From: Bittarella massiliensis (ex Durand et al. 2017)
GTDB lineage: Bacteria > Bacillota > Clostridia > Oscillospirales > Ruminococcaceae
Reading direction: 5' to 3'
DNA: 64,000 nucleotides
Assembly: GCF_001486165.1 (NCBI RefSeq)
Contig: NZ_LN908977.1
Coordinates: 760,122-824,121, forward strand
The number at the start of each line of letters is the position of its first letter. Within the stretch, counting starts at the first letter, position 1. The position numbers and the translations under genes are program-made. Of the stretch, positions 1 through 64,000 are shown one piece after another. The notes under the pieces were generated by a model that had not been told where the DNA came from, did not search any database, and saw only the letters and a list, made by a program, of their open reading frames with translations.

Positions 1-528
1 CTTGGCGATTTCGGAGATGTTGCCGTTTGCCTCCTTCACCGCCACAATGTTGGGGTGTTTTCCCAGCTCCCGGTAGGTGTCGATTTGGATGCCCACCCCG
101 GTGCGGGAGGGGACGTTGTAGAGGATCACCGGCAGGTCGGTGGCGTCGGCAATGGCGGTAAAGTGCTTGACCAGCCCCCGCTGTGAGGTCTTGTTGTAGT
201 AGGGGGTGACGTGCAGCAGGGCATCGGCCCCCGCCTCTTTGCTGAGTTTGGACAGCTCCACCGCCACGGCGGTGTCGTTGCTGCCCGCACCGGCCACCAC
301 CGGCACCCGGCCGGCCACCTTTTTTACGGTGTAGCGCACCACGTCCATGTGCTCCTCGTGGCTCATGGCGGCGGATTCGCCGGTGGTCCCGCAGGTGACG
401 ATGCAGTCGGTGCCGCTCTCGATCTGCCAGTCAATGAGCTCCCCCAGTTTGGGGTAGTTGACCTGGCCGTCCTCTAAAAATGGGGTCACAATGGCCACAC
501 CGGCGCCGGTAAATACAGTTTTCTTCAT
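1..528 (-). CDS. dapA: 4-hydroxy-tetrahydrodipicolinate synthase, 3' end cut by the window edge
   Basis: DapA condenses pyruvate with aspartate semialdehyde, the first committed step of the lysine/diaminopimelate pathway, in the cytoplasm. The minus strand from 528 reads MKKTVFTGAGVAIVTPF and contains the family motifs CGTTGES (pyruvate-binding Thr-Thr) and the catalytic-Tyr motif YNVPSRTG. The Schiff-base lysine motif VAVKEANGN lies just before the edge. All 176 codons in the window are open; a full family member is about 290-300 residues, so the C-terminal 40% is missing. The ATG at 528 follows GGAGGAG at normal spacing. The gene lies 57 nt downstream of asd on the same strand, so both probably share the lysine-riboswitch transcript and catalyse consecutive steps. 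Confidence 0.95.
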   Translation of the reverse strand, partial: MKKTVFTGAGVAIVTPFLEDGQVNYPKLGELIDWQIESGTDCIVTCGTTGESAAMSHEEHMDVVRYTVKKVAGRVPVVAGAGSNDTAVAVELSKLSKEAGADALLHVTPYYNKTSQRGLVKHFTAIADATDLPVILYNVPSRTGVGIQIDTYRELGKHPNIVAVKEANGNISEIAK

Positions 529-585
529 CGGTGACACTCCTCCCAGTCAAAAAGCGCAAAGGCCGCGCCTCTGCGGCTTTGCCAA

Positions 586-1665
586 TCAGTCCAAATAGCC
601 CTTGGCGGCCAACAGCTCCGCCATCAGCACCGCGCCGCCGGCGGCCCCACGCAGGGTGTTGTGGGAGAGGCAGACAAATTTGTAGTCGTACTGGGTGTCC
701 TCCCGCAGGCGGCCGATGGAGACCGCCATCCCGTTCTCCAGGTTGCGGTCCAGTTTGGCCTGGGGGCGGTCGCTCTCTTCAAAATAGTGGAGGAACTGCT
801 TGGGGGCGGAAGGGAGGTCCAGCTCCTGCGGCTCCCCGGCAAAGGCCGCCCAGCGCGCCTTGATCTCCTCGACGGTGGGCTTTTTGGCAAAGGAGACAAA
901 GACCGCGGCGGTGTGTCCATCGGACACCGGTACCCGCAGGCACTGGGTGGTGATGGAGGGCCCCTCGGCGTTGACGATCTCGCCGCCCTCGACCTTGCCC
1001 CAAATCTTTAGGGGCTCCTGCTCGCTCTTCTCCTCCTCGCCGCCGATAAAGGGGATCACGTTGTCCACAATGTCGGGGAAGGTCTCAAAGGTCTTGCCCG
1101 CGCCGGAGATGGCCTGGTAGGTGCAGGCCAGCACCTTGGTGACCCCAAAGTCCATCAGGGGGTGGATGGCGGGCACATAGCTCTGCAGCGAGCAGTTGGA
1201 CTTGACTGCCACAAAGCCACGCTTGGTACCCAGGCGGGCCCGCTGCGCCTCGATGACAGCGGCGTGCTCGGGGTTGATTTCCGGCACGATCATCGGCACG
1301 TCGGCCACCCCGCGATGGGCCGAGTTGTTGGAGATGACCGGGCACTCCCGCTTGGCATAGGCCTCTTCCAGGGCCTTGATCTCATCTTTTTTCATGTTGA
1401 CGGCGCAGAAGACAAAGTCCACCTGGTGGGTGATCTCGTCGATGTCCTTTTCGGCGTCGAGCACCCGCATCGACTTGACCGACTCGGGCATGGGGGCGCT
1501 CATGGCCCAGCGGCTGCCCACCGCCTCTTCATAGGTCTTTCCCGCCGAGCGGGCAGAGGCCGCCAGCACCTTTAGGTGAAACCAGGGGTGCCCCTCCAAC
1601 AGGGTGATAAAGCGCTGGCCGACCATCCCTGTCGCGCCGACAACGCCCACTTGAAATTCTCTCAT
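586..1665 (-). CDS. asd: Aspartate-semialdehyde dehydrogenase
   Basis: Asd makes L-aspartate 4-semialdehyde from aspartyl phosphate with NADPH, the branch-point intermediate for lysine/DAP, threonine and methionine. The 359-residue product starts MREFQVGVVGATGMVGQRF, giving the NADP-binding GATGMVGQ loop at about residue 10. The active-site cysteine is in KSNCSLQ near residue 157, followed by the conserved AISGAGKT. Length and motifs fit the longer archaeal/fungal-like Asd branch. The frame is open upstream, but the ATG at 1665 is chosen because it follows AAGGAGGAAA at normal spacing and begins the nucleotide-binding fold. The gene is preceded by a lysine riboswitch and terminator, so lysine should repress it. 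dapA follows in the same transcript. Confidence 0.95.
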   Translation of the reverse strand: MREFQVGVVGATGMVGQRFITLLEGHPWFHLKVLAASARSAGKTYEEAVGSRWAMSAPMPESVKSMRVLDAEKDIDEITHQVDFVFCAVNMKKDEIKALEEAYAKRECPVISNNSAHRGVADVPMIVPEINPEHAAVIEAQRARLGTKRGFVAVKSNCSLQSYVPAIHPLMDFGVTKVLACTYQAISGAGKTFETFPDIVDNVIPFIGGEEEKSEQEPLKIWGKVEGGEIVNAEGPSITTQCLRVPVSDGHTAAVFVSFAKKPTVEEIKARWAAFAGEPQELDLPSAPKQFLHYFEESDRPQAKLDRNLENGMAVSIGRLREDTQYDYKFVCLSHNTLRGAAGGAVLMAELLAAKGYLD

Positions 1666-1710
1666 CACAATTTCCTCCTTCTCCTTGTGCCTTCTCGATC
1701 CCTTCCTACA

Positions 1711-1739
1711 GAAAAAGAAAAAACCGGTTGAAAACCGGC
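1711..1739 (-). terminator. Intrinsic terminator of the lysine riboswitch (expression platform)
   Basis: On the minus strand a CCGGTT/AACCGG hairpin with a 3-nt loop is followed directly by TTTTTTCTTTTTC. It lies between the riboswitch aptamer and asd, where a transcription attenuator should be. The stem is short (6-7 bp), so an antiterminator pairing probably involves upstream sequence that I did not resolve. The same DNA read on the plus strand carries the -35 box of a predicted promoter. Confidence 0.7.
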
Positions 1740-1756
1740 ATAGCATGCAATATAAT
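1728..1756 (+). promoter_or_regulatory. Sigma-A-type promoter directed toward queA
   Basis: TTGAAA (1728-1733) and TATAAT (1751-1756) are separated by exactly 17 bp on the plus strand. The -35 box sits inside an inverted repeat (CCGGTT-GAA-AACCGG) that also forms the riboswitch terminator on the other strand. Transcription from here would cross the lysine riboswitch in antisense for about 290 nt before reaching queA. I saw no better queA promoter closer to the gene. Confidence 0.55.
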
Positions 1757-1811
1757 AGAAAGGTATGGAGCTTCTGCGGCCGCGTCTTTGCGGGCACACA
1801 GAGCCAGATCC

Positions 1812-1974
1812 GATAGCTCTCCACCATGTCACATGATGACAGTCGCAGCCTTGTTCAGGCCTGCGCCCAGGGGCCCCTATGCCAAAGGCGTCCCCTTCGG
1901 CGGCGTTGCCTTTTCCACCGGCGTTTGCGGCTTGGCGCCTAGCCGGCGGTACTGATCAAAACCGCACCTCTATC
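1812..1974 (-). promoter_or_regulatory. Lysine riboswitch (L-box) upstream of asd-dapA
   Basis: The minus-strand RNA begins GATAGAGGTGCGG and ends GGAGAGCTATC, with GATAG and CTATC closing the P1 helix. Between them lie the L-box landmarks: an AGTACCG segment, GGTGGAAAAGGC, the invariant GCCGCCGAAGGGG, and AAGGCTGCGACTGTCATC followed by ATGTGACATGGTGGAGAG. These match the order seen in the well-known lysC leader of Bacillus subtilis. Lysine binding should favour the downstream terminator and reduce asd-dapA expression, which is the expected feedback on the pathway. The identification rests on visual alignment to the known L-box pattern. Confidence 0.9.
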
Positions 1975-1997
1975 TTTATCTATATTCAGTTGCCCTT

Positions 1998-2026
1998 ATC
2001 ATAACACCCGCGCCCGTATCTGTCAA
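1998..2026 (-). promoter_or_regulatory. Promoter of the asd-dapA riboswitch transcript
   Basis: On the minus strand TTGACA (2026-2021) is followed after 17 bp by TATGAT (2003-1998). Initiation would be near 1991, about 17 nt before the aptamer. The consensus -35 and spacing make this one of the clearest promoters in the window. It lies just upstream of, and divergent from, the queA coding region. Confidence 0.8.
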
Positions 2027-2053
2027 TTTGAAAAGCAAAGGACTGTACTTGCC

Positions 2054-3088
2054 ATGCTGCGAAAAAGCGATTTTTATTACGACCTGCCCGAAGAGCGCAT
2101 TGCCCAAACCCCCATCTATCCCCGGGACCACTCCCGGCTCATGCAGCTTGACCGCCGCACCGGCGCGATCACCCACCGCCACTTTTACGACATCGTCGAG
2201 CTGCTCGAGCCCGGCGACGTGCTGGTGGTCAACGATTCCCGGGTCCTGCCCGCCCGCCTCTACGGCCAGAAGTCCGACACCGGGGCCAAGGGCGAGGTGC
2301 TGCTGCTCAAACAGCTGGGCCCCGTCACCCGCTGGGAGTGCCTGGTCAAACCCGGCCGCAAGCTGAAGACCGGCGTCCGCCTCACCTTTGGCGAAGGGCT
2401 GCTCACCGGCGAGATCACCGAGGTGCGGGACGACGGCAACCGGGTCATCTCCTTTGACTGCAAGGACGAGGACTTCTACAACCTCCTCGACCAAATCGGC
2501 CAGATGCCGCTGCCCCACTACATCCACGAGGAGCTTGAGGACAGCGAGCGCTACCAGACCGTCTACGCCAGGGAGCGCGGCTCTGCCGCCGCCCCCACCG
2601 CCGGTCTCCACTTCACCGACGAGCTGCTGCAGACCCTCCGCGACAAGGGGGTCATCATCGCCTCAGTCACCCTCCACGTGGGGCTGGGCACCTTTCGCCC
2701 GGTGAAGGAGGAGAATGTGCTCGAGCACAAGATGCACACCGAGCACTACGTCATCCCCCAGGAGACTGTCGACATCATCGAGCGCTGCAAGGCGGAGGGG
2801 CACCGGGTCATTTCGGTGGGGACCACCAGCACCCGCACCCTCGAGTCCTGCTACCAGAAAAACGGCAGACTGATGGCCTTTTCCGACGACACCGACATCT
2901 TCATCTACCCCGGCTATCAGTTTGGGGTCATCGACGGGCTCATCACCAACTTCCACCTGCCCGAAAGCACCCTCATCATGCTGGTGAGCGCCCTCGCCGG
3001 GCGGGAGAATGTACTGCACGCCTACCAGGTGGCAGTGGAGGAGAAATACCGCTTTTACAGTTTTGGCGACGCCATGTTCATCCTCTGA
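2054..3088 (+). CDS. queA: S-adenosylmethionine:tRNA ribosyltransferase-isomerase
   Basis: QueA transfers and isomerises the ribosyl group of SAM onto 7-aminomethyl-7-deazaguanine in tRNA, forming epoxyqueuosine. The 344-residue protein starts [18 protein letters not shown] and contains the family motifs [10 protein letters not shown] near residue 60, the [10 protein letters not shown] block, and the [12 protein letters not shown] and [11 protein letters not shown] segments. It is full length for the family. AAAGGA lies about 12 nt before the ATG, a modest ribosome site. queA is normally followed directly by tgt. Here a terminator and three unrelated genes intervene, and tgt resumes at 6577 with its own promoter. 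Confidence 0.97.
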
Positions 3089-3106
3089 CCCCCTCGCATC
3101 AACGCA

Positions 3107-3146
3107 AAAGAATGCGGTCCCCCGCCTGTGGGGGACCGCATTCTTT
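3107..3146. terminator. Bidirectional terminator between queA and the ferredoxin-like gene
   Basis: A perfect 17-bp inverted repeat (arms 3107-3123 and 3130-3146) has a 6-nt loop and A/T-rich outer ends (AAAGAA, TTCTTT). It lies between the convergent genes queA and the ferredoxin-like gene, so it can end both transcripts. Confidence 0.9.
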
Positions 3147-3162
3147 CTGTTGGAAAAGGGCA

Positions 3163-3876
3163 TCAGCAGCGGTGCTCGGCCAACACCTCGCCCTCTGTGG
3201 AAATCACCGTCACCCGGCAGGGGATCTCCTTGCCGCAGCCCTTCAGCGCCCGTCTGACCGCCTGCTCTATCCCGCCGCAGCAGGGGACCTCCATCCGCAC
3301 CACCTGAAGGCTGTGGATGTTGTTTCGGGCCAAAATCTCGGTGAGTTTTTCCGCGTAGTCCCCCTCGTCCAGTTTGGGGCAACCGATGAGGGTGATCTTT
3401 CCTCGGATAAAGCGCCGGTGGAAATCGCCGTAGGCATAGGCGGTACAGTCGGCTGCAATCAGCAGGTCCGCCCCGTCAAAATAGGGGGCGTCCATTGGGG
3501 CCAGTTTGATCTGCACCGGCCACTGGGAGAGTTCGCTGCCGCAGGCGGCCGTCTCCTCCTGCGCCGACTTCTTGGGGGCGATGGTCCGCGACTGACTGCC
3601 CGGGCAGCCGCAGGGGAGGGGAGCTGTCCCCGCCTGTTTGGCCGACTGGGCGGCTTTGACCGCCGCCGCGTCATAAGCTGGCGCCTCTCTCTCCTCAAAG
3701 GTGATGGCCCCCACCGGGCAGGCCGGCAGACAGTCGCCCAGACCGTCGCAGTAGTCCTCCCGCAGCAGCTCGGCCTTTCCATCCACCATGCCGATGGCCC
3801 CCTCATGGCAGGCCTCTGCACAGAGGCCGCAGCCCACGCAGGCGTCCCGGTCGATTTTAATGATTTTTCGCTTCAT
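3163..3876 (-). CDS. 4Fe-4S dicluster ferredoxin-domain protein of unknown role
   Basis: The 237-residue cytoplasmic protein has two ferredoxin motifs at its N terminus, CVGCGLCAEACHEGA near residue 15 and a second spaced as CDGLGDCLPACPVGA. The first four residues of each can bind a 4Fe-4S cluster. The rest carries further cysteines (PCGCPGS, AADCTAY, IGCPKLDEGDY, VPCCGG) in a domain I recognise only as the conserved C-terminal part of clostridial ferredoxin-like proteins annotated without a function. The ATG at 3876 follows GGGAGGAATC. It is divergent from a Crp/Fnr regulator, and its promoter carries a perfect palindrome at the position expected of a class II activator site. A redox or nitrosative-stress role is plausible by inference from similar hcp-linked loci, but no hcp gene is present. 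Confidence 0.8.
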   Translation of the reverse strand: MKRKIIKIDRDACVGCGLCAEACHEGAIGMVDGKAELLREDYCDGLGDCLPACPVGAITFEEREAPAYDAAAVKAAQSAKQAGTAPLPCGCPGSQSRTIAPKKSAQEETAACGSELSQWPVQIKLAPMDAPYFDGADLLIAADCTAYAYGDFHRRFIRGKITLIGCPKLDEGDYAEKLTEILARNNIHSLQVVRMEVPCCGGIEQAVRRALKGCGKEIPCRVTVISTEGEVLAEHRC

Positions 3877-3932
3877 ATCACGATTCCTCCCAATTGGTCT
3901 GATCCCCTGTATTTCCTTGCTTTCCTGGGTCC

Positions 3933-3975
3933 AGTATAGTACAATACAGCTGTTTGTTCTGTTGAAAATTCAACA
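3933..3975 (-). promoter_or_regulatory. Crp/Fnr-type operator and promoter of the ferredoxin-like gene
   Basis: TGTTGAAAATTCAACA (3960-3975) is a perfect 16-bp palindrome in the divergent intergenic region. On the minus strand a TATACT -10 box occupies 3938-3933, which puts the start near 3926 and the palindrome centre (3967.5) at -41.5. That is the classic spacing for class II activation by Crp/Fnr proteins, where the operator replaces the -35 box. The adjacent regulator is the obvious candidate to bind it. Confidence 0.7.
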
Positions 3976-4041
3976 AATAGATCAAATCAAACATTTTCCT
4001 GCCGTGCATGGGCATCGGGGGAGAAGAGGGGGGAGCCATCT

Positions 4042-4740
4042 GTGAACCATCTGCCAGAACTGCCGCCTTCGCCGCTCTTTTCGGGGATCGAGGCGGGGGA
4101 GCTGCCACAGCTCTTGTCCTGCCTCGGCGCGCGCTGGAGCAAATTTTCCAAGGGGGCCATCCTTCTCGACGCCGGGGAGCCGGTCAGCCAGATCGCCGTC
4201 CTCCTCGCCGGGCGGGCCCAGGTCCTGCGGGAGGAGTACAATGGCAAGTGCACCATCCTGGCGGAATTGGGCCCCGGCGACCTCTTCGGCGAGGCGTTTG
4301 CCTGTGCGCCGGGGCCCACCCAGTTCTCGCCGGTCACCGTACTGGCCTGTGGGGAAGGGGCTGTCCTCCGCTTTGCCGCGGTGCGGCTCTTCTCCGGCGA
4401 TCCGCCCTGCTCCTTTCACCCCCAGTTGGTGGGGAACATGATGGGCATCCTCGCGGAGAAGAACATCCTCCTCAACCGCAAAATTGGCCATCTCTCCAAG
4501 CGCACCACCCGCGAAAAACTTCTCTCCTACCTATCTGAACAGGCCGCCTTCCAGGGGAGCGAGCACTTTTTGATCCCCTTTGACCAGCAGCAGTTGGCCG
4601 ACTACCTCTGTGTCGAGCGCAGCGGCCTCTCCGTCGCCCTCAACCGCCTGCGGCGGGAGGGGGTCATCCGCTATCGCAAAAATCGATTCTCCCTCTGCAC
4701 CCCTTTAGAAGAAGGCGAGCCGAAAAAAGGAGGGCGCTAA
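4042..4740 (+). CDS. Crp/Fnr-family transcriptional regulator
   Basis: The 232-residue protein has an N-terminal cyclic-nucleotide-binding-type beta-roll (about residues 10-125, with GDLFGEAFAC at the position of the Crp phosphate-binding cassette) and a C-terminal winged helix. The recognition helix region reads QQLADYLCVERSGLSVALNRL, close to the Crp/Fnr HTH signature. There is no N-terminal cysteine cluster like that of Fnr, so the signal is not an obvious iron-sulfur centre. It is divergent from the ferredoxin-like gene, and the 16-bp palindrome between them is its probable target. In related clostridial proteins of this type the neighbours are redox or nitrosative-stress genes. The actual effector cannot be read from the sequence. 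Confidence 0.88.
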   Translation: MNHLPELPPSPLFSGIEAGELPQLLSCLGARWSKFSKGAILLDAGEPVSQIAVLLAGRAQVLREEYNGKCTILAELGPGDLFGEAFACAPGPTQFSPVTVLACGEGAVLRFAAVRLFSGDPPCSFHPQLVGNMMGILAEKNILLNRKIGHLSKRTTREKLLSYLSEQAAFQGSEHFLIPFDQQQLADYLCVERSGLSVALNRLRREGVIRYRKNRFSLCTPLEEGEPKKGGR

Positions 4741-4801
4741 AGGGAAGAGGCTCATCCTCCGCGGGGACAACAAAACAGTTTTTTTCAAGACGACAAAAAT
4801 G

Positions 4802-4838
4802 GGCGGGCGCTGTGGCAAAAAATGCCGCGGCGTCCGCC
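4802..4838. terminator. Terminator-like hairpin downstream of the Crp/Fnr and symporter genes
   Basis: GGCGG and CCGCC close an approximately 16-bp imperfect stem with G-U pairs, with TGGCA/TGCCG near an A-rich loop. It lies between the convergent ends of the regulator and the symporter. On the plus strand it is followed by AACTGTTTTTAC. The rest of the 164-bp gap shows nothing else. Confidence 0.55.
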
Positions 4839-4904
4839 AACTGTTTTTACAGGGAGAGCTCAGCCTCCGAAAAATGCCCTTTCCAGCGCCTTTTATCCGC
4901 TTTT

Positions 4905-6344
4905 CTAGACTTTTCCCGCCGAGCGTTTTTGGGCCCGCAACGCCCGCTTTTCAGCCCTCTGGGGAATCAAGACGTGCTCTTGGTAGTCGCGGCACTCCCG
5001 GGCCACCACCCCACTGAGGGCGAGCAGACAGATCAGGTTGGGGATGGACATCAGCCCGTTCATGGTATCTGAAAAGTTCCAGACCACTTCCAGCGAGGTG
5101 GTGGCCCCCAGGAAGGTCACCAGGGAAAAGAGGACCCGGTAGAGGTAGTTGGCCGCGCGGGAGTGCACCAGGTATTCCAGCGACTTCTCTCCGTAGTACT
5201 CCCACCCCAGAATGGTGGAGAAGGCAAAGAGGGCGATGCCCACCGTGACGATCATCCCCCCGGCAGACCCGAGGGCGGCGCGAAAGGCGGCAATGGTCAG
5301 GTTGACCCCGTCGAGCAGCTTGCCGTCGGCCCCCACCGTCCCCAGCACCCCCGAAGAGGCAATGGCCAGCCCGGTCACCGAGCAGACCACCAGGGTGTCG
5401 AAAAAGGTGCCGGTCATGTTGATGTAGCCCTGGCGGGAGGGGTGGTCGGTCTTGGCGGCAGCGGCCGCAATGGGGGCCGAGCCCAGACCCGCCTCGTTGG
5501 AAAAGACCCCGCGCGCCACCCCCCAGCGCATGGAGGAGAGGACGGTGGCGGTGATGGTGCCGCCCACCCCGCCGGCCACAGCGGTGGGGGAGAAGGCCAT
5601 CCGCACAATTTCAGCCAACCCCTGGGGCAGATTGCCGGCGTTGAGGGCGATGACCGCGATCCCCGCCACAAAGTAAAAGACCGCCATCACCGGCACAATG
5701 ACCCCGCAGACCTTGCCGATGGACTGAATGCCCCCCACCAGCACCACGCCAACCAGCGCGGCCAGGACCAGGCCGGTCACCCAGGTGGGGACCCCGAAGG
5801 TCGAGCCCACCGCGTCGGAGATGGAGTTCGCCTGGGTCAGATTGCCGATGCCGAAGGAGGCCAGAACGGCAAACAGCGCAAAGAGAAAGGCGAGTACCGC
5901 GCCGATCCAGCGGATGGGGAAACCGTCGCGCAGGGCGTACATCGGCCCGCCCGCCATCTCGCCACTCTTGGTTTTGACCCGGTATTTTACCGCCAGCACG
6001 CTCTCGGCGTACTTGGTGGAGAGGCCAAAAAGGGCGCTGACCCACATCCACACCAGGGCCCCCGGCCCGCCCAACACCATGGCCGTGGCCACCCCGACGA
6101 TGTTGCCGGTGCCGATGGTGGCCGCCAGGGCGGTCATCAGCGACTGAAAGGCGGAGATGTCCCCCTCCCCTCCGGCGGCTGTTTTCTCCCGCGAAAAGAC
6201 CGATTTTAGGGCGTGTCCCAGGTTTCGCCAGGGGAGAAAGCCCAGCCGCAGGGTCAAAAAGACGCCGGTCCCCACCAGGAGCACCAACATTACCGGCCCC
6301 CAGACAAAGTCGTTGACTGCCTTGATGATTTCATTTAGCCCCAA
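4905..6344 (-). CDS. Alanine/glycine:cation symporter, AGCS family
   Basis: This is a polytopic inner-membrane transporter that moves alanine or glycine with Na+ or H+. The protein has about 11 hydrophobic segments and the family motifs VLLVGTGVFLTLR near the N terminus, TIGTGNIVGVATAM, GGPMYALRDG and FSNEAGLGSAPIA. The start is uncertain. I chose the TTG at 6344, giving MGLNEIIKAVNDFVWGPVM and 479 residues, because it matches the usual N terminus and lies 11 nt after AGAGGAG. The upstream GTG at 6356 is too close to that site, and the ATG at 6383 has no ribosome site. The gene is monocistronic, with its own promoter upstream and tgt diverging from it. Confidence 0.9.
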   Translation of the reverse strand: MGLNEIIKAVNDFVWGPVMLVLLVGTGVFLTLRLGFLPWRNLGHALKSVFSREKTAAGGEGDISAFQSLMTALAATIGTGNIVGVATAMVLGGPGALVWMWVSALFGLSTKYAESVLAVKYRVKTKSGEMAGGPMYALRDGFPIRWIGAVLAFLFALFAVLASFGIGNLTQANSISDAVGSTFGVPTWVTGLVLAALVGVVLVGGIQSIGKVCGVIVPVMAVFYFVAGIAVIALNAGNLPQGLAEIVRMAFSPTAVAGGVGGTITATVLSSMRWGVARGVFSNEAGLGSAPIAAAAAKTDHPSRQGYINMTGTFFDTLVVCSVTGLAIASSGVLGTVGADGKLLDGVNLTIAAFRAALGSAGGMIVTVGIALFAFSTILGWEYYGEKSLEYLVHSRAANYLYRVLFSLVTFLGATTSLEVVWNFSDTMNGLMSIPNLICLLALSGVVARECRDYQEHVLIPQRAEKRALRAQKRSAGKV

Positions 6345-6410
6345 TCTCTCTGTCACTCCTCTCGACTGCCCGCCCTGCAACATCCATTTGGCGGGACATT
6401 GTTGCGTTTT

Positions 6411-6439
6411 ATTATAGCAAATCCGCCCCTCCTTGTCGA
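6411..6439 (-). promoter_or_regulatory. Promoter of the AGCS symporter
   Basis: On the minus strand TCGACA (6439-6434) and TATAAT (6416-6411) are 17 bp apart. Initiation near 6404 gives a leader of about 60 nt. Confidence 0.7.
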
Positions 6440-6490
6440 ACCGCCGCCCGAGAGGGGAGGCGGGAAAGGGGGGATGGGCTGGCGGGCAAA

Positions 6491-6519
6491 TTGACTTTTC
6501 GCCGCCAAATGTCTATAAT
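6491..6519 (+). promoter_or_regulatory. Promoter of tgt
   Basis: TTGACT (6491-6496) and TATAAT (6514-6519) are 17 bp apart on the plus strand, about 50 nt before the tgt start. It makes tgt independent of queA transcription. Confidence 0.8.
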
Positions 6520-6573
6520 AATGGCCTGTATGAACCGGCGCGTCCACCGGGGCGCGCCCAGACAAGGAAGTGA

Positions 6574-7707
<1,134 letters not shown>

Positions 7708-7745
7708 AGGAAGATGTGAACGCTGCGTGAAGATTTGCAAACCGG

Positions 7746-7774
7746 TTGAAAAACCGGCAAACAGATAGTATAAT
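7746..7774 (+). promoter_or_regulatory. Promoter of yajC with a palindromic -35 region
   Basis: TTGAAA (7746-7751) and TATAAT (7769-7774) are 17 bp apart. The -35 box lies in an inverted repeat, CCGGTT-GAAA-AACCGG (7742-7757). This is nearly the same arrangement as the promoter at 1728-1756, including the flanking AAA and the GCA that follows. Confidence 0.75.
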
Positions 7775-7809
7775 AAAAATACTGTAATTTTTTTGGAGGG
7801 AAACTATCA

Positions 7810-8169
7810 ATGTCGAATTTGTTTTTGCTGGAGGCCGCCGGCGGCACCAATATGCTGATGACCTTTCTGCCCATGATCCTCATCCTGATCATCTTCTACT
7901 TCATGCTCATCCGTCCCCAGAGCAAGAAGGACAAGGCCCTGAAGAAGATGCGCGACGACCTGCAGGTTGCAGACGAGATCACCACCATCGGCGGCATCGT
8001 CGGCCGCGTCCTCTCCATCAAAGAGGACACCGTTCTCTTTGAGACGGGCAGCGACCGCACCAAACTGCGGGTCAAGAAATGGGCCGTGCAGGAAGTGGAG
8101 AAGCTCTCCGACCCCATTGACAACGCCGATCCCAAGGAAAAAGAGAAGGACAAAAAAGAGAAAAAGTAG
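7810..8169 (+). CDS. yajC: Preprotein translocase subunit YajC
   Basis: YajC is a small membrane partner of SecDF-YidC in protein export. The 119-residue protein has one N-terminal transmembrane helix (FLPMILILIIFYFMLIRPQ, about residues 18-38), followed by the typical RPQ(S/K)KK stretch. The cytoplasmic YajC domain has the motif EITTIGGIVGRVLSIKEDTV, and the tail is very lysine- and glutamate-rich. GGAGGG precedes the ATG. The gene stands after tgt as in many bacteria. secD/secF are not in the window. Confidence 0.95.
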   Translation: MSNLFLLEAAGGTNMLMTFLPMILILIIFYFMLIRPQSKKDKALKKMRDDLQVADEITTIGGIVGRVLSIKEDTVLFETGSDRTKLRVKKWAVQEVEKLSDPIDNADPKEKEKDKKEKK

Positions 8170-8186
8170 TGTTTCCGCTCCTTCCG

Positions 8187-8222
8187 GCCAGACCTCACAC
8201 CAGTGGGGTCTGGCTGTTTTTT
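8187..8222 (+). terminator. Terminator after yajC
   Basis: GCCAGACC (8187-8194) and GGTCTGGC (8207-8214) form an 8-bp stem with a 12-nt loop, followed by TGTTTTTTG. It closes the yajC transcript before the promoter of the next gene. Confidence 0.88.
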
Positions 8223-8263
8223 GTTTCGACGATGGGGAACAGGAGATAAAAAAGAAGGACAAT

Positions 8264-8292
8264 TTGACAAATAACACCCAATTATTTACACT
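8264..8292 (+). promoter_or_regulatory. Promoter of the solute-binding protein / hybrid kinase unit
   Basis: TTGACA (8264-8269) and TACACT (8287-8292) are 17 bp apart on the plus strand, about 117 nt before the lipoprotein start. Nothing else recognisable is present between 8293 and 8400. Confidence 0.65.
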
Positions 8293-8409
8293 GATAGCAG
8301 TAGATGCTTCTCTTTGCTGCCACAGAGGTGTTTGCCGACCTTCCGCAAGGGGGAATCGCGCGGCGGCCCGGTAAAGCAAGAGAAGCCTTCAAAAGGGGGA
8401 TGATGTCGC

Positions 8410-9684
8410 ATGAACAGGCGAAAGCGGGCCCTGGCCCTTCTTGTCTCGCTGGCTCTGGCGGTCGCTGCCTTCAGCGGCTGTTCGGACGGGCCGGGGGAAA
8501 ACAGGGTCTTTCCCTCCAATCGGGGAGAGGAGCGGGAGTGCGAGCTCACCTTTTTTGGCTTCAAGTACGAAGCGCTCAATGTCACGGCCATTGAGGATGC
8601 TCTCCACGGCTACATGGACCAACACCCTGAGACCAACATCTCCTATGACGGCATCAAGAGCCCCGAGTACTTTGAGGTGTTGAGCAAGCGTCTTGCCACC
8701 GGCAACGGAGACGACATTTTCATGGTGGATCACGAACGGGCGCTGGAACTGGGGGCCCAGGGAAAACTTGCGGATCTCTCCGACCTCTCCACTTTGGACC
8801 GCTTCAGCGGTCTGGCCAAAAGCCAGATGTACGCCGGTGACACCCTCTACTATATCCCCACTTCCATCTCCGCCTTCGGCCTTTACTGCAATCTGGACTT
8901 GCTAAAAGAACACGGGCAAATGGTCCCCGAAAACCTGGCTGAATTCGAGGCGGTCTGCGACTACTTTGTGGGCCAGGGCATCACCCCTATCGTTGCCAAC
9001 AACGACATCTCCCTCAAGACGGTGGCCATTGCCAAGGCCATGCTGCCGGTCTACCAGAGCGAGGACCCAGTGGCCGCCATCGGCCGCTTCAACAGCGGCG
9101 AGGCGAACCTGGCCGAGGCCCTTCGCCCCGGGTTCTCCTTTGTAGAAGAGATGTTGTCGCGCGGCTGGGTGGATAGGGAGGAGGCGCGGGACACCGCCAA
9201 GACCAAGGACGACCTGGTCCTCTTTGCCGGGGGAGAGCGGCCCTTTATGCTCACCGGCGCCTGGGCCACCCCACGCCTGCGGGAGTGTTCGCCCGATTTC
9301 TCCTTCGAGGTGCGCCCCTACCCCATTGCAGAGGACGGAAGCGTGCTGGTGGTCAACGTAGATACCCGCGTCAGTGTCAACGCCGACAGCCCCCACCTGG
9401 AAGAGGCCAAGCGCTTTGTCGAGTATCTGACCCAGCCTGACGCCCTCTGGGAGTTTGTCGACAGCCAGAGTTCCTTTAGCCCCCTGGACGAAAACCGTCT
9501 GGCGGAGGACAAGGCCATTCAGTCCATCGGCCCCTACCTCACCAACGGCCGCTGTGTCCTCGGAGCAGACGATAACCTGCAACTTCCCATCTGGGACGTC
9601 ACCCGCCAGTGCATCGCCGGCATGCTCGAAGGGGACAGTGCCGAGTCGGCGGTCAGCCGGATGGAAGAGCTGATTTCCCAGTAG
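8410..9684 (+). CDS. Extracellular solute-binding lipoprotein (ABC-type, family 1-like)
   Basis: The 424-residue protein begins with a lysine/arginine-rich n-region, a hydrophobic stretch and the lipobox FSGC (Cys at about residue 24), so it should be exported and lipid-anchored outside the membrane. The mature part has the features of carbohydrate-type binding proteins: ELTFFGFKYEALN, a central hinge-like LADLSDLSTLDRF, GERPFMLTGAWATPRLRE, and EEAKRFVEYLTQPDALWEF near the C terminus. No ABC permease or ATPase gene is nearby. Instead a hybrid histidine kinase follows after 40 bp, which suggests that the protein delivers a ligand signal to the kinase rather than feeding a transporter. The ligand cannot be read from the sequence. 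Confidence 0.85.
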   Translation: MNRRKRALALLVSLALAVAAFSGCSDGPGENRVFPSNRGEERECELTFFGFKYEALNVTAIEDALHGYMDQHPETNISYDGIKSPEYFEVLSKRLATGNGDDIFMVDHERALELGAQGKLADLSDLSTLDRFSGLAKSQMYAGDTLYYIPTSISAFGLYCNLDLLKEHGQMVPENLAEFEAVCDYFVGQGITPIVANNDISLKTVAIAKAMLPVYQSEDPVAAIGRFNSGEANLAEALRPGFSFVEEMLSRGWVDREEARDTAKTKDDLVLFAGGERPFMLTGAWATPRLRECSPDFSFEVRPYPIAEDGSVLVVNVDTRVSVNADSPHLEEAKRFVEYLTQPDALWEFVDSQSSFSPLDENRLAEDKAIQSIGPYLTNGRCVLGADDNLQLPIWDVTRQCIAGMLEGDSAESAVSRMEELISQ

Positions 9685-9724
9685 GGGGAAGGCGACACAG
9701 AACAGAGAGAAAGGGGGCCTTTTT

Positions 9725-12241
9725 GTGAAGGTTAAGCACAGGGTGGTCGCAGTGGTGCTACTGGTGACCCTGGCGGTGGCAGCCCTCTTAGCTGGTGGCT
9801 TTTTCTACATCCACAGCGTCCAGAACGCCCTCTGGGACATGGCGGTCACCGATATTTTAGAGGTGACTGCCCAGGGCCGCCACGCCCTGGACGTCTACCT
9901 GGAAAAGGATGCCGATGCCCTGCACCTCTTGGCCGTCGAGTTGGCGGAGGAACAGCCGGGCGATGCGGACGCCATCCAGGAGAAGTTGCGGCTGGCCGGC
10001 GGCGACGAGGGCGACTTTCTCTGCGTCGATTTGGAAAGGGAGATCGCCTACACCAGTTTGCGGGAGGGGGGCGTTCCCCTGCGCGAGCCACAGCTGGAGG
10101 TCTTTCAGGCCCTGCAGGGACAGGGGATGCGCGAACCCTTTTTGGAAGGGCGCACCGGGGTCTGGACGGTGGGCGTCTATGAGCGCTTTTTCTTTGCAGA
10201 CGGAACTGCGGGCTACCTGCAAAAAGTGCAGCCCCGCAGCGAGATCGCCGACCGGTTCTCTCTCTCTTTCTACGGCAATACCGGCTTTTCCTACGTGGTC
10301 AACCGGGAGGGGGCCATCCTCATTCGCTCCCAACACCGAAACAGCAACCGCACCTTTCAAAATCTCTTTGACATCATCGACTTACAGGGAAACAGCGCCC
10401 AAGCGGTGGACTCCTTTCAGGCGGCGCTGGCGGACGGCCAGCGGGGGGTGGCCCGCTTTCAGTATCAAAATGAGGACTATGTGTTCTGCTATGTACCGCT
10501 GGAAAACGCCGACGGCTGGTATGTGGTCTCCATCGTCCCTGACGGGGTGATCATGGAACAGGCCGAGACCATCACCCGACACTCCCAGGTCCTCTTCGCC
10601 TTTATTCTGGCGGCGGTTTTGGTTTTGGCCGCCATCTTTCTGATCTATCGCCACTTTTCCCGCCGGGTCCTGCAGATGCAGGAGGCAGCCCGCGAAGCGG
10701 CCGAAAGTGCCAATCGCTCCAAAAGCCGGTTTCTCTCCAACATGTCCCACGACATTCGCACCCCGATGAATGCCGTTTTGGGCATGGCCCGGCTCGCCGC
10801 AGACCACGCCGAGGAGCCCCAGAAAGTGCGGGAGTACATGAAGAACATCCAACAGTCCGGCCAGCTGTTGGTGGGACTCATCAACGACGTGCTGGACCTC
10901 TCCAAAATCGAAAGCGGAAAGATGACCCTCCGCACCGAGGCCGCCTCGCTGGCCGATTTATTGGCCGACATGGTCACCGTCACGCAGCCCATCGTTCGCC
11001 AGCGGCGCCAGCGCTTTGAAGCAGTGGCCTGTCAGGTCTCCCATGAGACCCTCTGCTTTGACGGGCTGCGGCTGCGACAGGTGCTTCTCAACCTCCTCTC
11101 CAATGCCGTCAAATTCACCCCAGAGGGCGGTTCCATCCGCCTGGAGGTGGAGGAGACCCCCTCCCCCTGCGAGGGGTGTGCCCACCTGATCTTTCGAGTT
11201 TCTGACAGCGGTATCGGGATGAAGGCGGAATTCCTAGAGCACTTCTTTACCTCCTTTGTGCGGGAACAGGACAGTCGGATCGATCAAATCGAGGGCAGCG
11301 GCCTGGGGATGGCCATTACCAAGATGCTTGTCGACCTGATGGGGGGGACCATTTCTGTGGACAGCGCTCCCGGCAAGGGAACGGCCTTTACTGTAGAGGT
11401 GGACCTCCCTCTCTCCTCTGAAGGGGCGGGAGGATCCCCATCACTGCCCCCGTTGCGCGTTCTGGTGGCCGACAGCGACGAGCCCTCCCGTCAAGCGGCC
11501 GCCGCTGCCCTGCGCGACCTGGGTGCAGAGGTGCAGACCGCCGAGGGGGGAGAGGCTGCGGCCCAAAGGCCACAAAAAGAGGAGTGGGATCTCGTCCTCC
11601 TCGGCTGGCAGCCCACCGACCCCGACGGCCTTCAGGCTGTTCGCGCCATCCGGCGGCTGGGAAAAGGTGTTCCCCTCCTACTCACCTCTGCCTGTGATTG
11701 GTCTCCGGCAGAGGAAGAGGCCCTGGCTCTCGGCGTCACTGGGTTTCTGCAAAAGCCCCTGTTTCCCTCCGCTCTCCGCCGCTGCTTGCGGCAGTATGCT
11801 CTGGGAGAAGCCTCCGAAGAAGAGGCGCAGGGAGAGGAGGTCTCCCTCGCCGGACGGCGCATCCTGCTGGCCGAAGACAACCCCCTCAATCGGGAAATCG
11901 CCCAAGAGTTGCTGCAGAGCTTTGGCGCACAGGTGGAGGCGGTCGAAAACGGGCTGGCCTGTGTCGAGCGGTTTGCCAGCACCGGACCTGATTTTTTCGA
12001 CTTGATTTTGTTAGATGTCCACATGCCGGTGATGGGGGGACACGAGGCGGCCCGACAGATCCGCGCGATGGTGCGGGCGGACGCCGCCACCGTCCCCATC
12101 CTGGCCATGACGGCGGACGTCTTTGCCGAGGACATACAGGCCGCTATGGATGCGGGGATGAGCGGGCACCTGGCCAAACCGCTGGACGTGCCGGCCATGC
12201 TGCGGGAGATCAGCGACCAGCTGCGGCAAAAGCCCGCATAA
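9725..12241 (+). CDS. Hybrid sensor histidine kinase with two receiver domains (first degenerate)
   Basis: The 838-residue protein has a transmembrane helix at about residues 7-30, an extracellular Cache-like sensor (about 31-285) and a second helix (about 290-312). A HisKA domain follows with the phospho-acceptor in FLSNMSHDIRTPMNA near residue 341. The HATPase domain has the N, G1 and G2 boxes NLLSNAVKF, DSGIGM and GSGLGMAI. The first receiver domain (about 575-690) reads DLVLLGWQPTD where the phospho-accepting Asp should be, so it lacks that residue. The second (about 710-835) is intact, with LAEDNPLNREI and LILLDVHMPVMGG. There is no DNA-binding output domain. The start is GTG at 9725 after AAAGGGGG. 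It is cotranscribed with the solute-binding lipoprotein, and phosphotransfer to an outside partner is inferred. Confidence 0.92.
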   Translation: MKVKHRVVAVVLLVTLAVAALLAGGFFYIHSVQNALWDMAVTDILEVTAQGRHALDVYLEKDADALHLLAVELAEEQPGDADAIQEKLRLAGGDEGDFLCVDLEREIAYTSLREGGVPLREPQLEVFQALQGQGMREPFLEGRTGVWTVGVYERFFFADGTAGYLQKVQPRSEIADRFSLSFYGNTGFSYVVNREGAILIRSQHRNSNRTFQNLFDIIDLQGNSAQAVDSFQAALADGQRGVARFQYQNEDYVFCYVPLENADGWYVVSIVPDGVIMEQAETITRHSQVLFAFILAAVLVLAAIFLIYRHFSRRVLQMQEAAREAAESANRSKSRFLSNMSHDIRTPMNAVLGMARLAADHAEEPQKVREYMKNIQQSGQLLVGLINDVLDLSKIESGKMTLRTEAASLADLLADMVTVTQPIVRQRRQRFEAVACQVSHETLCFDGLRLRQVLLNLLSNAVKFTPEGGSIRLEVEETPSPCEGCAHLIFRVSDSGIGMKAEFLEHFFTSFVREQDSRIDQIEGSGLGMAITKMLVDLMGGTISVDSAPGKGTAFTVEVDLPLSSEGAGGSPSLPPLRVLVADSDEPSRQAAAAALRDLGAEVQTAEGGEAAAQRPQKEEWDLVLLGWQPTDPDGLQAVRAIRRLGKGVPLLLTSACDWSPAEEEALALGVTGFLQKPLFPSALRRCLRQYALGEASEEEAQGEEVSLAGRRILLAEDNPLNREIAQELLQSFGAQVEAVENGLACVERFASTGPDFFDLILLDVHMPVMGGHEAARQIRAMVRADAATVPILAMTADVFAEDIQAAMDAGMSGHLAKPLDVPAMLREISDQLRQKPA

Positions 12242-12299
12242 TGCCCTGTTTGGACACATAGACTGTACCAAAGTCTTAAATAGACGGAGGGAACAGACG

Positions 12300-12722
12300 A
12301 TGCGTACAGGGGAGAGAACCGCGGCAAAGGGGCCGGTCAAAACAGAGGGTGGCAGTTTCATCAAACACTGGCTCATCGGCGTCGGCGCTGGAATCCTGGG
12401 CACGGCTCTCACCCTGGCGATTTTTGCCTTCACCATGACCCTACACGATTTTGGCAGCGCCTTTTTTATTGCCGGCACCACCGTCATCCTGGCGTTGGGC
12501 GGCTTTTTGGCGGGCTTTGTCGCCGCCCGCATCCGCCGGCAAAACGGGATGGCCATCGGCGCCCTGTCGGGGGTGCTGCTCTACCTGCTCTATCTCGGGC
12601 TCTCCCTGCTCACCTTTGGGCTCGCTTTTGGCCCCATGGCCATCACCAAACTGGCCATCTGTGTCATCCCCGCCTGTTTGGGGGGCGTTTGGGGGGTCAA
12701 TTACCGCAAAAAGCACCGCTGA
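12300..12722 (+). CDS. TIGR04086-family membrane protein
   Basis: The 140-residue protein has four predicted transmembrane segments (starting around residues 25, 52, 80 and 105) and a short basic C terminus. Its overall pattern, with IGVGAGILGTALTLAIFAF followed by FLAGFVAARIRRQNG and GVLLYLLYLGL, matches the TIGR04086 family. That family is typical of Clostridia and is often encoded near yajC and the six-cysteine peptide genes, and its function is unknown. The ATG follows GGAGGG. In this genome the two-gene sensor unit separates it from yajC. I saw no clear promoter in the 58 nt before it, so it may be read through from the kinase gene. Confidence 0.8.
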   Translation: MRTGERTAAKGPVKTEGGSFIKHWLIGVGAGILGTALTLAIFAFTMTLHDFGSAFFIAGTTVILALGGFLAGFVAARIRRQNGMAIGALSGVLLYLLYLGLSLLTFGLAFGPMAITKLAICVIPACLGGVWGVNYRKKHR

Positions 12723-12748
12723 CACAAAGAATAGGATCGAAATCGATT

Positions 12749-12788
12749 CCCGGGCGCACCGCTCCAGAGCAGGGGCGGCGTGCCCGGG
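12749..12788 (+). terminator. Long GC-rich hairpin after the TIGR04086 gene
   Basis: Arms 12749-12765 and 12772-12788 pair over 17 positions, with one mismatch and two G-U pairs, around a 6-nt loop. The following sequence (AAATTTGTATTG) is a poor U-tract, so termination may be incomplete. Confidence 0.6.
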
Positions 12789-12885
12789 AAATTTGTATTG
12801 ACTCAATCACAGGCGGCCCGGCGTTCATTTTTGAAAGAGAGGGGCAAAGGAGAAACGCGCATCCATCGCTGGAAGCATTTTGCCC

Positions 12886-12914
12886 TTGTAATTTTGTCTT
12901 CCAAGGGGTATAGT
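12886..12914 (+). promoter_or_regulatory. Promoter of the spoIIM-xerD-like operon
   Basis: TTGTAA (12886-12891) and TATAGT (12909-12914) are 17 bp apart, giving a leader of about 140 nt. Both boxes deviate from consensus, so this could be a weak or regulated promoter. No sporulation-sigma consensus was recognised. Confidence 0.5.
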
Positions 12915-12967
12915 AGTTTCCATAATCTCACTGTTTTCTCCCCTTCCGCACCCGATAAGGACACCTG

Positions 12968-13056
12968 CCCCCTTCCTGTCCAGCAGAGGACAAGGGAGGG
13001 GAGAGCTTGTACTAATCTTCCCCTCCCCCTCATAGACTGTATCGAACAGGAGGGAA
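12968..13056 (+). promoter_or_regulatory. Leader with mutually exclusive hairpins and a possible anti-Shine-Dalgarno
   Basis: A first hairpin can form between the C-rich segment at 12968-12980 and GGACAAGGGAGGGG (12988-13001). The GGGAGGGGA part (12994-13002) can instead pair perfectly with TCCCCTCCC (13019-13027). The same C-rich strand can also pair with the ribosome site AGGAGGG (13048-13054). These three pairings exclude one another, which is the layout of a translational or attenuation switch. No known riboswitch family was recognised. Confidence 0.35.
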
Positions 13057-13062
13057 AAGAAG

Positions 13063-13689
13063 ATGAGACGTACAAGACATCCGGCCCGACGGCCGCACCG
13101 AAACAGGCGGGGAAGCGCCGTCAACCCACTGCTGCTGAGCCTGGCGATTACCTTTGTGTTGGGCTGTGTCGCGGGTTCTCTATTGGTGCCTGGCTTGCCC
13201 TGGGCGGAGGCGGGAAGCGGCGCTTCGGCCTGTTCATGGGTCCGATGCGCCATCAGCAGCCGCTGGCAGGACGTGCTCTCCCAGGGAGTTTTGGCGCCGC
13301 TGGCCATCCTTTTGGGGCTCTACGGCTGTTCGTTCAGCGGCATCGGCGTGCCTTTTTGTTACCTCTTTTTGGCGGTACAGGGGGTCTCTACCGGGCTCAC
13401 CGGGGGCTATCTCTATTTCTATCACGGAGTGTCGGGGGCGGTCTTTAACCTCCTCATCTTGCTGATGCCCACCGTTCTGTGCGCCGGCGCCCTCCTCCTC
13501 TTTGCCCGAAACTGCGCAGGGGTCTCCTACCTCGTCTGCAAAGACCTTTTCTGGGGGGAGAAGGAAGAGTTGGGGCAGCCCTTTCGCCGCCTCACCCACA
13601 GCCTGGGGGTCGCCACCGCTTTGATCGTCGCCTCTGCAGTTCTCAAGCTGCTCAGCTTTTGGGCATTCTCCTCCTACATACAGGTGTGA
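13063..13689 (+). CDS. spoIIM: Stage II sporulation protein M-like membrane protein
   Basis: The 208-residue protein has a basic N terminus and five hydrophobic segments: NPLLLSLAITFVLGCVAGS, then segments around residues 78, 100, 128 and 188. SpoIIM is a similar-sized membrane protein that acts with SpoIID and SpoIIP in engulfment. The strongest support is synteny, because spoIIM is followed by xerD in Bacillus and many Clostridia, exactly as here. Direct sequence identity to SpoIIM is not obvious to me beyond size and topology, so the symbol is tentative. The ATG follows AGGAGGG. An unusual leader with alternative hairpins precedes it. Confidence 0.6.
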   Translation: MRRTRHPARRPHRNRRGSAVNPLLLSLAITFVLGCVAGSLLVPGLPWAEAGSGASACSWVRCAISSRWQDVLSQGVLAPLAILLGLYGCSFSGIGVPFCYLFLAVQGVSTGLTGGYLYFYHGVSGAVFNLLILLMPTVLCAGALLLFARNCAGVSYLVCKDLFWGEKEELGQPFRRLTHSLGVATALIVASAVLKLLSFWAFSSYIQV

Positions 13690-13748
13690 GGAACGACTGT
13701 CGGCCGCTACTTTAAAAAACAAGATGAAAAGGGGAGGGAAGGAGCGCA

Positions 13749-14663
13749 ATGTATTCCATTGCTGAACAGTTTGCCGCCCATCTCTGCGGCAGGGTCTCCA
13801 CCGGCACCTCACGGGCCTACCTGTCCGATGTAAACGGCTTTTTGCAGGCCATCTCCTTTGCCGGCAACACCGATGCCATCACCGACGGCGCCGTCGAGGC
13901 CTATTTGGGCGCGCTGCGCGAACAGGGGCTCAAGCCGGCCACCTTGAACCGCAAAGTCTCCTCCATCAACGCCTTTGTCAAATACCTCAAACAGGCGGAA
14001 TTGGTGGAGTACAGCCAGGTGCAGACCCAGTCGCTGGCCGTGCAAAACTATCTGCGCCCCTTTCCCGAATTCCTCTCTCCGGCCGATGTGGACCGCCTTC
14101 TGCAGGTCCCCGATCTCTCCACCCCCACGGGGCTGCGGGATCGCGCCATGATGGAGCTGATTTACGCCTCCGGCATTCAGGTCAAAGAGCTGCTGGCCCT
14201 GCACCCCTGGCAGATCAACTTTAAAAAGAGCCGCCTTGTGGTGGAGGGGAAGGACGGCGCGCAGCGGAGCGTCCCCCTCTACCCCCAGTGCTTGCAGCTG
14301 CTGCAGCGCTACTGCCGGGAGGTTTTGTCCGCCCTTCCGTCCGACGGGGAGGGCGCCTCACAAGACCTTCTCTTTCGCAATCTGGAAGGCGGACCCCTCT
14401 CCCGGCAGGGGTTTTGCAAACAGGTGCGCAAGTATGCGGCCCGGGCCGGGCTGGGGGAAGGGGCCACCGCCAAGGCCCTGCGGCAGTCCTTTGCCGCCCA
14501 TCTCCTGCAAAGCGGCGCCCCCATTCAAAACGTGCAGGCGCTGGTGGGGCATCTCACCCCCCAGTCCACCGCCTTCTACCACAACGCCGTCCGACACGCG
14601 GCCCGCACCTCCTACAAAAAACACCATCCCAAAGCCAAGTCCGGGGGAGGGAAGAAGCAGTGA
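13749..14663 (+). CDS. XerD-like tyrosine recombinase lacking two catalytic residues
   Basis: The 304-residue protein has the SAM-like N-terminal core-binding domain (about 1-90) and the catalytic domain (about 105-290), and ends with a XerD-like HHPKAK tail. The active site is altered. The first catalytic Arg, normally in GLRVSEL, is Gln (ASGIQVKELLAL). The box II His, normally in PHxLRH, is Lys (TAKALRQSFAAHLL). The second Arg, the GH motif (LVGHLTPQS) and the tyrosine (STAFYHN) remain. The reading frame is intact and well spaced from the SpoIIM-like gene, so it is being maintained. A regulatory or structural role, or work with a partner subunit, is more likely than independent strand exchange. 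An intact Xer protein is encoded 0.6 kb downstream on the other strand. Confidence 0.85.
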   Translation: MYSIAEQFAAHLCGRVSTGTSRAYLSDVNGFLQAISFAGNTDAITDGAVEAYLGALREQGLKPATLNRKVSSINAFVKYLKQAELVEYSQVQTQSLAVQNYLRPFPEFLSPADVDRLLQVPDLSTPTGLRDRAMMELIYASGIQVKELLALHPWQINFKKSRLVVEGKDGAQRSVPLYPQCLQLLQRYCREVLSALPSDGEGASQDLLFRNLEGGPLSRQGFCKQVRKYAARAGLGEGATAKALRQSFAAHLLQSGAPIQNVQALVGHLTPQSTAFYHNAVRHAARTSYKKHHPKAKSGGGKKQ

Positions 14664-15172
14664 AAAAACAGCTGATCGTCGTCAACGGCACCATGGGGGT
14701 GGGGAAGACCGCCACCTGCCAAGCCCTCAAAAAGATACTGACGCCCAGCGTCTTTCTCGACGGGGACTGGTGCTGGGATATGGAGCCCTTTGTCGTCAGC
14801 GATGAAAACAAGGCGATGGTGATGGAAAACATCGCCTTTCTCCTCCGCAATTTTCTGCAAAACAGCAGTCTACAATACGTCCTCTTTGGCTGGGTCATCC
14901 ACCAGAGGGAGATCCTCGACGAGCTGTTGGGTCGGCTCACCGGTCTCTCCTTTGACTGCCAGGTATTCACCCTTGTCTGCACCCCAGAAGCCCTGCAGGC
15001 CCGCCTGCAAAGGGATGTAGAGCAGGGGTCCCGCGCGGCTGACGTCATTCCCCGCAGCCTCCAGCGGCTGCCCCTCTACGAGCAGATGAAAACAGAAAAG
15101 ATCGATGTCAGCCAAATCAGCGCCCGCGAAGCCGCCGAGGAGATCGCCCGGCAAATTGCCGCGCATTCTTGA
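14660..15172 (+). CDS. P-loop nucleoside-triphosphate-binding kinase-like protein
   Basis: The 170-residue protein starts with a beta strand and Walker A motif, LIVVNGTMGVGKTATCQAL, and has LDGDWCWDMEPF, in a place typical of substrate-binding segments in small-molecule kinases. A later VFTLVCTPEALQARLQRD segment resembles the lid-arginine region of shikimate- and gluconate-kinase-like proteins. The GTG start at 14660 overlaps the stop codon of the XerD-like gene by 4 nt, and GGGGGAGGG precedes it, so translation is probably coupled. The frame is open far upstream, but that part is an artefact of the high-GC overlap with the recombinase gene. The substrate is unknown. Confidence 0.75.
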   Translation: MKKQLIVVNGTMGVGKTATCQALKKILTPSVFLDGDWCWDMEPFVVSDENKAMVMENIAFLLRNFLQNSSLQYVLFGWVIHQREILDELLGRLTGLSFDCQVFTLVCTPEALQARLQRDVEQGSRAADVIPRSLQRLPLYEQMKTEKIDVSQISAREAAEEIARQIAAHS

Positions 15173-15207
15173 CTGTTTTTTGCGTCGTCCGACAATGATT
15201 TTTCAAA

Positions 15208-15253
15208 AAGCGACCTCCTTCCAGTGCCAGCTATCTCTGGAAGGAGGTCGCTT
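15208..15253. terminator. Bidirectional terminator between the P-loop gene and xer
   Basis: A perfect 17-bp inverted repeat (15208-15224 and 15237-15253) lies between convergent genes. The plus side continues CTATTTTTATTC and the minus side TTTGAAAAATC. Confidence 0.9.
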
Positions 15254-15259
15254 CTATTT

Positions 15260-16297
15260 TTATTCTTTATTGCCGTCTTTTTGGGGATTTTTTTTCGGTA
15301 CGGTTTTTTGCTTGGGCGGCTTTACACCCGAGAGGGGAGACTTGGCGGAGGCCTCTTCCATCTGTTTGTTGGAGACATGGGTGTAGATTTCGGTGGTCGA
15401 AACGTGTTCGTGCCCTAAAATCTCACTCAAGACCCGTATGTCCACGCCGCCGTATTGGTACATCAGTGTGGCTGCCGTGTGCCGCAACTTGTGGGTAGAG
15501 AGCCCTTGGTTTGAAAGGCCGGCGTTTTGCAGCGTCCGCTCCACGATCTGCTGCACCCGCCGACGACTGATCCGGGTGCCCAAACGCGACAGAAACAGCG
15601 CATCTCTGTCCTTTATATCGGTCAAATTGCGGCTTCTGACCGGTTTGTAGTTCTCGATTGCGTCCAAACACGCCTGATTGAGATAGACGATCCGCTCTTT
15701 GTTTCCCTTGCCGGTAATGCGGACGGTGTTGTCGGAGAGATCGCCCAAATCGATTCCCACCAGCTCGCTCAGGCGCATGCCGCAGTTGAGAAAAAGGGTC
15801 AACATACAAAAATCCCGCTCGTAGTAACCGTCATCCACCACGTGGTTGAGCAGCTCCAAACTCTCTTCAAGGGTGAGATATTTGGGCATACTCTTTTTGA
15901 TGGCCGGTATCTCCAGGTCTTTAATGGGGTTTTGCTCCAGCAGGTTGGCGTTGACTGTCAGGTACTTAAAAAAGGACTTTAAGCAAGAGACCTTTCGCGC
16001 CCGCGTCGTCGCGTTGTTGCCGCGCTCCTTGGTGATGAAGTACATGAACTCATACACGTCCGACAGGGTGACACTGCGGATCAAGTCGATGTCTACATCG
16101 CCAATGGAGATGTCGTCAAAGGGAGCGCCGGCAGCGACTAAGCCTTTGTGCAGCTTGAGAAAGCGAAAGAAGGTGCGTAGGTCGATAAAGTAGCTGTCGA
16201 CCGTGCGGGGCGAACGGCCCTTGATGGTCTCCATATAAAAGAGAAAGTCCCGCATCACTGTGGGCGTCTGTGCGAGAATGGATTTGTCCAGCGGCAA
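15260..16297 (-). CDS. Xer-type tyrosine recombinase/integrase, catalytically intact
   Basis: The 345-residue protein has the full catalytic set: Arg in CGMRLSELVGI, Lys in ITGKGNKERIVYL, His and Arg in STHKLRHTAATLM, His in ILGHEHVSTTEIYTHV, and the Tyr in the same segment. The N-terminal core-binding domain is present. The C-terminal tail (about residues 318-345) is rich in Lys and Pro. It probably resolves chromosome dimers at a dif site, since it is not next to phage genes and has no att-like repeats. The start is TTG at 16297, with a strong AGGAGG 7 nt upstream. It is the only complete Xer enzyme in the window and may substitute for the degenerate XerD-like protein. Confidence 0.9.
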   Translation of the reverse strand: MPLDKSILAQTPTVMRDFLFYMETIKGRSPRTVDSYFIDLRTFFRFLKLHKGLVAAGAPFDDISIGDVDIDLIRSVTLSDVYEFMYFITKERGNNATTRARKVSCLKSFFKYLTVNANLLEQNPIKDLEIPAIKKSMPKYLTLEESLELLNHVVDDGYYERDFCMLTLFLNCGMRLSELVGIDLGDLSDNTVRITGKGNKERIVYLNQACLDAIENYKPVRSRNLTDIKDRDALFLSRLGTRISRRRVQQIVERTLQNAGLSNQGLSTHKLRHTAATLMYQYGGVDIRVLSEILGHEHVSTTEIYTHVSNKQMEEASAKSPLSGVKPPKQKTVPKKNPQKDGNKE

Positions 16298-16407
16298 AAA
16301 GACACCTCCTGATTTGGCCTTGATATACTGCCTGTGGAGCCTAAGGCGGCAGAGGCCATAGAAATTGGTTTTTAACGCACAAGAAAAAGAATCGTATCCC
16401 CTGAATT

Positions 16408-16472
16408 GCGCTAAATTTTTATTTAGCGCGATTTACTGTTTCCAATATAGCACCTCTCCCCGGAAAAATCAA
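16408..16472 (-). promoter_or_regulatory. xer promoter with a perfect palindrome just downstream of the start
   Basis: On the minus strand TTGATT (16472-16467) and TATATT (16449-16444) are 17 bp apart, with a start near 16437. A perfect inverted repeat, GCGCTAAAT-TTTT-ATTTAGCGC, occupies 16408-16429, about +8 to +29 of the transcript. It has no U-tract after it and looks like a repressor site rather than a terminator. The gap from 16298 to 16624 holds nothing else recognisable. Confidence 0.55.
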
Positions 16473-16624
16473 TTGAGAGATTTGGCGCGCTCCGCATCAA
16501 AGTGAAGTCGTGCAACACCCGTTCAGCCAATTTGAGCCAAGGCGGCTCCCCACCGCTTCAGCTTTGAGGATATTCTCCCAATCAACTGGGCAGGATACTT
16601 TGTAAATGGGAGGCGATCAAATCC

Positions 16625-16768
16625 ATGAATCTAGTGATTTGCGGAAAAAAGTGCAAATTCCAAAAAGACGGCTACTGCAACCTGCCCAATCTGTCACAGA
16701 TGGGAAACAACCTGGGCGAAGGCTGTGTTCACTTCACCCCTTTGGAGGAAATCAAAAAGCCGCTTTAA
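16625..16768 (+). CDS. Small cysteine-rich protein, 47 residues
   Basis: The ORF starts MNLVICGKKCKFQKDGYCNL and ends EEIKKPL. The spacing Cys-3-Cys-7-Cys near the N terminus and GCVHFTP near the C terminus gives four cysteines, suggesting a metal-binding knuckle. Very small clostridial proteins with the pattern C-x3-C-x-(Y/F)-Q-x-D-G-x-C are common and are often misnamed as hydroxymyristoyl-ACP dehydratases. This fits that group by eye. GGGAGG lies 11 nt before the ATG. Its 3' end overlaps the 3' end of radA on the opposite strand by 17 bp, and no promoter was assigned. Confidence 0.7.
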   Translation: MNLVICGKKCKFQKDGYCNLPNLSQMGNNLGEGCVHFTPLEEIKKPL

Positions 16769-18137
16769 ACGCCTCTTGTATGGAGCTCACCCCGACAACC
16801 TCTATTCCCTCGATTGGCTGTAACTGGGTGTGGCGGAGATTTTGTTTGGGCACGATGACCCGCCGAAAGCCCAGGCGCTGCGCCTCGCTGATGCGGGCTT
16901 GCAGCTGGGAGACGGAGCGGATCTCCCCTGTCAATCCCACCTCCCCCACCGCCAGCACATCGCTGGCAATGGGCTGGTCCTTGACGCTGGAGTACATGGC
17001 GAGGATCACCGCCAGATCGGCAGCCGGTTCATCCAGGCGAATGCCGCCCACCACGTTGATGTAGACGTCCAGGTTCCCAAAGAAAAAGCCGCCTTTTTTC
17101 TCCATCACGGCGATGAGGAGGTTGGCCCGGTTGTAGTCAAAACCGGTGGAGACACGGCGGGGCGCGGCAAAACCCGACTTGGTGATGAGGGCCTGCACCT
17201 CGGCCAACAAGGGGCGACTGCCCTCCATGTTGCAGGCCACACAGGTGCCGGAGACCCCTGCCGGCCGGCCGTCGAGGAGCATCATCGAGGGGTTGAGCAC
17301 CTCTTTAAGGCCCTCCGCCGTCATGTCGAAGACACCGATTTCGTTGGTGGAGCCATATCGATTTTTGACCGAGCGGAGGATGCGGTGAGAAAAGTGCTTG
17401 TCCCCTTCAAAGTACAAAACCGTGTCCACAATGTGCTCCAACACCTTGGGGCCGGCGATCGCCCCGTCCTTGTTGACGTGGCCGATGATGAGGACGGGGA
17501 TCTCCTCCCCCTTGGCCGTCTTCATCAGCAGAGAGGTGCACTCCCGCACCTGGGCGACACTGCCCGGCGAAGACGAGAGCTCGCTCAAGTTCATGGTTTG
17601 AATGGAGTCGATCACCACCAAATCGGGGCGGGACGAGGCAACCAGGTCGCAGATGGCATAGATGTCGGTCTCGGCCAACACCTTCAGGTTTTCGCCGTCG
17701 ACGCCCAGGCGGTTGGCCCGCAGCTTGATTTGGCGGATGGACTCCTCGCCCGAGACGTAGAGCACCTGCAACTGTCTTGCCAAATAACCGCAGATCTGGA
17801 GCATCAAAGTGGATTTTCCGGCCCCCGGCTCTCCGCCCAGCAAGACCAGGGCCCCCTTGACGATCCCCCCGCCCAGCACCCGGTCGAGTTCGCCGATGCC
17901 GGTCAAAAAGCGGGCTTCGCTCTCTTCGCTGACGCGGTTGAGGGCGGTGGGCACCCTGTCGGACCGGTGACCGCCGGTTTTAGGGGCAGTCGTCCCCCCC
18001 TTTGCGGCGGCGGTGGCGCGCACCAGGTGCTCCTCCAAGGTGTTCCAGCTGCCGCAGCTGGGGCACTGACCACTCCACCGGGGAAAACTTGCCCCACATT
18101 CGCTGCAGGTAAAGGCTATCTTCTCACTCGATTTCAT
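16752..18137 (-). CDS. radA: DNA repair protein RadA
   Basis: RadA is a RecA-related ATPase that helps branch migration of recombination intermediates. The 461-residue protein has the N-terminal zinc finger (FTCSECGASFPRWSGQCPSC), a Walker A motif (LLGGEPGAGKSTLMLQ), Walker B (LVVIDSIQT), the RadA-specific motif as VKNRYGSTNEIGVF, and a C-terminal Lon-like domain. The ATG at 18137 is chosen because it follows GGGAGGG and starts MKSSEKIAFTCSECG. A promoter-like TTGCAG-17-TATAAT lies at 18215-18187. The gene is followed convergently by the small cysteine-rich gene with slight overlap. Confidence 0.96.
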   Translation of the reverse strand: MKSSEKIAFTCSECGASFPRWSGQCPSCGSWNTLEEHLVRATAAAKGGTTAPKTGGHRSDRVPTALNRVSEESEARFLTGIGELDRVLGGGIVKGALVLLGGEPGAGKSTLMLQICGYLARQLQVLYVSGEESIRQIKLRANRLGVDGENLKVLAETDIYAICDLVASSRPDLVVIDSIQTMNLSELSSSPGSVAQVRECTSLLMKTAKGEEIPVLIIGHVNKDGAIAGPKVLEHIVDTVLYFEGDKHFSHRILRSVKNRYGSTNEIGVFDMTAEGLKEVLNPSMMLLDGRPAGVSGTCVACNMEGSRPLLAEVQALITKSGFAAPRRVSTGFDYNRANLLIAVMEKKGGFFFGNLDVYINVVGGIRLDEPAADLAVILAMYSSVKDQPIASDVLAVGEVGLTGEIRSVSQLQARISEAQRLGFRRVIVPKQNLRHTQLQPIEGIEVVGVSSIQEAFKAAF

Positions 18138-18186
18138 CTGTACCCTCCCAGATCGGACGGGGTTCTCTCCCCTTCTCTCTTTTTCT

Positions 18187-18215
18187 ATTATAAGGGCTCC
18201 CTCCCCTTTCTGCAA
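18187..18215 (-). promoter_or_regulatory. Promoter of radA
   Basis: TTGCAG (18215-18210) and TATAAT (18192-18187) are 17 bp apart on the minus strand, about 50 nt before the ATG. The -35 box is only a partial match. Confidence 0.55.
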
Positions 18216-18224
18216 ACACAAAAA

Positions 18225-18244
18225 GAGACCGCCTCGGCGGTCTC
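18225..18244. terminator. Terminator after the APH-like kinase gene
   Basis: GAGACCGCC and GGCGGTCTC form a 9-bp stem flanked by A5 and T6, so it can terminate in either direction. It separates the adhE/kinase transcript from radA. Confidence 0.9.
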
Positions 18245-18268
18245 TTTTTTCATTGAGAGAAGCGGCTC

Positions 18269-19024
18269 TTATTCGTACTCCACCACGTCGATCCAGCGCA
18301 TCAGGAAGTCCTGCTCCAGATCGTTGTGCTTGGTCAGCTGGGCGGCAGCCACGATGGGCAGCCAGCGCTGCACGTACTGCAGGGCGGTATCGCTCTTCTC
18401 GCAGAACAGGCGCAGATACATGTCGGCCTTCTTCTGGTCTTTCAGGGCAAACAGAAGGTAGGTCATGGCCGCATCGGCACTGGCGTTGCCCTGGGTCGCA
18501 TGGGCCCAGTCAATGACGGTCAGACTGCCGTCCTCGCCGACGATGACGTTGCTGGGGATAAAGTCGCCGTGGCAGACCTTCACGTGCTTGGGCATGCTGT
18601 CCAGGCGGGTGTGCAGCTCGTACCGGGTGGTGGCGCTGATGGCGGTCAGGCTGCTGATCTGGCGGTTGAGTTTGTCCTTGAGCTTGTTGAGCATGGGAGC
18701 CTGTTTGCTGTGCATCTCGAGCTGCAGAGAGACAAACTGGTCCATGTATTTTTCCAGGTTGGCCGGGTCTTCATCCATGACCTCTTCCATGGTCTTGCCG
18801 CGCTTGCGCTCCAACACCAGGGCCCATTTCCCGTCGATCTGGGAAACTTCCTGAACCTTGGCGGTGTTCAGGCCGGTCTCCTCAACGATGGCCTGGTTCA
18901 GCGCCTCGTTGAAGACGTATTTCTTGGGATGGGACTCCTCAAAGACCTTGACCACGCTGTCGCCGGAGAGATAGACTTTTTTGTAAGGGCGCGCTACGAT
19001 GAGATCCTTTTCTTCCAATTTCAT
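18269..19024 (-). CDS. Aminoglycoside-phosphotransferase-family kinase
   Basis: The 251-residue protein has the protein-kinase-like fold of the APH/choline-kinase superfamily. The catalytic loop is VCHGDFIPSNVIV (His-Gly-Asp...Asn), and the metal-binding segment is LTVIDWAHATQGNASAD, 20-30 residues later. An N-terminal VARPYKKVYLSGDSVVKVFE resembles the nucleotide-binding sheet. The substrate cannot be inferred. Such proteins more often phosphorylate small metabolites than antibiotics, so this is not evidence of resistance. The ATG follows AAGGAGTAAG. It lies 51 bp downstream of adhE on the same strand and may be read through from it. Confidence 0.8.
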   Translation of the reverse strand: MKLEEKDLIVARPYKKVYLSGDSVVKVFEESHPKKYVFNEALNQAIVEETGLNTAKVQEVSQIDGKWALVLERKRGKTMEEVMDEDPANLEKYMDQFVSLQLEMHSKQAPMLNKLKDKLNRQISSLTAISATTRYELHTRLDSMPKHVKVCHGDFIPSNVIVGEDGSLTVIDWAHATQGNASADAAMTYLLFALKDQKKADMYLRLFCEKSDTALQYVQRWLPIVAAAQLTKHNDLEQDFLMRWIDVVEYE

Positions 19025-19075
19025 GATTCACTTACTCCTTCCAGGTGGGGATTGGCGAATAGACGGCGCGTTTGC

Positions 19076-21688
19076 TTACTTGCCGTAGTAGCACTTCAGG
19101 TAGATCTCTTTGATCTCCTTCATGAGCGGATAGCGGGGGTTGGCGCCGGTGCACTGGTCGTCAAAGGCCTGCTCCACCATGTCGTCCAGGGTATCCAGGA
19201 AGTACTTCTCGTCGACCCCGTAGTCCTTGATGGTCTTCTTGATGCCGATGGTCTCTTTGAGCTCTTCCAGCTTGGCGCAGAGCTTGTCGAAGACCTCCTG
19301 GTCGTTTTTGCCGCTCAGGCCGACAAAACGGCCAATCTCGGCATAGCGGGCCAGGGCATGGGGGTACTCGTACTGGGAGAAGGTGCCCATCTTGGTGGGG
19401 ACTTCAACGGCGTTGAAGCGCATAACCTCGGTGAGGATGACTGCGTTGGCCACGCCGTGGGGCAGGTGGTGGAAGGCGCCCAGTTTGTGCGCCATGGAGT
19501 GGTTGAGGCCCAGGAAGGCGTTGGCGAAGGCCATGCCGGCCAGGCAGGAGGCGTTGGCCATCATCTCTCTGGCCTTGGGGTCGTTGGCGCCGTTCTCGTA
19601 GGCGGAGGGCAGGTACTCAAAGACGCTCTTGATGGCTTTGAGGGCCAGGCCGTCGGTGTAGTCGGAGGCCATGATGGAGACATAGGCTTCCAGGGCGTGG
19701 GTCATGACGTCAATGCCGGAGGCGCTGGTCAGGCCCTTGGGCTGGGTCATCATGTTGTCCACGTCGACGATAGCCATGTTCGGCAGCAGCTCGTAGTCGG
19801 CCAGGGGGTATTTCACGCCGCTGTTCTCGTCGGTGATGATGGCGAAGGGGGTCACCTCGGAGCCGGTGCCGGAAGAGGTCGGGATGGCGACAAAGTAGGC
19901 CTTCTCCCCCATCTTCGGGAAGGTGTAAACGCGCTTGCGGATGTCCATGAAGTCCATGGCCATATCCTCAAAGTTCACGTCGGGATGCTCGTACATCACC
20001 CACATGATCTTGGCGGCGTCCATGGCGGAACCACCGCCCAGGGCGATGATGGTGTCGGGCTCAAAGTCGGCCATGGCCTTGGCGCCGGCCTTGGCGCAGC
20101 CCAGGGTCGGGTCGGGGGCCACGTCGAAGAAGCAGGTGTGCTGAATGCCCATTTCGTCGAGTTTGGCCTCAATGGGGTGGACATAGCCGTTTTTGTACAG
20201 GAAGGTATCGGTGACGATGAAGGCCTTCTTCTTGTTCATGACCTTGCCCAGCTCGTCCAGAGCGACCGGCATGCAGCCCTTCTTGAAGTAGACCTTTTCA
20301 GGGGTTCTGAACCAGAGCATATTCTCTCTCCTCTCGGCCACGGTTTTGATGTTCAGCAGGTGTTTCACGCCCACGTTTTCAGAAACCGAGTTGCCGCCCC
20401 AGGAGCCGCAGCCCAGGGTCAGGGAGGGAGCCAGCTTGAAGTTGTAGAGGTCGCCGATGCCGCCGTGGGAGGAGGGGGTGTTGATGAGGACGCGGCAGGT
20501 CTTCATGGCAGCCGCGTGCTTGGCAATCTTCTCCTTCTGGGCGGGGTGCACGTAGAGGGAGGCGGTGTGGCCGTAGCCGCCGTCGGCGACCAGCTGAGCG
20601 GCCTTCTGCAGGGCCTCGTCAAAGCTCTTGGCGCGGTACATGGCCAGCACCGGGGAGAGTTTCTCATGGGCAAACTCTTCAGAGATGTCCACCGACTCGA
20701 CCTCGCCGATGAGGATCTTGGTGCTCTCGGGCACGTTGACCCCAGCCAGCTTGGCGATGGTGTAGGCGGACTGACCGACGATCTTGGCATTGAGAGAGCC
20801 GTTGATGAGGATGGTCTTGCGGACCTTCTCGATCTCGTCTTTTTTCAGGAAGTAGCAGCCGCGGTAGGCAAATTCGTCCTTGGCCTGCTGGTAGACTTTG
20901 TCCAGCACGGTGACCGACTGCTCGGAGGCGCAGATCATGCCGTTGTCGAAGGTCTTGGAGTGGATGATGGAGTTGACGGCCATCCGCACATCGGCGGTGT
21001 CGTCGATGATGACGGGGGTGTTGCCGGCGCCCACGCCCAGGGCGGGTTTGCCGGAAGAGTAAGCCGCCTTCACCATGCCGGGGCCGCCGGTGGCGAGGAT
21101 GATGTCGGCGCTCCGCATGACCTCATTGGTCAACTCCAGCGAGGGGACGTCGATCCAGCCGATGATGCCCTCGGGGGCGCCGGCCTTGACCGCTGCCTCC
21201 AAAACCACCTTGGCGGCGGCGATGGTGCAGTTCTTGGCGCGGGGGTGGGGGCTGATGATGATGGCATTGCGGGTCTTCAGGGAAATCAGGGTCTTGAAGA
21301 TGGCAGTCGAGGTGGGGTTGGTGGTGGGGATGACCGCAGCCACCAGGCCGATGGGCTCGGCCACCTTCTGAATGCCAAAGGCGGGGTCTTCCTCGACAAC
21401 GCCGCAGGTCTTGGTGTCCTTATAGGCGTTGTAGATGTATTCGGCGGCGTAGTGGTTTTTGATGACCTTGTCTTCCACAACGCCCATGCCGGTCTCTTCG
21501 ACCGCCATTTTGGCCAGCGGGATGCGCTGCTTGTTGGCCGCCATAGCTGCTTCATAGAAAATCTTGTCGACTTGTTCCTGAGTAAAGGTCGCAAATTCCT
21601 TCTGCGCCTCTCTCATTGCCTTCATTTTTGCGATCAGCGCCTCGACGCTGTCAATGAGGACAGGTGCGGTTTCGTTTTTCTTCGCCAT
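19076..21688 (-). CDS. adhE: Bifunctional acetaldehyde-CoA / alcohol dehydrogenase
   Basis: AdhE reduces acetyl-CoA to acetaldehyde and then to ethanol, regenerating two NAD+ in fermentation. The 870-residue protein has an N-terminal aldehyde dehydrogenase domain (about 1-440) with the catalytic Cys in [12 protein letters not shown] near residue 250, a linker, and a C-terminal iron-dependent alcohol dehydrogenase domain with [12 protein letters not shown] and [15 protein letters not shown]. The iron-coordinating histidines are in [21 protein letters not shown]. The ATG at 21688 is used because GGAGGAAAA precedes it and [10 protein letters not shown] is a typical N terminus. A Rex-like operator and a promoter lie just upstream, implying control by the NADH/NAD+ ratio. 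Nothing in the protein looks defective. Confidence 0.97.
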
Positions 21689-21738
21689 ACTGATTTTCCT
21701 CCAATGCGGTTGTTGGGTGGCTCTGCTTACTATATCCA

Positions 21739-21766
21739 AGTATATAGCATGGCGAGCTTTTTTCAA
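21739..21766 (-). promoter_or_regulatory. Promoter of adhE
   Basis: On the minus strand TTGAAA (21766-21761) and TATACT (21744-21739) are 16 bp apart. Initiation near 21732 gives a leader of about 44 nt. A second, weaker -10-like TATAAT lies far upstream at 21919-21914. The rest of 21800-22010 is AT-rich with no recognised feature. Confidence 0.65.
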
Positions 21767-21773
21767 GTGGCAA

Positions 21774-21791
21774 TTGATAATTTTTTAACGA
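21774..21791. promoter_or_regulatory. Rex-type redox operator upstream of adhE
   Basis: TTGATAATTTTTTAACGA matches the clostridial Rex consensus TTGTTAA-N4-TTAACAA at 12 of 14 fixed positions. It lies 8 bp upstream of the adhE -35 box. Rex repression of adhE at low NADH is established in several Clostridia. No rex gene is in this window. Confidence 0.75.
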
Positions 21792-22014
21792 TGTCCTTCA
21801 CTTTCTATTTCCCCAACAATTCTTTTTCTGTTTGAGCAGATTTTATCATCAAATTGATGGCCTTCCCCCTTTTCCGACAGAAAATTGTTGATTTGCCATC
21901 TCACTTTATTCCTATTATACCCTGTCAATTTGCATAAGAAAAGCCTTTTCAGGCAGAAATTATAATGCTTATTTTTGCTTGAACCTCTCCCCCGCCCTTT
22001 TCCTCTGTCACACG

Positions 22015-22049
22015 AAAAATGCCCTCGCTCCCCATTGGGTGCGAGGGCA
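22015..22049 (-). terminator. Terminator after cwlD
   Basis: TGCCCTCGC (22020-22028) and GCGAGGGCA (22041-22049) form a 9-bp stem. On the minus strand it is followed by TTTTTCGTG. Confidence 0.85.
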
Positions 22050-22063
22050 CGGTTTTCTGTCTT

Positions 22064-22795
22064 TTAACGGGACTCCTGCCACTGAGAGGACTGCTCCAGG
22101 TAGGTACAGAGCCCCTGATAAATGCAGAGGGCCAACTGCTGCTGGTAGCTGCTGTCTTTGAGTTTTGCCAGCTCCTCCGAATTGGAGATGAAGCCGCACT
22201 CGATGAGGACCCCCGGTGTGGTGCTGTTTTCCAGCAGAAAGTACTCCTTGCCGGAGGGCTTGTGCTCCCGGTGGCTCTCGGGCTGCAAATTGGCGCGGAT
22301 GGTCTGCTGGATACACTTGGCCAACAGCTCCCCCTCGGCGTTTTTCTTGTTGTAAAATACCTGGGAACCCTTGTTGGCGCTCTGGTAGGAGTTTTGATGG
22401 ATGGAGAGAAAGATGGCGTTGGGGTGGTCATTGATCAATTTAAGGCGATTTCGCATGTCTGACTTCTTGCGCTGTGAGAGATTTTTTCCCTCGCTCTCGG
22501 TGGAGGTGTCCTGCTCTCTGGTCATGATGACGGTGTACCCCTGAAAGGCCAGGGTGTCCCGCAGCTTGAGGGCAATTTGCAGGTTGATGTCCTTCTCCAC
22601 CACCGAACCCGATGTCGCACCGGAATCAAAGCCGCCGTGACCCGCGTCCAGGATGATGACCGGACTCTTTTTGAGGTCGGCGTCGCTGGCAATGGCAAAG
22701 GTCGTGAAGTTGCAGAGGGTGATGACCAGGGCCAACAGGACCGAGATTCCCAGCAGGAGATAGGGGGGCTTGCACCTTTTTGCGACAAACAGCAT
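22064..22795 (-). CDS. cwlD: N-acetylmuramoyl-L-alanine amidase, CwlD-like
   Basis: The enzyme cleaves the amide bond between muramic acid and the stem peptide. CwlD acts in the forespore to make the muramic lactam of spore cortex. The 243-residue protein has an N-terminal signal or anchor helix (PPYLLLGISVLLALVITL, about residues 10-28). It is followed by an Amidase_3 domain with zinc ligands in ILDAGHGGFDSGA and SIHQNSYQ, the intervening glutamate (VVEKDINL) and the catalytic glutamate in GVLIECGFISN. It is about the size of CwlD rather than of multidomain autolysins. The ATG at 22795 follows AGAGGTG. It stands alone between the adhE region and the tRNA cluster. Confidence 0.85.
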   Translation of the reverse strand: MLFVAKRCKPPYLLLGISVLLALVITLCNFTTFAIASDADLKKSPVIILDAGHGGFDSGATSGSVVEKDINLQIALKLRDTLAFQGYTVIMTREQDTSTESEGKNLSQRKKSDMRNRLKLINDHPNAIFLSIHQNSYQSANKGSQVFYNKKNAEGELLAKCIQQTIRANLQPESHREHKPSGKEYFLLENSTTPGVLIECGFISNSEELAKLKDSSYQQQLALCIYQGLCTYLEQSSQWQESR

Positions 22796-22874
22796 ATTTT
22801 TCACCTCTCGGTAAAGGTATGCTGTTTTGGCAGGGGTTATGTCTCGTCCCTTCGGCCCCCTCCCTGGCAGCATA

Positions 22875-22912
22875 AAAGAAAGCCCTGAACTTTTTGGTTC
22901 AGGGCTTTCTTT
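22875..22912. terminator. Terminator of the first tRNA cluster
   Basis: A perfect 16-bp inverted repeat (22875-22890, 22897-22912) has A/T-rich ends. It lies 4 bp beyond the 3' end of tRNA-Cys and can terminate in both directions. Confidence 0.9.
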
Positions 22913-22916
22913 TATA

Positions 22917-22990
22917 TGGAGGCGCCACCCAGAATTGAACTGGGGATAAAGGTTTTGCAGACCTCTGCCTTACCGCTTGGCTATGGCGCC
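22917..22990 (-). tRNA. tRNA-Cys(GCA), copy 1
   Basis: The minus strand gives a 74-nt cloverleaf including encoded CCA, with acceptor GGCGCCA/GGCGCC and anticodon loop CTGCAAA. It is the last gene of a Val-Asp-Phe-Gly-Cys cluster. Confidence 0.95.
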
Positions 22991-23066
22991 GTATTCACGG
23001 TTATACAAAATATCTGCATAACCGACTTTGTAAAACGGAAGGCGCTAATTTCTTAGCGCCTTTTTG
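22991..23066 (-). other. Structured 76-nt spacer between tRNA-Gly and tRNA-Cys, duplicated at 26498
   Basis: The spacer contains two inverted repeats: GGCGCTAA...TTAGCGCC and CGGTTAT...ATAACCG. The same 76-nt spacer recurs in the second cluster with only two substitutions, whereas the other inter-tRNA spacers differ. On the minus strand the first hairpin is not followed by a T-run, so it is not an obvious terminator for the tRNA transcript. On the plus strand it is followed by TTTTTG. Confidence 0.6.
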
Positions 23067-23142
23067 TGGAGCGGGTTACGAGGCTCGAACTCGCTACCTC
23101 CACCTTGGCAAGGTGGCGCTCTACCAGATGAGCTAAACCCGC
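23067..23142 (-). tRNA. tRNA-Gly(GCC), copy 1
   Basis: A 76-nt cloverleaf with encoded CCA, acceptor GCGGGTT/AACCCGC and anticodon loop TTGCCAA. Confidence 0.95.
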
Positions 23143-23148
23143 ATAATT

Positions 23149-23224
23149 TGGTGCCTCCGGGCGGAATCGAACCACCGACACGGGGATTTTCAGTCCCCTG
23201 CTCTACCGACTGAGCTACAGAGGC
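23149..23224 (-). tRNA. tRNA-Phe(GAA), copy 1
   Basis: A 76-nt cloverleaf with encoded CCA and anticodon loop CTGAAAA. The anticodon stem is GGGGA/TCCCC and the T-stem GGTGG/CCGCC, which differ from copy 2 by compensated base pairs. Confidence 0.95.
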
Positions 23225-23229
23225 CAAAC

Positions 23230-23306
23230 TGGCGACCCGGAAGGGGCTCGAACCCTCGACCTCTAGCGTGACAGGCTAGCGTTCTAACCAACTGAACTAC
23301 CGGGCC
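23230..23306 (-). tRNA. tRNA-Asp(GTC), copy 1
   Basis: A 77-nt cloverleaf with encoded CCA, acceptor GGCCCGG paired with CCGGGTC, and anticodon GTC in CTGTCAC. Confidence 0.95.
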
Positions 23307-23311
23307 ATATA

Positions 23312-23387
23312 TGGTGGGAACAACAGGGCTCGAACCTGTGACCCCCTGCTTGTAAGGCAGATGCTCTCCCAGCTGAGCTATGCTCCC
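23312..23387 (-). tRNA. tRNA-Val(TAC)
   Basis: A 76-nt cloverleaf with encoded CCA and anticodon TAC in CTTACAA. It is the first gene of the cluster and has no copy in the second one. Confidence 0.95.
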
Positions 23388-23428
23388 CCTCACAACCGCT
23401 GTAACTCATCCCTTCAGCGACGAGATTT

Positions 23429-23457
23429 ATTTTACTATATCCACCCACTTCTGTCAA
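23429..23457 (-). promoter_or_regulatory. Promoter of the first tRNA cluster
   Basis: TTGACA (23457-23452) and TAAAAT (23434-23429) are 17 bp apart on the minus strand, about 35 nt before tRNA-Val. Confidence 0.75.
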
Positions 23458-23503
23458 TAGAAACTTTCGCATTTTTTCTCTTTTTCGGGGGAGCTTTTCC
23501 CCG

Positions 23504-25876
23504 CTAGAGCGCGCGCTCCTCCTCCCCCTCCCAAAAGGCCGTCAGCGCCTGGGCAATGGCCTCTGGGGAGCGGACCGTCCGGGCGTGGCGCCAGTGTTCG
23601 GGGAAGAGCTGGCGGTAGCGGGGGGCCGAAAATCGCTCGTCTATCAGGAGGACCACCCCCCTGTCCCCCTCGCTGCGAATCACCCGACCCGCTGCCTGCA
23701 GCACCTTGTTCATGCCGGGGAACTGATAGGCAAAGGCAAACCCCATGCGGTTTTGACCCTCGTAGTAGTCGCGGATGACGTCGGTCTCGGGGTTTAGCTG
23801 GGGCAGGCCGACCCCCACCACGATGCTGCCGATGAGCCGCTCCCCTTGCAGGTCGATCCCCTCGGCGTAGATCCCCCCCAGCACGCAAAAGCCCAACAGA
23901 CTACTGCCCTGGGCGGGGGCGTCAAAGCGGGCCAAAAAGGCCTCCCGCTCCCCCTCGTCCATCTCCCCGGTCTGCACCGCCAGGGTAATTTCGGGGTGCT
24001 CGTCCCGAAAGCGCTCGCAGACCATCTCTATATATTTATAGGAGGGGAAGTAGGCGATGTAGTTGCCCTCTCTGGCGGAGACCACCTGCCAGATGGCCTC
24101 GCTGACGGCGGCGATACTCTCCTCCCGCCGGTTGTACTTGGTGGAGATGGCGTCGTCCACCAGCAGGCAGAGGTTTTGCGCCGGGTAGGGCGAGGGCAGG
24201 GTACAGACCTTGCTCCCCTCCCCGCCGCCCAAAACGGTGGCAAAATACTGAATGGGCGAGAGGGTGGCGGAAAAGAGGACCGCCGCTCTCCCTCGCTCCA
24301 TCGCCTGCCCCAGCAGGTAGGAGGGGTCGACGCAGTACTGTTTGCTGATCACCTCTGTCCCCCTTTTCTCGCAGAAGAGGACATACCGCTCGTCAAAAAG
24401 CTGGGCGATCTTGAGGTAGCTGTTGACCTCAAAGTAAAAGGAGAGCACCGCCTGTAAGCGGGAATCGGCCTTGTGGCGGTCCAGCCACTCCTCACACCGG
24501 CCCTTGAGGACAGCGAGGCGGTCGATAAAGTCGCTGTCCTGCTCTTTTTTGAGGAGGAACCGCTCCTCCCCGCACTCCTTTCGCATGGCCACCATGGCGC
24601 TGTTGACCTTGGCGAGGGCAGAGCTGAGCTTTTTGCTGCCGGCGTCTTTCCCCAGCAGCCGCTTGATCTCCAATACCTTTGACTTGTAGAGCCGGGCCGA
24701 AAACATCTCCCGCGCCCGGTCGGCCAGATTGTGGGCCTCGTCGATCAAAAAGACATAGTCGCCCTGGCGCTCCTCCGAAAAAAAGCGCTTGAGGTAGACC
24801 TGCGGGTCGAAGAGGTAGTTGTAGTCGCAGATGATGCAGTCGCTCCACAGGGTGACGTCCAGCCCCAGCTCAAAGGGGCAGACACGGTGCTTTCTGGCGC
24901 AGGCCTCGATCTCCTCCCTGCCGATGCCGTCCGGCCCGTGAAGCAGCTCCATCACCGCATCGGAGACCCGGTCAAAATGGCCGTTTGCATAGGGACAGTC
25001 GTCGGGGTTGCAGGCGCGCTCCTCCAAAAAGCAGATTTTGTCCTTTGCGGTCAGGGAGACGCTGCGAAAGCGCAGGCCGCTCTCCCGCAGTTTGACAAGC
25101 CCTTCCTCCGCTGCCCGGCGGGCCACCGTCTTTGCGGTGAGGTAAAAGAGCTTTTCCGCCATCCCCTCCCCCACCGCCTTGACGGCGGGAAAGAGGGAGG
25201 AGATGGTCTTGCCCACCCCGGTGGGGGCCTGGCAGTAGAGGCGGCCCCTCTCTTGGATGGTCTTGTAGACGGCGCCCATCATCCGCCGCTGGCCCTCGCG
25301 GTAGCGCGCAAAGGGAAAGGAGGCGGAGGCGATGCTGGCGTCGCGCTGGGCCGTCCAGCCCTGCCAGAAGTCGGCCCACACCTGGTAGCGGGAGAGCAGG
25401 TCGAAAAAGCCCTCCTCCAACTGGGCAAAATCCAGGCTGCGGCGGTGGCGGAGGATCTCGTCGGTGTCGATTTGGTAGTAGGTCAGGCGCAGGGTGAGGC
25501 GCTCCTTCCCCTCCTGCAGGGCATAGATGTAGCCGTAGCAGAGGGCCTGCGCCCAGTAGGCGGCGTTGTCCTCCGGCCCGATGGAATCCAGCGAGACAGC
25601 CACCGTCTTGATTTCGTCGATGACCGTTTCCCCCTCCTCCTGGAGGATGCCGTCGGCCCGCCCCTGGATCCAAAAGGGGATGTCCCGGTAAACCAGGTGG
25701 ATGGAGAGGGTCACCTCGGGTTGGTATCCCTCCTCCTGCCGCTGCAGCTTCCGGTGGATGCGCGAGCCCTCCTGGGCCCGGTCGGCCCCTGCAAACCGGC
25801 TGTCAATGGAGCCGCTCTGGGTGGTGAGCGCCACCAATTGACGGACCGGCAGGCGGATTTCCGTGCGCTCCTCCAT
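23504..25876 (-). CDS. Rad3/XPD/DinG-like ATP-dependent DNA helicase with N-terminal nuclease domain
   Basis: The 790-residue protein combines a PD-(D/E)XK nuclease-like region (about 70-100: WIQGRADGI then VIDEIKTV, giving the D...ExK core) with a superfamily 2 helicase. Walker A is QAPTGVGKTISS and the DEAH box is VFLIDEAHNL. Four cysteines for a 4Fe-4S cluster lie between them (ICFLEERACNPDDCPYANG and VCPFELG), as in XPD and DinG. The C-terminal helicase motifs include QAAGRVIRSEGDRGVVLLID. The ATG at 25876 follows GAGGTG. Proteins of this architecture are common in Clostridia, and their role in repair is inferred. It lies between two tRNA clusters, with the SnoaL-like gene just upstream on the same strand. 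Confidence 0.88.
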   Translation of the reverse strand: MEERTEIRLPVRQLVALTTQSGSIDSRFAGADRAQEGSRIHRKLQRQEEGYQPEVTLSIHLVYRDIPFWIQGRADGILQEEGETVIDEIKTVAVSLDSIGPEDNAAYWAQALCYGYIYALQEGKERLTLRLTYYQIDTDEILRHRRSLDFAQLEEGFFDLLSRYQVWADFWQGWTAQRDASIASASFPFARYREGQRRMMGAVYKTIQERGRLYCQAPTGVGKTISSLFPAVKAVGEGMAEKLFYLTAKTVARRAAEEGLVKLRESGLRFRSVSLTAKDKICFLEERACNPDDCPYANGHFDRVSDAVMELLHGPDGIGREEIEACARKHRVCPFELGLDVTLWSDCIICDYNYLFDPQVYLKRFFSEERQGDYVFLIDEAHNLADRAREMFSARLYKSKVLEIKRLLGKDAGSKKLSSALAKVNSAMVAMRKECGEERFLLKKEQDSDFIDRLAVLKGRCEEWLDRHKADSRLQAVLSFYFEVNSYLKIAQLFDERYVLFCEKRGTEVISKQYCVDPSYLLGQAMERGRAAVLFSATLSPIQYFATVLGGGEGSKVCTLPSPYPAQNLCLLVDDAISTKYNRREESIAAVSEAIWQVVSAREGNYIAYFPSYKYIEMVCERFRDEHPEITLAVQTGEMDEGEREAFLARFDAPAQGSSLLGFCVLGGIYAEGIDLQGERLIGSIVVGVGLPQLNPETDVIRDYYEGQNRMGFAFAYQFPGMNKVLQAAGRVIRSEGDRGVVLLIDERFSAPRYRQLFPEHWRHARTVRSPEAIAQALTAFWEGEEERAL

Positions 25877-25939
25877 CTGCCAAACACCTCCCCTCTCCCG
25901 CCGGCAAAAGCCGCGCGCCTCTCCTTTAAAAGAGGGGCG

Positions 25940-26305
25940 TCACCCCTCGACGATCCTCGCGTCCATGTTCAAAATCAAGTTCCAGCTGCCGCCGGCGCAC
26001 TTCCAGACGGAGACCACGTGAAAGAGGCCGGCCAAATCCGCGTCGCGGCTGTTGTCGACGGCCACCCGGAGCAGGTAGTGCAAAATCACCTCGTCCTCGC
26101 TGGCACTGACGACCTCCATCTGCTCGATTGTGTATTCGGAAATGGAAAAGTCGGCGACCATCTCTGCGTACTCGCTGCCACCGCAGCGGTAACCGCCGCA
26201 TATCATCACCGCATTTGGCGAGACAAGGCGCCGAAAGGCGTCCCCATCTCTGCGGAGGACCGCCTCCCACATCTCGTGCTCCAGCCCGATGACCGTCTGT
26301 TCCAT
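25940..26305 (-). CDS. SnoaL/DUF4440-like (NTF2-fold) protein
   Basis: The 121-residue protein starts MEQTVIGLEHEMWEAVLRRD and has the alpha+beta pattern of NTF2-fold proteins. The helix is followed by a segment reading FRRLVSPNAVMICGG, and by strands ending WNLILNMDARIVEG. Members bind small ligands or act as subunits of unknown enzymes, and no catalytic residues can be assigned. A TATACT with an upstream TG (extended -10) lies at 26352-26347 and could be the promoter. It may be cotranscribed with the helicase, which starts 63 bp downstream. Confidence 0.75.
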   Translation of the reverse strand: MEQTVIGLEHEMWEAVLRRDGDAFRRLVSPNAVMICGGYRCGGSEYAEMVADFSISEYTIEQMEVVSASEDEVILHYLLRVAVDNSRDADLAGLFHVVSVWKCAGGSWNLILNMDARIVEG

Positions 26306-26423
26306 AGCCCTCTCCTCCCGGCGGCCAACCCCGCCGTTTTCTTTTCAGTATACCACAGTGCAGCGCAGCTGTGCGACGAAAAACAGCTGCCTTTGCATTT
26401 CATCAAAGACAGCTGTTTGCTGT

Positions 26424-26497
26424 TGGAGGCGCCACCCAGAATTGAACTGGGGATAAAGGTTTTGCAGACCTCTGCCTTACCGCTTGGCTATGGCGCC
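26424..26497 (-). tRNA. tRNA-Cys(GCA), copy 2
   Basis: A 74-nt cloverleaf identical in sequence to copy 1 as far as I can see. It is the last gene of the second cluster. Confidence 0.95.
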
Positions 26498-26573
26498 ATA
26501 TTCACGGTTATACAAAATATCTGCATAACCGGCTTTGTAAAACGGAAGGCGCTAATTTCTTAGCGCCTTTTTG
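26498..26573 (-). other. Structured 76-nt spacer, second copy
   Basis: This is nearly identical to 22991-23066, with two substitutions, and retains both inverted repeats. Confidence 0.6.
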
Positions 26574-26649
26574 TGGAGCGGGTTACGAGGCTCGAACTCG
26601 CTACCTCCACCTTGGCAAGGTGGCGCTCTACCAGATGAGCTAAACCCGC
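26574..26649 (-). tRNA. tRNA-Gly(GCC), copy 2
   Basis: A 76-nt cloverleaf with encoded CCA and anticodon GCC, the same as copy 1. Confidence 0.95.
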
Positions 26650-26654
26650 GGAAA

Positions 26655-26730
<76 letters not shown>

Positions 26731-26736
26731 ACACAT

Positions 26737-26813
26737 TGGCGACCCGGAAGGGGCTCGAACCCTCGACCTCTAGCGTGACAGGCTAGCGTTCTAACCAACT
26801 GAACTACCGGGCC
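26737..26813 (-). tRNA. tRNA-Asp(GTC), copy 2
   Basis: A 77-nt cloverleaf with encoded CCA and anticodon GTC, the same as copy 1. It is the first gene of this cluster. Confidence 0.95.
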
Positions 26814-26891
26814 ATGTATACCAACTGAAAGAGAAAAGCAGAACTTTTGACCTCTCTCAGGGTTGCCGTTTCTTGTCCGACAACGTTTATT

Positions 26892-26920
26892 AGTATACAG
26901 GAGATGTGTTTATCTGTCAA
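26892..26920 (-). promoter_or_regulatory. Promoter of the second tRNA cluster
   Basis: TTGACA (26920-26915) and TATACT (26897-26892) are 17 bp apart on the minus strand. The -35 box overlaps the 3' end of hslO. Confidence 0.8.
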
Positions 26921-27791
26921 TAGGATTTTTCAAATTTTTTAGCTCTTCTTGGGTGAAGTTGTATTTTTTTTCACAGAAGTGGCAGCAGACCTCCACCGGC
27001 TCTCCCTCGTCGATCATTTCCTGCAGCTCCTCATTCCCCAGGCTGAGCAGCGCCTTCTCCACCCGCTGGCGGGAGCAGTTGCAGCGGTACTCCACCGGGA
27101 ACTCGTCCAGGATATTGGGGGCAAAACCGTCGAGCACCCGCTCGATGATCTGCTCCAGAGACATCCCGCCCTCGAGCATCTGGGTGACGGAGGGCAGCTC
27201 TTTGAGGTTGCCCTCCAGCTGCTCGATCTCCTCCTCCAGCGCGCCGGGGAGAAGCTGCACCAAAAAGCCGCCGGCCGCCCGCACCGTCAGGTCGGGGTTG
27301 ACCAGCACCCCCAGGGCGCAGACGGTGGGGATCTGCTCGCTGGCGGCGTAGTAGGCGGTCACGTCCTCGGCCACCTCGCCGCTCACCAGGGGCACACTGC
27401 CCACATAGGGGTCTTTCATGCCGGTGTCGCGGATGACCGTCAAGGTGCCTTCCCGCCCCACCGCGCCGCCCACATCCAGCTTTCCGTAGGGGTTGAGGGG
27501 CAGTTCCACCACCGGCCGGCTGACGGTGCCCCGCACATTGCCCCAGGCGTCGGAGACGGCGATGACATTCCCCGCCGGCCCCCCGCCGCTGAGGCGCAGG
27601 GTGACGCTCTGTTCCTTCCCCTTTAGGCCGCAGCCCATGATGGAGGCAGCGGTGAGCAACCTGCCCAGGGCGGCGGTGACCACGGCAGAGCTCTCGTGGA
27701 TCTGCTCGGCCCGGGCGACAATGTCGGTGGAGTCGATGGCGGTCATCACCACTCCCCCATTTTCACTGATGGCGCGCAGTACACGTCCCAT
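26910..27791 (-). CDS. hslO: Hsp33 redox-regulated molecular chaperone
   Basis: Hsp33 is a cytoplasmic holdase activated by oxidation of its zinc-binding cysteines. The 293-residue protein starts MGRVLRAISENGGVVMTAID and has the Hsp33 pattern GKEQSVTLRLSGGGPAGN. The C-terminal zinc centre is YRCNCSRQRVEK and VCCHFCEKKYNF, i.e. the CxC...CxxC set. The ATG directly follows the stop of the upstream methyltransferase gene, with GAGGGAAAA as ribosome site, so the two are coupled. It is the last gene of the yerC-methyltransferase-hslO operon, and its end runs into the tRNA promoter. Confidence 0.96.
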   Translation of the reverse strand: MGRVLRAISENGGVVMTAIDSTDIVARAEQIHESSAVVTAALGRLLTAASIMGCGLKGKEQSVTLRLSGGGPAGNVIAVSDAWGNVRGTVSRPVVELPLNPYGKLDVGGAVGREGTLTVIRDTGMKDPYVGSVPLVSGEVAEDVTAYYAASEQIPTVCALGVLVNPDLTVRAAGGFLVQLLPGALEEEIEQLEGNLKELPSVTQMLEGGMSLEQIIERVLDGFAPNILDEFPVEYRCNCSRQRVEKALLSLGNEELQEMIDEGEPVEVCCHFCEKKYNFTQEELKNLKNPIDR

Positions 27792-28559
27792 CTATTTTCC
27801 CTCCTTCTTGGCCAGGTATACCACCCGCTGGCTCTTCTCTGTCACCGGGCGGTCACGATACCCGTCAAAGCGCTGCAGCAGCGCAAATCCAGCCTCTTCC
27901 AAGGCCGTCTGTAAAAATTCAGGGGCATACCAGGTCTCTGAAAAACACTCGTCATAGCGGTCAAACCGGCCGTCCTCCCCCTCTTCAAAAAAGGTGAGGG
28001 AGATGTCGGTCACCCCTTCTTCCTCCCGCCACTCGTTCTGCCAGCCGCAGTAGAGGTCGCCCAGGTCGTAGAGGTAGGCGTTGTTCCCCAGCACCTGGGC
28101 GTGCTTGTAGCGGGTGTTGACGTCAAAGAGAAAGACGCCGCCCTCCTCCATGAACAGGGAGACGCGGGAGAAGGCGCGGCGGACCGCCTCCCGGTCGGGC
28201 AGGTGGTTGACGGTGTCCAGGGTGGAGACGGCGGCGCGGATGGTCCCGTACAGGTCGAGCTCCTCCATCCCCTGGCCCAGCAGCAGGATGTCCTCCCCGC
28301 TACCCATCACCCGCTCCCGGGCGATCTCCAGCATCTCCTCCGAGGGGTCGGCGCCGATGAGGTCGTACCCGGCCCGGGCAAGGCGCAGGCAGAGTTCCCC
28401 CGTCCCGCAGCCGGCGTCCAGCACGATGCCGCCGCCGATCCCCTGCTCTGCCAGCTTTTCCACAATAAAGCCGGCCATACGCGCCCTGTCCACGTTTTCG
28501 GTGAGGGCGTCGTAAAAGCCGGCAAAATTGCCGTAGAAATTCTGCTGTCTATCCTTCAA
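27792..28559 (-). CDS. Class I SAM-dependent methyltransferase
   Basis: The 255-residue protein has the SAM-binding motif I IVLDAGCGTGELCLRLA near residue 50, followed by LIGADPSEEML (motif post-I), and an aromatic-rich C terminus (ETWYAPEFLQ). The start is TTG at 28559 (reading LKDRQQNFYGNFAGFYDAL), with GGGAGA 8 nt upstream. It overlaps the end of the YerC-like gene by 11 nt. The long upstream open frame is discarded because it is antisense-like and arginine/serine-rich. The substrate is unknown. It is translationally coupled to both neighbours, suggesting one operon. Confidence 0.82.
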   Translation of the reverse strand: MKDRQQNFYGNFAGFYDALTENVDRARMAGFIVEKLAEQGIGGGIVLDAGCGTGELCLRLARAGYDLIGADPSEEMLEIARERVMGSGEDILLLGQGMEELDLYGTIRAAVSTLDTVNHLPDREAVRRAFSRVSLFMEEGGVFLFDVNTRYKHAQVLGNNAYLYDLGDLYCGWQNEWREEEGVTDISLTFFEEGEDGRFDRYDECFSETWYAPEFLQTALEEAGFALLQRFDGYRDRPVTEKSQRVVYLAKKEGK

Positions 28560-28854
28560 GGTCGGTCTCTCCCGCCATCGAGTCCAGCAGTTTGTCGTAG
28601 CCGCCGCACCCGTAGAGAAGGGAGCGGTTGACCCGGCTGATGGTCGCCGTCGAGGCGCCGGTCTCCTTGACGATGTCGCTGTAGACCTTTTTCTGCCGCA
28701 GCATCCGCGCCACGTGAAAGCGCTGGGCAATGGCCTTGAGCTCCTGAATGGTGCAGAGGTCGTCAAAAAAGTCATAGCAGTCGTCCAGGTTGTCGATGGA
28801 CACGATCGCCGAAAACAGGTCGTCAAAGGTATCTCTTGACAGATTGCTGTTCAA
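28549..28854 (-). CDS. YerC/YecD-family TrpR-related DNA-binding protein
   Basis: The 101-residue protein has the TrpR-like helical fold with the HTH region LRQKKVYSDIVKETGASTATISRVNRSL. It is full length for TIGR02531-type proteins, which are small, cytoplasmic, and conserved in Firmicutes without an established regulon. The start is TTG at 28854, with AAAGGCGGG upstream. An imperfect palindrome at 28883-28900 sits about where its own promoter should be, so autoregulation is plausible by analogy with TrpR. It overlaps the methyltransferase gene by 11 bp. Confidence 0.85.
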   Translation of the reverse strand: MNSNLSRDTFDDLFSAIVSIDNLDDCYDFFDDLCTIQELKAIAQRFHVARMLRQKKVYSDIVKETGASTATISRVNRSLLYGCGGYDKLLDSMAGETDLEG

Positions 28855-28882
28855 TGAAAAACCCGCCTTTCCAAATCATCTT

Positions 28883-28900
28883 GGTTTAAAGTTTAACACC
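28883..28900. promoter_or_regulatory. Palindromic candidate operator upstream of the YerC-like gene
   Basis: GGTTTAAA-G-TTTAACACC reads as an inverted repeat with one inserted base. It lies 30-46 bp upstream of the TTG start, in an AT-rich stretch that probably holds the promoter. Confidence 0.4.
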
Positions 28901-28974
28901 TTAAATTGTGAAAGTAAAGGCTTCCCTGCGACTTTTGTGGCGGGGATGGAGAAATCCGGCAGTTCGCCCAAGAA

Positions 28975-29008
28975 AAAGCGCGCCGAAACACCGGTTTCCG
29001 CGCGCTTT
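28975..29008 (-). terminator. Terminator after lysA
   Basis: AAAGCGCGC (28975-28983) and GCGCGCTTT (29000-29008) pair, with GAAAC/GTTTC inside. The minus strand continues TTTTTC. Confidence 0.85.
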
Positions 29009-29047
29009 CACAAGCTGTCTCAAGGGGGGCCGGAGCACTCTCCCCGC

Positions 29048-30346
29048 TCAGAGGTCGTTTCGCAGCAGGTCCTCCAGGCTCTCCCGGCGGACAACCAGGC
29101 GGCTCTCCCCCTGGGAGACCATCACCACCGGCGGGCGGGGGATGCGGTTGTAGTTGGAGGCCATAGAGTAGTTATAGGCCCCGGTGGCCAGCACCGCCAG
29201 GATGTCGCCGGGCCCTACCTCCTGGATGCGGGCGTTTTCCTGGATCAAATCGCCGCTCTCGCAGCACTTGCCCGCCACCGTGACCGTCTGGGTCTTGGGC
29301 TCGGCCGCCCGGTTGGCCACCAGCAGGTCGTAGGCCGCCTGGTAGAGGGCGTAGCGGGGGTTGTCGGTCATCCCCCCGTCGATGGCCACATAGGTGCGGA
29401 TATTTTTGATTTCCTTCACCGATCCCACGGTGTAGAGGGTGGTGCCGGCGGGCCCCACAATGGAGCGCCCCGGCTCGATGACCACATAGGGGATGGGCAG
29501 CCCCTCCTCGCCGCAGCAGCGGTGGATGACTTTGGAGACCCGCTGCATGTACTCGTCGTAGCTGGAGGGGTTGTCAGAGTCGACGTACTTGATGCCAAAG
29601 CCGCCCCCCAGGTCGAGGATCTCCAAGGTTTTGCCGTACCTGCGCTGGATCTCGCCCATAAAGCGGATCATCACCTCGGCCGCCAACTCGAAGGGGGCGA
29701 TGTCAAAAATCTGCGAGCCGATGTGGCAGTGCAGCCCCTTCAGCCGCACCCCCTTCATGGCCATGGCCTCGTCGACGGCCTCCATGGCCTCGCCGTTTTC
29801 CAGGGCCAGACCGAACTTGGAGTCGATCTGCCCGGTGCGGATGAAGTCGTGGGTGTGGGCGTCGATGCCGGGCTTGATGCGAAAGAGGATGTCGGTCTCT
29901 CGCCCGGCGGCCCGAGACAGGCTGCCGATGAGCTGCAGCTCTTCCAGATTGTCCACCACGATTTGGCCGACCCCGCTCTCCAGGGCCATGGTCAGCTCGG
30001 CCGGAGTCTTGTTGTTGCCGTGAAAGTAGACCCGCTCCATGGGAAAGCCCGCCTGCAGGGCGGTGTAGAGCTCCCCACTGGACACCACGTCCAATCCCAG
30101 CCCCTCCTCCTGGGCAATGCGGCAGACCGCCTTACAGCAAAAGGCCTTGCTGGCATAGGTGCAGAGCCCCCTGCCGTCGTAGTAGCGGTCGATGGACTGT
30201 TTGAAGGCCCGGCAGTTCTCCCGGATCAGGTCCTCGTCCATCACGTAGAGCGGGGTGCCGTAGCGCTCGGCCAGGGCGACGGCGTCCAGCCCGCCGACGG
30301 TCAGGTGGCCCAGGTTGTTGACGTCCAAATTCTTGGAAACGAACAT
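29048..30346 (-). CDS. lysA: Diaminopimelate decarboxylase
   Basis: LysA decarboxylates meso-diaminopimelate to lysine, the last step of the pathway whose early genes, asd and dapA, are at the left edge. The 432-residue PLP enzyme has the alanine-racemase-like barrel with the PLP lysine in YASKAFCCKAVCRI, the motif GLHCHIGSQIF, and the diaminopimelate-specific DLGGGFGI and EPGRSIVG segments. The ATG at 30346 follows GGAGGAGTGAGGAG and lies 4 nt after the ysxC stop, so it is coupled to that gene. It has no riboswitch of its own, so unlike asd it is not visibly controlled by lysine. Confidence 0.96.
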   Translation of the reverse strand: MFVSKNLDVNNLGHLTVGGLDAVALAERYGTPLYVMDEDLIRENCRAFKQSIDRYYDGRGLCTYASKAFCCKAVCRIAQEEGLGLDVVSSGELYTALQAGFPMERVYFHGNNKTPAELTMALESGVGQIVVDNLEELQLIGSLSRAAGRETDILFRIKPGIDAHTHDFIRTGQIDSKFGLALENGEAMEAVDEAMAMKGVRLKGLHCHIGSQIFDIAPFELAAEVMIRFMGEIQRRYGKTLEILDLGGGFGIKYVDSDNPSSYDEYMQRVSKVIHRCCGEEGLPIPYVVIEPGRSIVGPAGTTLYTVGSVKEIKNIRTYVAIDGGMTDNPRYALYQAAYDLLVANRAAEPKTQTVTVAGKCCESGDLIQENARIQEVGPGDILAVLATGAYNYSMASNYNRIPRPPVVMVSQGESRLVVRRESLEDLLRNDL

Positions 30347-30350
30347 CTCC

Positions 30351-30977
30351 TCACTCCTCCCCTTCGCACTCTTCCGCTGTGTCCTCCCCGTCATCCTCCT
30401 CCAAGAGGGCCTCCAAAATGCCCCGCAGCTCGGGGATGCCCTCAAAGGTCTGGGCGGAGGTGGCGACCAGGTGCAGCTGGTCGCCGCAGGGGATCTCCTC
30501 CCGCAGCTCTTCCAGCCGCTTCTCCTTCTGCTTGGCCGTCAGCTTGTCGGCCTTGGTCAGGGCGATGAGAAAGGGGATCTCGCTGTCGATGAGGAAGTTG
30601 ATCATCTGCAGGTCATCGGCGGTGGGCTGGTGGCGGATGTCCACCAGCTGCACCACCAGGCGGATGTCCCGGTCGCTGTGAAAGTAGTCCTCCATCAACT
30701 TGGCCCAGCGCTCCTTCTCGGAGCGGGAGACCTTGGCGTAGCCGTAGCCGGGCAGGTCGACGATGTAGCCGGGGCCAGCGGTGAAGAAGTTGATGGTGAC
30801 CGTCTTGCCCGGCGAGGCCGATACCCGCGCCAGCCGCTTGCGGTTGGCCACCTTGTTGATGAGGGAGGACTTGCCCACGTTGGAGCGGCCGGAGAAGACG
30901 ATCTCCGCCCGGTCGCTGGGGGGCAGCTGGGACGACACCCCGTACGAGGCGTAAAATTCAATGGCGTTAAAGTTCAT
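30351..30977 (-). CDS. ysxC: Ribosome biogenesis GTP-binding protein YsxC/EngB
   Basis: EngB is a GTPase of the TrmE-Era-EngA superfamily needed for late assembly of the 50S subunit. The 208-residue protein has G1 FSGRSNVGKSSLIN, G3 DLPGYGYA, and G4 ALTKADKL with an acidic C terminus (DDGEDTAEECEGEE). The ATG at 30977 follows GGGAGGAC and starts MNFNAIEFYASYG; the open frame before it is an artefact. It lies 10 nt downstream of lon, a conserved arrangement in Firmicutes. Confidence 0.95.
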   Translation of the reverse strand: MNFNAIEFYASYGVSSQLPPSDRAEIVFSGRSNVGKSSLINKVANRKRLARVSASPGKTVTINFFTAGPGYIVDLPGYGYAKVSRSEKERWAKLMEDYFHSDRDIRLVVQLVDIRHQPTADDLQMINFLIDSEIPFLIALTKADKLTAKQKEKRLEELREEIPCGDQLHLVATSAQTFEGIPELRGILEALLEEDDGEDTAEECEGEE

Positions 30978-30987
30978 GGCGTCCTCC

Positions 30988-33414
30988 CTACTGTTGGATG
31001 TGGGTGTCCCGCGGGCGGGCGGGTCCCGCCTTCTTCCTCGGGGGGGCGGAGGGCAGTTCCTCCACCTCTTCGGGCGGCTGTGCAGCCGGTTTGACCAGGG
31101 CGGTCTCCAGCACCTGGGAGATGGTCTCCACCGGCACAAAGTGCAGGTGATCCTTGACCTCCTGGTCCACCTCCTCCAAGTCGGGGAGGTTTCGCTTGGG
31201 GATCAAGACGGTGGTGCAGCCGTTTTTGTAGGCGGCCATGCTCTTTTCCTTCAGACCGCCGATGGGCAGCACGTTGCCGTGCAGGTCGATTTCGCCGGTC
31301 ATGGCCACCTCGCCCCGCACCGGCCGCTCAGTCAGGGCCGAGACCAGGGCAGTCACCATGGTGACCCCCGCCGAGGGCCCGTCTTTGGGGATCGCGCCCT
31401 GGGGGGCGTGGATGTGGATGTCCCGGTTTTTGTAGAAGTTGTGGGGGATGTCGTAGAGGTCGGCGATGCTGCGCACATAGCTGACGGCGATCTTGGCCGA
31501 CTCCTGCATCACATCGCCCAGAGAGCCGGTGATCTCGATTTTTCCGCTGCCCTCCAGCACCACCGCCTCCATGGGCAGGGTGGTGCCGCCCACCGAGGTC
31601 CAGGCCAGGCCGGTGACGGTGCCCACCTTGTTTTCGAGAGAGGCGTCCTCCCGGTCAAAGCGGCGGTGGCCGATCAGCCGAGAGAGGTTTGCCTTGGTGA
31701 CCGAGAGCCCCTTTTCGCCCGCCACCACCTCTTTGGCCGCCTTGCGGCAGAGGCCGGCGATCTCCCGCTCTAAGCTGCGGACGCCCGCCTCCCGGGTGTA
31801 GCCGTCGATGAGTTCAAAGACGGCGTCGCGGGAAATTTTGAGCTGCCCTGCCTCCAGCCCGTGGGCCTTCATCTGCTTGGGGATGAGGTGGCGCTTGGCG
31901 ATGTTGTACTTCTCCACGTCGGTGTAGCTGCCCAGCTCGATGACCTCCATCCGGTCGTAGAGGGGGGCGGGGATGGCCGCGGCGTCGTTTGCCGAGGTGA
32001 TGAAGAGGACGTCGCTGAGGTCGTAGGGCACCTCTATGTAGTGGTCCCGGAAGGCCTGGTTCTGCTCCTTGTCCAGCACCTCCAACAGGGCCGACGAGGG
32101 GTCGCCCTTGTAGTCGTTGCCCAGTTTGTCCACCTCGTCGAGGAGGATGAGGGGGTTTTGGGTCTTGGCCTGGGCCATGGCCTTGACGATCCGCCCGGGC
32201 ATCGAGCCGATATAGGTCTTGCGGTGGCCGCGGATCTCCGATTCGTCCCGCACCCCGCCCAGGGAGATGCGGACGTACTTTCTGCCCATGCTCTCGGCGA
32301 TGGACTTGACGATCGAGGTCTTGCCCACCCCCGGAGGGCCCACCAGGCAGAGGATCTGACCGCTGTTTTTGGGGGCCAGCTTGGAGACGGCGATGAACTC
32401 GAGGATCCGCTCCTTGACCTTTTTCAGGCCGTAGTGGTCCCGCTCAAGGATCTTGGACGCCGTCTGCAGATTGGCGCTCACCTTGGAATAGGTGTTCCAG
32501 GGCAGTTCCAGGCAGGTCTCCAAATAGGTCTGGATGACGCTGCCCTCCTGCGAGCCCTGGGGCATTTTGGCCAGCCGGTTCAGGTTTTTCTCAAAGTGCT
32601 CCCGGGTCTCCTGGGGCAGTTCCAGCGCCTGGATCTTCTTTTGCAGCTCTTCCAGCTCGCCGTCGTCGCCGTCCTCCCCCAGCTCCTCGGAGATGATGTG
32701 CATCTGCTCGCGCAGGACATATTCCCGCTGGTTCTGGTCCAACTGTACCCGCACCTTGTCGTAGATGTCCTTCTCGATAAGGAGGACGTTGATTTCCCGC
32801 TCCAGGGCGATCACCAGCTTCTCCACCTGGCGGGAAACAGTGCGCTGCTCCAATATCTCCTGCTTGGACTCATAGGGGAGGTTGGCGCTCTGGCAGATCT
32901 GCTCCACCAGGCGGCCCGGGTCCTGCTCCCCCAGCACCCCCAGGATCACCTCTTTGGGCGTCCCCTTGTTGCCGGCGCCCACATACTCCTCAAAGAGCTG
33001 TTTGGCCGCCCGCACGTTGGCGATCAGGGTCGGGGTGATCCGCCGGGGCTGGGGCAGGTCGCTGCGCTCAACGGTGGCCTGCAGCATCTCTCCCCCGGCC
33101 TGCAGTTCCACCGCGCGGGCCCGGTAGAGCCCTCTGGCCAGCACCTTTACACCGTCGTCGGGCATCTTCAGGAGCTGTTTGACCCGGGCCACAGTGCCGT
33201 ACTCGTACAGGTCGTCGGAGGTGGGGTCGTCCACCCGCACGTCCCTTTGGGCCACCACGAAGAGGTTGCTGCCGCTCTCCAGGGCGCTCTCCACCGCGCG
33301 GATGGACTGGTCCCGCCCCACGTCAAAGTGCATGATGTTGCCCGGGAAGAGGACCATTCCCCGCAGGGCCATGGCGGGCATGCTCTCCGAGCCGCCGCGT
33401 TTTTCTATATTCAA
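30988..33414 (-). CDS. lon: ATP-dependent protease La
   Basis: Lon degrades misfolded and regulatory proteins in the cytoplasm. The 808-residue protein has the LON substrate domain (about 10-210, starting [16 protein letters not shown]), a coiled-coil, an AAA+ module with Walker [16 protein letters not shown] near residue 360 and [10 protein letters not shown], and a protease domain. The Ser of that domain is in [12 protein letters not shown] near residue 679, and the Lys in [14 protein letters not shown]. The start is taken as TTG at 33414 because AGGTGATC precedes it. An ATG at 33381 is possible. The C-terminal tail ([16 protein letters not shown]...) is unconserved. Confidence 0.96.
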
Positions 33415-33484
33415 AAGATCACCTCGTATTTCTCGTCGAAAGGGGCCGCTCAAACAGGGCGACGCCAGAAAGGATTTACGCTTC

Positions 33485-33513
33485 ATTATAGCTGCTTTTG
33501 CCCCTCTTTTCAA
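33485..33513 (-). promoter_or_regulatory. Promoter of lon
   Basis: TTGAAA (33513-33508) and TATAAT (33490-33485) are 17 bp apart on the minus strand, with initiation near 33478. No CIRCE or CtsR-type repeat is visible. Confidence 0.75.
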
Positions 33514-33586
33514 GCAAAATACACCAAATAACTCTTATTTGTTCCACCGCTCCCCGGGGCGGGTCTTTTTCCTTTACAGGACAGCA

Positions 33587-33611
33587 AAAAGGGACGGCCT
33601 TGCCGCCCCTT
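33587..33611 (-). terminator. Terminator after clpX
   Basis: AAGGGACGG (33589-33597) and CCGCCCCTT (33603-33611) pair over 9 positions with one G-U. The minus strand continues TTTTTGC. Confidence 0.75.
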
Positions 33612-33623
33612 TGCAACTTGCGT

Positions 33624-34931
33624 TTAAATGGCTTTTTGCTTGCCCGTCAGCTTTCCGGAAAAGCGGACTGGCCGCTTTTTCTCGTCGTAGGTGAGGACGG
33701 GTTCCGCTTTGCCCTCGACGCACCTCTCCCCGATTTGGACCTTGCTGACCTTTTCCTGGGAGGGGATCTCGTACATCACGTCCTGGAGCAGCTCCTCCAT
33801 GATGGAGCGCAGCCCCCGGGCGCCGGTCTTGCGCTCGATGCTCTTGCGAGCCACGGCCCGCAGGGCCTCCGGGGTGAATTCCAGCTCGACCCCGTCCATC
33901 TCCAGCATGGCCTGATACTGCTTGAGCACCGCATTTTTGGGCTCGCAGAGGATCTTCACCAGGGAGTCCTCGTCCAGCGCCCGCAGGGAGCTGATGATGG
34001 GCAGACGGCCCACCAGCTCGGGGATGATGCCGAATTTCACCAGGTCGTGGGGGACGATCTCCTCCAGCAGGTTTCTCTCGGCCATCTCCTTTTTGCTCAC
34101 CACGTTGGCGCCAAAGCCCATGGCGGAGGAGGAGATCCTCTTTTCGATGATCTTCTCGATGCCCTCGAAGGCGCCGCCGCAGATGAAGAGGATGTTGGAG
34201 GTGTCGATCTGGATGAACTCCTGCTGGGGGTGCTTGCGCCCACCCTGGGGCGGGACGTTGGCAACGGTGCCTTCCACCATCTTCAGCAGGGCCTGCTGTA
34301 CCCCCTCGCCGGACACGTCCCGGGTGATGGAGGGGTTTTCCGACTTGCGGGTGATCTTGTCGATCTCGTCGAGGTAGATGATGCCGTGCTCGGCCCGCTC
34401 CACGTCGAAGTCCGCCGCCTGGATGAGTTTGAGGAGGATGTTCTCCACGTCCTCGCCCACATAGCCCGCCTCGGTCAGGGTGGTGGCGTCGGCAATGGCG
34501 AAGGGGACGTTGAGGATGTGCGCCAGGGTCTGGGCCAGCAGGGTCTTGCCCACCCCGGTGGGGCCCAGCAGCAGGATGTTGCTCTTTTGCAGCTCCACCC
34601 CGTTTTCCTGGGGGCCGGCCAGCAGCCGCTTATAGTGGTTGTAGACGGCCACCGCCAAGGTCTTTTTGGCGCTGTCCTGCCCGATCACATACTCGTCGAG
34701 GATGGCCTTGATCTCCTTGGGGGTGAGCACGTGGATGCTGGTGTCCTTCCCCTTGCCGCCCTTCTGGGGGGCAAAATCGTCGTCGTCCAGAAAGGACTGG
34801 CAGAGGGAGACGCACTCGTCGCAGATGTAGACCCCCGGCCCGGTGATGAGCTTGGAGACCTCGTCGGCCGACTTGCCGCAGAAGGAGCAAAACAGCATGT
34901 TTCCGCTGTTGCCGTTATCTTGATTTGGCAT
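33624..34931 (-). CDS. clpX: ClpX, ATPase subunit of the ClpXP protease
   Basis: ClpX unfolds substrates and feeds them to ClpP. The 435-residue protein has the N-terminal zinc finger (CSFCGK...ICDECV, about 15-43), Walker [15 protein letters not shown] near residue 125, Walker [11 protein letters not shown], sensor 1, and the IGF-type loop region for ClpP docking. It is full length. The start ATG has only a weak ribosome site (GGGA), and it lies 12 nt downstream of clpP, so coupling is likely. The tig-clpP-clpX order is standard in Firmicutes. Confidence 0.97.
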
Positions 34932-34943
34932 TGAATAAAATCC

Positions 34944-35525
34944 CTACCGTTTCTCTATGACTTTGTCCACCAGGCCGTACTCCACGGCCTCCTGCGCGCT
35001 CTTGAAGTTGTCCCGCTCGGTGTCCTGTTCGATCACTTCCAGGGGTTGCCCGGTGTTTTTGGCGAGGATCTCATTGAGCCGCTTTTTGGTGCGGAGGATG
35101 TGATCGGCCTGGATCTTGATGTCGGTCGCCTGCCCCTGGCTGCCGCCGGAGGGCTGGTGGATCATGATCTCGCTGTTGGGCAGGGCAAAGCGCTTGCCCT
35201 TTGCGCCGCTGGAGAGCAGGAAGGCCCCCATGGACGCCGCCATCCCGATGCAGGTGGTGGAGACATCGCACTTGATGTAGTTCATGGTGTCGTAGATGGC
35301 GAGGCCGGCGGTCACCGAGCCGCCCGGGCTGTTGATGTAGAGCATGATGTCCTTGTCGGGGTCCTGCCCCTCCAGGTACAGCAGCTGGGCCACCACCAGG
35401 CTGGCGGTCTGGTCGTTGACCTCGTCACAGAGCATGATGATGCGGTCGTTGAGCAGGCGGGAGTAGATGTCGTAAGAGCGCTCTCCCCGGCTGGTCTGCT
35501 CCACTACCATAGGTACTAAACTCAT
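34944..35525 (-). CDS. clpP: ClpP protease subunit
   Basis: ClpP forms the tetradecameric serine protease chamber. The 193-residue protein has the catalytic Ser98 in [11 protein letters not shown], His in [14 protein letters not shown] (about 122), and Asp in QDTERDNF (about 172), plus the NSPGGSV oxyanion motif. A short propeptide-like N terminus ([10 protein letters not shown]) is present. GGAGG lies 11 nt before the ATG. It is between tig and clpX, as is typical. Confidence 0.98.
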
Positions 35526-35602
35526 TTACAATGCGCCTCCAAACAAAAGTGATTCTACCCACCTAGCTGCAAAAGTCCCCTCAGGCGAGGTATGTATGCC
35601 GC

Positions 35603-36970
35603 TTACTTTTCCTCGGTGTCCTCTTCGGCCTTCTTGGCGGCCTTTTTGGCAGCGGGTTTCTTGGCCGCGGTCTTCTTGGCGGGTTTGACCTCCTCGACCT
35701 CGGCGCTCTCGCGGATCAGGTCGATGGCCTTGTTGACAGCCAGGTCCTCGCGGATGTTGTCCAGGGAGACCAGGCTCTTGATCTTCTCGGGCTCCATCTG
35801 GTAGTTCTCTGCCATCTTGGCGATCTCTTCCTCGACGGCCTCGTCGCTGATCTCGATCTTTTCCAGTTTGGCGATCTTCTCCAGGGCCAGGCGGATCTTG
35901 ACCTGCTTCTCGGCCTGCTCGCGGAAGGTCTTGCGGAAATCGGCCATCTCCATGCCGGTGTACTGCAGGTAGAGCTGCAGGTTCATCCCCTGGGACTGCA
36001 GGCGGTAGTCGAAGTCCTGCACCATCTCGTCGATGCGGTTTTCAAACATCACCTCGGGGATCTCGCCCTCCAGCTTCTCGATGACCGCGTCCACCAGGCT
36101 GTTTTCCAGCTCGGTCTCGCTCTGGGCGTTGGCCTGCTCCTGCAGCTTTTTCTTGATGTCCTTTTTCAGCTCGTCCAGGGTGTCGAACTCGCTGACGTCC
36201 TTGGCGAACTCGTCGTCGAGCTCGGGCAGCTCTTTGGATTTGAGCTCGTTCACCTTCACCTTGAAGGTGGCCGCTTTGCCGGCCAGCTCCTCGGCCTGGT
36301 ACTGCTCGGGGAAGGTGACGTTCACGTCGAACTCCTCGCCGGGTTTGTGGCCGATGACCTGGTCCTCAAAGCCGGGGATGAACTGGCCGCTGCCCAGCAC
36401 CAGGGGGTGACCCTCGCCCTTGCCGCCCTCAAAGGCGACACCGTCGACAAAGCCCTCAAAGTCGATGATGGCGGTGTCGCCGGACTTGGCGGGCGCGTCC
36501 TCCACGGTGATGATGCGGGCATTTCTGTCCTGCATCTTCTCCAGCTCGGCCTTGACCTGCGCGGCAGTGACAGTGTTGACGGTTTTCTGGGCCTTTATGC
36601 CCTTGTAGTCCTTGACCTCGACCTCGGGCTTGACGATGACGGTGGCCTTGAAGACCAGGCCGTCCGCCTTGCTGACCGACTCGACGCTGACCTCGGGGGT
36701 GGAGACGGGCTCGACGCCGGCCTCTTTGGCGGCCTCGACAAAGGCCTCGGGCATCACGTCGTTGATGGCCTCGTCAAAGAAGATACCCTCGCCGTACATC
36801 TTCTCGATGAGGTGGCGGGGGGCCTTACCCTTGCGGAAGCCGGGAACGCTGATCTTCTTGGCGTTCTTATGGTACACCTTGTCTACCGCGCTGCCAAACA
36901 CATCGGGAGCGACCGAGACCTCCAATTCGTATTTGTTGGTCTCAACTTTAGTAGAACTGTTAAGGCTCAT
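35603..36970 (-). CDS. tig: Trigger factor
   Basis: Trigger factor is the ribosome-bound chaperone and peptidyl-prolyl isomerase. The 455-residue protein has the ribosome-binding motif GFRKGKAPRH near residue 45, an FKBP-like PPIase region (IIDFEGFVDGVAFEGG to GHKPGEEFDV) and the C-terminal chaperone arms. Its last 30 residues form a Lys/Ala-rich tail (KPAKKTAAKKPAAKKAAKKA) not found in standard Tig, resembling nucleic-acid-binding tails. The ATG at 36970 follows AGGAGGAAG. A promoter with an extended -10 lies upstream. clpP and clpX follow. Confidence 0.96.
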   Translation of the reverse strand: MSLNSSTKVETNKYELEVSVAPDVFGSAVDKVYHKNAKKISVPGFRKGKAPRHLIEKMYGEGIFFDEAINDVMPEAFVEAAKEAGVEPVSTPEVSVESVSKADGLVFKATVIVKPEVEVKDYKGIKAQKTVNTVTAAQVKAELEKMQDRNARIITVEDAPAKSGDTAIIDFEGFVDGVAFEGGKGEGHPLVLGSGQFIPGFEDQVIGHKPGEEFDVNVTFPEQYQAEELAGKAATFKVKVNELKSKELPELDDEFAKDVSEFDTLDELKKDIKKKLQEQANAQSETELENSLVDAVIEKLEGEIPEVMFENRIDEMVQDFDYRLQSQGMNLQLYLQYTGMEMADFRKTFREQAEKQVKIRLALEKIAKLEKIEISDEAVEEEIAKMAENYQMEPEKIKSLVSLDNIREDLAVNKAIDLIRESAEVEEVKPAKKTAAKKPAAKKAAKKAEEDTEEK

Positions 36971-37014
36971 AATTATACTTCCTCCTAATTTTGTCACAGA
37001 CAATTATCTTTGTA

Positions 37015-37044
37015 ATTATATCACATCAATTCGGCCAATTGCAA
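37015..37044 (-). promoter_or_regulatory. Promoter of tig
   Basis: TTGCAA (37044-37039) and TATAAT (37020-37015) are 18 bp apart. The -10 box is preceded by TGA, giving an extended -10. Confidence 0.6.
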
Positions 37045-37114
37045 CCGGCCGAGCGGCTGATTCTCACCTTTTTCGCCGCTTTGGCGGCAAAATGGCATTT
37101 GCAGGGCGCTGCCG

Positions 37115-37801
37115 TCACTCCCTGATGCACAGCGGGCAGAAGTTCAGGGCGTCGGCGGAGACCAGGCGGAAGGCGATCCCCTCGTAGTCCCCCTCAAAGG
37201 CCCACTGGATGGCCTTGCCGTGTAGGTGGCCGTAGTAGCACTGGGTGATCCCCCACTCCCCCATCAGGTCGATGGTCTCCTGGGAGAGAAAGTCCCGGTA
37301 GACGGGCGGGTAGTGGAGAAAGAGGAGGATGGGCAGGGCGGGGTCGGCCTTCTCCAGCGACATCCGGATCCGCCCCAGCTCCCGGGCACGGATCTTGGCG
37401 TCGTGGGGGTCGGTGTCCTCAAAAAACCAGCTCCTGCTGCCGCAGATGTTGACCCCCTCCACCTGATAGCTCTCGTTGGAGAGGATGGAGAGGGTGGTGA
37501 ATCCCCGCTCAGCGAGAAAGCCGTCCATCTTGTTTTTGGTGGACCACCAGTAGTCGTGATTCCCCTTCAGCAAGATCTTGCGGCCCGGCAGGCTGTCGAG
37601 AAAAGCAAAATCGGTGGCCGCCTCCTCCAGCGACATGGCCCAGGACACATCCCCGGGGATCACCACCGTGTCGCCGTCCGCAACGGTGTCGCGCCAATTT
37701 TTTTCGAGTTTGGGCAGATAGCCCGACCAGCCGGGAAAGACGTCCATCGGCTTGTCGCTGGCCAGCGACAGGTGGGTGTCGCCCAGCGCAAAAATACTCA
37801 A
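37115..37801 (-). CDS. Metallophosphoesterase
   Basis: The 228-residue cytoplasmic protein has the complete calcineurin-like metal-site set: ALGDTHLSL (D-x-H), VIPGDVSWAM (GD), LKGNHDYWW (GNHD), LFLHYPPV (H), and YGHLHGKAI (GHxH). Its substrate is unknown. The start is TTG at 37801 with GGAGGAGGG just upstream. Residues encoded farther upstream in the same frame have no family match. It stands alone between tig and the DUF1540 gene. Confidence 0.88.
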   Translation of the reverse strand: MSIFALGDTHLSLASDKPMDVFPGWSGYLPKLEKNWRDTVADGDTVVIPGDVSWAMSLEEAATDFAFLDSLPGRKILLKGNHDYWWSTKNKMDGFLAERGFTTLSILSNESYQVEGVNICGSRSWFFEDTDPHDAKIRARELGRIRMSLEKADPALPILLFLHYPPVYRDFLSQETIDLMGEWGITQCYYGHLHGKAIQWAFEGDYEGIAFRLVSADALNFCPLCIRE

Positions 37802-37911
37802 ATTTTCCCTCCTCCTTTTCCCTGCCATAAAAGCGGTCTCAAGCAGACACACTTTCAGAGAGGGCTGATGTACACGGGTTCACAGAAATTTGCCAAAGGG
37901 TGTGGTTGCGC

Positions 37912-38082
37912 GTGAAAAAGAGCAAGCCCGGACCCATTCCACAGGTCGTCTGCGACGTGGAAAACTGCATTTACAATCGCGACCGGCGCTGTACAGCGGC
38001 AGATATTCAGGTGGGGCCGCACTTTGCCTGTTCCTGCTGCGACACCATCTGCTCCACCTTTCACCCCAAAGAGGGGGAATAG
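37912..38082 (+). CDS. DUF1540 cysteine-rich small protein
   Basis: The 56-residue protein reads VVCDVENCIYNRDRRCTAAD then IQVGPHFACSCCDTICSTF, matching the DUF1540 pattern of two Cys pairs in C-x4-N-C and T-x-C-x-T-F positions. These clostridial proteins are thought to bind a metal and have no known role. The start is taken as GTG at 37912, with AAAGGG about 11 nt upstream; GTG at 37900 and TTG at 37906 are alternatives. It is convergent with thrC, and a bidirectional terminator follows. Confidence 0.82.
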   Translation: MKKSKPGPIPQVVCDVENCIYNRDRRCTAADIQVGPHFACSCCDTICSTFHPKEGE

Positions 38083-38117
38083 GCGGCAGAGGGACTGAAC
38101 ATCTGCGATGACCCCTC

Positions 38118-38146
38118 AAAAAAGGGCGGCCCAGCCGCCCTTTTTT
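38118..38146. terminator. Bidirectional terminator between DUF1540 and thrC
   Basis: AAAAAAGGGCGGC and GCCGCCCTTTTTT form a perfect 13-bp stem with a 3-nt loop. Confidence 0.95.
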
Positions 38147-38161
38147 CCTGTTCGGTGCCCG

Positions 38162-39649
38162 CTAGATGTTGAGGACCGCCTTGACCCAGCCGAACATCTC
38201 GCCAGGCATGCAGCAGTCGCCAAAGCGAATGGGTTTGTCCCGCAGGGCCTTGAGGGCCGCCGGGGCCGCGACACCGCTTCGCTCCTCCAGCGAGGAGAGG
38301 ATGGAGAAGTCGTTTTTCCCCGGCAGCTCGCCGCCCAGCGCCTCCAACACACTGGCCGGGAATTTGTAGGGGCTGGCGGTGGAGACCACCACCGTGGGGG
38401 TCTCGTCCCCGGTGGACGCCCGGTATTCGCCGTAGACCTTGAAGGCCACGGCGGTGTGGGGGTCGCAGAGGTAGCCCGAGCGGTCGTAGACCTCCCTGAT
38501 GGCGGCCGAGGTCTCGGCGTCGTCGGCGCAGCCGGCGGCAAAGCTCTCTTTGAGACGGCCGAGCATCTCCTCTTTCACCGCGAAGCGGCCGGTGTCGGAC
38601 AGGTCGCGGTAGAGGCGGCCGATCAGCCCGTCGTCCCGCCCGGAGAGGAGGTAGAGGAGCCGCTCCAGGTTGGAGGAGACCAGGATGTCCATCGACGGGG
38701 AGAGGGTGGTGTAGAAGGGGCGGTTGCGGTCGTAGCGCCCCTCGCTCAAAAAGTCGGTGAGCACGTTGTTGCGGTTGGACGCGCAGATGAGTTTGCCGAT
38801 GGGGACCCCCATCTCCTTGGCAAAGTAGGCGGCGAGGATGTTGCCGAAGTTCCCGGTGGGGACGGCGAAGTTCACCGGCTCCCCCATGGCGACCTTGCCG
38901 GCGCGGCACATCTCCAGGTAGGCGTATACATAGTAGACGATCTGGGGCGCCAGCCGCCCCCAGTTGATGGAGTTGGCGCTGGAAAAGCGCATCCCCTTGG
39001 CCGCCAGTTCCGCCGCGGCGCGACCGTCGGTGAAGATCCGCTTCACCCCGGTCTGGCAGTCGTCAAAGTTGCCGTCCACCCCGCAGACGTGCACGTTCTC
39101 CCCCGCCTGGGTCACCATCTGGCGCTTTTGCATGTGGCTGACCCCGTCCTGGGGGTAGAACACGGCGATCTCGGTGCCCGGCACATCGCAAAACCCCTCG
39201 AGGGCGGCCTTGCCGGTGTCGCCGGAGGTGGCCACCAAAATGAGGATGGTCTTGCCGTCGCCTGCCTTTTTGTTGGCCACCGTCAGCAGTTGGGGCAACA
39301 TCTGCAGGGCCATGTCCTTAAAGGCGCAGGTGGGGCCGTGCCAGAGTTCCAGCACCTGAAGGCCGTCTTTCAGTTCGGCCAGGGGGGCCTCCCCCTCGGG
39401 AAACTTGCTGCCATAGGCCTTTTTCACGCAGTCGTCGATCTCCTCCTGCGAAAAATCGGTCAGGTAGCGGGACAGAACGGCAGAGGCCACCTCCTGGTAG
39501 CTGCTGCCCTGCAGTTGGGCCAGTTCACCCGGCGCGAAGGCCGGGATCGTCTCAGGGACAAACAGGCCGCCGTCTTTTGAGATGCCCTGCAAAATCGCCT
39601 CGGAGGACGACACCTGCAGCGATGAATCCCTTGTACTGCTGTAACGCAA
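38162..39649 (-). CDS. thrC: Threonine synthase
   Basis: ThrC converts O-phosphohomoserine to threonine with PLP. The 495-residue protein starts RYSSTRDSSLQ and has the PLP lysine in HGPTCAFKDMALQML, the phosphate loop VATSGDTGKAALEGF, and the segment VNFAVPTGNFGNILAAY. It is the bacterial long form. The start is TTG at 39649 with GAGGTG 6 nt upstream. A promoter with an extended -10 (TGGTATAAT) lies at 39831-39826. The leader of about 170 nt shows hairpins but no T-box. Threonine biosynthesis shares aspartate semialdehyde with the asd-dapA genes at the left edge. Confidence 0.95.
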   Translation of the reverse strand: MRYSSTRDSSLQVSSSEAILQGISKDGGLFVPETIPAFAPGELAQLQGSSYQEVASAVLSRYLTDFSQEEIDDCVKKAYGSKFPEGEAPLAELKDGLQVLELWHGPTCAFKDMALQMLPQLLTVANKKAGDGKTILILVATSGDTGKAALEGFCDVPGTEIAVFYPQDGVSHMQKRQMVTQAGENVHVCGVDGNFDDCQTGVKRIFTDGRAAAELAAKGMRFSSANSINWGRLAPQIVYYVYAYLEMCRAGKVAMGEPVNFAVPTGNFGNILAAYFAKEMGVPIGKLICASNRNNVLTDFLSEGRYDRNRPFYTTLSPSMDILVSSNLERLLYLLSGRDDGLIGRLYRDLSDTGRFAVKEEMLGRLKESFAAGCADDAETSAAIREVYDRSGYLCDPHTAVAFKVYGEYRASTGDETPTVVVSTASPYKFPASVLEALGGELPGKNDFSILSSLEERSGVAAPAALKALRDKPIRFGDCCMPGEMFGWVKAVLNI

Positions 39650-39825
39650 TCTGCTCACCTCTTCAATTTTCCAGGTCCGGCGGCACGGGGCCGCCCTCTT
39701 TTTCTTCCCCCCGTCCCCTCCCTCCCACAGGCAGAGAACAGGGGGCAAACCGGCTGCTGTCTGCCCTTTGCAGGCGGCGGGAAAAGGGTGCAGAACCCTC
39801 CCCTGCCCACAGCCGATTTTTCGCT

Positions 39826-39854
39826 ATTATACCATAAACCACAGGCTATGAGAA
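39826..39854 (-). promoter_or_regulatory. Promoter of thrC
   Basis: TATAAT (39831-39826) preceded by TGG gives an extended -10. TTCTCA at 39854-39849 is a weak -35, 17 bp upstream. Confidence 0.55.
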
Positions 39855-39910
39855 GTCGCCAATTATTTTCGGCTGGAAGATCCTTCCCGCCCGATCCGAT
39901 CCCGCCCCCC

Positions 39911-40831
39911 TCAAAAAGAGGACAGCCTTCTCTCAAAAAAGTCGGCGGCGTTGTCAAAGAAGATGGCCTGTATCTGCTGCGGGCCGATCCCCCGCCGGGC
40001 CATGGCGTCGGCCAGGGCAGGCAGGGCGGCGATGTCCGGCAGCTGCTGCGGCATCTCGGCCCCGTCAAAATCGGAGCCCAGGGCCAGGGTCTTTTCGCCC
40101 CCCAGGGCCAAAAAGTGCAGGGCGTGCTCGGCGATGTCGTCGGGGGTGGCGGGGCCGTCCTCCCGCAAAAAGCCCTGGTTGTAGTTGAGGCCCACCAGCC
40201 CGCCCCGGTCGCGGATGACGGCAAACTGCTCGTCCGTCAGGTTGCGGGGGTGGTTGCAGAGGGCCTTGGCGTTGGAGTGGGAGGCCACGATCGGCCCCTC
40301 CGCCACCGCCGCCAAATCGTAAAAACCCCACTGGGAGAGGTGGGAGACGTCGGGGAGGATGCCCCAGCGCTCCATCTCCCGCACCGCCTCCCTGCCCAGC
40401 GGCTTGAGGCCCCGGTTCTCGCTGACCCCCCAGCCCAGCTCGTTCTCGCCGTTCCAGGTGATGGTCAGCATCTGCACCCCGTCCTCGGCCAAGGTCTGTA
40501 TCCGCTCCAACCGGCCGGCCAGGACGGCGCCGCCCTCCACCGTGAGGATGGGGCAGAGCCGCCTTTCCCCCCGGCGCAGGGCGGTCAGCTCCGCCCCCTC
40601 GCGCAGCAGCGGCGGGGCGGCCTGGGCGCGGTAGTAGTCCACCGCCCGGCGGTAGTAGTCGTAGGCCGCTTCCCCCCGCAGCTCGTCGGGGACAAAGACG
40701 GCAAAGCACTGGGCCCACCGCTCCAAATAGGACCCCTTTTGCAGGGAAATCTCCAACTCGTTCTCCGCCAGGGACAACCCCTTGTTGCAGCAGGAAGTCA
40801 GGGTGTCGCAGTGCAGGTCAAATAGATCCAC
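39911..40831 (-). CDS. Membrane-dipeptidase-like M19 family peptidase
   Basis: The 306-residue protein has the M19 zinc-site motifs FDLHCDT (His-x-Asp), PILTVEGGAVL (bridging glutamate), PDVSHLSQWGFYD, IVASHSNAK and GSDFDG. It has no obvious signal peptide, so a cytoplasmic location is likely. Bacterial members hydrolyse dipeptides, including those with a D-residue. The start is GTG at 40831 with GAGAGGAGAG upstream. No terminator is obvious after it. It is probably a separate unit from the yraN-rplS block. Confidence 0.9.
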   Translation of the reverse strand: MDLFDLHCDTLTSCCNKGLSLAENELEISLQKGSYLERWAQCFAVFVPDELRGEAAYDYYRRAVDYYRAQAAPPLLREGAELTALRRGERRLCPILTVEGGAVLAGRLERIQTLAEDGVQMLTITWNGENELGWGVSENRGLKPLGREAVREMERWGILPDVSHLSQWGFYDLAAVAEGPIVASHSNAKALCNHPRNLTDEQFAVIRDRGGLVGLNYNQGFLREDGPATPDDIAEHALHFLALGGEKTLALGSDFDGAEMPQQLPDIAALPALADAMARRGIGPQQIQAIFFDNAADFFERRLSSF

Positions 40832-40854
40832 GGGCGCTCTCTCCTCTCTCGCGT

Positions 40855-41211
40855 TCAGCGAAAGGCATCTTCCAAGTGGTTGACCGACACCACCTCAAAG
40901 GCCTCATCCATGATCACTTCCACCACGTCAAAGCGCACCTGCACATCGTCGAGCTGCTGGGCGGCCAGAAAGACGTTGGTTGCCAGCTTGATCCGCTCCT
41001 GCTTCTGGCGGGTCACCGCCTCGGCCGGGGTGTAGAGGGCATTTTGCAGCCGGGTCTTGACCTCCATGATCACCAGGATGTCCCCGTCTGCGACAACCAG
41101 GTCCAGCTCCCCGTAGCGGCAGGTGAAGTTGGAGCGCAGGATCTGATACCCCTTGCGCCGGGCCAGGCGGGCGGCCTCCACCTCCCCCAAAATGCCGGAG
41201 GTGGACTTCAT
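40855..41211 (-). CDS. YraN/UPF0102 family protein
   Basis: The 118-residue protein has the endonuclease-like fold of UPF0102: GEVEAARLARRKGYQIL, then YGELDLVVADGD and VIMEVKTRL, which place the E-D-ExK residues of a Holliday-junction-resolvase-like site. No activity is established for the family. It follows rnhB by 17 nt. The ATG at 41211 is used, since the GTG at 41250 would overlap rnhB by 22 nt and lacks a clear ribosome site. Confidence 0.88.
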   Translation of the reverse strand: MKSTSGILGEVEAARLARRKGYQILRSNFTCRYGELDLVVADGDILVIMEVKTRLQNALYTPAEAVTRQKQERIKLATNVFLAAQQLDDVQVRFDVVEVIMDEAFEVVSVNHLEDAFR

Positions 41212-41228
41212 CCCCCGCCCCCGCTCCC

Positions 41229-41855
41229 TCACTGGGAGCGCCCCTTCCACTTTTTGAGGAAGGTCAGCCGGTGGATGGGGGTGACCCCCAGCTCGGTGAG
41301 GGCCTGATAGTGGGCCTTGGTGGGGTAGCCCTTGTGGCGGGCAAACCCGTAGCCGGGAAAGAGCTGGTCGTACTCCAACATCAGCCGGTCCCGGGTGACC
41401 TTGGCGAGGATGGAGGCGGCGGCGATGCTGGCCGAGCGGGCGTCCCCCTGGACGACGGCCTGACAGGGCAGGTTGGCGGGGGGACAGCGGTTGCCGTCAA
41501 TGAGGGCCAGTTCCACCGGCACCCCCAGCCCGGCAATGGCCTGGGCCATGGCCTGCATGGTGGCGTTTAATATGTTTATGTCGTCGATGATCTCATTATC
41601 CACCAACTGGACGCTGTAGGCCACCGCGTTCTCCCGTATCTCGTCAAAGAGCAGTTCCCGCCGCTTTTCGGTGAGTTTTTTCGAGTCGTTGAGCCCCGCC
41701 GGCAGGTACCCCTCGGGCAGCACCACGGCCGCGGCGCAGACCGGGCCGGCCAGGGGGCCCCGCCCCGCCTCGTCCACCCCGCAGAGGGTGCCGAAGCGCT
41801 GGCGCAGGTCCTGGTCAAAGGCCAGCAGTTCGGGGTGCAGGGCCGGGGCGCTCAC
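41229..41855 (-). CDS. rnhB: Ribonuclease HII
   Basis: RNase HII cleaves RNA in RNA-DNA hybrids and single ribonucleotides in DNA. The 208-residue protein has the acidic catalytic set in GVDEAGRGPLAGP (Asp-Glu), ALIDGNRCP (Asp) and ILAKVTRDRLM (Asp). It starts with GTG at 41855, overlapping the rbgA stop by 4 nt, with GGAGGAGG upstream. It follows rbgA in the standard Firmicutes order. Confidence 0.96.
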   Translation of the reverse strand: MSAPALHPELLAFDQDLRQRFGTLCGVDEAGRGPLAGPVCAAAVVLPEGYLPAGLNDSKKLTEKRRELLFDEIRENAVAYSVQLVDNEIIDDINILNATMQAMAQAIAGLGVPVELALIDGNRCPPANLPCQAVVQGDARSASIAAASILAKVTRDRLMLEYDQLFPGYGFARHKGYPTKAHYQALTELGVTPIHRLTFLKKWKGRSQ

Positions 41856-42742
41856 TGCGCCTCCTCCGCCCGGGGCGGTGTCTCCAGGGTGAAGCGGCCG
41901 ATTTTCTGGCCCCGGTACTCGTCCACCAGCATGATGGCGGCCCGCTCGGTGTCGATCTCCCCGCCGGAGATGAGCATCCCCCGCTTGCGGCCGATGAGCT
42001 GCAGCACTGCAAAGCCGTCGGCACAGGCGGCCAGGGCCTCGGGGTCCAGCTTGTAGCGAGACGCCAGCGCCTCGGGGTACTGAGCGGAGAGGATGTCCAA
42101 AAGCTTCATGGCGATGTACTCCATGTCCATCACGTCGTCCTTGATGGCGCCGGTGAAGGCCAGCTTCTCCCCCACGGCGGGGTCGTCGAATTTGGGCCAG
42201 AGGATGCCGGGCATGTCAAGCAGCTCCAAGTCCTCGTCGATCTTGATCCACTGCTTGCCGCGGGTGACGCCGGGGCGGTCCTCCACCTTAGCGCGCTTGC
42301 CCCCGGCGATGCGGTTGATGAAGGAGGACTTGCCCACGTTGGGCACCCCCACCACCATCACCCGGATCTGGTGGCCGGTCATCCCCTTTTCGCGGCGGCG
42401 CTGCAAATACCCCTCCAGCGCGGCGAGGACGGCGGGTTTGAAGTGTCCCAATCCCCTGCCGTTCTTGGCGTCGATGGCGATGGCGGGGATCCCCTGGCCG
42501 CGGTACCACTCGATCCAGCGGCGGGTGGCCGCCTCGTCGGCCAGGTCCGACTTGTTGAGCAGCAGCAGCCGGGGCTTCTCCCCCACCAGGGCGTCGATTT
42601 CCGGGTTGCGGCTGGAGGCGGGGATGCGGGCGTCCACGATCTCGGCCACCAGGTTGACGTGGCGGAGATTTTCGGCGATGAGCCGGCGAGTCTTGGCCAT
42701 GTGGCCGGGGAACCACTGAATGGTGTGCAGGTCGTTTGCCAT
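41852..42742 (-). CDS. rbgA: Ribosome biogenesis GTPase RbgA/YlqF
   Basis: RbgA is needed for 50S maturation. The protein has circularly permuted G motifs: G4 LLLNKSDL near residue 60 precedes G1 VVGVPNVGKSSFIN and G3 LLDMPGILWP. The N-terminal IQWFPGHMAKT is a family hallmark. I use the ATG at 42742, which follows AGGGTGA. A GTG at 42751 that overlaps the lepB stop is an alternative. It lies between lepB and rnhB. Confidence 0.96.
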   Translation of the reverse strand: MANDLHTIQWFPGHMAKTRRLIAENLRHVNLVAEIVDARIPASSRNPEIDALVGEKPRLLLLNKSDLADEAATRRWIEWYRGQGIPAIAIDAKNGRGLGHFKPAVLAALEGYLQRRREKGMTGHQIRVMVVGVPNVGKSSFINRIAGGKRAKVEDRPGVTRGKQWIKIDEDLELLDMPGILWPKFDDPAVGEKLAFTGAIKDDVMDMEYIAMKLLDILSAQYPEALASRYKLDPEALAACADGFAVLQLIGRKRGMLISGGEIDTERAAIMLVDEYRGQKIGRFTLETPPRAEEAQ

Positions 42743-42747
42743 CTCGC

Positions 42748-43332
42748 TCACCCTACCTTTCCAAAGCCGCCAAAGGGCAGCAGTCTAAAATAGGCCTCGC
42801 CGACAATGTCCTGCTTGGCCACCTGGCCCAGCGAGGAGAAGCGGCTGTCCTCCGAGTGGTTGCGGTTGTCCCCCATCACGAAGTAGTGGCCGGGCTGCAC
42901 CTCCTGGGGGAAGGTCTCGTCCCCCCGCAGGGCGGTGGCCTCGTTGATATAGGGCTCGTCCAGGGGGACCCCGTCCACAAAGACGGTGCCGGAGTCGAAG
43001 TCGATGTTGACCACCTGCCCCTCGGTGGCGATGACCCGCTTGATGTAGAGCTTTTCATCCTCGTGGCTGTTGAGGACGACGATGTCCCCCTGCTCCACCT
43101 CATAGAGGAAGGGGGAAATCAGCAGCACATTGTTGTTTTGAAGGGTGGGGAGCATGGAGTCCCCGTCCACCCGGATGATGCGCACCACAAAGGTGAAGAC
43201 CAGCGACACCGCCACCAAAGAGAGGACGATGGTCTCGACCCAGCTGAAAAATTCGCGGTAGAGCGCCCCCGCCGGGGTTCGCTTGGGCATCTGCGGGCGC
43301 GATTTTCCCCGCTGCGCAACGGCGTGTTCCAT
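42748..43332 (-). CDS. lepB: Signal peptidase I
   Basis: LepB removes signal peptides from exported proteins. The 194-residue protein has one N-terminal membrane anchor (ETIVLSLVAVSLVFTFVV). The catalytic Ser is in RVDGDSMLPTLQ and the catalytic Lys in KLYIKRVIATEGQ, and the later GHYFVMGDNRNHSEDSR is a further signature. The ATG at 43332 is chosen because it starts a normal-length protein. Its ribosome site is weak. An extended -10 (TGGTACAAT, -10 box at 43439-43434) lies upstream. It begins the lepB-rbgA-rnhB-yraN unit. Confidence 0.96.
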   Translation of the reverse strand: MEHAVAQRGKSRPQMPKRTPAGALYREFFSWVETIVLSLVAVSLVFTFVVRIIRVDGDSMLPTLQNNNVLLISPFLYEVEQGDIVVLNSHEDEKLYIKRVIATEGQVVNIDFDSGTVFVDGVPLDEPYINEATALRGDETFPQEVQPGHYFVMGDNRNHSEDSRFSSLGQVAKQDIVGEAYFRLLPFGGFGKVG

Positions 43333-43452
43333 AAAAGGCACCGACCTTTCTCGACGAAAGTAAAGGCCGCCTCTCCCCTCGCCCTCGGCCCTGGGGACAG
43401 GCGACCCCATGTTTCTCGGTGTTATTGTACCATTTTCTGCGCCGCAAAAAAA

Positions 43453-43753
43453 GGGATTCACAGAAATTTCAAATCTCGTCTCCCATCTCCGCCCGCCGCC
43501 CAGATACCTGCAAAATCAAAATCGCCGGTGAAAGAGTCAGGATGGACCGGTCCCAAAAGGGCGGCAGCCGGGCTTCGCCCCGCGCGAGGCGACAAAATCG
43601 CGCCCACGGCCACCGGGCAAACCGGCGATTCAGGGCAATCCTTTGTGTCCCCCATCCCCCCCAAAGACCGCTCTCCCTTTCCCGCCTTCGGCCCCTCTTT
43701 CCCCTTGTCTCCCCCGACAGGATCGGGAAATTGGGCCGCCAAAAGGGCAGAGA
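43453..43753. other. Gene-free stretch between lepB and rplS
   Basis: About 300 bp of GC-rich sequence with no ORF that has a ribosome site or a recognisable motif on either strand. It ends at the rplS terminator. I see no tRNA, no known leader RNA and no repeats other than short GC-rich palindromes. Confidence 0.6.
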
Positions 43754-43785
43754 AAAGGGCGGCCGGTTTGACCCGGCCGCCCTTT
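43754..43785 (-). terminator. Terminator after rplS
   Basis: AAAGGGCGGCCGG (43754-43766) and CCGGCCGCCCTTT (43773-43785) form a perfect 13-bp stem. The minus strand continues TTC. Confidence 0.85.
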
Positions 43786-43790
43786 GCGGT

Positions 43791-44135
43791 TTATCGGAGC
43801 TGCTCTTTGACCTTGGCGGCCTTGCCGACGCGGTCGCGCAGGTAGTAGAGCTTGCTTCTGCGCACCTTGCCGCGGCGAACGATCTCGACCTTTTCGACCT
43901 TGGGAGAGTGAACCGGGAACACCCGCTCCACGCCGACGCCGTAGGAAACCCGGCGCACGGTGAAGGTCTCATTGATCCCGCCGTGTTTGCGGGCGATGAC
44001 AGTGCCCTCAAACACCTGGATACGCTCTCTCTGGCCCTCTTTGATCAGCACGTGCACCCGAACGGTGTCGCCGATGTTGATCTCGGGGAGCTCGGATTTG
44101 AGCATCGAGTCGGTCATCAGTTTCATTGCATCCAT
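43791..44135 (-). CDS. rplS: 50S ribosomal protein L19
   Basis: L19 lies at the 30S-50S interface. The 114-residue protein starts [20 protein letters not shown] and has the family motifs [42 protein letters not shown], and [10 protein letters not shown]. The ATG at 44135 follows AAGGAGG. A strong promoter and a leader of about 130 nt with GC-rich hairpins precede it, which may be an L19-type autoregulatory leader. Confidence 0.98.
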
Positions 44136-44265
44136 GATAAATCCTCCTTGGTTTTCCGACATTCTTGCTTCTTTTTCATACCTTGCGGTGAGCAGAGGAC
44201 TGCCTGGTTTCAGATGTTGACAGAAACCCCGCCGCCAGGCCCAAAGGCCCCACAGCGGAACATAC
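44136..44265 (-). promoter_or_regulatory. Structured rplS leader, possible ribosomal-protein autoregulatory element
   Basis: The transcript from about 44265 begins with CCGCTGTGGGGCC-TTT-GGGCCTGGCGG, a stem-loop with a GC-rich apical helix, before the ribosome site. Autoregulatory L19 leaders are known in Firmicutes. I can see the hairpin but cannot confirm the family match. Confidence 0.4.
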
Positions 44266-44271
44266 TGCTGT

Positions 44272-44300
44272 ATTTTACCACACACTTCCCCCCTGTGCAA
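44272..44300 (-). promoter_or_regulatory. Promoter of rplS
   Basis: TTGCAC (44300-44295) and TAAAAT (44277-44272) are 17 bp apart on the minus strand. The -10 box is preceded by TGG. Confidence 0.7.
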
Positions 44301-44348
44301 GGGGAAAACAGCCAGAAAAGGCAAAATGTTTGGCAGGGCGGGGCAATT

Positions 44349-45008
44349 TTAGCAAAAGGGCGCGCCCGCCCCATCGTAGAGGGCGGTGCGGCGGATGGAG
44401 GCGGTCTTGACCGCCTCGCCGCTCTGGGCGCAGTAGGCGTCTACAAGGAGGGCGGGGTTGAGGTTTTGCTGCCCCCCCGCGGCCAGCCGCAGGGAGAGGA
44501 GCGCACGGCCCCCCTCCCCCTCTTCGCCGTCGCAGGCCAGGACCAGGGGGCGGATGTCCACCTCTTTGGGGCCCTTCTTGCTGCGCTTGAGGGTCTTGAT
44601 CTGGGGCTGCCGGGCAAACGCCAAAAAGCGCTCGGCCAAACCCGGCGCCCCCTCGAGGGACACCCGGTAGTCGGCGGCGGCGATCGCCTGCAGGTCCTGC
44701 TGGGGCAGGGCGGCGGCGAGCACCTGCAGCCCGGCGGGCAGGGCGGCGTTCAGCCGGTCCTTCACCTCGTTCAGGGGTAGCTCCTCCACCAGGCGAAACT
44801 GCATGATCTCGCACTCGCTCTCCTGCCCCAGAGAGAGGGGCAGGGCGAAGGTGAGGTAGATGTGGGGGTTAAAGCCCTGGGTGTACCAGACCGGCAGCCC
44901 CGAGCGCTTGAGGGCCCTGGCCATACACCGCACCAGATCCAGGTGGGAGATGTACTTGGCCAGCCCCTCTTTTTTAAACCACAGGCGTATCGTTTGCATC
45001 GTTTCCAA
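44349..45008 (-). CDS. TIGR03936-family radical-SAM-associated protein (DUF2344)
   Basis: The 219-residue protein begins with RLWFKKEGLAKYISHLDLVR and has the segment GFNPHIYLTFALPLSLGQESECE, both typical of the family. Family members occur downstream of, or fused to, a TIGR03960 B12-binding radical SAM protein, which is the gene overlapping it here by 35 nt. Their function is unknown, and a role in RNA or ribosome modification is speculation. The TTG at 45008 is used because GGGAGG lies 8 nt upstream; an ATG at 44999 is possible. Confidence 0.85.
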   Translation of the reverse strand: METMQTIRLWFKKEGLAKYISHLDLVRCMARALKRSGLPVWYTQGFNPHIYLTFALPLSLGQESECEIMQFRLVEELPLNEVKDRLNAALPAGLQVLAAALPQQDLQAIAAADYRVSLEGAPGLAERFLAFARQPQIKTLKRSKKGPKEVDIRPLVLACDGEEGEGGRALLSLRLAAGGQQNLNPALLVDAYCAQSGEAVKTASIRRTALYDGAGAPFC

Positions 45009-46842
45009 AGCAGGGTCCTCCCAGTAGCTTGTTGGCGCCGCAGCCGCTGCAGTGCTGCCGGCAGTGGGGGGTGGCGACCGACTGGTGGGCGAGCTGGTTC
45101 TCCCGCACCAAGAAGGCCTTGCTCACCCCGTAGTCCAGGTGATCCCAGGGGAGCACCTCGTCGTAGGGGCGGCGGCGGTTGGCGTAAAAGGCCGGGTCGA
45201 GCCCCGCCTCGGCAAAGGCCGCCATCCACCGCTCGTAGGAGAAGTGCTCGCTCCACCCGTCAAAGGTGCAGCCGCTCTCCCAGGCGCAGAGGATGGCCTT
45301 CCCCAGCCGCCGGTCGCCCCGGGCAAACACCCCTTCGATAAAGCTGACCTGGGTGTCGTGGCAGCTGAGCTTGATCTTCTTGCTGCGCAGCACCGCGCGC
45401 ATCCGCTCCTGCTTCTGCGCCAGCTGCTCCATGGTGTCCTGGGGCTCGAACTGAAAGGGGGTAAAGGGCTTGGGCACAAAGCAGGCGGTGCTCACCGAGA
45501 CCTGCACCCCCTTGCCCTTGGCGTGTTCCTTGGTCTTGTAGTAGAGCTCCACCACCCCCTGGGCGGTCTCGACGATCCCCTCCACGTCCTCCATCGTCTC
45601 GGTGGGCAGACCGATCATGAAGTAGAGCTTGACGCCGGTGTAGCCGTTTTCAAAGGCCAGGGCGCAGGTGCGGTCGATCTCCCCCTGGGTGACGTTTTTG
45701 TTGATGGCGTCCCGCAGCCGCTGGGTGCCGGCCTCCGGGGCGAAGGTGAGGCCGCTCTTTCGCACCGAGGTGATGCGGTCCACCAGCTCTTTGGAGAAGT
45801 TGTCCACCCGCAGAGAGGGCAGCGAGAGGCTGACCTTCTCGTCCTCGGTCCAGGTGAGCATCTCGTCGAGAAGCCCCTCCAGGGTGGTCAGGTCGCTGGT
45901 GCTCAGCGAGGTGAGGGACACCTCGTCGTAGCCGGTGTTTTTGCACAGGGCCTTCGCCTGGGCGTCGATGACCCCAGGGTCCTTCTCCCGCAGGGGGCGG
46001 TAGATGAACCCCGCCTGGCAGAACCGGCAGCCCCGGATGCAGCCCCGCAGCACCTCGACCATGGCCCGGTCGTGAACGATGTCGGTGAAGGGCACCACGA
46101 AGTTTTCGGGGAAATAGGCGCTGCTCATCTCCCTGACGATCCGCTTGCGCACGGTGGCGGGGGCGCCTTCGCGGGGGGTGACCCGCTCGACGGTCCCGTC
46201 CTCTTTGTACTGCACCTCGTAGAGGGAGGGGACATAGACCCCCTCGATCTGGGCGGCCCGGCGGAGGAATTCCCCCTTCCCCACCCCCTCTTTTTTGCAC
46301 GCCAGGTAGAGATCGCAGAGCTCCAGGTTCAGCTCTTCCCCCTCACCCAGCAAAAACAAGTCGATGAAATCGGCCAGCGGCTCGGGGTTGCAGGCGCAGG
46401 GGCCCCCCGCCACGATGAGGGGGGCCAGGCTGTCCCCCCGCTGCGCGGCCAGCACGGGGATGCCCGCCAGATCGAGCATATTCAGGATGTTGGTGAAGCT
46501 GAGCTCGTACTGGAGGGTGAAACCGACGATGTCAAAATCGGCCACCGGGTCCAGGCTCTCGAGGGCGTAGAGGGGGATGTGGTTTTCCCGCATCTGCTCC
46601 TCCATGTCCACCCAGGGGGCAAAGACCCGCTCGCACCAGATGTCGGGCCGCTCGTTGAGCAGGCCGTAGAGGATCTTCATCCCCAGGTGGGACATCCCCA
46701 CATCGTAGGTGTCGGGGAAGCAAAAGGCAAAGCGAAGGTCCACCCCGTCTCTGTCTTTGACGATGCTGCCCAACTCTCCGCCGATGTACTGGGCGGGCTT
46801 TTGCACCTTGAGCAGCACCTGTTCAATGGTATCTCTTAACAT
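44974..46842 (-). CDS. TIGR03960-family B12-binding-domain radical SAM protein
   Basis: The 622-residue protein has an N-terminal cobalamin-binding-like Rossmann domain (about 30-190). The radical SAM domain has the cluster motif LRGCIRGCRFCQAG (C-x3-C-x2-C) near residue 265, and the C-terminal part ends with a cysteine-rich HCSGCGANKLLGGPC segment. It is full length. The ATG at 46842 follows GAAGAGG. It is paired with the TIGR03936 gene. In many Firmicutes these two lie between spoIVFAB-like genes and rplU/rpmA; here the SpoIVF-like pair is upstream and rplS is downstream. Substrate unknown. Confidence 0.9.
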   Translation of the reverse strand: MLRDTIEQVLLKVQKPAQYIGGELGSIVKDRDGVDLRFAFCFPDTYDVGMSHLGMKILYGLLNERPDIWCERVFAPWVDMEEQMRENHIPLYALESLDPVADFDIVGFTLQYELSFTNILNMLDLAGIPVLAAQRGDSLAPLIVAGGPCACNPEPLADFIDLFLLGEGEELNLELCDLYLACKKEGVGKGEFLRRAAQIEGVYVPSLYEVQYKEDGTVERVTPREGAPATVRKRIVREMSSAYFPENFVVPFTDIVHDRAMVEVLRGCIRGCRFCQAGFIYRPLREKDPGVIDAQAKALCKNTGYDEVSLTSLSTSDLTTLEGLLDEMLTWTEDEKVSLSLPSLRVDNFSKELVDRITSVRKSGLTFAPEAGTQRLRDAINKNVTQGEIDRTCALAFENGYTGVKLYFMIGLPTETMEDVEGIVETAQGVVELYYKTKEHAKGKGVQVSVSTACFVPKPFTPFQFEPQDTMEQLAQKQERMRAVLRSKKIKLSCHDTQVSFIEGVFARGDRRLGKAILCAWESGCTFDGWSEHFSYERWMAAFAEAGLDPAFYANRRRPYDEVLPWDHLDYGVSKAFLVRENQLAHQSVATPHCRQHCSGCGANKLLGGPCFGNDANDTPVV

Positions 46843-46864
46843 GTCATTCCTCTTCAAACGTCAA

Positions 46865-46897
46865 AAGTAGGCGCAAAGACTCCCTTTGCGCCTACTT
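46865..46897 (-). terminator. Terminator between the SpoIVFB-like gene and the radical SAM gene
   Basis: AAGTAGGCGCAAAG (46865-46878) and CTTTGCGCCTACTT (46884-46897) form a perfect 14-bp stem. The minus strand continues TTGACG after a TT. Confidence 0.8.
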
Positions 46898-46952
46898 ATC
46901 ATACACTAAATCCGGCCGCGCCGCAACCGCCGGACAGGTTGGCGGAAGGCGG

Positions 46953-47573
46953 CTAACGGCGCCGCCCCTCCTCCCTCTGGCGGCCCCGCACCACAGAGTA
47001 AAAGAGGTACCCGCCGCAAAGGGCCAGGGTGCCGTTTTGGCGGGTGGCCGCGAAGAGGAGGAGCCCCGCCCCCAGCAGGGCGAGGGAGGTCCAGAAGGAA
47101 AAGGCCCAGTAGAGCCGCTCGGCCCGCCGGGGCGGCAGCTTTTCCCGCAGAAAAATCAGCAGCACCTGTCCCCCGTCCAGAAGGGAGATGGGCAGCAGGT
47201 TAAAGGCCCCCAACAGCAGGTGGATCAGCGCCAGGGTGGCCAGGTGCAGGGCAAAGCGGCGCTGCAGCAGCCAGAGGGCCCCCAGGCCGATGGCCAGGTT
47301 GACCGCCGGCCCTGCCAGGTAGACTGGGATGTCGGCCGGCGAGGGGCAGTAGTCGGTCCCCCGGTCCAGGCGGATGCCCGCCACCGTAAAGTCCAGCGCG
47401 CAGACGGGGCGGCGCTGCAACAGCAGGCAGAGCAGGTGCCCCATCTCGTGGAGCAAGCTGGCGACAAAGGCCTGCAGCAGGATGCCGGTGTAGTCGAACA
47501 CCGAGATGCACAGCAGCAAAAAAAGGTAGAGGGGCGAGACGCGCACCGCCGCTTTCCCCAGGGAGAAGCGCAC
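46953..47573 (-). CDS. M50 site-2-protease-like membrane peptidase, SpoIVFB-like
   Basis: The 206-residue protein has several transmembrane segments, the zinc motif SLLHEMGHLLCLLL (HExxH), and the second ligand motif LLPISLLDGGQ, where the Asp matches the NPxDG site of S2P enzymes. SpoIVFB cleaves pro-sigma-K in the mother cell. Its identity is supported by the upstream LytM-domain membrane gene, the standard SpoIVFA partner. The GTG start at 47573 is close to the preceding stop (4 nt between genes) and has only a weak ribosome site, so coupling is likely. Confidence 0.75.
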   Translation of the reverse strand: MRFSLGKAAVRVSPLYLFLLLCISVFDYTGILLQAFVASLLHEMGHLLCLLLQRRPVCALDFTVAGIRLDRGTDYCPSPADIPVYLAGPAVNLAIGLGALWLLQRRFALHLATLALIHLLLGAFNLLPISLLDGGQVLLIFLREKLPPRRAERLYWAFSFWTSLALLGAGLLLFAATRQNGTLALCGGYLFYSVVRGRQREEGRRR

Positions 47574-47576
47574 CCT

Positions 47577-48437
47577 TTACAGCTGGGGGAATACCCAGCG
47601 GGGGTCCACCTGTTTGCCGCGCAGCCGGATTTCCAGGTGGAGGTGGGGCCCGGTGGAGAGGCCGGTGCTCCCCACATAGCCGATGGTCTCGCCCTGGCGC
47701 ACCACCGTCCCCGCCTCCACCTGCAGGCTGTCGCAGTGGCCGTAGAAGGTGTAGAGGTCGTCGCTGTGGCGCAGGAGGATGTAGTTGCCGTAGACCCGGC
47801 TCTGCCCGGCCTCCGCCACCGTGCCGCTCAGGGCGGCGGCGATCTTGGTGCCCTTGGCCGCCGCAATGTCCACCCCGGTGTGAAAGTCCAGCTTCTTGGT
47901 GATGGGGTGCCAGCGGTAGCCAAAGGGCGAGGTGACCCGACCCGACACCGGCAGCTGCGGGGTCACCGTCAGGGTATAGGGCTCGTAAGAGGCGTTCTCC
48001 GGCGGCGTCATGGTCTTGTCGTAGTCGTCGTAGGGCACCTCCTGCATGCCGCCCTGGCCGCCCATGGTCTCCACCGCCTCCCCCGGCGCGGCGGACGAGC
48101 TGCCGGGCAGCGGGGTGGCGGACGAGCCCCCGTCGGGAGCGGAAGAAGAGCCGCTCTCGCCCGCCCCCTTGCCGGTGATGCCGCCGTAGATTTGAAAGAG
48201 CACGTCCTTGGCCTCCTCCAAACTCTCCTCCCGGGTGATGGCGGCGGCGTAGTCCTGCCGCAGCCGCTCGTACCATTCGGGGTTGGCCGTCTTCAGCAAA
48301 AAGGCGCTGCCCACCAGCAGGGCGGCCAGCACGATCTGCACCAGGGTGACAAATCCGCCCCCCGGCCCCTCTCCCTGCTCGTCCCGGCGGGAGCGGCCCT
48401 CCCGAAAGGCGTAACTGCGATTGCGAAAATCCTCCAT
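47577..48437 (-). CDS. Membrane-anchored M23 (LytM) peptidase-domain protein, SpoIVFA-like
   Basis: The 286-residue protein has a cytoplasmic N terminus, one transmembrane helix (LVQIVLAALLVGSAFLL, about 35-52), a Ser/Gly/Pro-rich stretch and a C-terminal M23 domain. The zinc residues are all present: FGYRWHPITKKLDFHTGVD (His...His-x3-Asp) and STGPHLHLEIRL (HxH). Its SpoIVFA role is inferred from the SpoIVFB-like gene 4 nt downstream. SpoIVFA of Bacillus regulates SpoIVFB and is cleaved, rather than acting as a hydrolase, so the intact zinc site is notable. The ATG at 48437 follows GGGGAGG. Confidence 0.75.
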   Translation of the reverse strand: MEDFRNRSYAFREGRSRRDEQGEGPGGGFVTLVQIVLAALLVGSAFLLKTANPEWYERLRQDYAAAITREESLEEAKDVLFQIYGGITGKGAGESGSSSAPDGGSSATPLPGSSSAAPGEAVETMGGQGGMQEVPYDDYDKTMTPPENASYEPYTLTVTPQLPVSGRVTSPFGYRWHPITKKLDFHTGVDIAAAKGTKIAAALSGTVAEAGQSRVYGNYILLRHSDDLYTFYGHCDSLQVEAGTVVRQGETIGYVGSTGLSTGPHLHLEIRLRGKQVDPRWVFPQL

Positions 48438-48515
48438 TTTCCTTACCTCCCCGCGGGTTTCGTTCACTGTAACCCTATGCGGGCGGGAGCGGGGGCAGAA
48501 CCGGTCCCCGACGCC

Positions 48516-48551
48516 AAGAGGGCCCGGCAGACGGTGCTGCCGGGCCCTCTT
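48516..48551 (-). terminator. GC-rich hairpin after the GHL10-amidase gene
   Basis: A perfect 15-bp stem has arms 48516-48530 and 48537-48551. The minus strand has only TT after it, so termination strength is uncertain. Confidence 0.6.
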
Positions 48552-48565
48552 CCATCTCTGTTTTG

Positions 48566-51520
48566 CTAAATGCCCGCGGCGATGCCGTCGGCAATGGCCT
48601 TGGCGATCTTTTCCTGCACCGCGGCGTTGGCCAGGTTTTGCCCCTCGGTGGCGTCGGAGAGGAAGCCGCACTCCACCAGCACCGCCGGGTAGCGCATCTG
48701 CCGGGTGACGGCCATATACCCGAACTTGGCCCCTCGGTCGATGCCCGAGAGGTTGGCCGTCGCCACCCTGCTGGAAATGGTGGAGGCGATGGTCTTGGAG
48801 TAGGGGTTAAAGTACCAGACTTCCGCCCCCCGGGCGCTGGCGCCGGTGGTGGAGTTCTGGTGGATGCTCACCAGGAGGTCTGCGCCAAAGCTGTTCGCCT
48901 CCCGCACCCGGGCACTCAAGTCCTTGGCGCGGCTGCCCAGTTTGACCACTGCTCCCCGGCCCTGCAGTTCGGCCACCAGCTTGTCGGCGATGGCCTTGTT
49001 GATGGCCGCCTCCTGCAGGGGGCCGTTGACCGCGCCCGGGTCCCCGCTGCCGCCGTGGCCGGGGTCCACGTAGACTCGCATCCCCGACAGGGAGGTGAGG
49101 ACGTTGTTGAAGTCGACCACCAGGTCGCCGTTTGCCTGGTAACTCTGGCGCAGTCCCCGGAACTGCCCGCTCTTGAGGGTGAAGCGGATGGCGTCCGCCC
49201 CGTCCTCGGCCGTGACCCACTGGGCGGCGGAGAAGACGGAGTTGGCAGGCAGGTCGAGGCGGGGCCGATAGCCGGTCTTATAGTAGAGGCGGACGGTGAG
49301 GGTATTGCCCTCCAGGGTGATGCGGGTGGGGGCCGCCCAGTCCTGGGAGACGGTCATCCGAAAGACGCCGCCGGTATTGGCAAAGCTGACCCCCCGCACC
49401 ACGTTGGCGTCGACGGTGGCCTGCCCCTTGATTTGGATGTCCCGCGCCTCCACCCGGGTGCCGGAACCCAGATTGTAGTAGCTGTCGGTGTAGCCCGCGT
49501 CCGAACAGGTGACCTTTTCGCCCTTGACAAAGACCTGCGCCCCTTTGGCCAGGGGGAAACAGCTGGGGTCGGAGTAGTTGGAGTTGACCGAGGGGGAGTA
49601 CCCCTCCGCCTCGCCGTCGGAGGCGGTGATGACCGCCAAGTTGCCGCTGATTTTGGGCAGGTTTTCCGAGGGGGTCGAGGAGGCGTCCCCCGAGCTGGAA
49701 GATCCGCCGCTCGAAGAGCTGCCCCCCGACGAAGAGGAGGACGAGTCGCCGCCCCCGGGCACCACCGCCGGCGGGGCCTCCCCCGCCCCGGTGACCGTCA
49801 CCGAGCCGCCGCTCATCTTTTCTGAATAGCCGCTCCAGCTGGCACTCACCGAGATGTTCCCCAGCTTCTGGTCGCCGGTGGAGGCGGAGGTGGGGAGGGC
49901 CCCCTCAAAGGTCTTGTAGGAGTCCACCGTTCCCTCCCCGCTGTCGTCGACCGCCTCCACCTCCTTAAGCCGCACCGAGCTGCCGCCCAGGCTGGCCGTC
50001 ACGGTAGAGCCGGCGTAGGCCACCGCCGTCACCTTGATGGAGGTGCCGCCGGGCACCCGCACACTGCCCGAGGGGGAGACCGACTGCAGCACCTTCACCT
50101 TGCGGGTGACGGTATAGGTGGCGGTCTTTCCCTTGTGCTCAAAGGTGAAGGTGTTGGCCCCCAACTTCAGCTCCCGCTCCACCGAGAAGAGCCCCTTGTC
50201 ATTGAGGGGGACGGTCTCGCCGTTGATGGTCAAATCGAAATTGGGGTCGCCCCCGCCGTAGAGGGTGAGCACCGGCTCATAGGTGACCGAATCGGCGGAG
50301 CGGGGGTTGTCCACCGACAGCTCCTTGAGAATGGTGTTGGGGTTGAGTTCGTCCCGGTAGTACTGCAGCAGCTTGTCGGTGGTTTTGCCGGGATTTTCCC
50401 GCAGGGTCTGAAGGGAGCCGAAGGCGCAGCCCGCCAACTGGTTCTCCCGCGCGGCCATCACCTGGCGGATCAACTGGTCGGGGGCGCCCCAGCCGCTCTC
50501 CTCCCCCAGCACCTTCTCGTTGTGCAGCAGGGCGTAGATGGGCGGGGTGGCGGCCCCCTCGTCGGCGGTCAGGGCCCCCTTCCACCAGGCGGCCAGCACC
50601 CCGAAGGGGGCGTCCGGATCGGTTGTGGCATAGGGCATGTCCACCGCCCAAAAGTCAAAGAGCCCGCTGGTCGCCATCTGCCGGGTGTCCGCGCAGCTGT
50701 CGAAATAGGCGGTGGGCACCCGGCCCGTCTCCGAGCCCCCCTCCAACTGGGAGGCATGGGCCCAGACCGGTCCTACCAGCAGCCCCAACTGCACCTGCGG
50801 GCTGTCGGTCTTGACCTGCCGGGCCGCCGCCTGCACCGCCGAGGACGAGCCCTGGCGCAGCCAGTCCTCCAACCCCTCGCCCCCGCCGGCCTGGCGGTAG
50901 GCCTGGTAGCTGGCGGCGCTGGCGGCATTCTCGTAGCCCGAGAGAAGCAGCCCGGCAAACTGGTAGCCCCGGGCGATCTCCCCCGCCCGACCGGCCATGT
51001 AGGCGATCTCCTCGGCGCTGGTGGGGAGGGCCGAGGCCCCCTCCGCCCGCACCCCCAGGTCCACCACCGGGTAGGCGTAGAGCTCCCGCTCGGCACAGCC
51101 CTGCAGCAGGTAGGCCAGCAGGTCGGTATCCGGCAGGAGGGCGTCGAAGTAGAGGGAGGGGTGGATGGACCTCTCCCCCCGCAGCAGGGGGAGGAGCACC
51201 GTGTTCATCCCCATCTCCTGGGCGCTGTCCAACAGGCTGTCGATCTCGTCGGCAACCCCGTCGGCGTCCAGCTCTTCCCCTGCGGCATAGTCGACGCCAG
51301 GGGTGAGGGTGACCGCCTTCATCTCGTCCGGGCGGGAAAAAATCTGCTCGCCGTCGGACGGCTCCTCCGCCGTCCCCTCCTGCCCAACAGCCGCCAAGGA
51401 GGTGCTGTCCAGGGGCTGAGCGCCCTTCTCTTCCCCCCGGACCCACTCCCAGCCGGGCAGAAGCAGCGCCGCCGAAAAGATGGCCAGCGCCATGGCAGCT
51501 CCCAAAAGTTTCTTTCCCAT
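48566..51520 (-). CDS. Secreted multidomain protein: GHL10-like domain plus N-acetylmuramoyl-L-alanine amidase
   Basis: The 984-residue protein has a signal peptide (MGKKLLGAAMALAIFSAALLL, about 1-28). A long N-terminal domain (about 65-420) resembles the glycosyl-hydrolase-like DUF/GHL10 family, with segments such as GMNTVLLPLLRGERS, VVDLGV and FDFWAVDMPYA. Next come Ig-like beta-rich segments (about 420-580), a Ser/Gly-rich linker (about 590-613) and an AMIN-like segment. The C-terminal Amidase_3 domain (about 815-984) has YVDPGHGGSGDPGA, VSIHQNSTTG and VLVECGFLSD. It probably acts on peptidoglycan outside the cell, perhaps the spore or a division septum. The promoter TTGCCA-18-TATGAT lies upstream. 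Confidence 0.88.
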   Translation of the reverse strand: MGKKLLGAAMALAIFSAALLLPGWEWVRGEEKGAQPLDSTSLAAVGQEGTAEEPSDGEQIFSRPDEMKAVTLTPGVDYAAGEELDADGVADEIDSLLDSAQEMGMNTVLLPLLRGERSIHPSLYFDALLPDTDLLAYLLQGCAERELYAYPVVDLGVRAEGASALPTSAEEIAYMAGRAGEIARGYQFAGLLLSGYENAASAASYQAYRQAGGGEGLEDWLRQGSSSAVQAAARQVKTDSPQVQLGLLVGPVWAHASQLEGGSETGRVPTAYFDSCADTRQMATSGLFDFWAVDMPYATTDPDAPFGVLAAWWKGALTADEGAATPPIYALLHNEKVLGEESGWGAPDQLIRQVMAARENQLAGCAFGSLQTLRENPGKTTDKLLQYYRDELNPNTILKELSVDNPRSADSVTYEPVLTLYGGGDPNFDLTINGETVPLNDKGLFSVERELKLGANTFTFEHKGKTATYTVTRKVKVLQSVSPSGSVRVPGGTSIKVTAVAYAGSTVTASLGGSSVRLKEVEAVDDSGEGTVDSYKTFEGALPTSASTGDQKLGNISVSASWSGYSEKMSGGSVTVTGAGEAPPAVVPGGGDSSSSSSGGSSSSGGSSSSGDASSTPSENLPKISGNLAVITASDGEAEGYSPSVNSNYSDPSCFPLAKGAQVFVKGEKVTCSDAGYTDSYYNLGSGTRVEARDIQIKGQATVDANVVRGVSFANTGGVFRMTVSQDWAAPTRITLEGNTLTVRLYYKTGYRPRLDLPANSVFSAAQWVTAEDGADAIRFTLKSGQFRGLRQSYQANGDLVVDFNNVLTSLSGMRVYVDPGHGGSGDPGAVNGPLQEAAINKAIADKLVAELQGRGAVVKLGSRAKDLSARVREANSFGADLLVSIHQNSTTGASARGAEVWYFNPYSKTIASTISSRVATANLSGIDRGAKFGYMAVTRQMRYPAVLVECGFLSDATEGQNLANAAVQEKIAKAIADGIAAGI

Positions 51521-51638
51521 CTCGTCTCTCCCCTATGCAAATGCCCCGGCGCCAACCGGCGGGGCCGATACCTGTGCTTCGCTGTCCCGTGTCTCTCCCG
51601 CTGCCCCCGCACCGGCGGCAACAGGTATATCCAGAGTC

Positions 51639-51668
51639 ATCATACAATAAAAGGGAGGCGAATGGCAA
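51639..51668 (-). promoter_or_regulatory. Promoter of the GHL10-amidase gene
   Basis: TTGCCA (51668-51663) and TATGAT (51644-51639) are 18 bp apart on the minus strand. The leader is about 110 nt. The remaining stretch to 51848 shows nothing recognisable. Confidence 0.65.
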
Positions 51669-51848
51669 GGGCGGCCAGTGCAGAAACGGCTTTGCAAAGC
51701 CATTTGTAGACCCTTTTCTCCTGCTCACAAAGAGATGTAATGGTGTTTCCCTTTATAGTCAAAATCGGCGCTGTTCTCCCCTTTTTAGACGAATTGGCCG
51801 AATTTCCCCTTTCCCTTGTGATTTTTCTCTTCCAGGGGGAAAAGCGGC

Positions 51849-51902
51849 AAAAAAATTTCGGGAGCGACTATAAAGGCATTTGCCATTACAGCCGCTCCCG
51901 AA
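51849..51902 (-). terminator. Strong terminator after the acyl-CoA ligase gene
   Basis: A 10-bp GC-rich outer stem (51857-51866 and 51893-51902) continues into an inner imperfect stem. The minus strand runs into seven Ts. Confidence 0.9.
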
Positions 51903-51910
51903 GGGAGGAT

Positions 51911-53548
51911 CTACCGGTTTCTCAGCTCGTTTCGCTTGATTTTGCCGCTGATGGTCTTGGGCAGTTCATCCACGAACTCCACGATCCGCGGGTACTTGTA
52001 GGGGGCGGTCTGGTGCTTGACAAAGGTCTGGATCTCCTTGACCAGCTCCTCGCTGGGGGAGTAGCCGCGGGTGAGGGTGATGGTCGCCTTGACCACCTGG
52101 CCGCGGATGGGGTCGGGGGCCCCGGTGACCGCGCACTCCAGCACCGCTGGGTGCTCCATCAGCACGCTCTCGATCTCAAAGGGGCCGATGCGGTAGCCCG
52201 AGGCCTTGATGACGTCGTCGGTCCGCCCCACATACCAGAGGTAGCCGTCCTCGTCCTGCCAGGCGATGTCCCGGGTGTGGTAGTACCCGTCGTGCCAGAT
52301 CTCGGCGGTCTTCTCCTCGTCCAGATAGTAGCCGCAGAAGAGGCCGCAGGGCTTGCCCTCCTCGGTGCGGATGCAGATTTCCCCCTCTTCGCCGGGGTCG
52401 ACGATCTCGCCGTCCTCCCCCAGCAGGGCGATCTGGTACTGGGGGTTGATCTTGCCCATGGAGCCCAGGCGGATCTCCGTCCCGGGCAGGTTGGCAATGA
52501 GCAGGCTGGTCTCGCTCTGGCCAAAACCCTCGGTGAGGTTGAGGCCGGTATACTCCTTGAACCGGTCGAACACCTCGGGGTTGAGGGCCTCCCCTGCCGT
52601 GGTCACATGCCGCAGGGAGGAGAGGTCGTAGTTTTCGATCCCCTCTTTAATAAAGAAGCGAAAGATGGTGGGGGGCGCACAGAAGGTGGTGATTTTGTAC
52701 TTTTCAATCAGGTGGAGCAGGTCTTTGGGGGCAAAGCGGATGTAGTCGTAAACAAAGATGCCCGCCTCCATGATCCACTGGCCGTAGATTTTGCCCCAGG
52801 AGGCCTTGGCCCAGCCGGTGTCCGCCACCGAGAGGTGCAGCCCGTCCGGCACCACCTGGTGCCACTCCTTGGCGGTGACGATGTGCCCCAGGGGATAGAG
52901 GTAATCGTGGAGCACCATCTTGGGCATCCCGGTGGTGCCGGAGGTGAAGAACAGCAGCATGGGGTCGCTCGCACGGTTGGGGATGCGCTCCAGCTGGTCG
53001 CTCTGCCGCTCCAGCTCCCGGTGGTAGGAGAGCCAGCCCTCCCGCTCGCCCCGGGCCAAAATCTTGGTGCGCAGGGTCGGGCACTTCTCGGCCGCGGCGT
53101 CCACCGAGGCGGCCGCCTCCCCCTCGGCGGTGCAGATGACCGCGCTCACCCCCGCCGCGTCGATGCGGTAGGCGATGTCCTTGGCCGTGAGCTGATCGGT
53201 GGCCGGGATGGCGATGGCCCCGATCTTGTGCAGGGCCAGGATGCAAAACCAGTACTCGTAGTGCCGGCGGAGGAGAAGGAGGACCGCGTCCCCCTTTTTG
53301 ATCCCCAGGGAGAGCAGCAGATTGGCCGTCTGGTTGCTGCGGCGCATCATGTCGGCAAAGGTGAAGGTCTCCTCCCAGCCGTAGTCGTCACACCAGACCA
53401 TGGCCCGCCGCTCGGGCTCCGCCAGGGCGATGCGGTCGATGATGTCGTAGCCGAAATTGAAGTCGTCCGGCGCGTGCAGCCGCACCGATTGCAGCGAGCC
53501 GTCCGCGGCCCACTCCTCCTGCAGGTAGTCCTTATAGAGTTCCAACAT
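51911..53548 (-). CDS. Medium/branched-chain acyl-CoA synthetase (MACS-like, AMP-forming)
   Basis: The enzyme adenylates a short or branched carboxylic acid and transfers it to CoA. The 545-residue protein has the AMP-binding P-loop FFTSGTTGMPKM near residue 200, the MACS-type block GWAKASWGKIYGQW, the adenylate motif TEGFGQSETS, the hinge WYVGRTDDVIKASGYRIG, and the catalytic Lys in LPKTISGKIKRNEL near residue 537. The block resembles archaeal and mammalian medium-chain acyl-CoA synthetases, including an enzyme from Methanosarcina acetivorans that prefers 2-methylbutyrate. The start ATG lies 3 nt after the XRE-cupin stop, so the two genes are coupled. Both are controlled by the T-box leader. 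Substrate preference is inferred, not shown. Confidence 0.88.
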   Translation of the reverse strand: MLELYKDYLQEEWAADGSLQSVRLHAPDDFNFGYDIIDRIALAEPERRAMVWCDDYGWEETFTFADMMRRSNQTANLLLSLGIKKGDAVLLLLRRHYEYWFCILALHKIGAIAIPATDQLTAKDIAYRIDAAGVSAVICTAEGEAAASVDAAAEKCPTLRTKILARGEREGWLSYHRELERQSDQLERIPNRASDPMLLFFTSGTTGMPKMVLHDYLYPLGHIVTAKEWHQVVPDGLHLSVADTGWAKASWGKIYGQWIMEAGIFVYDYIRFAPKDLLHLIEKYKITTFCAPPTIFRFFIKEGIENYDLSSLRHVTTAGEALNPEVFDRFKEYTGLNLTEGFGQSETSLLIANLPGTEIRLGSMGKINPQYQIALLGEDGEIVDPGEEGEICIRTEEGKPCGLFCGYYLDEEKTAEIWHDGYYHTRDIAWQDEDGYLWYVGRTDDVIKASGYRIGPFEIESVLMEHPAVLECAVTGAPDPIRGQVVKATITLTRGYSPSEELVKEIQTFVKHQTAPYKYPRIVEFVDELPKTISGKIKRNELRNR

Positions 53549-53551
53549 CGC

Positions 53552-54139
53552 CTATTCCCCCTTTTCTTCGTCTCCGCCGTGGATGACAATGGCCAAAAAG
53601 GTACAGTCCTTGCCGCCGACAGCCGCCATCCCGTGGGGGTAGGTGGAGTCGTAGTAGATGCTGTCCCCCGCCTCCAGGGTGACGGTGTGTCCGTCCACCT
53701 CCATGCGCAGGCTCCCCTCGAGGATGTAGTCAAACTCCTGCCCCTTGTGGTTGTTCATCATCATTGGCCGCTCCTCGTTGCCCTCCAGGTAGGGGGCGGT
53801 CACGTAGAGGGGCTCGCACATCTTGTTGCGAAAGAGATGGGCCTTGTGCAGGTAGGCCAGCCCCTGGCGGCGCTCCACCGGCAACCCCTTGCCCTTTCTC
53901 ACCACGGTGTAGATGTTCAGCTTGGGCCGCTCGCCGGTGAGCAGCTCGATCATGTCCACCCCAAAGACGGCGGCACATTTTTGCAAAAAGGTGATGGGGA
54001 AGTCGCTCTCGCCCCCCTCCAGGCGGATATATTCCTCCAGGGGAACGTTTACCTGGGCAGCCATCTCCTCCGCACTGATCCCCAAAATCTCCCGCATGAC
54101 GCCGATCCTCACTGCGATCTCTGCAATTTTGCTGTCCAT
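53552..54139 (-). CDS. XRE-family transcriptional regulator with C-terminal cupin domain
   Basis: The 195-residue protein has an N-terminal helix-turn-helix (about 8-65: VRIGVMREILGISAEEMAAQ then VPLEEYIRLEGGESD), then a cupin domain (about 100-190). The cupin part has NNHKGQEFDYILEGSLRME and DSIYYDSTYPHGM, the two cupin motifs with His and Glu residues. Such proteins often sense a small ligand and control the adjacent gene. It is directly upstream of the acyl-CoA ligase, and paired XRE-cupin/AMP-ligase genes are common in Clostridia. The T-box leader precedes it. An operator cannot be assigned by eye. Confidence 0.9.
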   Translation of the reverse strand: MDSKIAEIAVRIGVMREILGISAEEMAAQVNVPLEEYIRLEGGESDFPITFLQKCAAVFGVDMIELLTGERPKLNIYTVVRKGKGLPVERRQGLAYLHKAHLFRNKMCEPLYVTAPYLEGNEERPMMMNNHKGQEFDYILEGSLRMEVDGHTVTLEAGDSIYYDSTYPHGMAAVGGKDCTFLAIVIHGGDEEKGE

Positions 54140-54166
54140 CTTTCAGTCCTCCGTTTCAAAACTCAA

Positions 54167-54442
54167 ATAAAAAAGACCCGTCCCCATAATAGGGACGAGC
54201 CTTGTATGTACAAGTAGCCCGCGGTACCACCCAGATTGCACGATCTGTGCCGCTTTGCAGGGTTCCAACAAACCCCGGACCGGTTAACGCAGCCCACGCG
54301 GAAGAACTTACTGGCCGCCCTGGCGGTTTTCTGCCCTTCAACTCAGGAGTGACTAGCCGCTGCGCAACCTCTGCCGGACTTCCACCATCCGCCGGCTCTC
54401 TGGAAAGGCGCATTGCATCGGACTCTCTCCGTCTTTGTCATT
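54167..54442 (-). promoter_or_regulatory. T-box leader (tRNA-sensing), specifier GUC/valine proposed
   Basis: The minus-strand RNA has the full set of T-box landmarks. The stem I distal part is CCAGAGAGCCGGCGG followed by GGTGGAAGTCCGG. The T-box sequence GGGTGGTACCGCGG is present, and after it a terminator with arms GACCCGTCCC/GGGACGAGC runs into TTTTTTATTTG. The helix UGCGC/GCGCA places the specifier loop 3' side at GCGGCTAGTCACTCC. By comparison with known leaders such as those reading NNN-A followed by the helix strand, the specifier is GTC (valine). Uncharged tRNA should allow read-through into the XRE-cupin and ligase genes. The T-box call is firm; the specifier is an inference. Confidence 0.9.
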
Positions 54443-54448
54443 GCAGCC

Positions 54449-54478
54449 ATTATAGTCTCCCCGCCCGGGAGCTGTCAA
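54449..54478 (-). promoter_or_regulatory. Promoter of the T-box operon
   Basis: TTGACA (54478-54473) and TATAAT (54454-54449) are 18 bp apart on the minus strand. Initiation near 54442 is at the first nucleotides of the T-box stem I. Confidence 0.8.
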
Positions 54479-54584
54479 TACCGCCCGGCCAATTTGGAAA
54501 GTCGCTGGTTTCTGCCGCTCGTTTTCTGCTGTATTTTAGCAAATCATCCAATTTTTTTTGGGGGAAAGGCGCAGGGAGACGCCC

Positions 54585-54899
54585 CTAGTAAAAGAGCACC
54601 TCTTTGAGCACCGGCAGGCTGTACTCGTCGATCCCCGGCACCCGCATCAGGTCCTCGTCGCTGGCAAAGGCGCCCCGCTCCTCCCGGACGCGCACAATGT
54701 CATCGGCAAGTTGGCTGTCCACGTACTCAGCGGCGGCCAGGGTCTCTCGGTCGGCCAGGTTGACATTGACCCGGTTTTGCCCGTCGTAGAGGGGGCCCAG
54801 GTCTTTTCCCACCTTGCCCCCTTGCCAGAACAGCAGTCCCGCCACTATAATGAGAAACAGAGACAAAAAAATGCGAATCTGCCTGCCCTCGCTCACCAT
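54585..54899 (-). CDS. ComEA-like helix-hairpin-helix membrane protein
   Basis: The 104-residue protein has an N-terminal transmembrane helix (IRIFLSLFLIIVAGLLFW, about 8-26) and a C-terminal helix-hairpin-helix pair: NLADRETLAAAEYVDSQLAD then EDLMRVPGIDEYSLPVL. In ComEA this unit binds DNA outside the cell during uptake. The protein is shorter than typical ComEA and lacks a long linker, so it may be a competence-like or envelope-associated variant. The ATG at 54899 follows GGGGG. A TGCTACAAT extended -10 (-10 box at 54924-54919) lies just upstream. It is divergent from yjbQ. Confidence 0.78.
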   Translation of the reverse strand: MVSEGRQIRIFLSLFLIIVAGLLFWQGGKVGKDLGPLYDGQNRVNVNLADRETLAAAEYVDSQLADDIVRVREERGAFASDEDLMRVPGIDEYSLPVLKEVLFY

Positions 54900-54977
54900 T
54901 TTGCGCCCCCTTTTCTGTATTGTAGCACAGCGCGTGGCCCAGCGGGGCAAATTCCGGCAAAAAGGAGCGTCACTTTT

Positions 54978-55379
54978 ATGGCCCACTGCAAGAGTTTTCA
55001 GCTCTCCACTGGCGAGCACAGCTTTCACGACATCACCAGCCAGGTGCGCGCGTACATCCGCGAGACCGGGGTGCGCGACGGGATCGCTGTCGTCTTCACC
55101 CCCCACACCACCGCCGCCATCACCATCAACGAAAACGCCGACCCCGACGTGCTGCGCGACCTCTCGGCAGGGCTGGACAAGACCTTCCCCCCTCTGCGGG
55201 AGTACCGCCACTTTGAGGGCAATTCCGACGCGCACATGAAATCCAGCCTGATGGCCCCCTCCCTCTCCCTCATCATCAGCGAGGGGAGACCCATCCTCGG
55301 CACCTGGCAGGACATCTACTTCTGCGAATTCGACGGCCCCCGTCGCCGCACCTTCTATGTCAAGGTGATCGAGGGCTGA
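54978..55379 (+). CDS. yjbQ: YjbQ/UPF0047 family protein
   Basis: The 133-residue protein has the family pattern VVFTPHTTAAITINENADPDVL, split here as the conserved His-Thr-Thr and Asn-Glu-x-x-Asp-Pro-Asp, followed by HFEGNSDAHMKSSLMAP with the conserved Asn-Ser-Asp-Ala-His. Members have weak thiamine-phosphate-synthase-like activity and an unsettled physiological role. The ATG follows AAAGGAG. It stands alone, divergent from the ComEA-like gene, and is closed by a strong terminator. Confidence 0.92.
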   Translation: MAHCKSFQLSTGEHSFHDITSQVRAYIRETGVRDGIAVVFTPHTTAAITINENADPDVLRDLSAGLDKTFPPLREYRHFEGNSDAHMKSSLMAPSLSLIISEGRPILGTWQDIYFCEFDGPRRRTFYVKVIEG

Positions 55380-55386
55380 CGGCGAC

Positions 55387-55420
55387 AAAAGAGGGCGGGC
55401 CAAAAGGCCCGCCCTCTTTT
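55387..55420. terminator. Bidirectional terminator between yjbQ and the thioredoxin-like gene
   Basis: AAAAGAGGGCGGGCC and GGCCCGCCCTCTTTT form a perfect 15-bp stem with an AAAA loop. Confidence 0.95.
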
Positions 55421-55428
55421 CTCTGTTC

Positions 55429-55698
55429 TCACTCGCCCTGCAGGGCTTCCCTGAACACCTGTTCCACCTTTTCCAGGGTGGGGACCCCTTCGTGGACCTT
55501 TTTGTCGCCGACAAAATAGGTGGGCACATACCAGTAGTCATAGCCCTCGGTCTTTTCCGGCTCGCGGTTTTCCTCGATCACCTCGATGTTCACCCGGCCG
55601 TACTCGGGGTGGGCGGCAATCAGCTCCTTCTCCATGGCAAAGGCCTGACGGCAGTATGGACAGTCCTCTAAAATCATCATCTTGACCGGTTTCGGCAT
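55429..55698 (-). CDS. Small thioredoxin/glutaredoxin-fold protein
   Basis: The 89-residue protein has the redox motif LEDCPYCRQA at about residue 12 (CPYC, as in glutaredoxins) and a cis-proline region WYVPTYFVGDKKVHEGV. It is a reduced-length thioredoxin-fold protein that probably acts as a thiol-disulfide oxidoreductase in the cytoplasm. The ATG follows GAAGGAGGG. It is upstream of, and convergent with, the yjbQ terminator. Confidence 0.88.
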   Translation of the reverse strand: MPKPVKMMILEDCPYCRQAFAMEKELIAAHPEYGRVNIEVIEENREPEKTEGYDYWYVPTYFVGDKKVHEGVPTLEKVEQVFREALQGE

Positions 55699-55824
55699 GA
55701 AAAAGCCCTCCTTCTTTTTTGCACAGGCCGCCTCGCTCGGGGCGGCTCACCTCCCCCTCCCGGGGGGAACTCTCTCCTGATAAAAGGGTGCGCTCCTTCC
55801 GCCCCCGCCATACAAGGGCCGCAA

Positions 55825-56302
55825 TCAGCGCACCAGATCGATTTGGCCGAGCAGGGCGGTGCCGGTGGGGGTGCGAAAGAGGACCTCCCGCATCCTGTAA
55901 ATCGCCTCTTCCGGATAGCCGCTCTCCCCGGCGTCGACCAGGTGATCCGCCTCCAGCAAAATTTGGTGGTCAAGTCCCTTCCTCTCTTTGGGGGTGTGGT
56001 GGTGCACGACCGGGTAGACCACCCGGTCGATGCGTGTCTGGGTCCAGCCGCTGCCCTCTAAAAAGGCAGCCGCCAACAGGGACGCCCTCCCGCTCCTGAC
56101 ACCTGCCGTCGGCGTTTCCCTACCGCTCCCGGCAGAGGGAGCAGGCGATGTCGTGAAGGACGGCGGCCGTCTCCAATGCCGTCTGCGTCTCCCCGTCCAG
56201 CCCCTCCCGCTCGCCAATGGTCTTGGCGAAGGCATAGACCTTTAAAAAGTGGTCGCTGTCGTGAAGATTGCCGCTAGAACAGCCGATCATCCCCTCGGTC
56301 AA
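55825..56302 (-). pseudogene. HD-domain phosphohydrolase gene broken by a stop codon and a frameshift
   Basis: The first part, from 56302, reads GNLHDSDHFLKVYAFAKTIG and ETAAVLHDIACSLCRER, the N terminus of a clostridial HD protein. A TAG stop follows at 56122-56120, exactly where related proteins have Tyr before GNA. The frame continues open for about ten codons (GNADGRCQEREG). A shift of one base near 56076-56092 is then needed to reach FLEGSGWTQTRIDRVVYPVV and LDHQILLEADHLVDAGESGY, the second half. With two lesions, the gene is very probably inactive. Sequencing error is possible for the shift but less likely for both. Confidence 0.8.
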
Positions 56303-56315
56303 CTCTACACAATGG

Positions 56316-56942
56316 TTATTTTTGGTCGTCCTCTCCCCTGCCCGCCGATTTCAACTGGCTGCGGGTGAAGAGGAAGTTGAGGAAGTAGGTGCTCCCCACA
56401 AATAGAAAGAGCACCGCCAGGGCCAAGGCCGCCATCTGCAACACCGCGATGCCGCCGACCCTGCCCACGGCGGAGAGAACGAGCGCCGCCACCCCCAGCA
56501 GCCAGAAGAGGATGCTCATCCGCAGGCAGCTCTGCACGCTCTGCCGGGTCACCGGTGCGGGCGGCGGCGGGGCGGGTTGGCCCGGCAGCGGGGTGAAGGG
56601 CGGCTCCCCCTCCTCCCCGGCCGTCTCCGGTCGAGGGGTGCCCGCGGGGGCCTTAAAAAAGTGGCAGCCCTCTCCGCAGGAGGTGACGTACTCCCACCCC
56701 TGACCGGCAAAGCGCGCGATATAGGCGGGCATCTCCGCCCGGGTGTGTTCGGCGCAGTCGTAGAGGTAGGCGGTGGTCTGGGGCTCTTTTTTCTTGAGGA
56801 GGAAGCCCATGCTGGTGAACTGCTCTAGGATCCAGCCCTCCTGGCTGTAATAGGAGAGCATGTCCAGCTCGTCCTGGGCCCCTCTGCGGGGCTTTTTTCC
56901 CGGCACAAACCCGCCGGAGGGGATGAATTTACTGTCTTCCAT
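56316..56942 (-). CDS. DUF2812 membrane protein
   Basis: The 208-residue protein starts MEDSKFIPSGGFVPGKK and has LDMLSYYSQEGWILEQFTS followed by FLLKKKEPQTTAYLYD, which is the DUF2812 pattern (two short repeats of a beta-rich module; the second is GQGWEYVTSCGEGCHFFKA). Two transmembrane helices lie near the C terminus (about 145-165 and 170-195), and a proline-rich linker joins them to the N-terminal part. Family members usually accompany PadR-type regulators, which are absent here. The ATG at 56942 follows GGGAGAGA. An extended -10 (TGCTATAAT) at 56994-56989 is the likely promoter. Function unknown. Confidence 0.85.
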   Translation of the reverse strand: MEDSKFIPSGGFVPGKKPRRGAQDELDMLSYYSQEGWILEQFTSMGFLLKKKEPQTTAYLYDCAEHTRAEMPAYIARFAGQGWEYVTSCGEGCHFFKAPAGTPRPETAGEEGEPPFTPLPGQPAPPPPAPVTRQSVQSCLRMSILFWLLGVAALVLSAVGRVGGIAVLQMAALALAVLFLFVGSTYFLNFLFTRSQLKSAGRGEDDQK

Positions 56943-57008
56943 CGGCTCTCTCCCTTTGGGCGCACTCCCGCCCTGTTCTTCTGGGGCCATTATAGCACAC
57001 TTCGCCAC

Positions 57009-57300
57009 CGGCGGCCAGATTTCCAGCGGCCAAAGTCCTGCACAAGGATCTTGTACAGCCGTTTTTACAGACCTTGCACAGGGGCGTCGCGCCCGGCAAC
57101 CGGGGCCATTTCACCGATTGCCCTTCCACAGGTGTCGTCACCCGGTACTGCCGCTTGGGCAGCCAGCTGTCGCTAATGGCGCGGCGTCTTCGGCGACGCC
57201 CTGCTCTCCATCCCCCACGCCGACGACCTCTGGGAGCGGACACCCCTCCTCTTCCCGCCGGTGTACCTGCCCCCTGCCGGGGGTGTTCTCTACACAAAAG
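57009..57300. other. Gene-free stretch with possible coding remnants
   Basis: About 290 bp without a plausible gene. On the plus strand 57190-57280 reads SIPHADDLWERTPLLFPPVY, which loosely resembles the substrate-site segment (W...RxPILFPxVG) of aldose-1-epimerase-like proteins. It has no start and no extension, so it may be a fragment. No RNA element was recognised. Confidence 0.3.
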
Positions 57301-57333
57301 AGAGGGCTGGGCGCGCAGCACGCCCAGCCCTCT
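57301..57333 (-). terminator. Terminator after the transketolase genes
   Basis: AGAGGGCTGGGCG (57301-57313) and CGCCCAGCCCTCT (57321-57333) form a perfect 13-bp stem, with CTTTTGTG following on the minus strand. Confidence 0.85.
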
Positions 57334-57352
57334 CGGTCGAATGGGGATGTCC

Positions 57353-58303
57353 CTATTTCTTTTTGGAAAGGGCCTCTTTGGCCTTGACGACGATGTCTTT
57401 GGCGCGCAGCTCGAAGATGTCGAGCAGCTCGGCGGCGGGGCCGGACATGCCAAAGCGGTCGTAGATGCCCAGTTTCACCACCGGCACCGGGCACTCCTCG
57501 GTGACCACCTCGGCCACGGCGGAGCCCAGACCGCCGATGACGCTGTGCTCCTCGGCGGTGACGATGCAGCCGGTCTCGCAGGCGGCCTTGGCGATGATGT
57601 CGCGATCGATAGGCTTGATGGTGTGGATGTTGATGACCCGGGCGCTGATCCCCTCGGCGGCCAGCATATCGGCGGCCTGCAGGGCCTCGGACACTTCCAG
57701 GCCGGTGGCGACGATGGTCAGGTCGCTGCCGTCTCTCAACTGCACGCCCTTGCCCAACTCAAACTTGTAGTTGGGGTCGGTGTTGACCACCGGCACAGCC
57801 AGGCGCCCAAAGCGCAGGTAGACCGGGCCGTAGTAGTTGATGGCGGCCTCCACAGCGGCCTTGGCCTCCACGTCGTCGGCGGGGTTGATGACCACCATGC
57901 CGGGGATGGTGCGCATCAGGGCGATGTCTTCGTTGCACTGGTGGGTGGCGCCGTCCTCGCCCACGGTGATGCCGGCATGGGTGGCGCCGATCTTCACGTT
58001 CAGGTGGGGGTATCCAACGGCGTTGCGGACCTGCTCGTAGGCTCGGCCGGCGGCGAACATGGCAAAGGTGCTGGCAAAGGGGATCTTGCCGGTGGTGGCC
58101 AGGCCGGCGGCGATGCCCACCATGTTGGCCTCGGCGATGCCACAGTCGATAAAGCGCTCGGGGTAGGCCTTTTTAAAGGTGCCGGTCTTGGTCGCGGCCG
58201 CCAGGTCGGCGTCCAGGACCACTACCTCGGGGTATTTCTCGGCCAGGTCGCGCAGCGCCTCGCCGTAGCTCTCACGAGTTGCCTTTTTCACTACATCTGC
58301 CAT
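57353..58303 (-). CDS. Transketolase, C-terminal subunit
   Basis: Transketolase transfers two-carbon units in the pentose phosphate pathway. This 316-residue part has the pyrimidine-binding segment (DLAAATKTGTFKKAYPERF, then CGIAEANMVGIAAGLATTG, with the catalytic Glu), and the C-terminal transketolase domain with GSAVAEVV and DRFGMSGPAAELL. Together with the next gene it makes one enzyme split in two, which is normal in many Clostridia and archaea. The ATG lies 4 nt after the stop of the N-terminal gene, so they are coupled. Confidence 0.95.
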   Translation of the reverse strand: MADVVKKATRESYGEALRDLAEKYPEVVVLDADLAAATKTGTFKKAYPERFIDCGIAEANMVGIAAGLATTGKIPFASTFAMFAAGRAYEQVRNAVGYPHLNVKIGATHAGITVGEDGATHQCNEDIALMRTIPGMVVINPADDVEAKAAVEAAINYYGPVYLRFGRLAVPVVNTDPNYKFELGKGVQLRDGSDLTIVATGLEVSEALQAADMLAAEGISARVINIHTIKPIDRDIIAKAACETGCIVTAEEHSVIGGLGSAVAEVVTEECPVPVVKLGIYDRFGMSGPAAELLDIFELRAKDIVVKAKEALSKKK

Positions 58304-58307
58304 CTTC

Positions 58308-59150
58308 CTACGCCTCCACTTCCGCCAAAGTCGCCTTCAGCTCGTTCATTGCAATTTCAAACTGCTCTGCGTTGGGGGCGGCGCCGTGCCAAGACACGTT
58401 GTTCTCCATGAAGGAGACGCCTTTGCCCTTTACGCTCTTCTGGATGATGGCGACCGGTTTGTCGGTCACCTCTCTGGCCTCTTTGAAGGCCGCCTCGATC
58501 TGGTCAAAGTCGTGGCCGTCGATCTCGATGACATGCCAGTTGAAGGCGGCGAACTTCGCGCCGATGGGATAGGGGGAGCAGACCTCTTCCACGGTGCCGT
58601 CGATCTGCAGGTTGTTGTTGTCCACCACCACGGTGAGGTTGGTCAGCCCTTTGGCGCCGGCAAACATGGCGGCCTCCCAGATCTGGCCCTCCTGGATCTC
58701 GCCGTCGCCGCAGATGGCGTACACCCGGTAGCTCTCGCCGGAGAGTTTGGCCGACAGGGCCATGCCGCAGGCGACCGAGAGCCCCTGACCCAGGGAGCCG
58801 GAGGACATGTCCACACCGGGGGTCCCCTTCATGTCGGGGTGGCCCTGCAGCATGGCGTGGGGCTTGCGCAGCTTCAGCAGCTCTTCGTGGGGGAAGTACC
58901 CGCGCTCAGACAACGTAGCGTACAGCGCTGGGGCGGTGTGGCCCTTGGACAGCACCAGGCGGTCCCGATCGGCCTTCTTCGGGTCTTTCGGGTCGATGTT
59001 CATCTCCTTGAAATACAGATAAGTCATCGTGTCGGCGATGGAGAGAGAGCCACCCGGATGACCCGATTTTGCGTTGTAAACGGCCTCAACAGCGCCCATG
59101 CGGACTTTGCAAGCCTGCGCGGCAAGTTGCTTTTTTGTTGCCTGGTCCAT
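58308..59150 (-). CDS. Transketolase, N-terminal (TPP-binding) subunit
   Basis: This 280-residue part binds thiamine diphosphate through its pyrophosphate site: SGHPGGSLSIADTMTYL near the N terminus, SKGHTAPALYATL, GSLGQGLSVACGMAL, and CGDGEIQEGQIWEAAMFAG followed by VVVDNNNLQIDG (the GDG-x-N metal motif). The ATG at 59150 follows AGGAGG and starts MDQATKKQLAAQACKVR. A TGATAAAAT extended -10 (-10 box at 59173-59168) lies close to the start. The C-terminal subunit follows directly. Confidence 0.95.
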   Translation of the reverse strand: MDQATKKQLAAQACKVRMGAVEAVYNAKSGHPGGSLSIADTMTYLYFKEMNIDPKDPKKADRDRLVLSKGHTAPALYATLSERGYFPHEELLKLRKPHAMLQGHPDMKGTPGVDMSSGSLGQGLSVACGMALSAKLSGESYRVYAICGDGEIQEGQIWEAAMFAGAKGLTNLTVVVDNNNLQIDGTVEEVCSPYPIGAKFAAFNWHVIEIDGHDFDQIEAAFKEAREVTDKPVAIIQKSVKGKGVSFMENNVSWHGAAPNAEQFEIAMNELKATLAEVEA

Positions 59151-59267
59151 AACGGTACCTCCTAAGTATTTTATCACTGGGGAGAGTCCTCCCCGTATTC
59201 TGGGCCCAGCCGGGCCCAGCTGCAAACGCCGGTTTGACGCGGCGATGGCATTTGAGAGAAAGCGGGT

Positions 59268-60089
59268 CTACAGGCGGCCGCAATTTTGTCGCAGATAACC
59301 CAAAAACTCGGCGACGCCCCCCTCTAGGCAGCTGGCGCAGACCATGTCGGCGTGCACCTTGATGTCCTGCGGCGCGTCTGCCAGGGTGGCGGAGAAGTGC
59401 GCGGCCCGCAACAGCTCGAGGTCGTTGTAGTAGTCGCCGATGGCGGCGGTGGCGTCCTGGGGCAAGCCCAGATGATCGGCCAGAAAGTGGAGCGCCTCCC
59501 CCTTGTTGACCCCGTCGGCCATCACCTCTAAAAATTGGGGGGCCGTCTTGACAAAGTAGACGCCCGGGTGATGCTGGGATCGGAGAAAGGCCTCCAACCG
59601 CGCCATCTCCGCCGGGTCGATACAAAAGAGGACTTTATACCACGCTTGGGGGACGCTGTCCACATCCGTTACTATATATTCTAATCTATCTGTGCTGGTA
59701 TGTCTATGGGCAAAGTGGTTATTTTTCGCGACATAAATTGTATCCGGGCACATGATCTCCGCCCCCAGATCGGGGAAGGCGGCGCAGGCGGCCCGCACCA
59801 GCTCCACCCCCAGGCCGTGGGGCAGACAGCGCTCGCGGATGGCGCGGCCGCTCTGGTAGTCGTAGATGAGGGCCCCGTTGCAGAGGATGGCCGGGGCCGA
59901 GAGCTGGATGCGGTCGAGGTAGCGCCGGGCCGAGTCCTTGTGCCGGCCGGTGGCGACGGTAAAGTGGCCCCCTGCCTCGGAAAAGGCGCGGACTGCATCG
60001 ACATTTTGCTGGGGCAGGCCGATGCCCGCCCGCAGCAGGGTCCCATCCATGTCGGAAACCACCAAAAAATCGCTGATCTGCTTACTCAT
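59268..60089 (-). CDS. Cof-type HAD-superfamily hydrolase
   Basis: The 273-residue protein has HAD motif I VVSDMDGTLLR near residue 12, motif II VATGRH, and motif III/IV GVNKGEALHFLADHLGL followed by AAIGDYYNDLELLRAA. The large cap insertion marks Cof/IIB-type sugar-phosphate phosphatases. The substrate is unknown. Its start overlaps the end of rluD by 8 nt, so it is cotranslated with it. No terminator is obvious before tkt. Confidence 0.9.
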   Translation of the reverse strand: MSKQISDFLVVSDMDGTLLRAGIGLPQQNVDAVRAFSEAGGHFTVATGRHKDSARRYLDRIQLSAPAILCNGALIYDYQSGRAIRERCLPHGLGVELVRAACAAFPDLGAEIMCPDTIYVAKNNHFAHRHTSTDRLEYIVTDVDSVPQAWYKVLFCIDPAEMARLEAFLRSQHHPGVYFVKTAPQFLEVMADGVNKGEALHFLADHLGLPQDATAAIGDYYNDLELLRAAHFSATLADAPQDIKVHADMVCASCLEGGVAEFLGYLRQNCGRL

Positions 60090-61014
60090 AAATACCTCCG
60101 TAGCGGGTTGTCAGGGCCTGCAAAAAGGCGGTGAAATAGGGGGGCAGGTCGCTGGTAAATTCCAGGTAGCGGCCGCTCTCCGGGTGGAGAAAGCCGACGG
60201 TGCGGGCGTGCAGACACTGGCCCTGCAGCCCCTTTTCCGGGTGCTTGGGGCCGTAGAGGGGGTCGCCGCAGACCGGGTGGCCGATCTGGGCCGTCTGCAC
60301 CCGGATCTGGTGGGTCCTTCCTGTAAAGAGTTCTAGCTTTACATGGGTGTAGGGGCCGTATCTCCCCTGCACCCAGAGTTCGGTCCGGGCCGTCCGCCCG
60401 CCCTGGGCCACCACCGCCATCTTCTTGCGCTCGACAGGGTGTCGGCCGATTTGGTTTTCCAGCACCAGATGGGGTCCTTTGATCCCCCCGTGCAGCACCG
60501 CCTCGTAGCGGCGCAGAAAACTGTGCGCCCGAATCTGCTCGGCCAGGATCTGATGGGCCCTGTTGGTCTTTGCCACCAGCAACAGACCGCTGGTGTCCCG
60601 ATCCAGCCGGTGGAGGATGCCGGGGCGAAGGGGGCCCCCCATGTCGGAGAGTCCTTCCCACCCGTAGCGGGCCAGCAGGGCGGAGGCCAGACTGTCCTCC
60701 TCTCGCCCGGCCCCTGGATGGACCACCATCCCCTTGGGTTTGTTGACCACCGCCAGGCAGTCGTCCTCATAGAGGATCTCCAGCGGGATGGGGTTGGGGC
60801 GAAGGGTGAAGGGCACCTCCTCCTGCCGGCGCAAAACAAGCAGGTCTCCCTCCTGCAGCTTCTGCTTTTTGGAGAGAGGCCTGCCGTTGCAATCGACCTG
60901 CCCCGTTTCCAGGGCCCGTTTCACCTGGGAGCGGGAGAGCCCAGACCGGCGGCTGAGGAGCAGGTCCACCCGTTCCCCCAGATCCGCCGCCTGTACCGTG
61001 TACAAAAACTCCAT
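60082..61014 (-). CDS. RluA-family pseudouridine synthase (RluD-like)
   Basis: The 310-residue protein has an N-terminal S4 RNA-binding domain (RVDLLLSRRSGLSRSQVKRA) and a pseudouridine synthase domain with the catalytic Asp in GILHRLDRDTSGLLLVAK and TGRTHQIRVQTAQIGHPVCG. It follows lspA by 11 nt. It belongs to the conserved sepF-ylmH-divIVA-lspA-rluD group of Firmicutes and probably modifies 23S rRNA. The specific site cannot be assigned. Confidence 0.94.
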   Translation of the reverse strand: MEFLYTVQAADLGERVDLLLSRRSGLSRSQVKRALETGQVDCNGRPLSKKQKLQEGDLLVLRRQEEVPFTLRPNPIPLEILYEDDCLAVVNKPKGMVVHPGAGREEDSLASALLARYGWEGLSDMGGPLRPGILHRLDRDTSGLLLVAKTNRAHQILAEQIRAHSFLRRYEAVLHGGIKGPHLVLENQIGRHPVERKKMAVVAQGGRTARTELWVQGRYGPYTHVKLELFTGRTHQIRVQTAQIGHPVCGDPLYGPKHPEKGLQGQCLHARTVGFLHPESGRYLEFTSDLPPYFTAFLQALTTRYGGIYE

Positions 61015-61025
61015 GCCGTTCTCCC

Positions 61026-62042
61026 TCAGACGCGCTCCTCTTTGGGCGGTGTCTCGCCGCCGCCCGTCTCCCCTTCATCGGACGGAGCGGCCTCTCCCTG
61101 CGGGGCCTCCGCCAGACCGGCAGAAGGCTCTTGCACAGCCCCGGTGGGTGCAGCGATCTCCCCTTCTGCTCCGGTGAGCTTTTCCGCCTCAGAGACACAC
61201 TCTTTTTCCTGTGGGGCGGCCGCCCCCTCTTTGGGAACGGCCCCCTCTGGTTGGGGGATGTCCTCCTCAACAGCGGTCTCTTCCGCCCGAACGTCCCCTT
61301 CTTCGCCAGTCGCTTCCGCTGCTTCGGTATCGGCGATTTTCTCCCCGGCGGCGGGCTCCTCCGAAGAAAGTCCCCTCTCTTCTGCCGCGGGTGTGGGTTC
61401 CTCTGCCGTCAAGTCGGCTTCTTCGGCGCTGACGGTGGGCTCCACTTCCCCTTGCGCCTCGGCGGCCAGGGGGAATACCAGTTCGGCATCGGCGTCAATG
61501 GGCTCGGCCGGGCAGACAGGGGCGGTGGCCACTTCTTGGGCCGGCACTTCGGTCACCGCAGCGGTCTTTTTCTCCTTTTTCTGGGGGAAAAATGTCTTGT
61601 CAAAGAAGAGGATGTCCACCACCATCACCACAATGCCGCAGACCACCAGGCAGTCGGCAAAGTTGAAGACCGGAAAGTCGATGAACTGAAACTGCAGGTA
61701 GTCGATGACGCAGCCCCGGAAGATGCGGTCGATCAAATTTCCCAGGCCGCCCGCCATCACCACCAGCACGCAGCCGTTGAGCACCCTGTTTTGCAGGATG
61801 TTTTTGGTGAGCACAAAACAGCCAAAGACCAAAATCACCGTGGTGACGGCGATGAGGAGGGTGGTGCTCCCCTCCATCATCCCGAAGGCAGCGCCCCGGT
61901 TCTCCACATAGGTGAGCCCCAGCACATTGGGGATCACCTCGATTGGGCCAGACTGCTGCAAAAAGATGACCGCCGCCATCTTCAGCAGTTGGTCCGCCGC
62001 CACCAGCGCCAGGCAGGTGGCCAATATCGTCAACATTCCCAT
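61026..62042 (-). CDS. lspA: Signal peptidase II with a long acidic C-terminal extension
   Basis: LspA cleaves lipoprotein signal peptides. Residues 1-155 are a normal LspA: four transmembrane helices and the catalytic aspartates in GLGNLIDRIFRG and FPVFNFADCLVV, preceded by YVENRGAAFGM. The remaining 183 residues (about 156-338) are an extra domain, rich in Glu, Ala, Pro and Thr, with no predicted fold, and should lie in the cytoplasm. Standard LspA is about 150-170 residues. The ATG at 62042 follows AGGAGGAG. It sits between divIVA and rluD, as usual. Confidence 0.93.
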   Translation of the reverse strand: MGMLTILATCLALVAADQLLKMAAVIFLQQSGPIEVIPNVLGLTYVENRGAAFGMMEGSTTLLIAVTTVILVFGCFVLTKNILQNRVLNGCVLVVMAGGLGNLIDRIFRGCVIDYLQFQFIDFPVFNFADCLVVCGIVVMVVDILFFDKTFFPQKKEKKTAAVTEVPAQEVATAPVCPAEPIDADAELVFPLAAEAQGEVEPTVSAEEADLTAEEPTPAAEERGLSSEEPAAGEKIADTEAAEATGEEGDVRAEETAVEEDIPQPEGAVPKEGAAAPQEKECVSEAEKLTGAEGEIAAPTGAVQEPSAGLAEAPQGEAAPSDEGETGGGETPPKEERV

Positions 62043-62178
62043 GGGGTCTACTCCTCCTGTGTGTCGTCTGAGCCGGCAAAAGGGGCCGCCGGAAGAACGG
62101 GCGCCCGCAGGCGATCTCTCCCAGCTGCCCCTCTGCCAAAAATAGTGTCCGCGCTACAAGCGGGGGCGACAGGCGCTC

Positions 62179-62829
62179 TTACTTCTCAGAGACGCCCCGC
62201 TCCCCCATCTCGAAGTTCAAATCAAAACCGGTGTCAAAGAGTTCGGGGTTGATCTCCCCCGCCTTGACCGAAAAGCCCTCTTCCTCTGCCGGGGCGGCAG
62301 CGGCTTCGGGAGCGGCGGGCTGCTGCTCGGGCAGCGCCTCTTCCGCGGGCGCTTCGGCGGGGCCCTCCTCCACGGCGGGCTCTTCCGCCGGGATCTGGGA
62401 GATGACCTCGATGTGGTTGCGGTAGAGGGAGAGCAGCGCCCCCTTGAAGGAGGAGACCTCGGCCTTCATCCGCGCCAGCTCGTCCTGGTAGAAATGGATC
62501 TTGTCCTCTGACTTGGAGAGCATGCTCTCGGACTTGATGGTGGCGTCGCGCATGATGATGTCGGCCTTCTGGCGCGCCTCGGCAACCACCGAGGCCCCCA
62601 GCTTCTGGGCGCCCAGCAGAGCCGCCCGCAGGCTGTCCTCGTCCTTGCGGTAGTCCTCCAACTTGTCGGCCAGCAGCTCCAGCTTCTGCTCCAGATCCGC
62701 CTTCTCCGCCTCCAACTTCTCGACGGTGGCAATGACCTCGTCGATGAAATCGTCCACCGAGTCGGCCTTGTAGCCCTTCATCCCCGAGCGCTCAAAGGTC
62801 GCGTTCTTGATTTGCTCCAGTGTCAGCAT
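62179..62829 (-). CDS. divIVA: DivIVA-domain cell division/polarity protein
   Basis: DivIVA binds curved membrane at septa and poles. The 216-residue protein has the N-terminal membrane-targeting motif (TLEQIKNATFERSGMKGYKA then VDDFIDEVIATVEKL), a coiled coil (about 35-130), and an acidic, Glu/Pro/Ala-rich tail after residue 145. The tail resembles that of the neighbouring LspA in composition. The ATG follows AGGAGGATAGAGG. It lies downstream of ylmH, with lspA downstream. Confidence 0.92.
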   Translation of the reverse strand: MLTLEQIKNATFERSGMKGYKADSVDDFIDEVIATVEKLEAEKADLEQKLELLADKLEDYRKDEDSLRAALLGAQKLGASVVAEARQKADIIMRDATIKSESMLSKSEDKIHFYQDELARMKAEVSSFKGALLSLYRNHIEVISQIPAEEPAVEEGPAEAPAEEALPEQQPAAPEAAAAPAEEEGFSVKAGEINPELFDTGFDLNFEMGERGVSEK

Positions 62830-62840
62830 CCTCTATCCTC

Positions 62841-63599
62841 CTACAAATACTTCTGTGCGGTGATGCCGAGGCGGCCCTTTTTGGTGGGCCCGCCCACGGC
62901 GGTCAATACAAATCTCCCCGCCCCGCGGACAGAGAGGACATCCCCCTCTTCCAGCGGTTCGGAGGGGGAGAGCACCTCCCGGTGGTTGAGCTGCACCTGG
63001 CCGGCCTGCACCAGTTGGGTGCAGCGGCCCCGACTCTGGCGCAACAGAACGCCGAGCACCCCGTCCAGCCGCAGGGAGGCCACCGTCCCCCCGATCTCCT
63101 CAAAGCGCTGGGGGGGCACCCGGTCCAGGCCCCCCTCTTCCACGCGCACCCCGACGCGCCCCACCTTTTTGATTTCCAGTGCCAGGGGGGCGGCGTTTTG
63201 GTGCAGAAAGGCCACCGCTTCGCCCTCGCCCACAAAGATGTCCCCCACCAGCCGGCGCTCGATCTCCAGCGAGAGAAGGGCGCCCAAGAAGTCCCGGTGG
63301 GTGAGTACATCCTGTTTGCGGTAGAGAAAGCGCAGGGGGCGGATGGGAAAGCACCCCTCCCCGATGGGCGGTCCGCCGCTGATTGCCAGCACCGCCCGGC
63401 GGCATTCGGGGTGGCCGCCGAAAAAGCGGTGCTCCACCTCGGTGTGGGCGGCGAGCATAGGGGCACAGAGCAGCTGCTGCCGCTCGTCGAGAAAGTAGGT
63501 GCTCTTACAGGCGCTGCGGCTGTAGCAGCTCTCCATCATCTCTTCCACGCCCCGCAGAAAGAGGCGTTCGCCCTCGTCTGCGGGCAAAACAGCGCGCAC
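62841..63599 (-). CDS. ylmH: YlmH-family S4-domain RNA-binding protein
   Basis: YlmH is a ribosome-associated quality-control-type factor of Firmicutes, encoded with cell-division genes. The 252-residue protein has an N-terminal region ending DVLTHRDFLGALLSLEIERR then VGDIFVGEGEAVAFL, and a C-terminal S4 domain (DGVLGVLLRQSRGRCTQLVQ then VQLNHREVLSPSEPLEEGDV). The GTG start is 4 nt after sepF, so they are coupled. It is full length. Confidence 0.92.
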   Translation of the reverse strand: MRAVLPADEGERLFLRGVEEMMESCYSRSACKSTYFLDERQQLLCAPMLAAHTEVEHRFFGGHPECRRAVLAISGGPPIGEGCFPIRPLRFLYRKQDVLTHRDFLGALLSLEIERRLVGDIFVGEGEAVAFLHQNAAPLALEIKKVGRVGVRVEEGGLDRVPPQRFEEIGGTVASLRLDGVLGVLLRQSRGRCTQLVQAGQVQLNHREVLSPSEPLEEGDVLSVRGAGRFVLTAVGGPTKKGRLGITAQKYL

Positions 63600-63603
63600 T
63601 TCT

Positions 63604-64000
63604 TTAGAAGAAGATGCCGTTGTTTTCCAGCTCGTCCATCAAATCGCCCACCAGGTCCACGTTGTAGGGGGTGATGATGAAGGTGCTGTTGGCGACCCGC
63701 TGGATCTGGCCGTTGTTGGCGTAGGCCACCCCGCTGAGAAAGTCCACCAGCCGGCGGGAGATGTCCTTGTTGGTCCCCTCCAGGTTGAGGACCACCGTCC
63801 GCTTGGCGTTGAGGTGGTCGGCCACGGCGGAGGCGTCTTCAAATTTCTCGGGTTTGACCAACACCACCTGCAGCTGGGCGGTGGTGTTGATGTTTACTAC
63901 CTTGTTGCGCTTGGACGCCACTTCATCGTATCCCACGACCGTCGTCTCCTCCTGTTTCTTAGCAGAGGGGGTACCGCTCAGGAAATCCACCTCGCCGGTG
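63604..64000 (-). CDS. sepF: Cell division protein SepF, 5' end beyond the window
   Basis: SepF shapes the FtsZ ring and anchors it to the membrane. The visible 131 codons read through to the window edge without a start. The DUF552 core is present: VVNINTTAQLQVVLVKPEKF, DASAVADHLNAKRTVVLNLE, and RRLVDFLSGVAYANNGQIQR, ending VDLVGDLMDELENNGIFF. The N-terminal amphipathic membrane helix should be just outside the window. The in-frame GTG at 63990 is probably internal. It leads the sepF-ylmH-divIVA-lspA-rluD group. Confidence 0.93.
   Translation of the reverse strand, partial: TGEVDFLSGTPSAKKQEETTVVGYDEVASKRNKVVNINTTAQLQVVLVKPEKFEDASAVADHLNAKRTVVLNLEGTNKDISRRLVDFLSGVAYANNGQIQRVANSTFIITPYNVDLVGDLMDELENNGIFF

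Follow-up and report, generated by a model that had tools for sequence, protein, structure and literature searches.

Background

T-boxes (RF00230), Macs enzymes and reductive carboxylation are each already known singly. Allison and Peel reportedly described, in 1971, the synthesis of valine from isobutyrate via reductive carboxylation, and MbcS is thought to salvage branched acids for the priming of branched-chain fatty acids in S. aureus. Passages of one account of rumen fermentation name isobutyrate as a valine precursor and 2-methylbutyrate as an isoleucine precursor (PMC7356843), parts of a second source state that Methanobrevibacter ruminantium probably makes isoleucine from 2-methylbutyrate (PMC2812497), and parts of a third state that MacsMa, the Methanosarcina acetivorans enzyme of structure 3ETC, favours 2-methylbutyrate (PMC10455477). 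Of the matches listed in a full-text literature search, none concerns a T-box in front of an acyl-CoA ligase, although a prior report is possible; the main text of one T-box survey (PMC2494555) makes no mention of CoA, and that of another (PMC3766115) mentions neither acyl-CoA nor CoA ligase. The union of all three known elements, with a separate switch for each amino acid and an enzyme residue to match, is likewise absent among the literature matches listed.

The window analyzed here is a stretch of 64,000 nucleotides from Bittarella massiliensis (G000:C9:760122-824121, in which G000 is the organism's own genome of 2.8 Mb, 99% complete). It contains a leader that is like other RF00230 T-boxes in its Stem I, its AGAGAG/GNUG elements, its specifier followed by a purine, its T-box sequence and its antiterminator/terminator, but that stands out by its sub-gathering score and by its target, an acyl-CoA ligase, a kind of gene that the two survey texts cited above do not mention. 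This ligase shares a common AMP-forming family with MacsMa (PDB 3ETC); MacsMa and nearly all Ile-type ligases carry Gly and Thr at two positions discussed below, whereas the window ligase carries Ala247 and Ser345. MbcS (NF047394) is its best NCBIfam match, but the window ligase falls below the cut-off of 850 and stands in a T-box and XRE-cupin context. The predicted chemistry, from acid to acyl-CoA to 2-oxoacid to amino acid, is like that of the reductive carboxylation of isobutyrate to valine; the system predicted here differs in its gene set and in having a separate tRNA switch for each amino acid.

Results and discussion

A full-length T-box leader with a valine specifier

A preliminary description of this DNA, made from the letters alone, had placed a T-box leader at 54167-54442, and this placement is borne out with coordinates that are off by only a few bases (54173-54444, minus strand). 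The Infernal check that it proposed gives a match of RF00230 to 54444-54188 (-) over the full length of the model (1-219 of 219), with 82.4 bits and an E-value of 2.3e-18. The score is 10.6 bits short of the gathering score of 93, which is a curation cut-off and no structural feature, and because of this threshold a default Rfam scan omits the window T-box, which E-value mode recovers. Ten of the genome's 14 T-boxes are sub-gathering, including that of the window and the leaders of ileS, alaS, serS and thrS.

Stem I features, T-box sequence and terminator are all present, as had been claimed (RF00230 alignment and folding), and the succession of promoter-like site, Stem I, T-box sequence and terminator is the usual T-box order. 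The promoter-like site, TTGACA-18-TATAAT (54449-54478, -), has 12 of 12 consensus bases, against a shuffle mean of 0.2 such sites. Stem I, with AGAGAG and GNUG-type distal elements, occupies 54340-54444 (-) according to the RF00230 alignment, an alignment of homologues and a covariance model built in this analysis; its support comes from these models, because the folded 103-nt Stem I is no stabler than shuffles (z = 0.31). The T-box sequence GGUGGUACCGCGG (54219-54231, -), found as GGTGGTACCGCGG at 54231-54219 and identified from the sequence, RF00230 and the tRNA gene, includes UGGU, the complement of the terminal ACCA in tRNA-Val. The antiterminator region (54193-54232, -) is placed by RF00230 and is weak when folded alone (-13.3 kcal/mol, z = -1.1; 28 of 200 shuffles do as well); the intrinsic terminator hairpin (54173-54203, -) reaches -21.5 kcal/mol, where shuffles average -7.3 and none of 200 does as well.

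The specifier had been read as GUC (Val), and both the Rfam alignment and the covariance model agree, placing it at 54351-54353 (-). The rule by which it had been located, three bases and then a purine before the helix, holds here: GUC is followed by A at 54350 and then by CUCC (54346-54349, -), the 3' side of the helix closing the specifier loop, which pairs with GGAG (54427-54430) on the 5' side. Both-side changes occur in 10 of the 14 predicted Stem I pairs, including three of the four in this closing helix (28 homologues aligned). The 28 training rows for the covariance model were picked by a pattern (ATC, GTC or GTA before C[CT][CT]), with a 29th candidate excluded for an insertion that it carries; the model, which supersedes an initial regular-expression scan, is biased toward these three codons by the choice of rows, yet it read other codons in control T-boxes, and the pattern bore on the 3' side only, leaving the covarying 5' side of the closing helix unconstrained. 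Control leaders of the same genome were read as expected for tyrS (UAC), pheS (UUC), ileS (AUC), alaS (GCC), serS (UCC), thrS (ACC), an O-acetylhomoserine sulfhydrylase (AUG) and a LeuA-like gene (CUG), and the model slipped or disagreed on two, hisS (ACG) and aspS (AAC). The leader of the Neobittarella orthologue also reads GUC in the covariance model.

Among the tRNA loci examined in this genome, a gene for tRNA-Val(GAC), ending in ACCA, is found at one place; the others include tRNA-Val with UAC and CAC anticodons and tRNA-Ile(GAU). Since two models give GUC as the specifier, tRNA-Val(GAC) is the predicted ligand of the window T-box, which would bind it and respond by read-through.

Two transporter leaders of the same genome were not usable as specifier controls. 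The genome's second GUC T-box (G000:C8:592579-592823) precedes a sodium-dependent transporter (NF037979) that is possibly a valine importer, and a UGG (Trp) T-box (G000:C8:579235-579486) precedes a permease-like protein without an NCBIfam match at 1e-40. The window itself also contains a lysine riboswitch (1806-1980, -; 99.4 bits) and a block of tRNA genes (Cys, Gly, Phe, Asp) that occurs twice, at 22917-23387 and 26424-26813, about 3.5 kb apart, the first copy additionally having tRNA-Val(UAC).

The XRE-cupin gene and the ligase

Domain matches (HTH_3 and Cupin_2; AMP-binding) confirm that the next genes are an XRE-cupin regulator and an acyl-CoA ligase. The regulator has 195 amino acids (53552-54139, -), and one may speculate that it is a sensor of the acid or the acyl-CoA; its most similar copy in the family survey is in G116, at 72% identity, and it shares 98% identity with a protein of Bittarella massiliensis (ex Durand et al. 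2017). The AMP-forming ligase has 545 amino acids (51911-53548, -) and is MbcS/Macs-like: its best NCBIfam match, MbcS, scores 471.2 bits against an equivalog cut-off of 850, and the closest solved structure by sequence is 3ETC (residues 20-544, 693 bits, E-value 1.6e-207), so that the AMP-binding domains and the nearest solved homologue are both as predicted for a Macs-type enzyme.

A second XRE-cupin and ligase pair is encoded at G000:C7:322499-324714 of the same genome, behind an AUC T-box and with a ligase that is 59% identical. The link within the gene pair is looser in Neobittarella, in which an amidohydrolase-like gene, judged by eye, separates XRE-cupin from ligase (locus L016, 2148-3301).

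Pathway genes and the proposed route to valine

Neither IlvD nor IlvC was found in this genome, and each was present in all 14 control genomes. The alpha subunit of its 2-oxoacid:ferredoxin oxidoreductase passes the model for VorB (2-oxoisovalerate:ferredoxin oxidoreductase, alpha subunit) with 555 bits against a cut-off of 399, and its single Aminotran_4 protein passes the branched-chain aminotransferase (BCAT) model with 496 bits against a cut-off of 307. Because the ligase is 3ETC-like, IlvC and IlvD were not found, and VorB and BCAT are present, a route from isobutyrate through isobutyryl-CoA and 2-oxoisovalerate to valine is likely; in this synthesis by way of reductive carboxylation the initial step, activation of a branched short-chain acid, probably falls to the ligase. 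What had seemed odd in the preliminary description, a T-box followed by no tRNA synthetase or known amino-acid gene, would be explained in this way, because the ligase probably starts valine synthesis in a genome without detected IlvC or IlvD.

We propose, with a probability of about 0.77, that a T-box reading tRNA-Val(GAC) drives a ligase for the synthesis of valine from isobutyrate, and that the AUC copy does likewise for isoleucine from 2-methylbutyrate. In this model a transcriptional T-box would read uncharged tRNA-Val(GAC) via the GUC specifier; in valine shortage this tRNA would stabilize the antiterminator and let transcription proceed into the XRE-cupin gene and the ligase. The ligase would then convert its presumed substrate, isobutyrate, to isobutyryl-CoA, which the Vor enzyme, running in the reductive direction, would carboxylate to 2-oxoisovalerate, and the branched-chain aminotransferase would convert this to valine. 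The AUC-specifier copy (G000:C7:322499-324714) would follow the same scheme from 2-methylbutyrate to isoleucine. The model is built on sequence, namely T-box anatomy, specifier, tRNA gene, gene order, the lack of any IlvC/IlvD match, the presence of VorB and BCAT, and the Ile/Val pairing and Gly/Ala247 patterns described below; from these we infer tRNA binding and read-through, the direction of Vor and the substrate of each ligase.

Gene order in relatives bears on this scheme. Tandem ligases lie directly before VorB in three of them (G105, G037 and G079), at loci at which the other vor subunits and an ATPase-like gene were identified by eye. In G037 a branched-chain aminotransferase stands between the ligases and VorB, and in G105 the next gene is LeuA-like and has a Leu (CUC) T-box; the ligases of G105 and G037 carry Ile and Val T-boxes, and no T-box was detected at the G079 ligases beside VorB. 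All of these tandem ligases form one frame with an XRE-cupin-like part (six fusions); in a Pfam scan of the two from G105, the cupin is over the cut-off in both and the helix-turn-helix is below the cut-off in one.

Several other arrangements were seen at such loci. At L240, L241 and L242 a single frame of 754-797 amino acids comprises the XRE-cupin-like part and the ligase. A LeuA-like gene is followed by a long protein at L227 (1563-5840), L240 (1783-5973) and L242 (8667-12688); in L227 and L240 the long protein joins a xylose-isomerase-like TIM barrel to an AMP-forming ligase, and the L242 protein looks similar in length and place. Leu T-boxes (CUG and CUC) stand at the LeuA-like genes of L227 and L240, and the LeuA-like and fusion genes adjoin vor genes in G105 and G079.

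Specifiers across the family

A ligase search of 148 family genomes found 138 places in 94 genomes. The main set consists of the 130 loci with upstream DNA, from 90 genomes; the remaining eight, several of which are contig-end pieces, were added later. An upstream T-box was found at 51 of the 130 loci, with specifier AUC at 37, GUA at nine and GUC at five, and with no other codon; two of the eight later loci have a T-box, both GUA (Val). No T-box was detected upstream of the other 79 of the 130, and T-box control of the ligase is therefore not universal. The Neobittarella T-box was counted via L016, because the ligase locus L051 stops short of it. One candidate, L096 (GAA, E-value 0.14), was removed as spurious ahead of counting.

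In each of the 13 genomes that carry two T-box ligases, one copy is of the Ile type and the other of the Val type, a result that none of 200,000 random draws matched; G097, through a later locus, is a fourteenth such genome, with no IlvD hit and with VorB present. A full-scoring IlvD (called at 405 bits or above, the line against related dehydratases having been set from a gap in the scores) occurs in none of these 13, compared with 88 of the 143 genomes counted, and VorB over its cut-off occurs in 13 of 13, compared with 76 of 148. The Fisher tables leave aside five genomes with fragmentary IlvD hits (G052, G059, G070, G128 and G133), and the Fisher values ignore relatedness. More broadly, of the 38 genomes that have a T-box ligase, 34 have a VorB that passes the cut-off, compared with 42 of 110 others (76 of 148 overall); the four without it are G048, G084, G100 and G109, and in G084 VorB is in pieces. 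IlvD is kept in 10 of 37 Ile-T-box genomes and in one of 14 Val-T-box genomes (G114); among Ile-only genomes, 14 are without IlvD and 10 have it.

Ligase residues that follow the specifier

In the ligase alignment, residue 247 of the window ligase (codon 52808-52810, -) is Ala, within the Val-type signature GWAK. This residue presumably matches one in the acetate pocket of acetyl-CoA synthetase. Within the 130-locus set, every one of the 14 Val-type ligases has Ala at residue 247, and 34 of the 37 Ile-type ligases have Gly (the three exceptional ones having Ala or Met); at residue 345, Ser is found in 13 of 14 Val-type ligases and Thr in 37 of 37 Ile-type ones, both columns having been chosen from the alignment post hoc. 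The two later Val ligases both have Ala247 (16 of 16 Val-type in all) and differ from each other at residue 345 (one Ser, one Thr); MacsMa has GWGK and GQTET, the motifs of the Ile type. Of the 36 two-ligase genomes of the 130 set, T-box or not, 33 pair a Gly copy with an Ala copy, against a random mean of 17.1, with none of 20,000 draws as high. Independent pairs for Gly/Ala247 number two that are supported and four in all, none opposite in direction, which are too few for significance.

Leader and ligase trees

On the ligase tree the Val label requires five changes when set against all other rows, four of which well supported branches make unavoidable, and four changes when the Ile and Val rows are taken alone. 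The leader tree was built from 50 of the 51 leaders, one having been dropped for an unclear T-box core; a branch with full support sets nine Val leaders apart from the rest, and the window leader and four other Val leaders are placed among 36 Ile leaders by modestly supported branches. With the specifier masked, the best leader tree has four changes, of which well supported branches require two. A single clade of all 14 Val leaders is not rejected by the AU test (p-AU 0.257), so that repeated in-place recoding is not statistically established. On our preferred reading, which fits the best tree, the window's leader may once have read Ile and have been recoded to Val through a single-base change in the first position of the codon.

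A wider reading joins these patterns, and we rate its chances as slightly better than even: the specifier would be a readable label of the substrate, duplicated ligases would have split between Ile and Val, in-place recoding of AUC to GUN together with the Gly/Ala247 exchange would have occurred more than once, and a vor-linked supply line for Ile, Val and Leu (as in G105) would be controlled separately for each amino acid.

Alternative readings

The ligase might instead salvage branched acids that prime branched-chain fatty acids, in the manner of MbcS, with the T-box just reporting scarcity of the amino acids that supply the primers. MbcS is after all its best NCBIfam match, and the primers are these same acyl-CoAs, but we consider this explanation unlikely, given that ligase genes adjoin VorB in three genomes (and BCAT too in one), that T-box ligases are associated with the absence of IlvD, and that primer salvage does not by itself demand one Ile and one Val copy in each genome with two T-box ligases. 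It is very improbable that the pathway runs in the catabolic direction, with Vor oxidizing 2-oxoacids to acyl-CoA and the ligase freeing the acid: Vor-type enzymes are reversible, but an AMP-forming ligase is a poor energy-conserving step, the T-box induces its genes in amino-acid starvation, which is the opposite sign for breakdown, and IlvC and IlvD were not detected in this genome.

A third reading concerns the leader itself, in which the specifier could be another codon in a shifted register (UCA or AGU, both Ser) or the T-box could be degenerate. CUA does stand where GAA-type letters usually precede the specifier, and the register was built into the pattern that picked the 28 training sequences; against this, Rfam's own alignment yields the GUC register, covariation in the closing helix involves a 5' side on which the pattern set no condition, the expected codon was read for tyrS, pheS, ileS, alaS, serS, thrS, the Met-pathway gene and the LeuA-like gene (not for hisS and aspS), and the Neobittarella orthologue reads GUC too. 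We accordingly give a shifted or degenerate specifier very little credence.

Conclusion

If true, the preferred reading, in which a tRNA-Val T-box controls a ligase that begins valine synthesis from isobutyrate, would tie genes and regulatory logic to the synthesis of valine and isoleucine from isobutyrate and 2-methylbutyrate in bacteria where no classical pathway is found. It would also offer a simple test of whether a regulatory RNA can annotate enzyme specificity, with one leader codon predicting both an enzyme residue and a substrate.
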